Below are positions 1 to 34,075 of a DNA stretch of 34,075 bases, piece after piece. The DNA lies in IMG/VR virus record IMGVR_UViG_3300005264_001333, positions 1-34,075 of that record; one strand, written 5' to 3'. This DNA is from a virus. The notes under the pieces are model-generated. The model was not told the origin of the DNA. It searched no databases and saw only the letters and a list, made by a program, of their open reading frames with translations. Position numbers and translations under genes: made by a program. The stretch's first letter is position 1; each line of letters starts with the position of its first letter.

Positions 1-29
1 GGTTGGTTTCCCTTCCCCCTTACTATTTA

Positions 30-58
30 ATTATACTATGACACGCAAACCTTGTCAA
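30..58 (-). promoter_or_regulatory. Consensus sigma-70 promoter firing leftward
   Basis: On the minus strand the sequence reads TTGACA, 17 bases, TATAAT: both hexamers match the consensus exactly with optimal spacing. It lies after the stop codon of the AP2-HNH gene and is followed by a purine-rich, ribosome-site-like stretch (AAGGGGGAAGGG) that runs to the window edge. It should drive the next gene or operon beyond the left end, using unmodified host RNA polymerase. Confidence 0.85.
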
Positions 59-88
59 GTTTTCGTTTTCAAGACTTACTCAAAAGAA

Positions 89-619
89 TCACGACTTAAA
101 CTCCGCATGTTTCTCCACAAGCTCAAAGTTCCCCCTGCGATTGTTCAGCATATTCCCATCCTCATGTTTCACTACATAATTTTCGGGATTATCCATAATC
201 CATCTATGTAATCTATACCCATACGAATCAGCTACAAACGGCTTACCCCGCTGATAGGTTACAAACCACCTACGTGGCTTCACCTTATACAAATCATCTA
301 AATCTATAGTGGTTTTCAAACCATCGGTAAGATGAATTATACATTCTCGTTTTTCCATATCAACATCAATCTGGTTTGGAGGTACCGGAGTACCCCCGAA
401 CAAACCAATCTTTGCATTTGTGATTGCATCTTCTCCCAACCACTCCAAAGCATAGACATCATACAGTCGCCCAGCGTCTTCTTCTTTTTTACAACTACCG
501 GCATACTGTGCAAAGCCATCAACATGCACATATACGACATAGATATTACGATGCTTATGATAGGTTACCCCTTTAAATGATGAGGTGCTATTTTTTCGCT
601 TCGTATAATACTGCCCCAT
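89..619 (-). CDS. AP2-HNH homing endonuclease
   Basis: Probable free-standing homing endonuclease. Residues about 12-70 look like an AP2 DNA-binding domain (SSFKGVTYHKHRNIYVVYV, then an EEDAGRLYDVYALEW helix). The C-terminal half resembles HNH_3 nucleases: LHRWIM, then VVKHEDGNMLNNRRGNFEL, equivalent to the usual 'vvdHidgnplNNrreNL' core. One position before the catalytic His is Lys rather than His or Asp. The ATG overlaps the stop codon of the upstream M23 gene as TAATG, with GGAG about 10 bases ahead. Such genes spread by cutting uninterrupted alleles and are common in large phages. No phage function beyond mobility is implied. It could also be a domesticated DNA-binding protein if the nuclease is dead. 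Confidence 0.82.
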   Translation of the reverse strand: MGQYYTKRKNSTSSFKGVTYHKHRNIYVVYVHVDGFAQYAGSCKKEEDAGRLYDVYALEWLGEDAITNAKIGLFGGTPVPPNQIDVDMEKRECIIHLTDGLKTTIDLDDLYKVKPRRWFVTYQRGKPFVADSYGYRLHRWIMDNPENYVVKHEDGNMLNNRRGNFELVEKHAEFKS

Positions 620-1281
620 TAGCCTACTACTCCTTTATGCTTATTCTTTACGCCTTTCACCGGCCCATTTCCATTGTCATGTATATATTTATCTGGCCAC
701 AACTCTGCAGGATCAATCCGACTGCCATAATCTTTATGACTCTCATGTATCTGCATATGTAAATGCGCACCGGTAGAATATCCGGAATTTCCTATCATCC
801 CAATAGGTGCCCCCTGCTTAACTGCAACCGGCTGTCGAAAAGTTAACAAACTCTGCACCCACTTATTATAAGACTTCCGTACATCTGCTCTACTCTGTTT
901 CATATCATTATGCATACATCTGTTCAGCATCAATCTGTAGAACTCAAATTCATCCTGATGAGCAAACATATATGTTAATCCAGATTCCCCTAACAGGATA
1001 GTACAGCACCCATAGGTATCAAAGAAAAACCGTGAAAAAATATACCAGTTGCTATCTGGCCAATAAAAATCAGCTGACTGCTCCCGGTCACTACGGTGAA
1101 TCAAATGAAAAATCAATTCTCCGGCTTCAGGCGCACGTATCACGGTCTCCCGCTCCGCTTCATTACTCGCAACGATATCCCAACCCCTGTGGTAATTCGT
1201 GCGCTCTGCAATAGGCTTACTGTACGGCCTCGGGTCATAGAATCCTGTCGTGACAATTCCTTTGTATACTGGAAACTGCAT
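619..1281 (-). CDS. M23-family peptidase (LytM-like)
   Basis: Zinc metallopeptidase of the M23/LytM class, expected to cut peptide cross-bridges of peptidoglycan. Visible motifs are HRGWD (H31, D35), FAH (H108) and the HLH pair in STGAHLHMQIHE (H173, H175), the usual zinc and catalytic residues. The stretch IGMIGNSGYSTGAH is typical of the family. About 40 charged residues are inserted between H108 and HLH, longer than usual. There is no signal peptide or membrane segment, so it would need a holin or virion carriage to reach the wall. It sits after the terminase and far from the holin-like gene, so it may be an endolysin or a virion-associated wall hydrolase. The ATG overlaps the upstream stop (TAATG). 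Confidence 0.82.
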   Translation of the reverse strand: MQFPVYKGIVTTGFYDPRPYSKPIAERTNYHRGWDIVASNEAERETVIRAPEAGELIFHLIHRSDREQSADFYWPDSNWYIFSRFFFDTYGCCTILLGESGLTYMFAHQDEFEFYRLMLNRCMHNDMKQSRADVRKSYNKWVQSLLTFRQPVAVKQGAPIGMIGNSGYSTGAHLHMQIHESHKDYGSRIDPAELWPDKYIHDNGNGPVKGVKNKHKGVVG

Positions 1282-1595
1282 TATATTTTCCCCCTCATAT
1301 CATGTATATCTGTTCGATCCATATTCCCTAATAATTCCCAAATCACTGGCCACGGATTTGTTTGATGCCAAAATGCTTCAAAATCAGATATACACCCGTC
1401 AGTTTCTGCACATTTCCTAACAGCTGAAATCAAAGACAAATACGACACTAACTTAGTTTTGCGCTCTGGTATAGCATAACTAACATCAATTACCCGTACT
1501 ATTTTTTCCTGACAAACTGTGCATATTTCAGAAGTAGTTGTATTAAATTTCTCAACATCTAAATACCCCTCACAAATTACGCACTGCCGAGTCAT
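1281..1595 (-). CDS. Small protein with two CxxC knuckles
   Basis: Function not recognised. The 104-residue product begins with CVICEGYLDVEKF and then EICTVCQEK. These two CxxC pairs about 20 residues apart should bind one zinc ion, in the style of short phage zinc-ribbon proteins. The rest is helical, with tryptophans near the C-terminus (FWHQTNPWPVIWELLG). The start codon overlaps the terminase stop by four bases (ATGA), so translation is probably coupled to the terminase. The Shine-Dalgarno match is weak, which fits coupling. Position alone suggests a packaging accessory role, but that is inference. Confidence 0.7.
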   Translation of the reverse strand: MTRQCVICEGYLDVEKFNTTTSEICTVCQEKIVRVIDVSYAIPERKTKLVSYLSLISAVRKCAETDGCISDFEAFWHQTNPWPVIWELLGNMDRTDIHDMRGKI

Positions 1596-3610
1596 TTTAT
1601 GTATTGTCCACTCAGCTTCGACTCTTCGAAACCCAATTTCAATAACACCCGTAAAACATCACCCTCATGCTCATTTGTACTTTGCACAATTATATCAATA
1701 TCCACATACCCTTGTGATTCAAACATTCGCTCACACGTAACTTCTATGCGCTTTGTATTTACTTCAGGTTTAACAGCTGTCGGCTTGTTAATTTCTCGCT
1801 CTTTATTAGCTAAAAATACTTCCGGTGTTAAATCTGTCATCTTTGCAAGCTCCAGCTTATTCTCAACATCTACGGGTAGTACCTCATCAGCTTGGTCAGC
1901 AATCATACCCTTTGCACTTTCTTCAAAGAATTCCCACACACTTGAATTCGGACTCAATAAACTAGCCTGTAAACAGTATGCTTCAGCAAGAAAAAAGTGA
2001 TCGGGCTTGCTATGCCTCCACCGATATACTGATTTCTCAGGATTAGTTTCATTCGCATCTAAAACACGGGTCGATGCCATCATCTGTTCATAATAATTCC
2101 CGTGGTCTATAAACTCAGCATTCATTGGATTGATATAATTACCAAGCTCAAACCCCTGTTTAACTGCGTCAAGAATAGATGTTCTATCCATCCTAACTTC
2201 CCGAATATGTTTATGCTTGGTAAGCTCTGCTACTTTCTCTTGAAACCGACTCGACCACATATACCGAAAATCATCTTTCAACTCAGCAACCTTATGAATC
2301 TCTGGCATAGAATCTATAACACCCTGTTTCGGTCGCCATTCCCGTAAAACATCTGCAAGCTGACTGAACCCCGGAACTGTAAAAGCATCTATCAATCTAA
2401 ACTTATACCCATAGCCTACAGCATTCCGAATCTTCTCTCGAATCACAACATGTAAAACTTCACCAACATCTATACCAACATACCGAGAATATGTTTTTTC
2501 TGTCTTCACAACTGGAAATTCATAATCATCTCTACACTTATTCAAACTTGCCCGTGTTAACTTAGCACCAGCTGATGAATAAGCTTTACCTAAATCCGAA
2601 TTTTGAAAAACCTGTATCTTCCGATCATTCCCTAACGCCTTCGTATGTTTATCTATCAGCGCATCTAATGTAGTAAACTTTGAAAATAATTTACTTACCC
2701 TATACCCCTTCCATTTTCGCTTATCATAACTATGTACCCAACGCCCTTGTTTCAACCGCTCTACTACACCCCCACAATCATGAATAAGCTGTGCATCAGT
2801 ACTACTTCCGGGGATATAATGTGGATCTCTCGCCCGATAAGCATTGGCTCCTATCTGCTCTACAACGTGCTTTTCAAAATCAGGTGTGAACCATTTCCCA
2901 CATCTCGGACACTTTAAATTCCATTCTCCCTGTGTACTTTCCTGATACCGCTCATCAATTCCAAATCCCTCTACCGTAGGGTTAGAAATTTCCCTCTGAT
3001 ATGCGTAAGGTGAGGCCGTCAGCCTATCAGGGAGCAATAAAAGATTACTGAGGTCACACCTATCCAATTCATCCACATATGCGGAATCTACGGGAATTTC
3101 AATAAACTCATCCTCAACATTTGAACCTACATACGCAAGTGTACCTTTTCCAAAATGCATAAGTGACGTTCGATGTACATGCGTTTCAGCCTCTGCAACT
3201 GCCCGAGCATATCGAGGCACTTTTCTATGTAATTTATAAATTCTATTATTTACAAACCTATTCCGAATCTCATACTTCGGCAAAACATACATCACAGTCA
3301 TACCCCGTTCAGAAGCTTCAATATGACTCTGAATAATGTACAATTCTGACAATCCACACTGCACTGATTTAATAACACATTGGTTTGGTTCTTTATCAAT
3401 GTTCATATACATTGCCAATAAATAATGTGCATCTTCAAAATCCATCGGCATACCACGAGTATTCACATGATCATAAATACCAACATGTAATGCCGGATAA
3501 TTAAATGTCATCAAATCTATATCTGCCTTATGCCCTTCATTGATAACCACTTCATTTTTAGTAATCTGTTGATCAATATCTTTAACACTACTCAGTGGCA
3601 TTTGCTTCAT
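1592..3610 (-). CDS. Terminase large subunit (GpA-type)
   Basis: DNA-packaging motor: an ATPase that pumps DNA into the prohead and a nuclease that cuts concatemers. The ATP site is the deviant form seen in lambda gpA (KSARVGYSK there, KSVQCGLSE here at residues 81-89), lacking a classical GKT/S. Walker B is AYVDELD (178-183). A CPRCG knuckle follows (C234, C237). The nuclease domain opens with YVGIDVGE (D381), followed by GVIDSMPE and, near the end, KPDHFFLAEA. At 672 residues it is near the usual GpA length (about 600-650). A second in-frame ATG three codons later (position 3601) is better spaced from the upstream GGAG and may be the true start. The upstream neighbour is a probable small subunit. 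Confidence 0.85.
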   Translation of the reverse strand: MKQMPLSSVKDIDQQITKNEVVINEGHKADIDLMTFNYPALHVGIYDHVNTRGMPMDFEDAHYLLAMYMNIDKEPNQCVIKSVQCGLSELYIIQSHIEASERGMTVMYVLPKYEIRNRFVNNRIYKLHRKVPRYARAVAEAETHVHRTSLMHFGKGTLAYVGSNVEDEFIEIPVDSAYVDELDRCDLSNLLLLPDRLTASPYAYQREISNPTVEGFGIDERYQESTQGEWNLKCPRCGKWFTPDFEKHVVEQIGANAYRARDPHYIPGSSTDAQLIHDCGGVVERLKQGRWVHSYDKRKWKGYRVSKLFSKFTTLDALIDKHTKALGNDRKIQVFQNSDLGKAYSSAGAKLTRASLNKCRDDYEFPVVKTEKTYSRYVGIDVGEVLHVVIREKIRNAVGYGYKFRLIDAFTVPGFSQLADVLREWRPKQGVIDSMPEIHKVAELKDDFRYMWSSRFQEKVAELTKHKHIREVRMDRTSILDAVKQGFELGNYINPMNAEFIDHGNYYEQMMASTRVLDANETNPEKSVYRWRHSKPDHFFLAEAYCLQASLLSPNSSVWEFFEESAKGMIADQADEVLPVDVENKLELAKMTDLTPEVFLANKEREINKPTAVKPEVNTKRIEVTCERMFESQGYVDIDIIVQSTNEHEGDVLRVLLKLGFEESKLSGQYIK

Positions 3611-4292
3611 TCTCCAATATAGACTTCTTTAAATCTTCCAAATATATATTTTCTTCCCGTACTTCCGCCATCATCTCAGGTGTATATTCGAAACCTTCAG
3701 CAGTTTTAGGTACAGCTACACTCGCTTCACTTTGAGCATTTGTATTTATCTGAACCTGCATAGTATTCAAAGCCTTCGGACTCTCTGATGTAGCCTCACC
3801 ATTTACAACACCATATACAAACCTTACGGTATCTAATACCTCTTTAGCATTATCAACTGTAATGCGCATATCTAAAAGTTTGTTCATAACCTCAAAGGTT
3901 TTACGCTCCAAATTCAACCGCTGACCATACATCCACGTTTTACGCTCCATTTTAGTAACGGCAATCCATGTAATCACACCCGGATCTTTTAACCAATTCC
4001 TAATCGTAGAAGGGTTAACCCCGTATACCCGCCCCCAATCTACCCAGCTTTTATGTTCAGTAGCAAATCGAAAGGAAAAATCCCGTTTGTGTTCGGGTAA
4101 TTTCGGTAACTTTTTCAGGTCAGGTAAATCTTCAACATCGATAAACTTACTTACCCCCGGAGAAGCATAGGACTTCACAAGTGCCATAGGCCGATCTATA
4201 TCAATATGCACCTCATCAGAATTCTTTAAATACTTATTTGTTAATCGCTCCAAAGAAGAGTAATCAACTGTATCTTCAGGTGTCTTCTTCAT
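3588..4292 (-). CDS. Probable terminase small subunit
   Basis: Immediately upstream of the large terminase gene and overlapping it by about 23 bases. A helix-turn-helix is visible near residues 65-90 (WVDWGRVYGVNPSTIRNWL), the type of DNA-recognition element expected of a small terminase subunit that binds packaging sites. A helical oligomerisation-like region follows (LDMRITVDNAKEVLDTVRF). The chosen start, MKKTPED, has GGAG five bases upstream. An in-frame GTG fifteen codons earlier (4337) would give 249 residues but lacks a clear ribosome site. The identification rests on position, length and HTH, not on a specific family match. Confidence 0.6.
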   Translation of the reverse strand: MKKTPEDTVDYSSLERLTNKYLKNSDEVHIDIDRPMALVKSYASPGVSKFIDVEDLPDLKKLPKLPEHKRDFSFRFATEHKSWVDWGRVYGVNPSTIRNWLKDPGVITWIAVTKMERKTWMYGQRLNLERKTFEVMNKLLDMRITVDNAKEVLDTVRFVYGVVNGEATSESPKALNTMQVQINTNAQSEASVAVPKTAEGFEYTPEMMAEVREENIYLEDLKKSILENEANATE

Positions 4293-4710
4293 CCGTACTC
4301 CATTCTTTCTGTTCTCTAACTGAATTAGGTGCCACACGTAGTACCTTTAGCAATATTTCTACCTGTTTTGCATCTAATAAGGCAACTGATGTAGTATCAT
4401 TCACATCTAATTGTATCACGCCCCTATCAAAAGCATTACCGATTTTATCTACTACCAATGCAGGAGACTCAAAACCATCCCCCTTCGCTGTTAATGGTGG
4501 ACGCTCTACAATCTGCACAGATATTTCACCACTCACACTATAAAACTTTCGATCATCTTTATTCAGCTTTACTCGGGGTTTTCTTTTTGCGGGTAGCTTT
4601 TTCTCTACCGGAGCTGTTGCTTTCCCTATCTTTTTTAATAAGTCGTCCGCTGATTTGCTCGACCTCTTTATTGATTGTGTACCCTCTGTATTTTTTTTCC
4701 GGGGTGGCAT
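4276..4710 (-). CDS. Lys-rich protein of unknown function
   Basis: Function not recognised. The first 50 residues are strongly basic and low in complexity (MPPRKKNTEG..., KKLPAKRKPRVKLNKDD). The rest looks like a compact beta-rich domain (SVSGEISVQIVERPPL, GVIQLDVNDTTSVALLD) with a helical end. A strong ribosome site, GGAGG seven bases before ATG, supports this start even though it lies inside the upstream gene. The two genes share about 150 bases in different frames. The basic tail suggests nucleic-acid binding, but that is inference. Confidence 0.6.
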   Translation of the reverse strand: MPPRKKNTEGTQSIKRSSKSADDLLKKIGKATAPVEKKLPAKRKPRVKLNKDDRKFYSVSGEISVQIVERPPLTAKGDGFESPALVVDKIGNAFDRGVIQLDVNDTTSVALLDAKQVEILLKVLRVAPNSVREQKEWSTDEEDT

Positions 4711-4936
4711 CTGCTATCCTCCATTTCAACCATCTCTTAATTGTAAACCCTTTATAACTAATTCTACGAAAATAACCACAATCATTCCCTAAATTCCGAG
4801 TAATACATAGATGCATCCCTCTGACATCGATTTTTTTCCGTAAAAACCCGTCTTTAAACTCAGCGGTTGCAGTACAATTAGGTTGACTCCCTACAAAAAA
4901 TATAAAAGCACAGCGATTACAATGCACTCTTTTCAT
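4559..4936 (-). CDS. Small Cys-containing protein, unknown
   Basis: Function not recognised. The N-terminus has cysteines that could form a metal site or disulfides (HCNRCAFIFF, QPNCTATAEF, HLCITRN, NDCGYF), and the last 40 residues are basic and disordered-looking. AGGAG seven bases before ATG is a good ribosome site, so it is probably translated. Its 3' third overlaps the next gene out of frame for about 150 bases. In that shared stretch both products are lysine-rich tails, an unusually economical arrangement. The start overlaps the end of the upstream gene by about 20 bases. Confidence 0.55.
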   Translation of the reverse strand: MKRVHCNRCAFIFFVGSQPNCTATAEFKDGFLRKKIDVRGMHLCITRNLGNDCGYFRRISYKGFTIKRWLKWRIADATPEKKYRGYTINKEVEQISGRLIKKDRESNSSGREKATRKKKTPSKAE

Positions 4937-5585
4937 AATACGCTCCTAATAAATAAGTATCTAATATCTGCGAATTTAATATGTATGTCTCTTCTCGCTC
5001 ATACCCTAAATCAATGGCAATGTACGTTTTTTCAAACTCTTTACAATCATCGTGGATAGGTAGATGCTTAAAAGCACCACACTCACAAGATAATCGAGAA
5101 TTATATGTCGCATAAATATAAGGAACCCCGGTAATCACCCATTCAAAACATCGTAAAAATGCAGAATTCTCAATAGCATATGATTTTAATTCAGGTAAAT
5201 ACCCTAACCCATATAGTGAGAACCGCTTAATCTTACCATCTGAAAAGGCATCTTTAAATTGTAACTCACGATCAAATGCTGTTGCATAAGGTATAGCTAG
5301 CCCTAACCCCTCCATATTCGGCAACTTGTCTGTATATTTTGCAACAATCGTCACCTTGTCTCTCGGCCAATCATCAAACCAAGCCAACTGATCGGGTCTA
5401 CAAAAAACACTTTGGACAACTGTTATCAAGGGTACAAGACTCTCCGGAAAAGCATCCAATGTAGTAAAATCTACATGCACAGACCTATTATGAACCTTTA
5501 ATACTTCCGCCCCACAGATCACAGAATTTACAACACCTTTACTCTTCTGATACTGGTAATACGGCAGTCTCTGTAGAATCCGCAT
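4917..5585 (-). CDS. Conserved-looking protein of unknown function
   Basis: I do not recognise this 222-residue protein. It is a well-formed globular sequence with alternating strands and helices (VHVDFTTLDAF, DKVTIVAKYTD, KIKRFSLYGLGYLPELKSY, FEWVITGVPYIYATY), reminiscent of an alpha/beta barrel. A very distant relation to phage transglycosylase-like barrels crossed my mind but no catalytic signature is visible. CECGAFKH and later HDDC could form a zinc site. The ATG lies inside the upstream gene, next to a run of seven G in a GA-rich stretch that can serve as ribosome site. The gene sits between a dUTPase-fold-like protein and small unknown proteins. Confidence 0.55.
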   Translation of the reverse strand: MRILQRLPYYQYQKSKGVVNSVICGAEVLKVHNRSVHVDFTTLDAFPESLVPLITVVQSVFCRPDQLAWFDDWPRDKVTIVAKYTDKLPNMEGLGLAIPYATAFDRELQFKDAFSDGKIKRFSLYGLGYLPELKSYAIENSAFLRCFEWVITGVPYIYATYNSRLSCECGAFKHLPIHDDCKEFEKTYIAIDLGYEREETYILNSQILDTYLLGAYYEKSAL

Positions 5586-6108
5586 CCTTCCCCCCCTTCT
5601 TCTCTTTAGTGGTGGTTCCTTTTCCCTTACCTTTTGCGGATATCTTCTTTTCTGCTACCGACACATCTTTAAGAACCAAATCACACAATGTGACCATACT
5701 ATCTAACTCAGCCTTCCGGGTACAATACAACCCAAATTCTATAGCCCCAGCTTTACTAATTTCTGAACTAGTGATAACCCCACCCATCATAGCAAGATCA
5801 GCATTACCTATAATTTCAGCGACAACCCCTTTAGGTAAATCCTCAACCAACTCAATCTGAGTAGTTATCTGATATGAACACCCTGCTCTAAAATAAAACG
5901 GTATACGGGAAGTCATAGGTGAGAATAATCTACCATGCCCCACAACCTGCTCCCGAGTACCATTAAAATAAATCTGAACTCTACCTTCTGCCTGTCTAAC
6001 AAAATGCATCCTCAGTGCTAATTTTTCATCATTTATTTCTAAACGACCCCATGCCCCCTCCCCTACGGAGCTAAATTTCTCTTCCAATTTACTTACGGAT
6101 AATCGCAT
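5539..6108 (-). CDS. Possible dUTPase/dCTP-deaminase-fold protein
   Basis: Tentative. The stretch ELVEDLPKGVVAEIIGNADLA (split: LPKGVVAEIIGN at about 92-103, then MMGGVITSSEISKAGAIEF) has the rhythm of trimeric dUTPases and dCTP deaminases ('lP.g..a.i..rSgla..g......g.id.gy.Gei.'). The catalytic Ser/Arg of motif 2 and the Asp/Tyr of motif 3 are not evident. If the fold is right, the enzyme may be inactive or act on another nucleotide. The C-terminus is a Lys/Gly-rich tail. The gene is coupled to the polymerase stop (TAATG) with GGAGG six bases before ATG. It could equally be an unrelated beta-sandwich protein. Confidence 0.4.
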   Translation of the reverse strand: MRLSVSKLEEKFSSVGEGAWGRLEINDEKLALRMHFVRQAEGRVQIYFNGTREQVVGHGRLFSPMTSRIPFYFRAGCSYQITTQIELVEDLPKGVVAEIIGNADLAMMGGVITSSEISKAGAIEFGLYCTRKAELDSMVTLCDLVLKDVSVAEKKISAKGKGKGTTTKEKKGGKDADSTETAVLPVSEE

Positions 6109-9100
6109 TATCTGCCTCCTACTTTATATCCTACTGACTCAAATATTTTTTTAACCCGAGAATCATTTCCAGATCCCCATCGGGTCATTGTTTCAATCTC
6201 AACTCGCATACGTACTGGTAATATTTTAAGAGGTGTCTCAAAAGCGATTGTAACCATATCTTTTAAATCATCAATCTCAGGCTCTACTGCGTCTATGATA
6301 ACACAGTCATGTACAGTATGTACAATATCTGAATCCGCTTTCATTTTCCGCATAGCCCGATCAACTCTCACAATACCATTCTGCGTATAATCAGATGCAC
6401 CACTTTGTATAGGTGCATTTTTCCCTTGCCGACACGCACGGGCAACAGCGTACTCATCATCTCGCTGTGCATCTGGTAAATGGCGTTTCCGATTAAACAA
6501 CGACATCACATACCCATGTTCTATAACAAACTTATCTGACCAATCCAAGTAAGAAGCCACAGCTGGTAACATTTTAAAGTACCGGTACATAAAGTCTTCA
6601 ATTTCTTCAACAGGTAAACCCAATATTTTAGATAATCCAACTGCACTGATACCATACACCAATCCAAAATTCACACGCTTCGCAATCAACCGCTCTGCTT
6701 TAGTAGGTTTATTATCTTCGGGTAAACCCATAACCAAATTATAAGTATCAGCGTGTAAGTCCCGCCCCTCTCGAAATGCCCGTAAAAAGAATTCCTCACC
6801 ACTTACAACTGCTAAATACACAAGCTCTGCAGACTTCAAATCTGCTTCAAGTAACTGTCTACCCTCCGAAGCAATATACATCGACCGTAGAAAACCATCG
6901 TTAGGTACATTCTGCAAAGATGGTTTTGAACAATTATGTACTAAAAAACCATTAGCAACAAATGACTCATCTACATCTACAGTGAGATCGAAGACTTGTA
7001 TTTCTCCCACAAAGGTGAATGCCTTAACCCTTTCCACTTGCGGTGTAACTTGGTATGCCCTGCTTTTGTGCATAGTACCAAATTGTCCCTTTGATTGTTT
7101 AAAGGATTGCCATCGATATGATGCACCACTAATGAACTGTCTAAATCTGCCGGGTGTATGCCTAACATTTGTGCCATTATTATCCTGTGATAAAAATAAG
7201 GTTTGCCATCTACATTTAAAACTAAATAACCATAACCATCTGGACGTACTCCCTTCCAATTGGGATGGTCTTCTCCTTTTCGCCCTGTCATATAGTTTTT
7301 CCCAGCAATCTTGGATCGAGAATACCTTATTGCTTTTTCTGCTTGATACACTTCCTTCGTTAATACTTTCTGTAAAGCCCCTCTCACATTCTGCACTGTT
7401 GTGTCCAATGCCTTTGCAATTTGAGTTACAGTTGGTTTTGAGACCGTCCCAACATACATTTTCCGAACATTTTCCAGAAATTCTACATCGTTCATATGCA
7501 TCTTTGATATTGACATAATATAACTCCCTAACATCCTTTGCTTCCACCCAACCATCTGGTGTATAGAATTTATGGTCAGTTGTGCAAAATATATCACGGT
7601 CTCTACCTATCGTCAACTTATACACAGGTCTAACACCTTGATCAATAAGCTGATCAATACGTCTAACTACCCCTTTATGAGATATAGTTAACATACCCGC
7701 CTTTACATCTTCTATAGGTATGCATCCCTTATTAGTTACAATTAACGTTCCTTTTGCTAAACAACTCAATCTACCGGTAACAGTTCCTGTAAAATTAAAA
7801 TTGGTATGTACCCGCCCATCCAAACCACTGAAAGTTATAGCTTGTTTAGCATGTGTCCCTATCATAGTTTTCAAGTAACTATAATCAGATAAATACTGTG
7901 CTACCTCTCCATTTTTCTGCTCAGCACAATAGTCAATACTTTTTGCATCCACGCTGTATCCAGTTTTAGTTTTACGCAAAGGTTTTAACTTCAAATCCTT
8001 AAAGAGAACTGCTTGCAATTGGGTACCTGAATTTATATTAAACTTACGACCGGCACAACCATAAATACTTTCTTCAAGTTTATGTTTTACAGCATCCCCT
8101 GTATCAATTAAATACTCTACCCATTCCCGGTCTACTCTAAAACCATTAACCTCTGCCCTACTTGCAACTGCTCTGGCGGGCATAGTGATCTTACTGAAAA
8201 GAGGAAGTAACCCAGCAGTTCGCAATTTCTTTTTCTGCTGAACATATAATGTAAATGTGGATGTAGCATCAAGCCCACCATACTTAGATATTAACTCAAA
8301 TGGAATCTCACTATAATCTTCTTTAATTTTATGCGCCTTCTTATATAAATCAAGCTCAAAATCATACCCCCCATAGGAAGTAAATACCCATGATAAATCT
8401 TTTAAATTACAGGGGAAATTCTCATCAAGCATCTGCGCACCAATCATGGTATCCCAACAGTTACGGGTATATATTGACCAGCTTTCTCCGGAATGAACAC
8501 GGGCTTCGAAAGCCATATTATGCATTATTTTCAAATGTTTTGGATTTCGTAATAATTTTATGTACTGGTGAAATACAACAGGGTCTTCCATCAAAGTATC
8601 AATATGCATATACCAACCCTGCGTTTCTGATACTGCAAAAGAACAACCTATAATATATTTACGCTCCTCCCCCTTCCCCCCGGTTTCGATATCATATGAG
8701 AATACCCCTGCCTCTTCACATTTTCTTATTACTGCTAAAGCTTGCTTCGGAGTACTTATAACAGTATTCTTTGGATAAGGTGCAACCGGATAATCATTAT
8801 TGCAATATTCATTCATCAATTCCAAATCAGATATTGCCTTCTCCGTATCGTAGGTCAATCCATTTAGATCTTTATTCCATAAAAATGTAGGTGAAGTCAT
8901 CGGAATAACCCAACAATTAAACTCTCTATGCCAAATTGCTTTTCCCCGCCATTTCATTATACCTGATACCTTGGCATCTTTCTTATCTGCCTTCTTATAC
9001 GCAAACCACAGTACACTGGCAAGTGCTACATTTCCCATCACACCAATTACTTTAGGCTTATGTTTCTTTACTTCAGCCTCTAAATAGGAATAACATTGTA

Positions 9101-9413
9101 AAATTGCAGGTATAGATGGTTTGGAATTTACACATTTCACAGCATAAGTAAACCGGATATCATCTTCAGACAGCCCTGCTCTTGGTAATAATTCATCCCG
9201 TAAAAACATCGCACCGGGGTTTGTATAAATATCCCCTACATCATCTTCAGGAATACTCGGAGAGGTATCCACCAACATCAAAGGTTTGTAATCACCTACC
9301 CCTTCTGTACAAATATTTAATGTCTTTTTTGAACACTGACAGCGGGAACACTCAGGATTATAAACAGGGTCTGCTATTATTATATCTTTCAAAGTTTTTT
9401 TAACTTTCGGCAT
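6108..9413 (-). CDS. Family A DNA polymerase with UDG-like domain and intein
   Basis: Replicative polymerase precursor of 1101 residues, 824 after intein removal. Residues 1-195 form a family-4-UDG-like domain with the four Fe-S-type cysteines (C22, C25, C94, C107) but altered catalytic motifs. The 3'-5' exonuclease follows: SYDIET (D241, E243), NMAFEARV (Glu303 where Asp is usual), WDTMIGAQML and YGGLD (Y378, D382). The polymerase core has motif A ADLKSAEL (D858), motif B KRVNFGLVYG (K912, F916, Y920) and motif C VHDC (D1036), where the usual HDE is HDC. An intein interrupts the TGRLS/S motif. No 5' nuclease domain is present; a separate gene upstream supplies it. Start ATG with GAGGGG ahead. 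UDG-polymerase fusions are, from memory, known in SPO1-like phages. Confidence 0.93.
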   Translation of the reverse strand: MPKVKKTLKDIIIADPVYNPECSRCQCSKKTLNICTEGVGDYKPLMLVDTSPSIPEDDVGDIYTNPGAMFLRDELLPRAGLSEDDIRFTYAVKCVNSKPSIPAILQCYSYLEAEVKKHKPKVIGVMGNVALASVLWFAYKKADKKDAKVSGIMKWRGKAIWHREFNCWVIPMTSPTFLWNKDLNGLTYDTEKAISDLELMNEYCNNDYPVAPYPKNTVISTPKQALAVIRKCEEAGVFSYDIETGGKGEERKYIIGCSFAVSETQGWYMHIDTLMEDPVVFHQYIKLLRNPKHLKIMHNMAFEARVHSGESWSIYTRNCWDTMIGAQMLDENFPCNLKDLSWVFTSYGGYDFELDLYKKAHKIKEDYSEIPFELISKYGGLDATSTFTLYVQQKKKLRTAGLLPLFSKITMPARAVASRAEVNGFRVDREWVEYLIDTGDAVKHKLEESIYGCAGRKFNINSGTQLQAVLFKDLKLKPLRKTKTGYSVDAKSIDYCAEQKNGEVAQYLSDYSYLKTMIGTHAKQAITFSGLDGRVHTNFNFTGTVTGRLSCLAKGTLIVTNKGCIPIEDVKAGMLTISHKGVVRRIDQLIDQGVRPVYKLTIGRDRDIFCTTDHKFYTPDGWVEAKDVRELYYVNIKDAYERCRISGKCSENVCWDGLKTNCNSNCKGIGHNSAECERGFTESINEGSVSSRKSNKVFSIQDCWEKLYDRAKRRRPSQLEGSTSRWLWLFSFKCRWQTLFLSQDNNGTNVRHTPGRFRQFISGASYRWQSFKQSKGQFGTMHKSRAYQVTPQVERVKAFTFVGEIQVFDLTVDVDESFVANGFLVHNCSKPSLQNVPNDGFLRSMYIASEGRQLLEADLKSAELVYLAVVSGEEFFLRAFREGRDLHADTYNLVMGLPEDNKPTKAERLIAKRVNFGLVYGISAVGLSKILGLPVEEIEDFMYRYFKMLPAVASYLDWSDKFVIEHGYVMSLFNRKRHLPDAQRDDEYAVARACRQGKNAPIQSGASDYTQNGIVRVDRAMRKMKADSDIVHTVHDCVIIDAVEPEIDDLKDMVTIAFETPLKILPVRMRVEIETMTRWGSGNDSRVKKIFESVGYKVGGR
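6933..7763 (-). other. Intein in polymerase (277 residues) with out-of-frame HNH gene inside
   Basis: Protein-splicing element at polymerase residues 551-827. It begins CLAKGTLIVTNKGCIPIEDV (block A, Cys1), has block B DIFCTTDHKFYT (TxxH), and ends with VFDLTVDVDESF and FLVHN followed by Cys+1 (blocks F and G, terminal His-Asn). Splicing would rejoin TGRLS to CSKPSLQNVPN, the highly conserved motif upstream of polymerase motif A, a typical intein site. The linker between blocks B and F (about 150 residues, rich in Ser, Cys, Arg and Trp) resembles no nuclease in this frame. In another frame the same DNA encodes a complete HNH endonuclease. All splicing residues look intact. Confidence 0.92.
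6977..7516 (-). CDS. HNH homing endonuclease nested in intein in another frame
   Basis: A 179-residue endonuclease starting MSISKMHMNDVEF. An N-terminal HTH-like region (VTQIAKALDTTVQNVRGALQ) is followed by the motif GEDHPNWKGVRPDGYGYLVL and a textbook HNH_3 core: YHRIIMAQMLG, LVVHHIDGNPLNNQRDNL and a distal GHTKLHRK. AGGGAG seven bases before ATG is a strong ribosome site, so it is probably translated on its own rather than as part of the intein. An in-frame ATG at 7597 exists but has no better support. The gene lies wholly within the intein-coding DNA, offset by one base, and its last 18 or so codons overlap intein block F. Its likely target is the intein-less polymerase allele, which is inference. 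Confidence 0.88.
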   Translation of the reverse strand: MSISKMHMNDVEFLENVRKMYVGTVSKPTVTQIAKALDTTVQNVRGALQKVLTKEVYQAEKAIRYSRSKIAGKNYMTGRKGEDHPNWKGVRPDGYGYLVLNVDGKPYFYHRIIMAQMLGIHPADLDSSLVVHHIDGNPLNNQRDNLVLCTKAGHTKLHRKWKGLRHSPLWEKYKSSISL

Positions 9414-9660
9414 CCAGCCCCTCTTTTAAAGTTTCCAACCAAACATCCCCATATTGTTTAGTATATTGCTGAACTAATGATAAAGTTAAACTAATAGCAT
9501 CTTCAATAGAACTATTTGCAATCCCTTTATAATGCTCACCATCTTTTGATAACTGAACAAGTACAAAAGGTTGTTCTGGATTTTGAACTAAAGTCATTAT
9601 AGCATCTTTAATAATTGTACCAGCTTCATCATATAATGCACTCAACTCGAAATTAAACAT
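9400..9660 (-). CDS. Small protein of unknown function
   Basis: Function not recognised. This is an 86-residue acidic protein, mixed strand and helix (PFVLVQLSKDGEHYKGIANS, then a long helix IEDAISLTLSLVQQYTKQYG). It is placed between the 5'-3' exonuclease and the polymerase and overlaps the polymerase start by 14 bases, so it is co-translated with replication genes. No motif or membrane segment is seen. Confidence 0.6.
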   Translation of the reverse strand: MFNFELSALYDEAGTIIKDAIMTLVQNPEQPFVLVQLSKDGEHYKGIANSSIEDAISLTLSLVQQYTKQYGDVWLETLKEGLDAES

Positions 9661-9678
9661 TTTGACCCCTTCAATAGA

Positions 9679-10560
9679 TTATACAAGATTACTCGCACTT
9701 AATTTACTAAAAAAATAAGTCAATGACTGTATTCCGTACAATTTTATAAACTCTAAAATCTTAGCATCATTTTGCTCTGTTGTTTTCACAACCAATTTTT
9801 CAATAGGTAAACTATCAACATCTAAATAAATCAAATCTAAATTCCGCTCAACAATCCACCAATTCTTTTTAGTTTTTTCAGCCCATACAGGGTAATGAAT
9901 TTCTAACCACGGTATAATATCCTCCTCAGATTTTACCTCCGGAGAATTACACATCTCAAGAGCAATCGCTTTCCTAAATAATGGTACCCCTGAAATACTA
10001 TCAGAAGCATCCCCCGTTAAAATCATATTCAAAGTTAAACGACTGTTGTCAAACCCTAATTTTTTATTGATATCTATGAAGGTATGTACTCGATTATCAT
10101 ACCAGACATCTGTGGTATCATTTAAAAGCACCTGCCAATCATGGTCTTTACTGACCAGCAATACCAAGTCATCTTGATACAAATCAGCATAGTATTTGGC
10201 AAGATCATCTGCTTCATACTCATCTAAGGTACATTGGTCACATTGCAAATAATTGATAAGCTCACGGGTATTATCCAGACTCCTCCCAAAATTAGGGTCA
10301 GGCGCATACTTCTTCCGCTTGGCTTTATAAATAGGATAGTCACGTTTACGCCATGAATTCATACCCTCCCATAAAAACTTTATATCAGCATGTGGATATC
10401 GCTTTTTAAAATCCACATAGGTACGTAACACACCATATACCATACCGGTAGGGATACCTTGATGGGATAATGTTTTCATACCATGATAGCTCATATACGC
10501 CAAGTTCATGGTGTCAATGAGAATATGTTGGTATACCTTAATGTCCTTCAGCGATCCCAA
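9679..10560 (-). CDS. 5'-3' exonuclease / flap endonuclease
   Basis: PIN-like flap endonuclease that removes RNA primers and 5' flaps, the activity carried by the N-terminus of bacterial Pol I and absent from this phage's polymerase. Metal-binding acidic motifs are visible in order: ILIDTMNLAY, LWEGMNSWRK with a basic KAKRKK arch, DEYEADDLAKYYAD, LVSKDHDWQVLL, and TGDASDSISGVP, the counterpart of 'GDsSDNipGvpGiG'. The length (293) is normal for T5/T7-like exonucleases. The start is TTG inside the upstream gene, with GGGAG four bases ahead. No later ATG precedes the first catalytic Asp except within its own motif, so TTG is preferred. Confidence 0.88.
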   Translation of the reverse strand: MGSLKDIKVYQHILIDTMNLAYMSYHGMKTLSHQGIPTGMVYGVLRTYVDFKKRYPHADIKFLWEGMNSWRKRDYPIYKAKRKKYAPDPNFGRSLDNTRELINYLQCDQCTLDEYEADDLAKYYADLYQDDLVLLVSKDHDWQVLLNDTTDVWYDNRVHTFIDINKKLGFDNSRLTLNMILTGDASDSISGVPLFRKAIALEMCNSPEVKSEEDIIPWLEIHYPVWAEKTKKNWWIVERNLDLIYLDVDSLPIEKLVVKTTEQNDAKILEFIKLYGIQSLTYFFSKLSASNLV

Positions 10561-10775
10561 TCTTCTCCCCCATTCTCAATTTTATATTGAATATCTTTAA
10601 ATTTACTCATTTGCGAGCCGGTCAATGTTCGTCCAATCTGTACCTGCTGATGAATACTGGTTAAAAAATCACACTCCCACGCATTCAAATCAAAACAATT
10701 ATCAATACTATCAAGTATATCGGACTCCAAATCATGGAGCTTCTGTAATTTCTCAATATGGGATTCTAAACTCAT
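10548..10775 (-). CDS. Small helical protein, unknown
   Basis: A 75-residue acidic, mostly helical protein (HIEKLQKLHDLESDILDSID, then QQVQIGRTLTGSQMSKF). Function is not recognised. It overlaps the helicase stop by four bases (ATGA) and the exonuclease start at the other end, so it is embedded in the replication operon. Short helical genes of this kind occur next to phage helicases as accessory factors, but nothing here proves it. Confidence 0.55.
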   Translation of the reverse strand: MSLESHIEKLQKLHDLESDILDSIDNCFDLNAWECDFLTSIHQQVQIGRTLTGSQMSKFKDIQYKIENGGEDWDR

Positions 10776-12334
10776 TTTATAGCCTCTTTAATATAATCCG
10801 GAATGAATCGCTTTGCCTGATGATAAAAATACCCGAAACCTGAATCTAAAATATATGTAACTGCCTTATCTTCATCACTGCGCACCGACCGCCCTAAAGC
10901 CTGTACAAACATCAATGCTGTTGTATAAATATACCAATCCGGATCTATTTCCATTTTCCGCTTCACCCGCTTATCCCCTAAACTCGGATAGGGCACTTTG
11001 AAAAATATCTGAATCTGTGATAATTCCCCCTTTAAATCCAGCCCTTCTCGTAACCCACTGGCAACAATAATACTTCCGGGTTTATCCTTATGAACTTCCA
11101 GCATTGCCATCGGAGTATCGTAATCCTTATTGAAAGTTAACCGATCTGAGTCCACATGCTCCTGAATGTACTGTGCTATTTTCTCACTATGGGTCTGGAC
11201 TATCCCTTTCTTATCTGGAAACTTATTCATAATTTCAATAAGGCTATTCACAGCTTTAGGTAATGTTGCATTGATATTATTGTACCCCATCTTCCCGGCA
11301 TACTTTTTAATGATAGGTCGGTTCTCTACCGGAAAAGTATTCGGCATATCTACCATGGCCACATCTGATGGAGACAATCCTATTGATTTACAGAATATCT
11401 CTTTATCCAGAACGGAACCCGACATCATTAAAATCCGCTCTCCATATGGAAACAATTTCTCAGTTATAAACGTACCCACATTTATAGGTCTGAAAGTAAC
11501 CGTCTGATGCTTAGAATGCCGTACATAATCATAGACATACTCTCCACCCGCATCTCGCTCTCGATCTCGAACATATTTATCCAACTTTGTAGACAACTTT
11601 GTAGCATCCTGTAATTCTCGAATCTCTGTAGAGGTTATCCCATCAGCTTCTTTTAAGGATTCCAATTTCTGTATTCGAGCATTCGTAGCCTGTAATTCAA
11701 CTTTAAGATAAGCATCATATTCCCTGATAGAATGATACTCTGGAATTACCAATTCAGGTCTATTCCGATTAGTGATAGTAAAACTCATGAACTCCAAGAA
11801 TTTATTCTCAATATCATGACACTCATCTACAATCAGAATGGATCTACCGGCATACGGCTTTCCCATATTCTGATAATAAAACGAATCAAAATTATGTACC
11901 GTAACCGGAGCATGATCTGCAAGTTGTCTGGCACTGCGGTACGGGCATCTGTGAGACTTCAGTTCATCCGGAGTTAATTTCCTCCGCTGGCAGACACCAT
12001 CTGCACAGGTATTTGCCATCTCATCCAATTCACACGAATAAGCTGACCGCCCCATCATTATGAACATATCCTGCTTGAAATCCTTCTTATACTGATTCTG
12101 GAGTAGTTTCTGAACAGTGAGTATATGCGCACTCTGAGTCTGGAAAGCAAACGCCCCCGCAATAAACGATTTACCACTACCTACAGGCCCATTCAGAATA
12201 ACATATTGATATCCCTGCTCGTAACAACTTTCGATTTCTTCGATGGCTTCTCGCTGTCCGACTCTAAAAGTAGGTGCAGGGAAGAAGTCCGTTGCAACTC
12301 CTGTAGTGCCAAAAATGTTTTCTTTTTCAACCAT
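10772..12334 (-). CDS. Superfamily 2 helicase, DinG/XPD-like with Fe-S cysteines
   Basis: ATP-dependent DNA helicase. Walker A is GPVGSGKS (49-56), Walker B is LIVDECHD (DECH at 170-173) and motif VI is QALGRSVRSDED (478 on). Between Walker A and B are four cysteines (C101, C110, C115, C130) spaced like the 4Fe-4S ligands of XPD/DinG helicases. Motif V-like GLREGLDLKGE is also present. It probably unwinds forks, D-loops or R-loops with 5'-3' polarity, by family precedent. The start codon lies within the end of the upstream homing endonuclease gene (8-base overlap), with AGGA nine bases ahead. The length of 520 is slightly short for DinG but usual for phage members. Confidence 0.85.
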   Translation of the reverse strand: MVEKENIFGTTGVATDFFPAPTFRVGQREAIEEIESCYEQGYQYVILNGPVGSGKSFIAGAFAFQTQSAHILTVQKLLQNQYKKDFKQDMFIMMGRSAYSCELDEMANTCADGVCQRRKLTPDELKSHRCPYRSARQLADHAPVTVHNFDSFYYQNMGKPYAGRSILIVDECHDIENKFLEFMSFTITNRNRPELVIPEYHSIREYDAYLKVELQATNARIQKLESLKEADGITSTEIRELQDATKLSTKLDKYVRDRERDAGGEYVYDYVRHSKHQTVTFRPINVGTFITEKLFPYGERILMMSGSVLDKEIFCKSIGLSPSDVAMVDMPNTFPVENRPIIKKYAGKMGYNNINATLPKAVNSLIEIMNKFPDKKGIVQTHSEKIAQYIQEHVDSDRLTFNKDYDTPMAMLEVHKDKPGSIIVASGLREGLDLKGELSQIQIFFKVPYPSLGDKRVKRKMEIDPDWYIYTTALMFVQALGRSVRSDEDKAVTYILDSGFGYFYHQAKRFIPDYIKEAIK

Positions 12335-12848
12335 TTAATAACATCCTAAATTGTGTATTATTTGTATATTGATCAATATACTGGCATGCTTTACGGTACA
12401 TTAAATGTGCTTCAATAGCAGTAGCATAATAACCTAAATGTATGGCTCCAGTTTTCTTAATCCAAATATGACTTGACCACTTCTGACACCGTTCTACCCA
12501 ACACGTTCCAACTAAATGACCATCTCTATGACATTGTTTATTTTGAAGATTATTACGATACGTACCTAAACGGTAATTATCAATACAATTATTAAGCTTA
12601 ACACCATCTTTATGGTCAACAATTAAATCAGGTATTAAATCCTGTTTAAAATGTATAACCCAAAGAACACGATGATACAGCATATCCCGATGTCTCCATC
12701 TTAATTTACAATAACCATCGTGACAATTAGCAACATTTTTAATCACATGCCATTTATGGTCTCTCATATTTAATCGCTCAAGCTGACCTACAGCATTTAT
12801 ACGAAAATCATCTTTTATCTCATCATAACAAATTAACTTAGCTTTCAT
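12327..12848 (-). CDS. HNH-AP2 homing endonuclease
   Basis: Free-standing homing endonuclease. The HNH_3 core comes first (MLYHRVLWVIHF, LIVDHKDGVKLNNCIDNYRL, then YRNNLQNKQ) and an AP2-like DNA-binding segment follows (GTCWVERCQKWSSHIWI, GYYATAIEAHLMYRKACQ). This is the common order for phage HNH-AP2 proteins, the reverse of the gene at the left end. It sits between the HNH nuclease and the helicase, with a four-base ATGA overlap upstream and an eight-base overlap downstream. The insertion therefore preserves the operon and even supplies the helicase ribosome site. The first core His is present (VDH). Confidence 0.83.
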   Translation of the reverse strand: MKAKLICYDEIKDDFRINAVGQLERLNMRDHKWHVIKNVANCHDGYCKLRWRHRDMLYHRVLWVIHFKQDLIPDLIVDHKDGVKLNNCIDNYRLGTYRNNLQNKQCHRDGHLVGTCWVERCQKWSSHIWIKKTGAIHLGYYATAIEAHLMYRKACQYIDQYTNNTQFRMLLNG

Positions 12849-13207
12849 AATATCCCCATGTTATGAGATGTGGGCATTTTAGTAATACCCACCTCAAGTT
12901 TTTTTTGCATTAAAAGAAATTCTTCTAATGCAAAAAATGTTTTCGGGCCTATCAACAGCTGTTCCATCTGCTTCCGGAACTTTGAATTCGTTTGTACCAT
13001 CTGATGATGTTTCGCACAAAGATACACGCCATTCTCAATAACTAGTCGTAATATCTTATCACCACGATTCCAAACATGGTGCGCACCACAACCCCAATGA
13101 CTACTGCAATTCAGCCAAGCGCAATGCCCTGAATATTTTGCCTTTACTGCTGAACTCCACTCTGTATCATCTTTTGCAAAGTGAAGCTTTACTGTACCGT
13201 CAGACAT
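12845..13207 (-). CDS. HNH nuclease (recombination-type)
   Basis: Compact zinc-bound HNH nuclease: CAWLNCSSHWGCGAHHVWN, then GVYLCAKHHQMVQ. This is the C..C...HH...CxxHH pattern of HNH/NinG-like enzymes, quite different from the HNH_3 homing type. Its neighbour is SbcC (19-base overlap), so a role in recombination or joint-molecule processing is plausible. A cargo-like or restriction-type nuclease cannot be excluded. The C-terminal third is helical (TKFFALEEFLLMQKK-like) with no known motif. Confidence 0.7.
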   Translation of the reverse strand: MSDGTVKLHFAKDDTEWSSAVKAKYSGHCAWLNCSSHWGCGAHHVWNRGDKILRLVIENGVYLCAKHHQMVQTNSKFRKQMEQLLIGPKTFFALEEFLLMQKKLEVGITKMPTSHNMGIL

Positions 13208-15174
13208 GAAACCTCATTTTCCTTCGTAACAACCAGTGAGCGATCAAATATGTCATTCATCTGTGTATGACTCACAATAATCACCTGTGGGAAAACTTTC
13301 CGTAAAATCTTACTGACTACTCTCACCATATCAATTTGTTTCTGCGGAGACAAATTCCCCATAATTTCATCAAGTACTACAAAATTGATAGGGGTATTTA
13401 CTGCCTTCTCAATCAACCGTGTAAGTGCAACTCGCACACTGACAAAAAACATGACCTTCTCCCCCTTCGAAAGTAAGCCCCATCTACGAGTACCCTTACT
13501 ATCTGACAGCACAAATTCCAATCCCGGTTTAGCCCCGGTGGTTTCTACAACTGCAATAATCCCATTATCAAATTCCTGATACACTGCAGTTGCAAATATC
13601 CCGAGTTTATCGGTCATACCTCGCAATAATTCCAAAGGAATTCCATACCTATGAAATGCTTTAACAAGTAATGCGTATGCAGATTCTAAATCTAAACTTA
13701 TAGCAATCTGCTCAACCAACTGTTTTCGTTTCTTCATATCTGCGGTATGCTTAATCAAATTCTTCTTGTTAATCTTGATAGTTGCTTCGTACTGACCACT
13801 TTCCCGCTGTAAAGCATCTATCGTACCTGACAACTCTTGTATCTTTGTCGATACTTCTCCTGCATCATCTGCAATATTTCGAGTAACTTGCACATACTCA
13901 TCATCGGCTTTCTTTTTCTTATTCTTAAAAATCGTCAGCTGTCGAGTAGCCTCCACAACCTGTGACCGCTGAGTATCCACAATCTGCTGATTATCTCTCA
14001 GGTCACTTTTATATCGTGTAATTATTTGCTCTAAAGCCACTAACGCCTTCCGACTATCTTTATTAACCTGATACTTTTCTCGACTCTTTTCCAAATCAGA
14101 TTCCAACTGAATGATATCCTTATGCCAAACAGCTATAACATCTTCTGTTAACTCACTCCCGCACAATGGACAACCCGCACTCACATCTGTAGATACACCA
14201 GTTTGCTTCAATTTGAGGACTGTTTTTTTCTGTGTACCCGCCTGTTGCATAGCTTCAGATGCCTTCAATAATGCCTCACCATCGTAATCTGTCAAAGCCA
14301 ATGTTTTAGCTTTAATATCTTCAATAATTTCAGCTATGAGATCTACCGTTTCAGTTATCTGCGCCTCCCGAGTATCAATCTTATCCTGTAAATCTACCAT
14401 CTCGCCTTGAAATTCAACCTGTGATTGCTCCAAAGTTTGTCGCCGTTGTACAGCTAATTTAAACGTCTCTTCCTTCTGCAATAAATCCTGTTTTTGAACA
14501 CGTACTTTTGACAACTTATCAAAAGCTTTCTGTAACCCCTCTTCAGCCACATCAATTGCAGTCTGATATTCTTTAGGATCACCAAGCACGGTATCAATTG
14601 CTTCAAGCGCACTCTGATTATTACCCATTATCCTATCATTTTCTTTACGCTCTGCAGATGCACCACTATAAAAATCCTTATAAATTGAAACCTCTGCAAG
14701 CTTCTGTAAAGTTTCTAAACGATCAGCTGGCCCAACATTGATAAGACTATCTGACTTCTTATCATCCCCTAAACCAAAGAAAGCAGTCAGCATAAATAAT
14801 TCGGGTGTCATACGTATAACATTTTGAATTGCGTCCGTAGCAGATGCACCACTTCCAACAAGCTCTCCATTTAAAGTAACTTTAGTGTACCCCTTCCCTG
14901 CCTTCTTCTGCCCCCGCTCAACTATAAAAATATCCCCTTTATTTGGAATATCTCGATGCTCCAAAATAACTGTATGTGTACCATCCCCGGTTAACCGAGA
15001 TAACTCACTTAATGTACCACGCCCTATCCCATAATACGCATACGGTAAAGCCTCTAAAAATGCAGATTTACCACAACCATTATCACCTACCACTGCTATA
15101 GTAACTGCCCCTTCCAGTGAAACGACTACATCATCATACGACAGAAAATTATGTAATATTATTTTAGTTAACAC
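13189..15174 (-). CDS. sbcC: SbcC/Rad50-like ATPase
   Basis: ATPase subunit of the SbcCD (Rad50-Mre11, T4 gp46-gp47) end-processing nuclease. It has Walker A VVGDNGCGKS (28-37), long coiled coils to both sides of a zinc hook AGCPLCGSEL (C335, C338), an ABC signature LLSKGEKVMFF and Walker B FVVLDEIMGNLS near residue 598. At 661 residues it is much shorter than bacterial SbcC (about 1000) and close to phage gp46. GTG start with GGGGG six bases ahead, overlapping the sbcD-like gene stop. Together with SbcD and RecA it would make 3' ends for recombination-dependent replication. Confidence 0.92.
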   Translation of the reverse strand: MLTKIILHNFLSYDDVVVSLEGAVTIAVVGDNGCGKSAFLEALPYAYYGIGRGTLSELSRLTGDGTHTVILEHRDIPNKGDIFIVERGQKKAGKGYTKVTLNGELVGSGASATDAIQNVIRMTPELFMLTAFFGLGDDKKSDSLINVGPADRLETLQKLAEVSIYKDFYSGASAERKENDRIMGNNQSALEAIDTVLGDPKEYQTAIDVAEEGLQKAFDKLSKVRVQKQDLLQKEETFKLAVQRRQTLEQSQVEFQGEMVDLQDKIDTREAQITETVDLIAEIIEDIKAKTLALTDYDGEALLKASEAMQQAGTQKKTVLKLKQTGVSTDVSAGCPLCGSELTEDVIAVWHKDIIQLESDLEKSREKYQVNKDSRKALVALEQIITRYKSDLRDNQQIVDTQRSQVVEATRQLTIFKNKKKKADDEYVQVTRNIADDAGEVSTKIQELSGTIDALQRESGQYEATIKINKKNLIKHTADMKKRKQLVEQIAISLDLESAYALLVKAFHRYGIPLELLRGMTDKLGIFATAVYQEFDNGIIAVVETTGAKPGLEFVLSDSKGTRRWGLLSKGEKVMFFVSVRVALTRLIEKAVNTPINFVVLDEIMGNLSPQKQIDMVRVVSKILRKVFPQVIIVSHTQMNDIFDRSLVVTKENEVSCLTVQ

Positions 15175-16270
15175 TCACAACCCCCTCAATTATTGCAATG
15201 CCTTTCTTCTTTGCCAAAGCTTTTATTTTCTTCGGAGCATCTAGACTCTTTAAATAATTCGTAAGTAAATCTGCATAACTCAACCGCTCTACAGCATCCC
15301 CTGTATCCACAACCTTACCAGTTGTCAGCACAGCTACAGTTTCAAATCGGGAAACGTACCCCCACTTATTAAATGCTTTGCGAATCATGGCTTCATTAAC
15401 TTTCATCAAATCGTCTGTCTTAACAGTTATTTTAAGAATTGCTCCTTCCGCAATATCCTGTATGACACCATCACTCAAATCAATCTCAGGCTTCTCTACC
15501 AGATCAATAAGCAGATGCACCCACGGTGTAACAGCAGAACACACTTCATGAAATTCCCACGTAAGGTCAGCATTAACTGAAATATATCCCTTTACGTCAT
15601 CCACCTCACCGAAATTCGTCACAGTCAGTGATCCGGGATATACCACATGCTCCCCGTAAATCATGTGCTGATGGATATGCCCGAGTACCATAAGCTCACA
15701 GTTCGGAAACAATTGAAAATTGATATCAAGGGCATCCCCAGCCTCATAAAAAATATCATTGGTATATTTTATCCCCCTAATCTGACCATGCCCAATAATA
15801 AACTTAGCATCCGGATACCGTTCTGAAAAGAACGCACCTACACTACCGTGAGATTCTTTAATCTGATCCTGCTCATACAGCGGTAAATGTGGAAGGAAAT
15901 GTACCTTCACCCCATCGATAACCCGATCAAAGATACCTGAAATCACAGTCACATTCGGCAAATCTGCCTTTTCAATCATAGCTAAGTTAATCCAATCAAC
16001 CCCGCCATCATGATTACCCGGAATCTGAATCACTTCTATCCCGGCGTTTTTACAACGAGTCAGAAACGCAAACCAAATTGCAATTACCCATGAAGGAGGG
16101 TTACCCGTATTAAATACATCCCCTGCAACCACAATCGTCTGCTTTGTCTTAACAGCCACGGCCAAAACCTCATCAAGTACAAGATCTGTATCCGCAACCT
16201 GCATAGGGATACCATTATCTTTTTTACTGTCACTGGTCTTACCAAGATGTAAATCAGCAATTATTAGCAT
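15164..16270 (-). CDS. sbcD: SbcD/Mre11-like nuclease
   Basis: Calcineurin-type metallophosphatase nuclease. The metal-binding motifs appear in order: IADLHLGK, VVAGDVFNTG, IPGNHDGG, IIGHGQI and LGHIHQHM. The C-terminal 130 residues would be the capping domain that contacts SbcC. The length (368) is normal. The start ATG has GGAGG six bases ahead and overlaps the recA stop; the end overlaps sbcC. It acts with the SbcC-like ATPase to trim double-strand ends and hairpins. Confidence 0.92.
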   Translation of the reverse strand: MLIIADLHLGKTSDSKKDNGIPMQVADTDLVLDEVLAVAVKTKQTIVVAGDVFNTGNPPSWVIAIWFAFLTRCKNAGIEVIQIPGNHDGGVDWINLAMIEKADLPNVTVISGIFDRVIDGVKVHFLPHLPLYEQDQIKESHGSVGAFFSERYPDAKFIIGHGQIRGIKYTNDIFYEAGDALDINFQLFPNCELMVLGHIHQHMIYGEHVVYPGSLTVTNFGEVDDVKGYISVNADLTWEFHEVCSAVTPWVHLLIDLVEKPEIDLSDGVIQDIAEGAILKITVKTDDLMKVNEAMIRKAFNKWGYVSRFETVAVLTTGKVVDTGDAVERLSYADLLTNYLKSLDAPKKIKALAKKKGIAIIEGVVSVN

Positions 16271-17348
16271 TCTTTTCCTCCCACATCTTTATTATACCCA
16301 CTATCTCTGTACGAATTACGGATTCTTTTTCACTTCTTCGCAACGCTATTAACAACCCACCAGCAGTATAGATTTTTTTACACTCCGGAAATGCCAACAT
16401 AGCCTTCCCTTTATTCTTACCCTCCGTCACAACTTCAAATGCACCCATCCGTTCCAACATAGTCACGGCATCCCTGAACTTATCAAATCCCTCACCATAC
16501 TCAATAGTAACGGCGACTTTCTTAAATGGAGGGTACAGCTTATTTTTAACTGTCTTCACGTTCATCACGATACTGGTTTCAATCTCTTCCTCTTCAACAC
16601 CTACACCAGCTAAAGTTTTCTTATTTTTTGCCCCACCTCGTGGTGACCGGCATTCAAGTCTGTAAGATGCATAAAACTTTAGAGCATTTCCACCTGATGT
16701 AACTTCTGGATTACCAAACATCACGCCAATCTTCATCCGAATCTGATTGATAAACAAAATTGTACATTGCGTCTTTGAAAGTATCGGTACCAACTTTCTA
16801 CAAGCTTGACTCATAAGTCGAGCCTGTAAACCCATATGAGAATCCCCCATGTCACCATCAATCTCAGCCTGTGGTACCAATGATGCAACCGAATCAATAA
16901 CTATAAATTTGACCCCCTTTATAGCCATAGCCTCTGCAACCTCTAAAGCCTGTTCACCGGAATCGGGCTGAACAAATAACATATCTTTGAAATTCACACC
17001 TAACGACTCTGCATAAACAGGATCAAGAGCATGCTCAGCATCTATAAAAGCCGTGGGTACACCCAACCGCTGTGCCTCTACCAGTGTATGTAATGCTAGT
17101 GTAGTTTTACCACTTTGTTCAGGGCCATACACTTCAATCATTCTACCCCAAACAAAACCTACGAACGGTGACCCGCTCAAAGCTTCGTTAATAATCATAG
17201 AACCAGTGCTGACACCCGCTTGAGTAACAGCACCATTTACAATTAAAGTCTGAACTAAACTCTTATTTTTAAATTCAGCGTTTAGTTCAGACTGTATATC
17301 AGCTATGGTCTTCTTCTTGACCATAGCTGTTTCTTTTATCTTAGCCAT
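16254..17348 (-). CDS. recA: RecA recombinase
   Basis: Strand-exchange protein very similar to bacterial RecA rather than T4 UvsX. Walker A is GPEQSGKT (75-82), followed by FIDAEHALDPVYAESLGV, IVIDSVASLVPQAEIDGDMG, the L1/L2 region with LFINQIRMKIGVMFGNPE and TSGGNALKFYAS. The C-terminal acidic tail of host RecA is missing; the protein ends MWEEKNANNC. ATG overlaps the stop of the ssDNA-binding candidate (TAATG), consistent with coupled synthesis of the two partners. It would coat SbcCD-made 3' tails. Acquisition from a bacterial host is plausible but unproven. Confidence 0.95.
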   Translation of the reverse strand: MAKIKETAMVKKKTIADIQSELNAEFKNKSLVQTLIVNGAVTQAGVSTGSMIINEALSGSPFVGFVWGRMIEVYGPEQSGKTTLALHTLVEAQRLGVPTAFIDAEHALDPVYAESLGVNFKDMLFVQPDSGEQALEVAEAMAIKGVKFIVIDSVASLVPQAEIDGDMGDSHMGLQARLMSQACRKLVPILSKTQCTILFINQIRMKIGVMFGNPEVTSGGNALKFYASYRLECRSPRGGAKNKKTLAGVGVEEEEIETSIVMNVKTVKNKLYPPFKKVAVTIEYGEGFDKFRDAVTMLERMGAFEVVTEGKNKGKAMLAFPECKKIYTAGGLLIALRRSEKESVIRTEIVGIIKMWEEKNANNC

Positions 17349-18412
17349 TAAAGCTTAGCCTTACCTGACCGACGAGTAGTTCCGGTTTTCTTCCCGGTTG
17401 CAGGTTGCTTCCTTGTAGTTGTTGCCGTAGTTTTTTTACGGGTAGTCGATTTTTTAGGGGTAGGTTCAGGAAGAGGATCATCATCAAACTCAGCCTCATC
17501 ATCTTCATCCGTCTCCACATCATCCAGAATATCTTCCTCATCATCATCATCATCATCATCAACGATATCAGCTTCAGTCTCATCTTCAAGAAAATCATCG
17601 TCAACATCTTCAGAATCCGTTTCAACTTCTACTTCCTCTTCAGCCTCATCACCAATCAACTGAGCATAAACCTTTGCAATGATCTCCTCATCAATGTCGA
17701 AATCATTTGTGATATCCAGCTCTTCAGACTCCGCATCATACTCCAATTCAGGGGCATGGGTTTTCTTCGCATCAGCTGACCAATTAACCTCAGTAAAAGT
17801 CTGGTCTTTATTTTTACCAGCCTTCTTCTCTTTGGTTGACCATATTACACGATTACCCAAATCCAAACCGGTGGAAACATGTGGAACATTATCATCCCCA
17901 ATAAGACCGGTTAGCTTTGTAAACTGTGAATGAGATAATCCAAGGATTCCAATTTCAACATCAACATCTTTATCATCAATATCAAAGTTGGCACTGACTT
18001 TCTTTTTCCCACCTTCTTTGACAATTTCCCGCTCACCACGAACCGCCAGAAAATGTGCTTCGTACTTTCCCCGCATATTATTTGCAATTTTTTTCAGCTT
18101 ATCTGCAGAAACATCCTGACCATCATCACGTAATTCCTTACCCTGTTTATACAGATTCATAACATGTGCGCAAATTTCACAATTATCTGGATCAAAGCCA
18201 CCCCCATCTGCACCACCGGCACAAACGACACGAATCTTCCGACCATTGGGAAGGTCTACCCAATGTGCAAAACCATCCTGATACTCAAGATCCAACAAAT
18301 AAAACGGAGTCCGCTTATCGGGAATCTTTAAAAACGATTGCCCCGACTGATCGGATACCGCTTCCTGTGAAGATTTTACATCCTGTGCATTACCTAAATT
18401 TCTAACTGACAT
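17348..18412 (-). CDS. Candidate ssDNA-binding protein (gp32-like)
   Basis: Probable single-stranded-DNA-binding protein. The core (residues about 25-200) contains FYLLDLEYQDGFAHWVDLP and cysteines C64, C78, C81 (NCEICAHVM) that could form a zinc site like that of T4 gp32. It then has a very acidic region (about 255-315, including a run of seven Asp), typical of SSB tails that recruit partners. Unusually the protein does not end there: a 40-residue Lys/Thr/Arg-rich tail follows (KKSTTRKKTTATTTRKQPAT). It lies just upstream of recA with TAATG coupling. The family is inferred from architecture and context. Confidence 0.62.
   Translation of the reverse strand: MSVRNLGNAQDVKSSQEAVSDQSGQSFLKIPDKRTPFYLLDLEYQDGFAHWVDLPNGRKIRVVCAGGADGGGFDPDNCEICAHVMNLYKQGKELRDDGQDVSADKLKKIANNMRGKYEAHFLAVRGEREIVKEGGKKKVSANFDIDDKDVDVEIGILGLSHSQFTKLTGLIGDDNVPHVSTGLDLGNRVIWSTKEKKAGKNKDQTFTEVNWSADAKKTHAPELEYDAESEELDITNDFDIDEEIIAKVYAQLIGDEAEEEVEVETDSEDVDDDFLEDETEADIVDDDDDDDEEDILDDVETDEDDEAEFDDDPLPEPTPKKSTTRKKTTATTTRKQPATGKKTGTTRRSGKAKL
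17538..17561. repeat. Trinucleotide repeat (TCA)8
   Basis: Eight perfect TCA units (GAT on the coding strand) encode the poly-Asp stretch of the ssDNA-binding candidate's acidic region. Such a tract can change length by replication slippage in steps of one Asp without breaking the frame. Confidence 0.9.
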
Positions 18413-18966
18413 TATTCTGCTCCTCTTTTAACAATATCGCCTAAATTTCCTGACCCTTTCACTTCCAAAATACTAAGCTCACTCTGAGTCAGATTCCCTA
18501 ATGATCTAAGATTCCATGATTGCATCTCATAGCTCTTAACCAGCACATCTATTTTTCTCTTCAAACCAGACATTTCTCGCAATTTCCCCTGCCACGCCCT
18601 GTACTCTTTCAGATTATCCAAAATGATTGCATTTTTTATTTTCGTCTCAGTAGGCTTCGGCTTATAATCCCTAGTCTCATCATCAATTATCTGATACATC
18701 TGTGCAAACCAAACGTCATAATCACCCTGCAGTGCTTCATATTCAACCTCAACATCTACCCGCAAAGCTTTCCAGTAAGCATACTTACCAGAGCAATTAT
18801 TCAATTTATCTTTGATTTCCAACACATTGATATCTTTCAATACCAAATGCCCCTTAATAGGTACTGAATACTGCTTACCTGATTTTTCAAAAGCAATACT
18901 GGTTTCCAACCAATCCATATTAACCGCAACCGGCTCTTTCATATCAGCTAAACTTTTCTTACCCAT
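18412..18966 (-). CDS. Possible UvsY-like recombination mediator
   Basis: A 184-residue, mostly helical protein immediately upstream of the ssDNA-binding candidate and recA. The pattern is a conserved-looking N-terminal helix (KDINVLEIKDKLNNCSGKY), YWKALRVDVEVEYEAL and a C-terminal helical region beginning YRAWQGKLREMSGLKRKID. It recalls T4 UvsY and its phage relatives, which load recombinase on SSB-coated DNA. Context (SSB candidate plus RecA) fits. The identification is by rhythm and position only. AGGAGAG five bases before ATG is a strong ribosome site, and a possible -10 element lies just upstream. Confidence 0.45.
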   Translation of the reverse strand: MGKKSLADMKEPVAVNMDWLETSIAFEKSGKQYSVPIKGHLVLKDINVLEIKDKLNNCSGKYAYWKALRVDVEVEYEALQGDYDVWFAQMYQIIDDETRDYKPKPTETKIKNAIILDNLKEYRAWQGKLREMSGLKRKIDVLVKSYEMQSWNLRSLGNLTQSELSILEVKGSGNLGDIVKRGAE

Positions 18967-19027
18967 ATTTTCTCTCCTGATATATTATACCCGTATACTC
19001 TGACGTAATTACATTAAACTTTAAAAA
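18967..19027 (-). promoter_or_regulatory. Possible promoter before recombination genes
   Basis: The 61-base gap before the UvsY-like gene contains TATAAT on the minus strand (about 18983-18988), but no good -35 hexamer is found 16-18 bases upstream (GTAATT at 17). It might be an activator- or phage-factor-dependent promoter for the UvsY/SSB/RecA/SbcCD genes, or chance. The rest of the gap holds nothing recognisable. Confidence 0.35.
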
Positions 19028-19402
19028 TTATTCACTCTTTAAAGCATTCCCAAATTCATCCAACAGTCCACCTGATAATTTTTTTGGATCGGCTTCACCA
19101 TTCATATGTCTTAAAACTTCAGCCATCTCATCTGGAGTTACTTCCACCATAGCTGTAACATCCTTAATATAAATGGCATAAGAAACACCCCCACCTGAAA
19201 TCGTCTCTGTTTTACCCGGATTACAGAAATTAAGTAATGTTGTAAAAAAGTCACCACTAGCATCCACCTTCTTCAACCATTTATCACCGGTATCATCCAC
19301 GGTACCTACATACACGGTACCGGTCTGTGGGGATATTCCAATATGCACATCTTCTAATGCAACCATCGTCCTCGTCTTTTTATTGATTTTTTTCTTCGCC
19401 AT
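19028..19402 (-). CDS. Small protein, DUF7446-like
   Basis: Role unknown. After a basic start (MAKKKINKKTR) the sequence DVHIGISPQTGTVYVGTVDD resembles, from memory, the small phage family DUF7446 ('igvSpltg.iyaG.v'), with a helical acidic C-terminus (VTPDEMAEVLRHMNG). The ATG at 19402 has AGGAG seven bases ahead; a second ATG one codon earlier is too close to it. The gene begins within the end of the methyltransferase gene. It has no catalytic signature. Confidence 0.55.
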   Translation of the reverse strand: MAKKKINKKTRTMVALEDVHIGISPQTGTVYVGTVDDTGDKWLKKVDASGDFFTTLLNFCNPGKTETISGGGVSYAIYIKDVTAMVEVTPDEMAEVLRHMNGEADPKKLSGGLLDEFGNALKSE

Positions 19403-20081
19403 CATCCAACTCCTTTTTCAATTTTTTATATACTGGTAATGCGTCTTCCGTTAAAAAATAATGTGGATCTAAATAAGGCATATTCCAACACAATATTTCC
19501 ATATGAAATTCCACTTCCGGAAAACTATCTAACGGTAATGAAATTATACTAGTTAATTTAGCGGTACAATCATCCCGATAATACCGGAACCGTTTTGAAA
19601 CTCTCCGTTGATTCAACCTGAAACCCATCGGTACAAATATAACAACTGGAATACTCTCTCCAAACAAAGCAAAAGTACGTCTTAAAAAAGCATCTGGAAT
19701 CATCAATTTTGGTTTAATTAACTTACCCGCTGTATCCTTAGACCACTGAACCGTCTTATTAAACGGGGGATTGAGTAACACCAAATCGGGCTGAACTGCA
19801 ACATCTAAATCATCAAAATAATTATGCACACTTGCTACCGTTTTTAAAAAACTTTCAGGTTTAACAGGATTCACATCATAACCATGAGTACGCCAACGTC
19901 CCTCCCACGGTTTAAGTAAACTCAACCCACCACAAGCAGGATCTAAAACATTTCTCCCTTCAGAAATATATGGAGAAATGATCTTATGTAAAAACAAACT
20001 TATTTCCGGTGGAGTCATAATTGTCGATTCTTTCGGATTCTTATGATAATCATTCTTCTTCACACTTAACACTGAGGCCAT
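19380..20081 (-). CDS. N6-adenine DNA methyltransferase
   Basis: S-adenosylmethionine-dependent adenine methyltransferase. Motif I is VLDPACGGLSLL (DPACGG at 47-52), the acidic residue after strand 2 is YDVNP, and motif IV is LLNPPF (104-107). There is no obvious target-recognition domain beyond a short insertion, and 233 residues is small, as for phage Dam-like enzymes. No matching restriction gene is nearby, so protection of phage DNA or marking of the origin is more likely than restriction-modification. AAGGAG five bases before ATG. Overlaps the primase stop. Confidence 0.8.
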   Translation of the reverse strand: MASVLSVKKNDYHKNPKESTIMTPPEISLFLHKIISPYISEGRNVLDPACGGLSLLKPWEGRWRTHGYDVNPVKPESFLKTVASVHNYFDDLDVAVQPDLVLLNPPFNKTVQWSKDTAGKLIKPKLMIPDAFLRRTFALFGESIPVVIFVPMGFRLNQRRVSKRFRYYRDDCTAKLTSIISLPLDSFPEVEFHMEILCWNMPYLDPHYFLTEDALPVYKKLKKELDDGEEKNQ

Positions 20082-21031
20082 AGAAACTCCTTGTAATATT
20101 TTATAACTTGTTTTTTAGTCATCTTATTCGGGTCTAAATCATCTGGTAAATCTATCGATAATGTCGGAATACTTTTCTGTAACACATTATAATCGCCAAT
20201 TCTTTTTTTCTCATTCCCATACACAGCCCGTCTACCTGCTAAATCCCCATCATAACTCAGCACAATTCGCTTCGTATACTTTTTCAATAAGGTTAATTGT
20301 TTTTGAGTAATTAACGATGTTCCCATGTTTGCAATAGCGGGCACCTGAAATTGCTGTAAATAAATAGCATCTGATTCACCTTCCACAATCACAAGATATT
20401 CTAATTTACCAACAGGATTTATAATTTTGAGTAACTCATACAGCCCATAGAAATTGTCCCCCGGTGAAGTAGCTTTCATAGTTTTACATATCGGATCTTT
20501 CTCAATAGCCACACCCACATATGACACCAACTTTCCAGCAACTGTACGAATAGGATAAACTACTCGATTATAATACTTTGTATCTGCACCCCACCGAATA
20601 TCAAATCTCTTTATAGATTCCCATGAAAACTTCCGCTTTGTTCCGGTTAAATATCGATAACCAGCTGACCCTTTCTTAATCGCTGGATAAATCTTATGGA
20701 AAGAGGTCAGCTTAAAATAAGTTGGTTTATCTTCTTCAACTAAACTCCGTGCAATAGAAGCGTATAATCCAGCTAATCCATCTTGTTGTTTCAACTTCTT
20801 CCGAGCATCCTTCAAAGGGATATCATCTAAAGTAGATATCAAATCTGCAAAATCCCCCCGCTCTTCACAACCGAAACAGCGAAACTTCCCATTGGATAAT
20901 CCGACACTGAAAGAAGGTGAATTATCATCATGGAACGGACAAAGGGTCATGGCATAATCCACACCCTTATTACTGGTGCTGATAGTGATATCAAGCCCCC
21001 TGTCTTCCAGTTCCTTTAAATAATCAATCAC
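20066..21031 (-). CDS. DnaG-type primase
   Basis: RNA primase. The N-terminal zinc-binding domain has LCPFHDDNSPSFSV and KFRCFGCEERGD (C31, H34, C52, C55; CHC2 type). The catalytic Toprim domain has YLVIVEGESDAIYL (E217) and VLSYDGDLAGRRA (D261, D263). At 321 residues it lacks the C-terminal helicase-binding domain of host DnaG, normal for phage primases encoded apart from the helicase. The start is GTG, overlapping the helicase stop as GTGA, with GGAG nine bases ahead. It works with the DnaB-type helicase encoded just upstream. Confidence 0.92.
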   Translation of the reverse strand: MIDYLKELEDRGLDITISTSNKGVDYAMTLCPFHDDNSPSFSVGLSNGKFRCFGCEERGDFADLISTLDDIPLKDARKKLKQQDGLAGLYASIARSLVEEDKPTYFKLTSFHKIYPAIKKGSAGYRYLTGTKRKFSWESIKRFDIRWGADTKYYNRVVYPIRTVAGKLVSYVGVAIEKDPICKTMKATSPGDNFYGLYELLKIINPVGKLEYLVIVEGESDAIYLQQFQVPAIANMGTSLITQKQLTLLKKYTKRIVLSYDGDLAGRRAVYGNEKKRIGDYNVLQKSIPTLSIDLPDDLDPNKMTKKQVIKYYKEFLWPQC

Positions 21032-22497
21032 TTCTTCAAACTCCGGGCGGGTCTGGTCTTCACAGTCTCCGGAACTATATCCAGAAATCCGGATGTCATA
21101 TCTCCTAAATTCTTCTTCTGTCCAACCATATTATCATGTAACCGCATCAAATCCATATTCGGACTTAGCTCTAACGGCCTCGGCATAGCTGGCGCATTAC
21201 GCATTTTCATGATTTGTAATTTCATCCGCTTTGAAAGTAAGTCTTTCTCAGTCTGTATCATGGCCATAACAATCGGGGATGCTTCAGGTATAGCCCGCCC
21301 ATACTTTAAATCAGCTAACTCATAAAGCTCCTTTGCAAAAGCTTCATCCTTTACCTGATTTCCTGTCCAACCTACAAGATCGTACTCTTCGCACAGTGCT
21401 TTAAAATCCCATACAACTTCTGACTGCTGTTCCCAACCACTTCTACCGCCGGATGATTTCATCACCTTGATAGGATCAATAATATTCAAATAATCCGCAC
21501 CTACCCAATCCACCGGCTTATCATTCTCCTCATTCAGCTTTAAAATAGTCTGCTCCACATCTGCAAATGTAAACCTCCGGGGATATGCTTTCACATATAA
21601 ATAATTGTCATGTGTCACACTATACCGCTGAATTGTACTGTCCCATGACTCATAATCCGCATCCAACAACTCGGCCTTCCTGAACTTATTCCCTGAAATT
21701 CCCGCTAAATTAGAATCAATTCTATATTCAATACGATGCTTTGACATTTCACCTGAAACAATCAACACATTATGACCAAGCTTAAAAGCATGTAATCCAA
21801 AAGATAAAATTCCTGCAGTCTTACCTACCCCCGGAATTCCTGCAATAACCCCAAACTCTTTACGCATAACCCCACCTGTCTTATTATCAAATAAAGTTAT
21901 ACCGGTGGGAATTCCTACAGTGGCTTCTTCATCTGCTTCCTGTATACGTTGCTGTTCCTGCATCTCTTCTTTCCGCTCAACATAATCCCCTAAATAATAA
22001 CCCTCACGTCTAGCATCCTGCAAATCAACAGGTCTACTTAAATCTAAAAGTTCAGTTTTAGTGCCCTTCAAATCAAAATTATCAATGTCCGAAACTATCC
22101 GACCAGCTGATTCTAAAATTCGTCTTGTCTCAAATAGTTCTAAAACTTGTTGCATTAAATGCAATGCCGTCTTAGCTGTCATTGCATTTATATCAACACT
22201 GTATATTTCAAGAATTGTATCTTTGTAAAGTTCACGCTCATCAGTAGCAATTAAATTCCGACTTTTTAATTCCCGATACAGTAATTTCTGTGTCATTACA
22301 ATTCGCAAATCTTTCACAATTTCAAGAATTTCCTGATAGATTAAATCTGTAAACCAATCCCCCTCTAATTGAATGCACATAGTCGGCGCAACCTGCAAAA
22401 CATACGCAAGCAATTGCTGTTCAACTTCTGAATCTCTGTACTCTGCCTGTACCCTATTACTAATTTTAACCTGTAATTTTTTATTAGTTACTTCCAC
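21028..22497 (-). CDS. DnaB-type replicative helicase
   Basis: Hexameric fork helicase. An N-terminal helical domain (SEVEQQLLAYVLQ to about residue 130) is joined to a RecA-like motor: VIAGIPGVGKTAG (Walker A 220-227), LIVSGEMSKHRIEYR (motif 1a, EMS) and DWVGADYLNIIDP (Walker B region). QTEKDLLSKRMKLQIMKMRN is the C-terminal DNA-loop/arginine-finger area. The length of 489 is normal. GTG start inside the loader gene end, GGAG eight bases upstream. Loader, helicase and primase adjacent in this order is a typical phage cassette. Confidence 0.9.
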   Translation of the reverse strand: MEVTNKKLQVKISNRVQAEYRDSEVEQQLLAYVLQVAPTMCIQLEGDWFTDLIYQEILEIVKDLRIVMTQKLLYRELKSRNLIATDERELYKDTILEIYSVDINAMTAKTALHLMQQVLELFETRRILESAGRIVSDIDNFDLKGTKTELLDLSRPVDLQDARREGYYLGDYVERKEEMQEQQRIQEADEEATVGIPTGITLFDNKTGGVMRKEFGVIAGIPGVGKTAGILSFGLHAFKLGHNVLIVSGEMSKHRIEYRIDSNLAGISGNKFRKAELLDADYESWDSTIQRYSVTHDNYLYVKAYPRRFTFADVEQTILKLNEENDKPVDWVGADYLNIIDPIKVMKSSGGRSGWEQQSEVVWDFKALCEEYDLVGWTGNQVKDEAFAKELYELADLKYGRAIPEASPIVMAMIQTEKDLLSKRMKLQIMKMRNAPAMPRPLELSPNMDLMRLHDNMVGQKKNLGDMTSGFLDIVPETVKTRPARSLKK

Positions 22498-23306
22498 GCT
22501 TCAAGCTCCTGTTCTACAGCTATCGCCTGTCTGCGGTCAGCCTGTTTTACAATATTTGGATGATAATAATTATAAGTCTTTTGTAATTTCATATCCCATG
22601 CTCCACTCAGTACAGCACTATAATCTTCGCCATCTACAGCAATAAATTTCATTTTTCGTTTTAGCATAGATACAGTTGATTCTCCGAATGTTGATGTAAA
22701 CGATTTGATATCCATATTGGTAGCACTAATTATACAAATATTAGCATTAACCATAGCCTCCCGTAGAAACATCTCTAAAGTCTTGGGTACATAATTTGAT
22801 CCCTGTTTAATATAAACTTTATCTATCTCATCAAAAAGAATAAAATCATTAGTTAAAAGTTCATTCATATACGCTGACTTATCTGTAGTTTGTTTCATAG
22901 TTTCATCAACATACATCTGTGCGGAAAGATACTTAACTTTATAACCTCTCACAATTGCTTCTTTACCAATTTCTGCCATAAGACTAGTCTTACCTATCCC
23001 ATTCACACCATGGAAAAGAACACCTAAACCATTTTCTCGAAAACGTTCTAAGTTTTTAAATATCAATTTGACGAAATTGATATATTCTGGTTCCATCTTC
23101 AAATCATCTAAATAAAGATGCCAATAATCCTGTGAAATACCAGCATCCACTAACTCCATTACATAATCAAAAACTCGCATGCATTCACATGGATTAGGTA
23201 TCCCCGGTATCTCAGATTTCAAATACCCTTCACCCCCACACTTTTCACAGTTGTCTAAAAGTTCATTACGTATCTGATACAACCTGTCTAATTTAACTTT
23301 GGTCAC
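22488..23306 (-). CDS. DnaI/DnaC-type helicase loader
   Basis: AAA+ ATPase that opens or assembles the helicase ring on DNA. The N-terminus has a zinc-type motif, CEKCGGEGYLK and then PNPCECMRV (C20, C23, C40, C42), as in Firmicute DnaI. The AAA+ domain has Walker A HGVNGIGKTS (99-108), Walker B FILFDEID (155-162) and sensor-like IISATNMD. The length (272) is typical. GTG start with AGGAG six bases ahead. It stands directly before the helicase gene and after the initiator-like gene, so the initiator-loader-helicase series is complete. Confidence 0.9.
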   Translation of the reverse strand: MTKVKLDRLYQIRNELLDNCEKCGGEGYLKSEIPGIPNPCECMRVFDYVMELVDAGISQDYWHLYLDDLKMEPEYINFVKLIFKNLERFRENGLGVLFHGVNGIGKTSLMAEIGKEAIVRGYKVKYLSAQMYVDETMKQTTDKSAYMNELLTNDFILFDEIDKVYIKQGSNYVPKTLEMFLREAMVNANICIISATNMDIKSFTSTFGESTVSMLKRKMKFIAVDGEDYSAVLSGAWDMKLQKTYNYYHPNIVKQADRRQAIAVEQELEAWK

Positions 23307-24147
23307 TCTCTACTCCTTGTAATAAATTTCGGATATACGCTTTGCTATTTTCAGCTTGTTCTTTTTTACCCTCCACATCTTTTGTAGCTGTGCGTAAATA
23401 TGTGTCCTGTGTATTATACACTTTTTCGAACTCAAACTTTACAGAAGGATACAAAAATAATCCGTAGGTAAAACCCTTACCCTTATTTACATAGTAAAGA
23501 CAGTACGCATCTAAATTAAAATCATCATCCAAAAACATAGTCCGTAACTTGCGATACCTTCCAGATTTGGTTAAACCTCTTCCCGGTCGTATAGCATCAT
23601 ACCCGAAATGTTCTTCCAATATTTTTTCAATTTCAATCCAACTTTCATCAGCATAGATTTCAGCAACCCGAGTATACTTAGCTTTCACTACTGGCATAGC
23701 TACTTCTTCAACAGCCGTAATGGTTGCCAAACTCTTCTTTTCAGGCAGGTGTACTACTTCTAGTACTGCTGTCTCCCCTACTAAACATGTAGATCCTTGT
23801 CTACCTGTACGATCCTCCGTCTTACGTCCTAAAGAAGTATTATTACTTATTTCTAGAGAGACAGGTGTACTAGAAGTAGTACTGCTGAAATTCCAATCCT
23901 TTACCTTGGTTGGTATATAGTTGTATGCTTTTTCATTAGCTTTCGTAGTTCGTGTTAGCATACGTAAACCTATGAGTTGATTTATACCCTTTGTAACAGT
24001 GTTACGCTGGCTATGTAATGCTATACATATTTCCTGTATAGAGTGCGTTTTACCAGAATTATTTTTGAAAAAAAGCCATAGAACTATTGCTTGTGAACTC
24101 AACTCCCGCTCACAATAAAAGCTTAATAACGCTTCAATTGTACCCAC
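23293..24147 (-). CDS. Replication initiator-like protein (lambda O style)
   Basis: Probable origin-binding initiator. Residues about 1-80 form a winged-helix domain (LSSQAIVLWLFFKNNSGKT, then SIQEICIALHSQRNTVTKGI), similar to N-termini of phage Rep/O-type proteins. Residues 87-140 are a low-complexity Ser/Thr-rich linker whose DNA carries two 26-base near-palindromic repeats. The C-terminal part (WIEIEKILEEHFGYDAIRPG onward) is a separate helical domain that may contact the loader. Lambda O has the same plan, with its origin inside the gene. GTG start with a modest ribosome site; followed by loader, helicase and primase. Confidence 0.6.
   Translation of the reverse strand: MGTIEALLSFYCERELSSQAIVLWLFFKNNSGKTHSIQEICIALHSQRNTVTKGINQLIGLRMLTRTTKANEKAYNYIPTKVKDWNFSSTTSSTPVSLEISNNTSLGRKTEDRTGRQGSTCLVGETAVLEVVHLPEKKSLATITAVEEVAMPVVKAKYTRVAEIYADESWIEIEKILEEHFGYDAIRPGRGLTKSGRYRKLRTMFLDDDFNLDAYCLYYVNKGKGFTYGLFLYPSVKFEFEKVYNTQDTYLRTATKDVEGKKEQAENSKAYIRNLLQGVESDQS
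23746..23887. repeat. Origin-like repeat cluster inside the initiator-like gene
   Basis: Two 26-base copies (23746-23771 and 23862-23887) share CAGGTGTACTA and TAGTACTGCTG and differ only in the central four bases, CTTC in one and GAAG in the other. Each is nearly palindromic (GTACTA/TAGTAC arms). Between them are a second repeated pair (about 23785-23801 and 23803-23821; AC.TGTA.GATCCT..GTC) and an AT-rich stretch (about 23831-23856). Binding sites next to an AT-rich segment within an initiator gene is the layout of lambda-type origins. Function is inferred. Confidence 0.6.
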
Positions 24148-24161
24148 TATTTACCTACTTT

Positions 24162-24407
24162 TTATGATTTTAATTCATTATTATCTACTGGTTTTTTCTT
24201 CCATCGACGTTTACGTTGGGCATAAGTCGGCCCCGGAAAAGCAGTATATACAATAATTTTAGCAGAGTTAAATTTCAAACCTGAAGTACTACTTCCTTTA
24301 GGAATAAATGTTTGTAATTTTTCAACTGCTTCGATTCGAGTATACCCATCATCTAATAATTCCTGCACATACTCTATGCGCAATTCCATAACAGTTTTAT
24401 CCGACAT
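24162..24407 (-). CDS. Small basic protein, unknown
   Basis: An 81-residue protein of unknown function. The N-terminal half reads like a helical DNA-binding segment (YVQELLDDGYTRIEAVEKLQ), resembling the start of a helix-turn-helix. The C-terminus is strongly basic (AQRKRRWKKKP). It lies between the sigma-like gene (11-base overlap) and the initiator-like gene. A small DNA-binding or regulatory role is plausible but not shown. Confidence 0.55.
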   Translation of the reverse strand: MSDKTVMELRIEYVQELLDDGYTRIEAVEKLQTFIPKGSSTSGLKFNSAKIIVYTAFPGPTYAQRKRRWKKKPVDNNELKS

Positions 24408-24915
24408 ATTTTACTTGCTCCTTTGCTATTGCGAGGCGACGAGTTATATTTGGGCGGGATGTATTTAATTTTTCCGCACATTCTGCACGAGTATACCCTT
24501 TTCGCATCAATTTTATTACAGCAACTACCTTCAATTTATTTTTAGATTTTAAACGCTGTTCCAGTTTATCTAATGTAAGTTTACAAATAATATTGTCTTC
24601 AAAAGATACCCCTTCATAAGTTCTTAGATTTTCAATATTGTAATCCCCATGTGCCCTATTAGCATTTTCCGAAGATGCTTTAAAAATTCGGGACATATTG
24701 ATTGCTTTATGTCTTAGCATTGTTCTAAAAAATGTAGATGCAGTTGCCCCCTTATTTACTTGATATTTATCCTGCTCTAAAAATAAATGTAATTTTAATT
24801 CTTGTTCTACATCTTCTTTAGCCATGTCATTACCATGCACTATACTGACGGATTGTGATAACCTATAGATATCCCGTCGAATTCCTTTTAACTCCAAAAT
24901 TTCTGCAAACTTCAT
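24397..24915 (-). CDS. Sigma-70-like regulator
   Basis: Probable phage sigma factor or sigma-like activator. Residues about 30-75 look like region 2 (KEDVEQELKLHLFLEQDKYQ, ATASTFFRTMLRHKAINMSR). The C-terminus is a region-4-type helix-turn-helix (RKGYTRAECAEKLNTSRPNI). The start MKFAEIL has GGAGG six bases ahead. A longer in-frame ATG at 24942 would run into the promoter's -10 element and is rejected. It is the first gene after the strong promoter and would be made early, so it could redirect RNA polymerase to later promoters. Similar HTH proteins also act as plain DNA-binding regulators. Confidence 0.65.
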   Translation of the reverse strand: MKFAEILELKGIRRDIYRLSQSVSIVHGNDMAKEDVEQELKLHLFLEQDKYQVNKGATASTFFRTMLRHKAINMSRIFKASSENANRAHGDYNIENLRTYEGVSFEDNIICKLTLDKLEQRLKSKNKLKVVAVIKLMRKGYTRAECAEKLNTSRPNITRRLAIAKEQVKYVG

Positions 24916-24944
24916 TCTGTACCTCCAATAAAATACTACCACTA

Positions 24945-24973
24945 AGTATACTACCAGAATATGTTATTTACAA
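24945..24973 (-). promoter_or_regulatory. Sigma-70 promoter of the replication operon
   Basis: On the minus strand: TTGTAA, 17 bases, TATACT, matching 4/6 and 5/6 of the consensus with ideal spacing. It sits between the terminator of the structural block and the ribosome site of the sigma-like gene. It should start a transcript of the whole replication operon of more than 15 kb, since no strong terminator is seen before the left block. Confidence 0.8.
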
Positions 24974-24999
24974 GTGCTTTCTAAATTATTTTTGAGTAT

Positions 25000-25033
25000 A
25001 AAAAAGGGGGTGACCCTTTCGGAAATCACCCCC
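25000..25033 (-). terminator. Intrinsic terminator of the structural/lysis block
   Basis: A perfect eight-base stem, GGGGGTGA paired with TCACCCCC, encloses a 12-base loop and is followed on the minus strand by six T. It lies 17 bases beyond the stop codon of the last membrane-protein gene and directly before the replication promoter, insulating the two blocks. Confidence 0.92.
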
Positions 25034-25050
25034 AAGAGGAGAGAATGCTT

Positions 25051-25467
25051 TTAGAATTGTAAGCCAATCCAAATGCCTCCACTTAATAATACAATGCCAC
25101 CAACTATGCTACTGAGGTAAATTATCCAGTCATTATTTTCAGCAGTCCCCTCAGTAATGAACGGCTTTAAATCTATACTATATAACAAATTAACCTTATC
25201 TGTACCAATCTGAATTTGCATCGGTTTCAAATCCTGCAACTGCATCATATAGAAACCATCCTTAGTTTTATGCTCAAAAAAGACAAAACTATCCATGGTT
25301 ATTTGCGGTTCAGCATGCTCTAAAATATACAGCTTACGAACCATGTCGTATATGATTAGAGGCTTACTGTCGTAAATTTGTTTAATCTTTTCATCGGTAG
25401 GAGGCTCTGAAAAACCTACCCCCACACACAAAATAAACAGTAAAACTGCGAAAATTATTCGCTTCAT
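25051..25467 (-). CDS. Membrane protein with signal peptide and C-terminal anchor
   Basis: Function unknown. It starts MKRIIFAVLLFILCVGVGFS, a signal peptide or signal anchor with a cleavage-like GFSEPP. The middle domain is soluble (about 90 residues) and a C-terminal membrane segment follows (IIYLSSIVGGIVLLSGG) ending in IGLQF. The start is set by a purine-rich GGTGGG site just upstream; an earlier in-frame ATG eight codons back is less likely. It is last in the cassette after the holin-like protein, so a role in lysis or in exclusion of other phages is possible. No spanin lipobox is evident. Confidence 0.6.
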   Translation of the reverse strand: MKRIIFAVLLFILCVGVGFSEPPTDEKIKQIYDSKPLIIYDMVRKLYILEHAEPQITMDSFVFFEHKTKDGFYMMQLQDLKPMQIQIGTDKVNLLYSIDLKPFITEGTAENNDWIIYLSSIVGGIVLLSGGIWIGLQF

Positions 25468-25474
25468 ATCCCAC

Positions 25475-25846
25475 CTACCCGTCAAATACATCGGTCAATT
25501 TATCGTGCTTCGATGTAACTTCATACTTATCAATATCAATTTTCGTAACCCGAGTTACGTCCATATCCTTCACACCCTTCGGTAATTGGATGTCTGTACC
25601 ATCCTCCAAAGTTACCTTACCCTTATCCCGCATAGGATTGAGGTCACCTACAATACTCATTCGAGTACCCACAGTTTCTCCGGAAGTATTCTTAATCGCT
25701 GTTACCCGCTTCTTTTTATCCCCACTAATACTGCTTACTAATCCACCGATATTCAATTTGAAAGCATAGGCTGTCCACCCTAAAAGGATTACAACAAGCC
25801 CGATTCCAATATATTTAAGAACAGTTATCAACTTATCCAGTTTCAT
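25475..25846 (-). CDS. Small single-pass membrane protein
   Basis: Unknown. It has an N-terminal membrane segment (LKYIGIGLVVILLGWTAYAF) after MKLDKL, then a basic loop and a small beta-rich soluble domain of about 90 residues (GKVTLEDGTDIQLPKGVKD). N-in, C-out topology is expected from the flanking charges. The start is supported by AAGGTG seven bases ahead; a longer frame from 25909 has no site. It overlaps the holin-like gene end by 14 bases. It may be a lysis accessory (spanin-like or antiholin-like), which is inference from location. Confidence 0.58.
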   Translation of the reverse strand: MKLDKLITVLKYIGIGLVVILLGWTAYAFKLNIGGLVSSISGDKKKRVTAIKNTSGETVGTRMSIVGDLNPMRDKGKVTLEDGTDIQLPKGVKDMDVTRVTKIDIDKYEVTSKHDKLTDVFDG

Positions 25847-26153
25847 CTTCAGCACCTTTCTGGAATAATTGAAATTTACTACCAGTACTTGGTAATATTT
25901 TCTTACCATACTGGTATAAAATGCTTGCTACCCCTGCGTGAGCGACCGTAGCAACGATAAACCCTTTCAAAGTGTGTTCAGCTACCAATACCCCTGCTAA
26001 AACACCACCAGCAAGCACAGCGATAAGATAGAAGTCCTTTTTAAGCACCTTCTTCTTGTCTAATGTCTTTACCAGCTGTAGGATACCGATAATGCCTACA
26101 ATCATTACAAGATTTAAACCCCCGCTCTGTAATCCTAATAAAAATTCAAACAT
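25833..26153 (-). CDS. Holin-like membrane protein
   Basis: A 106-residue protein with three hydrophobic segments: LNLVMIVGIIGILQLV, FYLIAVLAGGVLAGVLV and FIVATVAHAGVASILY. A charged linker (KTLDKKKVLKKD) lies between the first two and a hydrophilic tail follows. Size, three passes and charge distribution are those of class I holins, which perforate the inner membrane to trigger lysis. It follows the tail-fibre genes and opens a run of small membrane proteins. No endolysin is adjacent; the M23 enzyme lies at the other end of the window. Holins are too diverse to assign a family. Confidence 0.6.
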   Translation of the reverse strand: MFEFLLGLQSGGLNLVMIVGIIGILQLVKTLDKKKVLKKDFYLIAVLAGGVLAGVLVAEHTLKGFIVATVAHAGVASILYQYGKKILPSTGSKFQLFQKGAEDETG

Positions 26154-26164
26154 ACTTTCTCCTA

Positions 26165-28126
26165 TTATATTTCATCATCTTCTAGTATGCGCTCTGTGGT
26201 TCTAATATAAGACAGAACTGTAGTATATACATATGCGTTTCCATTACGGTATCTTGCTCGCTGAGAAGTTAAAAACAACGAATGCCTTTTCGTTGTCAAC
26301 CACGCCGGAATCGTACCAATAAACATATAACCTACAGTCATATATGACCCATCATCGTCATAATATGTCAGCAAATTACTTAATTGTGTCGAAGTATACG
26401 CGAGACCTTCATCTTCAACATATTTTAATATGGCGACAGGTGAGCCTGCAATGTAACCTTGCATCAGCACACAATTATCTGATAGGGCATATATCACGCT
26501 ACCATGTACACTACGGAAAACATTTTTAAACGTCCAAACAGTACCCGTCCAACGAAAAACACCTGTAAGGCTTCCATAATCAGGAGTAGCAGTAGCGGTC
26601 CAAGCTACTGCTACAGTATCATCATCAAGTCGCGCCGAACCCCTTGAACTGGTTGCACTTGCCGTTAACTCTGCGGCGGCGGCAAAAGCCGAACCTGACG
26701 TACCCCATGATGAACCGCCCCAAAGATAGCGTTGTATATTTACCCCATTCGTTCCAACAGTAACAGCTAAAACAGTTGAGGATAATACAGCTACATATGT
26801 GTAACTGTCCCCAGACAAAGCATTTGTGCTTCCTGACAAAGCCCACACAGATCCATTAAATACATAAGTCCCCATAGTAGACGCTGTGATTACAACTATA
26901 GTATCTACACCTAATGTACTAACAGCATAAACAGTCGAGCCCATTGCAAGACTTGATCCAAGAGTACTGCCATCTAATGATAGTGCTTGGATATTTGTTG
27001 TTTGAGCTTCAACCAGATAATAGGTGCCATCACTTCTTTCTACCCAAGAAGATGCCCTGCTCTCATTCAATAGTTCTGACCCTTCATAACCACCTACTGC
27101 TACAGCATCAAAAGAATCGCCTTGATCCGCAATGGTTCTGCCGTCCGGTGTAAACTTGTTTTGATTTATTACATACCAATTACTTCCGTCACAAAGTATT
27201 TCTATAAAATGATTCTGTTTTTTAATAACCCATGTAAGTTGACCATCAATTGTTTCTGCACCTTCACCATCTACAATGACATTGCCTGCACTATCAGCAA
27301 TCTTTTTCAGTGTTAGCTTTCTTCCTTTATTATAAATAGCTGATGGTAATGTTATTGTCCGGTCAGAAGCACCTGTATCAATTAAGATATGTGAATACCC
27401 ATCCCCATCTAATAGAGTGTAATTAGCTTCAGTAACCATATGAACAGTATTTATATTAGATCCTGTAATTTTAGCATAATCAAGTGTACTTGGTTCAGTT
27501 GTCCAATCAGCACACCGACGAATATCTTTAATATCTGCTTGTGAAATAGCACTTGCACTTGTAGCCACATAAACTTCTGCTAATTTAATCCACCCCGCAG
27601 TTGTTGCCGGTGCTGACGGGGTTGTAGCTTCTGTACCCTCCACAATCCGAAACTCAAAACCATATTCTACTTTAGTATTGATTGGGGCTGTTGTCTGTAA
27701 GCCTGTAACTGGATCTTTGAAAGTTCTATTTACGGAATTATACGGATCTTGTGTCGGACGTATTTCAATAATATCAATTCGGTTATTACCACCCCCGGTA
27801 TCAAAAACCACTGCAGTAATTCCCCCTGCGGTAGCTACAAAAGCACTCCCTGCATCCGCAGAAAACTCCCATAGTGTATCCACTAAATAAGTTCCAGTAA
27901 AAGATATTGCCGAGCCAACTGAAAGCGAGCATGTCATAGCGGTATCCCAAGTTAATTCTAAACCATTCAATACTTGGTTAACGTCATCCCGAGAAGTTAA
28001 AGAGGCAATTAAATCCACTCGGTTACGATACGCATCCATATGCAAAGCGTTAATATCTTTATTAACCAATTGTTCATTAGCTACCCATCGGGATGTTTTT
28101 AAACCTTTATCTTCGCTGTATTTCAT
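26165..28126 (-). CDS. Tail fibre / receptor-binding protein (paralogue 2)
   Basis: A 653-residue fibre-type protein paralogous to the one encoded upstream. The first 180 or so residues match it closely (AMTCSLSVGSAISFTGTYL; FDTGGGNNRIDIIEIRPTQD; FKDPVTGLQTTAPINTKVEY), probably the baseplate-attachment part. The middle holds a trimeric fibre motif (SDRTITLPSAIYNKGRKLTL) and the last 280 residues are repeated short strands (VLAVTVGTNGVNIQRYLWG, VWALSGST), which look like a beta-propeller. It should bind the host surface. Only 11 bases separate it from the holin-like gene. Confidence 0.72.
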   Translation of the reverse strand: MKYSEDKGLKTSRWVANEQLVNKDINALHMDAYRNRVDLIASLTSRDDVNQVLNGLELTWDTAMTCSLSVGSAISFTGTYLVDTLWEFSADAGSAFVATAGGITAVVFDTGGGNNRIDIIEIRPTQDPYNSVNRTFKDPVTGLQTTAPINTKVEYGFEFRIVEGTEATTPSAPATTAGWIKLAEVYVATSASAISQADIKDIRRCADWTTEPSTLDYAKITGSNINTVHMVTEANYTLLDGDGYSHILIDTGASDRTITLPSAIYNKGRKLTLKKIADSAGNVIVDGEGAETIDGQLTWVIKKQNHFIEILCDGSNWYVINQNKFTPDGRTIADQGDSFDAVAVGGYEGSELLNESRASSWVERSDGTYYLVEAQTTNIQALSLDGSTLGSSLAMGSTVYAVSTLGVDTIVVITASTMGTYVFNGSVWALSGSTNALSGDSYTYVAVLSSTVLAVTVGTNGVNIQRYLWGGSSWGTSGSAFAAAAELTASATSSRGSARLDDDTVAVAWTATATPDYGSLTGVFRWTGTVWTFKNVFRSVHGSVIYALSDNCVLMQGYIAGSPVAILKYVEDEGLAYTSTQLSNLLTYYDDDGSYMTVGYMFIGTIPAWLTTKRHSLFLTSQRARYRNGNAYVYTTVLSYIRTTERILEDDEI

Positions 28127-28135
28127 ACTCTCTCC

Positions 28136-30046
28136 TTACGTTGCCTTTAGCTCCATAGCTATACCGTACTTAAAAATAAAGCCTGAAGATGTTATAACCA
28201 TAACTGCGTCTGTTCCAAAATTTCCGATAACTGCATCTGTTACACTCGGTAAATCAAGCTCTGCAATTTTTGTCCATATCAAATCATTTTTATGCCATTC
28301 CAACAAATATAAATAATCGGTAGTACTATCTACATATACAGCATGTGTATCAGTTAACCTGCATATATCACAAATGCTAATACCGGAACCATAGGTTGCA
28401 CCTCTTACTGCAAAGACTGTACCATCCCATTTAAACATTCGCACATAACCCAATCCACTGGAATCATCTATCATAACTAAATGATCTTTAAACATTTTTA
28501 TCATGCGAGGTCGGGCGGCACCCGTTACAGCTAAAGTACTTCCGGTTTGCGCAAAATTTGTACCATCCCATTCATACATTCGTAATAGCTCACCAACACT
28601 GTCAATATATGCAACATGTGTAGAATCCATACCACATAAATACGGCAAACCGGATGGTACTAAACTAAACCCACTGCCTAACTGTGTAAATGTGGTACCT
28701 GTCCATTCCCACATTTGTAACTCATCCTGATCATCATGCAGTACTATATGTGAAGGATCTAATACTGCTATAGCATGGATACCAATACTGGCAGGTAAAG
28801 TCACACCCCCTTCATAAAAAACCTGTTGATCTTTAAATCGGAAAACACTTATAGTTTCATCTGAATTATTACCTACAACAATTCGTTCATCATCTAAGGC
28901 TACACAAGTGCCGTTACCTATGGAATCAATATCCAATTTGAAACTTAATTCATGGGTAAACCCAATGGGGGTAGGTTTATATTCTCGACCTGCAACAAAT
29001 AATTGATGTTCAAATGCAATTGTTTTTTCCGCATACCCCTGCCAATCAGCATGTTTTGAAATTGGTAGCACCCATCCCGGTAAAACAGATGTTGCTCCGG
29101 CAAGAACACGTACTTCAGCTACTTTAATACTTCCTGCTGTTGTAGGTTCCGCACCATTCCCATTTGTAAAAGAAATTGGGTCAAAGTATGCCCCCATAGT
29201 GCCATTGGTAGGACTTGGAATATCGGCATATCGGTCTAACGTAATAGTCAATACACCAGTAGCATGTACTACCTCTAAATTAGGAATCCGCATTCCATCA
29301 ATCGCTAGTTGGATATCTACACCTATTGCAGTTGCACTAGCAGATGTTGCGGCCACTATCGCTACAATCCCCACTCTGTTCGGTATTTCAGGGTCAGTGT
29401 ATGTCGTTTTATCATCATCCAACTGAAACCAAACATAATAATCTTCATTATCTGTACTGAAAAGTATGTATTCATTAAGAATATCCGAGCCTATTGTACC
29501 AGTGGCTATTGTCCAAGTCCAAGTTGGGTTAGACAATTCAGCGGTGTCATCCCCTTTATTTACATAAAAATCATACCCATATTCTAATTTTGTATCTGTT
29601 GGGGAAGTTATAACAATCCCCGTAACAGGATCTTTAAAATCACGCCCACTGAAATCGTAAGGGGTCATTGCAGGTTTGATTTCAACACTATCAATCCGGT
29701 CATACGTACCCCCAGTATCAAAACTTACATTAACATCTATAGGATTAAATACGCTAAAAATATCTCGCCGGTCAGCAATAAAACCCCAAATTCCATCCGT
29801 AATATACGCACCGGTATAAGATATTGCTGACCCCGCTGATAAGAGACAAGTCATAGCAGTACTGTGCTTTAATTCCAACCCATTATGCACATAGCTTTTA
29901 CCGTCTTCCCCACCACATAACGATGCTAAAAGAGCATTACTGTTTGTATATACTGCTTGATTTAAGACATTCAAATCCTCAACATCTAATTTTTCGTTCG
30001 CATAAAAGATTGGCTGTACTAAACCCTTACTATTATTTAATCGCAT
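28136..30046 (-). CDS. Tail fibre / receptor-binding protein (paralogue 1)
   Basis: A 636-residue fibre-type protein. N-terminal attachment-like region: AMTCLLSAGSAISYTGAYI; FDTGGTYDRIDSVEIKPAMT; FKDPVTGIVITSPTDTKLEY, with an extra inserted segment at about 170-300. The C-terminal 300 residues contain at least four repeats of the type 'h..D.sh.vhhDd....l.mweWdGt.F...G' (LQMWEWTGTTFTQLGS; LRMYEWDGTNFAQTGS; VRMFKWDGTVFAVRGA), a propeller of seven or so blades. Two fibres with related bases and differing tips suggest alternative receptors. Confidence 0.75.
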   Translation of the reverse strand: MRLNNSKGLVQPIFYANEKLDVEDLNVLNQAVYTNSNALLASLCGGEDGKSYVHNGLELKHSTAMTCLLSAGSAISYTGAYITDGIWGFIADRRDIFSVFNPIDVNVSFDTGGTYDRIDSVEIKPAMTPYDFSGRDFKDPVTGIVITSPTDTKLEYGYDFYVNKGDDTAELSNPTWTWTIATGTIGSDILNEYILFSTDNEDYYVWFQLDDDKTTYTDPEIPNRVGIVAIVAATSASATAIGVDIQLAIDGMRIPNLEVVHATGVLTITLDRYADIPSPTNGTMGAYFDPISFTNGNGAEPTTAGSIKVAEVRVLAGATSVLPGWVLPISKHADWQGYAEKTIAFEHQLFVAGREYKPTPIGFTHELSFKLDIDSIGNGTCVALDDERIVVGNNSDETISVFRFKDQQVFYEGGVTLPASIGIHAIAVLDPSHIVLHDDQDELQMWEWTGTTFTQLGSGFSLVPSGLPYLCGMDSTHVAYIDSVGELLRMYEWDGTNFAQTGSTLAVTGAARPRMIKMFKDHLVMIDDSSGLGYVRMFKWDGTVFAVRGATYGSGISICDICRLTDTHAVYVDSTTDYLYLLEWHKNDLIWTKIAELDLPSVTDAVIGNFGTDAVMVITSSGFIFKYGIAMELKAT

Positions 30047-30057
30047 ACCTTTACTCC

Positions 30058-30801
30058 CTATACTACCTGTGCATTTCCAATTTTAGTAAAACTATTCGAA
30101 CCCAATACTGTAGCATTACCAATAATATACTTTTGAATTGCCCCGATACGAGCATTCCCTACCACGGTAAATCGATCCTGACTAATAAAAAATATATCAT
30201 AATCAACACCTGAACATTTTATCCTGTCGATCATCTCACCCAAATAACTGATAATTGCCCCAACACCTGACCCACCAATAAAGTTCTGATCAATAAAACC
30301 GGTTTCCACACTGTCAATAAAAATTACACCCTCAACTTCCGCACCTTCTATCCGAATTTGAAAATAATTTGTTTGATCATCAAAGTTTTCAATAACCTGA
30401 ACAGTTTCAGGTGCATCAATAAAATGCAAAATAGCATCTCGAATTGCCCAAGGGGTACATCTTCTGTAATTAGTCTGTGCTACAACCAAACACTTATACC
30501 TATCCCGGTATATGCTATCCGCCTCTACCCTATTTCTCCGGGGTAAATCTACAAAACTGTTTATCAAAATATCCAAATTTTCACTTTCAGCAGTGTCTAC
30601 ATACAAACAAGTAGTATAGTACTGTGTTGTTTTTCGAGCATACTCTAACTCATTGCAAATCGCACCACAATTAAAATCAGATGACTGTGTAATTACTAAC
30701 TCAGGAGAGAATTCAGACTTACCAATAAATGTAGCATAAAATTCGGCATCTGTATCAATACTATTTGGCATTACTTTATTAACAGTGTCTATCAAATTCA
30801 T
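30058..30801 (-). CDS. Baseplate I-like / tail wedge protein
   Basis: A 247-residue protein just after baseplate J, the usual place of the P2 gpI or YmfQ-like wedge protein. Sequence support is moderate: a helical N-terminal region (SDFNCGAICNELEYARKTTQ), RRCTPWAIRDAILHFIDAPE (a motif common in phage tail proteins of this group) and a strand-rich end with repeated short 'IGNA.V' units (TVVGNARIGAI, YIIGNATVLG, KIGNAQVV). It probably joins the fibres to the wedge. Those C-terminal repeats might be a trimerising tip. Confidence 0.6.
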   Translation of the reverse strand: MNLIDTVNKVMPNSIDTDAEFYATFIGKSEFSPELVITQSSDFNCGAICNELEYARKTTQYYTTCLYVDTAESENLDILINSFVDLPRRNRVEADSIYRDRYKCLVVAQTNYRRCTPWAIRDAILHFIDAPETVQVIENFDDQTNYFQIRIEGAEVEGVIFIDSVETGFIDQNFIGGSGVGAIISYLGEMIDRIKCSGVDYDIFFISQDRFTVVGNARIGAIQKYIIGNATVLGSNSFTKIGNAQVV

Positions 30802-30811
30802 CCCACACTCC

Positions 30812-31882
30812 CTAAGATATTGTAATCGTCCCTACTCTCGGAACTTGTGTCGAAGTAACGCTAACATTTGCAGATGGTGTCGTTACATTACAATCCGTAA
30901 CTCCGAATACAGACATAACTGCAGATACCAATTCATTATAAACTATATCTGCGCCAACTCCCAAATTATTCAAATACTGGACTACGGCTGTGTTTAAATC
31001 AGCATTTATCTGATCACTATCTACCCCGGCTAAAACGTCAATACTAAAAACTATATTTTGCGTAACAATAGATGGTTTATCTACAATCACATTCACACCG
31101 GATGCTCGGTATCCCGGACTTACCACTGTACCATCCCCATCTATAACCGCCTGTGCAATATCTACCATTTCAGTAGAAACACCTGTAGCAGATCCATCAT
31201 CAATATACACATGTGCATTTACATTACCTACAGGGGGAATATGCTCAACAATAGATGCACTAGTCACACCCTCTACACTCAATACTCCTGATCGCAATCC
31301 TGCATTATTACACTTTCCCAAACCCTCGATGTACACCTGAAACCGTTTCTTATAATCATATACAGATTCAATATCAATACCCCCTGCACTGGCATTGGCA
31401 TTATTTACTGTGGTCACACCGTCAATAGTATCTACCAAAACAACTATAGAACTTGAACTCACATTGTAGGCAACACCTACAACTGTAGCCTCAACTGCAA
31501 TAGCACCTGAATCCGAAGATCCACCAGATATAACTCCTTCTGCAAGAGTTATAAACTTTAAATCTGTAGCAGTTCCTACCCGAGTTCCTACTGGAATTGT
31601 AACATTTCCGGCTGTACCGGCTCGACTGAAAATAACAGTTGTTATAGCCTTAGTACCTTCTTTTCTTGGAAAATCATAGTTATTCTCTTGTATGGTTTCC
31701 AAATAGCGTTTAAATCCTAAATATGTACCGATATACAGTTCCTCTATACTGAGAGACATGCCTTCCGCAAAGGATCTTAAAACACTCCCCACATTGAGGT
31801 CAGTTATCTGTGATGAATTTGCCACAGTGTAAGCTATTAAATCAGCAAGAATCTGGTCAAAACTTTTGGTTACAAAACTCAT
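30812..31882 (-). CDS. Baseplate J protein
   Basis: Clear member of the Baseplate_J family (P2 gpJ, T4 gp6 core): a wedge protein forming the inner baseplate ring. Hallmarks are DLNVGSVLRSFAEGMSLSIE, RKEGTKAITTVIFSRAGTAG, VTIPVGTRVGTATDLKFITL, NVSSSSIVVLVDTIDGVTTV and the double motif SVYDYKKRFQVYIEGLGKC with GLRSGVLSVEGV. The length (356) is normal. It lies between the gp25/LysM protein and the I-like protein, the standard order of contractile-tail baseplates. This is the best evidence that the tail contracts. Confidence 0.93.
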   Translation of the reverse strand: MSFVTKSFDQILADLIAYTVANSSQITDLNVGSVLRSFAEGMSLSIEELYIGTYLGFKRYLETIQENNYDFPRKEGTKAITTVIFSRAGTAGNVTIPVGTRVGTATDLKFITLAEGVISGGSSDSGAIAVEATVVGVAYNVSSSSIVVLVDTIDGVTTVNNANASAGGIDIESVYDYKKRFQVYIEGLGKCNNAGLRSGVLSVEGVTSASIVEHIPPVGNVNAHVYIDDGSATGVSTEMVDIAQAVIDGDGTVVSPGYRASGVNVIVDKPSIVTQNIVFSIDVLAGVDSDQINADLNTAVVQYLNNLGVGADIVYNELVSAVMSVFGVTDCNVTTPSANVSVTSTQVPRVGTITIS

Positions 31883-31891
31883 TTTTTACTC

Positions 31892-33466
31892 CTAAATTTT
31901 TGTAGTTATCGGAATTATCTGTGAGTAGCCAATAACTACTAAATCCATAGACAGTGTTAATTCAGTATCTGCTAACACTACTCGAATATTTAATACATCT
32001 TCTATGCGAGAATCCCGTAGTAATGCAAACTTAATATTCATACGGATATAACTTAGTGTCGCATCCGTACCTGCCCTACCTAAAACATTTGCCAATCCTA
32101 ATGCAGATTGTGTTAATACACTCCCTATGTCTGTAGTAAGAATGGTATTAACAGCTTGCATTAGATTCTCAATACCTGTAACTAATGCTAAATCATTATT
32201 TTCCTGTACAACAACATTACCATTCGTGTCTAATCGAATGTCTACTCCGTATGGATCTTTAATTATATTTTCAGAAAGGATAAATGCATCTTTTGATGTC
32301 GCAGTTGCGTCTGCTTGCTGTGGAATATAAATTGATTCTCCCACAACTAAATCAGTATTATCTATCATTGAATTTACTTCCGCAATATGCGGCCAAAGTG
32401 AAAGATCTCCTAAAACATAAAGAGCGATACTCTGAAAAGTATCCTGCCCCTTAACTATGTACGTGGTATAACTATCAAATGAAAAGGTATCCAAACTTGG
32501 GGCTGTTGACCTACCTACTGATCTGGTTAATTCTTTCGATGCCTGTGACCCTGCCTCAATTGCATAACCATATATCGCCAAAGAGTTCGCTATATTCGCA
32601 TGAATATACTCCCCGATAGACATATATTGATCATATGTAATTACAGCAGTATCCCATGCTGGTTTCACTGCTTTAAGTAAATCCATATTCATTTCAAACA
32701 TTTGCTTTATAGTATTTAAAGGAGCTTCTACAAAACCCCCTACATTATTTAAGAAAAGATTCAATCTACCATAAACCAATTTTGCCTGTTGTCTAACTAA
32801 AGATATCGCAGAAAGAATATCTGTTGCAAACTGCATACCTTCTTCTATAGCATCTAATGCTTCATCAATTTCAGCTAATGCAGAAAAAGGATCTTTAGAA
32901 ATTTCAATTGCCTGTAATCCTAAATCTGGTTTTTGATCATACCTTTGATAAACCATTAAGTTAATAGTATACGGATACCGTAAAGGATTTTCAGCATGTC
33001 GATCTAAACTGAAGTCTCGCAGTATACATTTATATCCCTGCTCATCATACAGATCATAGACTCTCAACTCTTTTTTATCCCATTCAGCCCTATCTTTATA
33101 TCGCATAATATCATTACGGAAAGTATAAAATGCCCCCCGCTGGTCATACCCCTCTAAGACACTTGATGCTTGTGATGCCTGTGTTTTACGCACACCTACA
33201 ATTTCAGAGTTCACTTTATGACCCTTTCGAGCATACGTAGGGAAGACATGCGCTGTACCGGAGAAACCCTTAATAACAATCTCTAAATTATCAGCCCCAT
33301 AATCATCAACATGCACATTTCTAAATGTCTTGGTAATATTTACTCTCTGTGGTTCCCGTATACTTAAAGCTGTCGGGGGAATGATAAGTGTAAATGCTCT
33401 ATCAACTATACTGGTTTTGATATCTACTATTTCAAAGAGAAAACTTTTAGATAATAAGTCACTCAT
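31892..33466 (-). CDS. Baseplate protein with LysM and gp25-like domain
   Basis: Three parts in 524 residues. Residues 1-180 look like a hub or distal-tail domain with beta-rich repeats (FTLIIPPTALSIREPQRVNI). Residues 185-320 are helical. LysM is at about 334-383 (TYIVKGQDTFQSIALYVLGD, then LVVGESIYIPQQ). The C-terminal domain, about 403-524, has DIRLDTNGNVVVQENNDLAL, GIENLMQAVNTIL and RDSRIEDVLNIRV, the pattern of gp25/W/DUF2634 proteins. The fusion would tie peptidoglycan binding (or hub geometry) to the wedge. Coupled to the spike-tip gene by a four-base overlap. Confidence 0.75.
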   Translation of the reverse strand: MSDLLSKSFLFEIVDIKTSIVDRAFTLIIPPTALSIREPQRVNITKTFRNVHVDDYGADNLEIVIKGFSGTAHVFPTYARKGHKVNSEIVGVRKTQASQASSVLEGYDQRGAFYTFRNDIMRYKDRAEWDKKELRVYDLYDEQGYKCILRDFSLDRHAENPLRYPYTINLMVYQRYDQKPDLGLQAIEISKDPFSALAEIDEALDAIEEGMQFATDILSAISLVRQQAKLVYGRLNLFLNNVGGFVEAPLNTIKQMFEMNMDLLKAVKPAWDTAVITYDQYMSIGEYIHANIANSLAIYGYAIEAGSQASKELTRSVGRSTAPSLDTFSFDSYTTYIVKGQDTFQSIALYVLGDLSLWPHIAEVNSMIDNTDLVVGESIYIPQQADATATSKDAFILSENIIKDPYGVDIRLDTNGNVVVQENNDLALVTGIENLMQAVNTILTTDIGSVLTQSALGLANVLGRAGTDATLSYIRMNIKFALLRDSRIEDVLNIRVVLADTELTLSMDLVVIGYSQIIPITTKI

Positions 33467-33867
33467 TCTGCCCTCACTTTAGTTTGACCCGCATCGGTTA
33501 TCTCAACCGGCTGATCTGTAAAAACACCGGGTACAGTTGGTGGTGGTGGTGCAGGATTGGTTGCTACATATGTACCGCTCATAGACCCAGTATCCCCTTC
33601 ACGTATTACAAAACTACCGTCTGCTTTTACTTTAGTAGCAGTTATATCAATAGTACCTGCACCTACAGCCGTAGATGCAGAATCAGGGGGCGGGCCTGAA
33701 CAAGAACCCCCTGTAAAAGTGAAAACAAGTGTTCCTTTATAAACACCTTTACCATCTGCTTTCACTTTTATAGAAGGTACACTGGTAATAGTGAATGTAC
33801 CACCTGAAACATTAGATCCTGCACCGTGACCTATTGTTAGACCACTTACACCTATAAACTCACCCAT
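33463..33867 (-). CDS. PAAR-like spike tip protein
   Basis: A 134-residue Gly/Ser/Thr-rich protein after the spike gene. It has GEFIGVSGLTIGHGAGSNV at the start, two similar units (ITSVPSIKVKADGKGVYKGT; ITATKVKADGSFVIREGDTG) and a C-terminal EITDAGQTKVRAE. The repeated 'KVKADG' and the short strands fit a small beta-cone that caps a spike, like PAAR or PAAR-like proteins. A conserved His near residue 14 could be a metal ligand. The start overlaps the spike stop (TAATG). The exact family is uncertain. Confidence 0.55.
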   Translation of the reverse strand: MGEFIGVSGLTIGHGAGSNVSGGTFTITSVPSIKVKADGKGVYKGTLVFTFTGGSCSGPPPDSASTAVGAGTIDITATKVKADGSFVIREGDTGSMSGTYVATNPAPPPPTVPGVFTDQPVEITDAGQTKVRAE

Positions 33868-34075
33868 TACTGTAAAACCTCTAAATTTGACCCATTGATA
33901 GCCACTTTTCCACTCTGCATACTGAAAGTATTCCCATTGGCCTCAACCGTCACATCCCCACTACTGGCCTCGTTCACCTTCAGGTATGTCCCGCTCGGTG
34001 TCTCTATTATAATAGTACCATTATCCTGCACTTCTATAGTTGTGCCACTCTTAAATATCTTCCGGTATGTATTAT
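33867..34075 (-). CDS. Baseplate spike (gpV-like), C-terminal end, partial
   Basis: Only the last 68 or so codons are inside the window; the gene continues past the right edge. Reading from the edge, the product is NTYRKIFKSGTTIEVQDNG, then TIIIETPSGTYLKVNEASG, DVTVEANGNTFSMQSGKVAI and NGSNLEVLQ stop. Alternating short strands with 'DNG/NG' turns every 8-10 residues are typical of the triple-stranded beta-helix needle of gpV/gp5-type spikes. The stop overlaps the next ATG (TAATG). Missing N-terminal OB domain and any lysozyme domain cannot be judged. Confidence 0.7.
   Translation of the reverse strand, partial: NTYRKIFKSGTTIEVQDNGTIIIETPSGTYLKVNEASSGDVTVEANGNTFSMQSGKVAINGSNLEVLQ

Follow-up and report, generated by a model that had tools for sequence, protein, structure and literature searches.

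This study asked how a phage DNA polymerase gene can carry, inside its intein and out of frame with it, a complete HNH homing endonuclease gene, whether this layout is real, and what it may do. The locus lies in a 34,075-base IMG/VR virus record, analysed over its whole length and here called the window, which comes from a tailed phage and encodes a terminase, a DnaB-like helicase, a UvsX-like recombinase and baseplate proteins. A family A DNA polymerase precursor of 1101 aa is encoded on the minus strand (6108..9413), consisting of a UDG4-like N-terminal part, a 3'-5' exonuclease and PolA (Pfam/NCBIfam DNA_pol_A, 9e-77), and is interrupted by a 277-aa intein (6933..7763, minus strand; precursor residues 551-827) inserted at TGRLS^C, without which the polymerase measures 824 aa. 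An N-terminal uracil-DNA glycosylase-like domain is present on the polymerases of the window (9413-6108) and of the related loci L156, L158 and L176.

The splicing motifs are in frame with both exteins and comprise Cys1, TTDH (block B), the F-block VFDLTVDVDESF, the terminal HN and Cys+1, with Pfam/NCBIfam matches to Intein_splicing (1e-9) and intein_Cterm (3e-7). Blocks A and B, including Cys1 and TTDH, occupy an N-terminal splicing region (7524..7763, minus strand) that is constrained in the polymerase frame and predicted with pLDDT mostly 80-96; block G, recognised by its motifs, supplies the penultimate His, the terminal Asn and Cys+1 of the C-extein (6930..6938, minus strand). In the AF2 model of the intein frame, a Hint fold is formed by residues 1-80 and 240-277 only, residues 97-239 being predicted disordered (pLDDT about 36), and the ordered parts matched PDB mini-inteins such as gp41-1 and NpuDnaB, the best (6riz and 6qaz) with a TM to target of up to 0.81. 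The motifs and the predicted Hint fold are those of a class 1 intein.

Within this intein, in the +1 frame relative to the polymerase, lies an HNH_3 homing endonuclease gene of 179 aa (6977..7516, minus strand; HNH_3, 1e-10) that is kept in about 20 relatives. The preliminary description had claimed just such a complete, out-of-frame gene, and its coordinates, lengths, motifs and 824-aa spliced polymerase were right, as was the overlap of the HNH 3' end with the coding of block F, where the stop falls 44 nt before the intein end. Its AGGAG-type ribosome site was in fact AGGGAG (7524..7529, minus strand), 7 nt 5' of the ATG at 7516. The nested layout in the window is thereby confirmed. Residues H132, H133, N141, N145, H154 and H158 of the window HNH are invariant, the HNH_3 catalytic residues among them being in place, and a 6-residue segment near the C-terminus that is present in most relatives is missing. 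AF2 folded the HNH frame with a mean pLDDT of 80, and a structure search with this model gave I-HmuI as the best match, although a weak one (E 0.23, probability 0.84).

Searches of viral contigs recovered some 20 further PolA inteins with a +1 HNH at the same TGRLS^C/S site (L002, L003, L004, L090/L095, L091, L092, L093, L097, L098, L158-L163, L176, L177, L228, L329 and the fragment L207). The first contigs with PolA and a same-site intein were retrieved with the window HNH protein as query, and alignment-based searches extended the set; the polymerase as a single-sequence query found no relatives, alignments being needed, and the phage collection held no close DNA matches to the window. A scan of genome contigs gave five loci only; reading three of them in all frames showed no nesting. 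In an alignment of 19, the relatives shared 36-44% identity with the window HNH. Every full PolA locus had the HNH in +1 and an uninterrupted polymerase frame, so that neither in the window nor in these relatives is this a canonical intein with its HNH in frame. The HNH start codon (ATG, once GTG) occupied one aligned position, MS[IV]SK, and the HNH stop lay 23-74 nt before the intein end, in most cases 44 or 50 nt.

These relatives bear on two other ways of explaining the locus. An assembly or sequencing artefact, by which two compensating indels had disguised an in-frame intein nuclease, is scarcely credible: we found nothing in its favour, and the same frame offset and end distance recur in many independent assemblies and samples. 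Misassembly and paired indels, the latter of which the preliminary description had wished to exclude, can be ruled out because the layout is conserved across the PolA relatives. Programmed ribosomal frameshifting out of the polymerase frame, yielding an intein-N/HNH fusion that resembles a canonical intein nuclease, is conceivable in the window, where the HNH frame is open for 30 codons upstream of the ATG. A Shine-Dalgarno-like 4-mer, however, precedes 16 of 19 nested HNH starts (background 0.27; P = 4e-7; weak or absent in L002, L158 and L176), the start position is kept in all loci, and in L002, L004 and L093 a stop codon closes the HNH frame 0-2 codons ahead of the start. Internal initiation is favoured because of these ribosome sites and stops, and frameshifting is distinctly unlikely.

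A long second frame could also stay open by chance. The preliminary description had proposed looking for stops in the linker frame of relatives, and across the nested 178-194 codons there were none in the intein frame in 20 of 20 loci, with 9-21 in the third frame (17 in the window). When each HNH gene was shuffled among synonymous codons, the intein frame acquired a mean of 2.8-11.7 stops; for the window the mean was 9.1 and none of 1000 shuffles was stop-free. Per locus, the probability of a stop-free frame was 0.001-0.033, and the summed log10 P of -52 over 20 loci overstates the independent evidence, because these loci share descent and include the near-identical pair L090/L095. As controls we took 104 HNH ORFs of at least 120 codons from outside the PolA nested set, of which 103 had stops in the equivalent frame; the exception, L118, sits in an open frame that is GC-rich and in which no host gene was recognised. 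Two of the controls, L013 and L112, were stop-free in the other frame, their HNH being nested in a C5 methylase without an intein, as in ShiLan.

Freedom from stops is not the same as selection on the protein. Variability at first, second and third codon positions was 0.46/0.37/0.66 for the intein frame of the N block and 0.43/0.35/0.60 for the HNH frame of the nested stretch, the third position being highest in both. Over the nested stretch, the HNH frame had a pairwise amino acid identity of 0.48, against 0.25 for the intein frame and 0.26 for the third frame, which is unused; the intein frame peaked at 0.39 in the final sixth of the stretch, the overlap of HNH tail and block F. The greater part (7047..7475, minus strand) is constrained as HNH protein, and its intein-frame translation is predicted disordered (pLDDT about 36), with amino acid identity at the level of the third frame. 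The last part (6977..7046, minus strand) encodes both the HNH C-terminal tail and intein block F, and both frames are retained in the mini-intein of L156. Selection in two frames, as first suggested, therefore holds for the last 22 or so codons, to which dual coding is limited; elsewhere the intein frame is kept open but not kept as protein, because its identity there is that of the third frame. The AF2 prediction of order and disorder along the intein frame agrees with stop avoidance outside the dual-coded codons.

The layout is not confined to polymerases. A second family, first met among intein matches, consists of zinc-finger HNH_3 ORFs in the +2 frame of terminase large-subunit inteins; a search with this family, with lineages counted at 70% clustering, gave 78 nested in +2, three in +1 and 30 free or other. 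These +2 terminase lineages were counted from open frames that span the HNH, supported by motifs or by spot checks with Pfam, and openness alone is weak evidence for some of the loci because they are GC-rich. Among ten spanning frames checked with Pfam, L262, L307 and L249 were terminases with a Hint domain despite lacking a regex-motif match, L330 and L335 were PolA inteins, L364 and L314 were terminases, L234 was an intein within an unassigned protein, and L358 and L153 were methylases without an intein. Unannotated HNH genes are hidden in this way, out of frame in terL inteins, in the cultured Tetrasphaera phage TJE1 (L240:3049-3627), Acinetobacter phage Highwayman (L241:3001-3636) and Rhodobacteraceae phage LS06-2018-MD07 (L243:3001-3480), and relatives of the zinc-finger HNH stand free beside the terminase genes of PAE1, CL2 and BP10. 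The overlapping layout, present in about 100 other phage lineages and in two unrelated host genes, is thus a recurrent architecture, neither a one-off oddity nor a mistake in the data.

In-frame HNH inteins are known. That inteins usually fuse the nuclease in frame, as the preliminary description assumed, held for the LAGLIDADG inteins that we saw, but not for the HNH families retrieved here: a motif screen of these two families, PolA and terminase, found no in-frame HNH, and the search for relatives with an in-frame fusion was to this extent negative. It is somewhat more likely than not that out-of-frame nesting is standard for at least two HNH_3 families in phage inteins (+1 in PolA, +2 in terminase), that it arose at least twice, and that these inteins form a distinct, so far unnamed class in which the nuclease is a separately translated overlapping gene.

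Several other arrangements were seen alongside. In L093 (3749-8632) and L158 (1923-8372), an in-frame LAGLIDADG domain occurs in the polymerase frame besides the HNH-nested intein, accompanied in L093 by a second intein domain. L330 (3-2117) carries a nested-HNH intein at another PolA site, after PNLQQ, near the position used by group I introns. In L141 (4124-5560), PolA has an apparent split intein at the same TGRMS^ site, with an intein-N that terminates in a stop, an intein-C with its own AAGGAGG and ATG, and, a few codons further on, an intron-like insert with a related HNH. HNH_3 ORFs lie out of frame in DNA methylase genes without intein motifs, as in ShiLan, in L013 (3263-4120), L153 (1060-1749) and L358 (3800-4306), and in L059 a 2373-codon open frame (533-7651, minus strand), without a Pfam match in the part tested, has an antisense HNH ORF (3929-4480, plus strand).

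Relatives of the nested HNH in named phages bear on its origin. They occupy introns between polA exons, which are broken 5-7 codons beyond the intein site, and three of the intron loci gave weak Rfam group I matches. The polA group I introns with I-HmuI, I-PfoP3I, an HNH homing endonuclease (PMC3428280), and phiL7 gp45, which is 39% identical to the window HNH, have the same host gene, target region and HNH_3 type as the window. Their HNHs nevertheless form a separate clade and their carrier is a self-splicing RNA, so that the host frame need not stay open. That the window insert is itself a group I intron carrying an HNH ORF and removed as RNA is an idea to which these relatives lend some colour, but it is extremely improbable: covariance models from Rfam found nothing between 6700 and 8000 at E <= 5, the intein motifs are under protein-level constraint, a Hint fold is predicted and the frame is open throughout. 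The same models detected the intron HNH loci L084, L085 and L082, used as positive controls, below the gathering score.

In an unrooted HNH tree, the nested HNHs and two from bacterial genomes fell on one side and the intron HNHs on the other (100/100). On such a tree the nested HNH may derive from capture from an intron or from a shared ancestor, and trees of the inteins and exteins had too little resolution for incongruence to give a homing signal. Of the two directions first proposed, the better one is that a mini-intein took up a homing gene, because relatives from the same HNH family are found inside group I introns or as free-standing neighbours of the same target genes. The nested layout does not look like an evolutionary step, as had been suggested, but is stable, since it is kept across relatives with 36-44% HNH identity and recurs in terminase inteins. 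The two genomic HNHs of the nested clade, in a Verrucomicrobia MAG (L235:4206-5546) and Erythrobacter litoralis (L236:4257-6850, with an integrase downstream), lie just after polA-like fragments that break off at the TGRLS region, and may be escapes.

Loss is also visible. An intein without a complete nested HNH, which the preliminary description had proposed to look for, occurs in L156, the closest polymerase relative, whose 136-aa mini-intein has lost the HNH core but keeps the 3' tail (74% identical), as expected of a homing-cycle remnant. Three bases separate the near-identical L090 and L095; two of these changes are HNH replacements silent in the intein frame, one of them at a motif His. 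Such decay would fit a relic, in which the intein is still spliced and the HNH is no longer made or active in the window phage. This is unlikely, as the window HNH keeps all columns invariant among the 19 relatives, together with its start, its ribosome site and its full length.

The locus was compared with known systems. In canonical large inteins such as PI-SceI, a nuclease likewise interrupts the Hint domain at the usual place, between blocks B and F, but there it is in frame, whereas that of the window is out of frame, has its own start and stop, and ends in the coding of block F. In fractured genes, a free-standing nuclease sits between the halves of a split intein, so that one locus again holds an intein and a separately translated nuclease, but the window intein is continuous and overlaps its nuclease. 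Similar layouts may reportedly be described by Gosselin et al. in 'Actinobacteriophage Inteins: ... Non-Canonical Architecture'. Literature searches for a published out-of-frame HNH in an intein gave only ShiLan-type papers. In the ShiLan domain (Arsenault et al. 2025, PMC11855218), an HNH is concealed out of frame within the DNA methylase of a phage; as in the window, a phage gene has an insertion that stays open in the host frame and carries the HNH ORF in a different one. The ShiLan domain differs in that it has none of the motifs of an intein and is believed to remain part of the methylase, and its HNH starts at GTG with no detectable Shine-Dalgarno (PMC11855218); the outer frame in the window is an intein, and the window, having a splicing domain, is not a ShiLan-type insertion, which has no self-splicing domain. 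The nearest published case is thus a methylase insertion, not an intein, and priority for the nested-HNH intein is uncertain because PMC11855218 cites an intein preprint on 'non-canonical architecture' (Gosselin et al., 10.1101/2025.01.02.630785) for overlapping reading frames in actinobacteriophages.

The locus is very probably a composite mobile element, a class 1 mini-intein with a captured, separately translated HNH gene that would drive its homing. Sequence and prediction from sequence support the two frames, their conservation, the avoidance of stops, the internal start, the splicing motifs and the folds; splicing, HNH translation, cleavage and homing are what we infer. Ribosomes starting at the polymerase start would read the whole element in the polymerase frame, giving a precursor with a disordered intein linker of about 140 aa, from which the Hint domain would splice itself out and restore the 824-aa polymerase. 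Other ribosomes would initiate at the internal Shine-Dalgarno and ATG (7516) and make the free 179-aa HNH nuclease, which may cut or nick the intein-less polA TGRLS site of co-infecting phages, and repair would then copy the intein plus HNH across.

Inteins are taught as single polypeptides with splicing and nuclease domains in frame. Here, splicing and nuclease would be two overlapping genes, decoupling nuclease expression from splicing and allowing the nuclease to be gained or lost without domain fusion. Many phage homing nucleases would escape gene finders that forbid nested genes, and this would be so even for cultured phages like TJE1. With relatives from the same HNH families found at the same target genes in all three states, intron-borne, free-standing and nested, the acquisition of endonucleases by inteins becomes directly testable.
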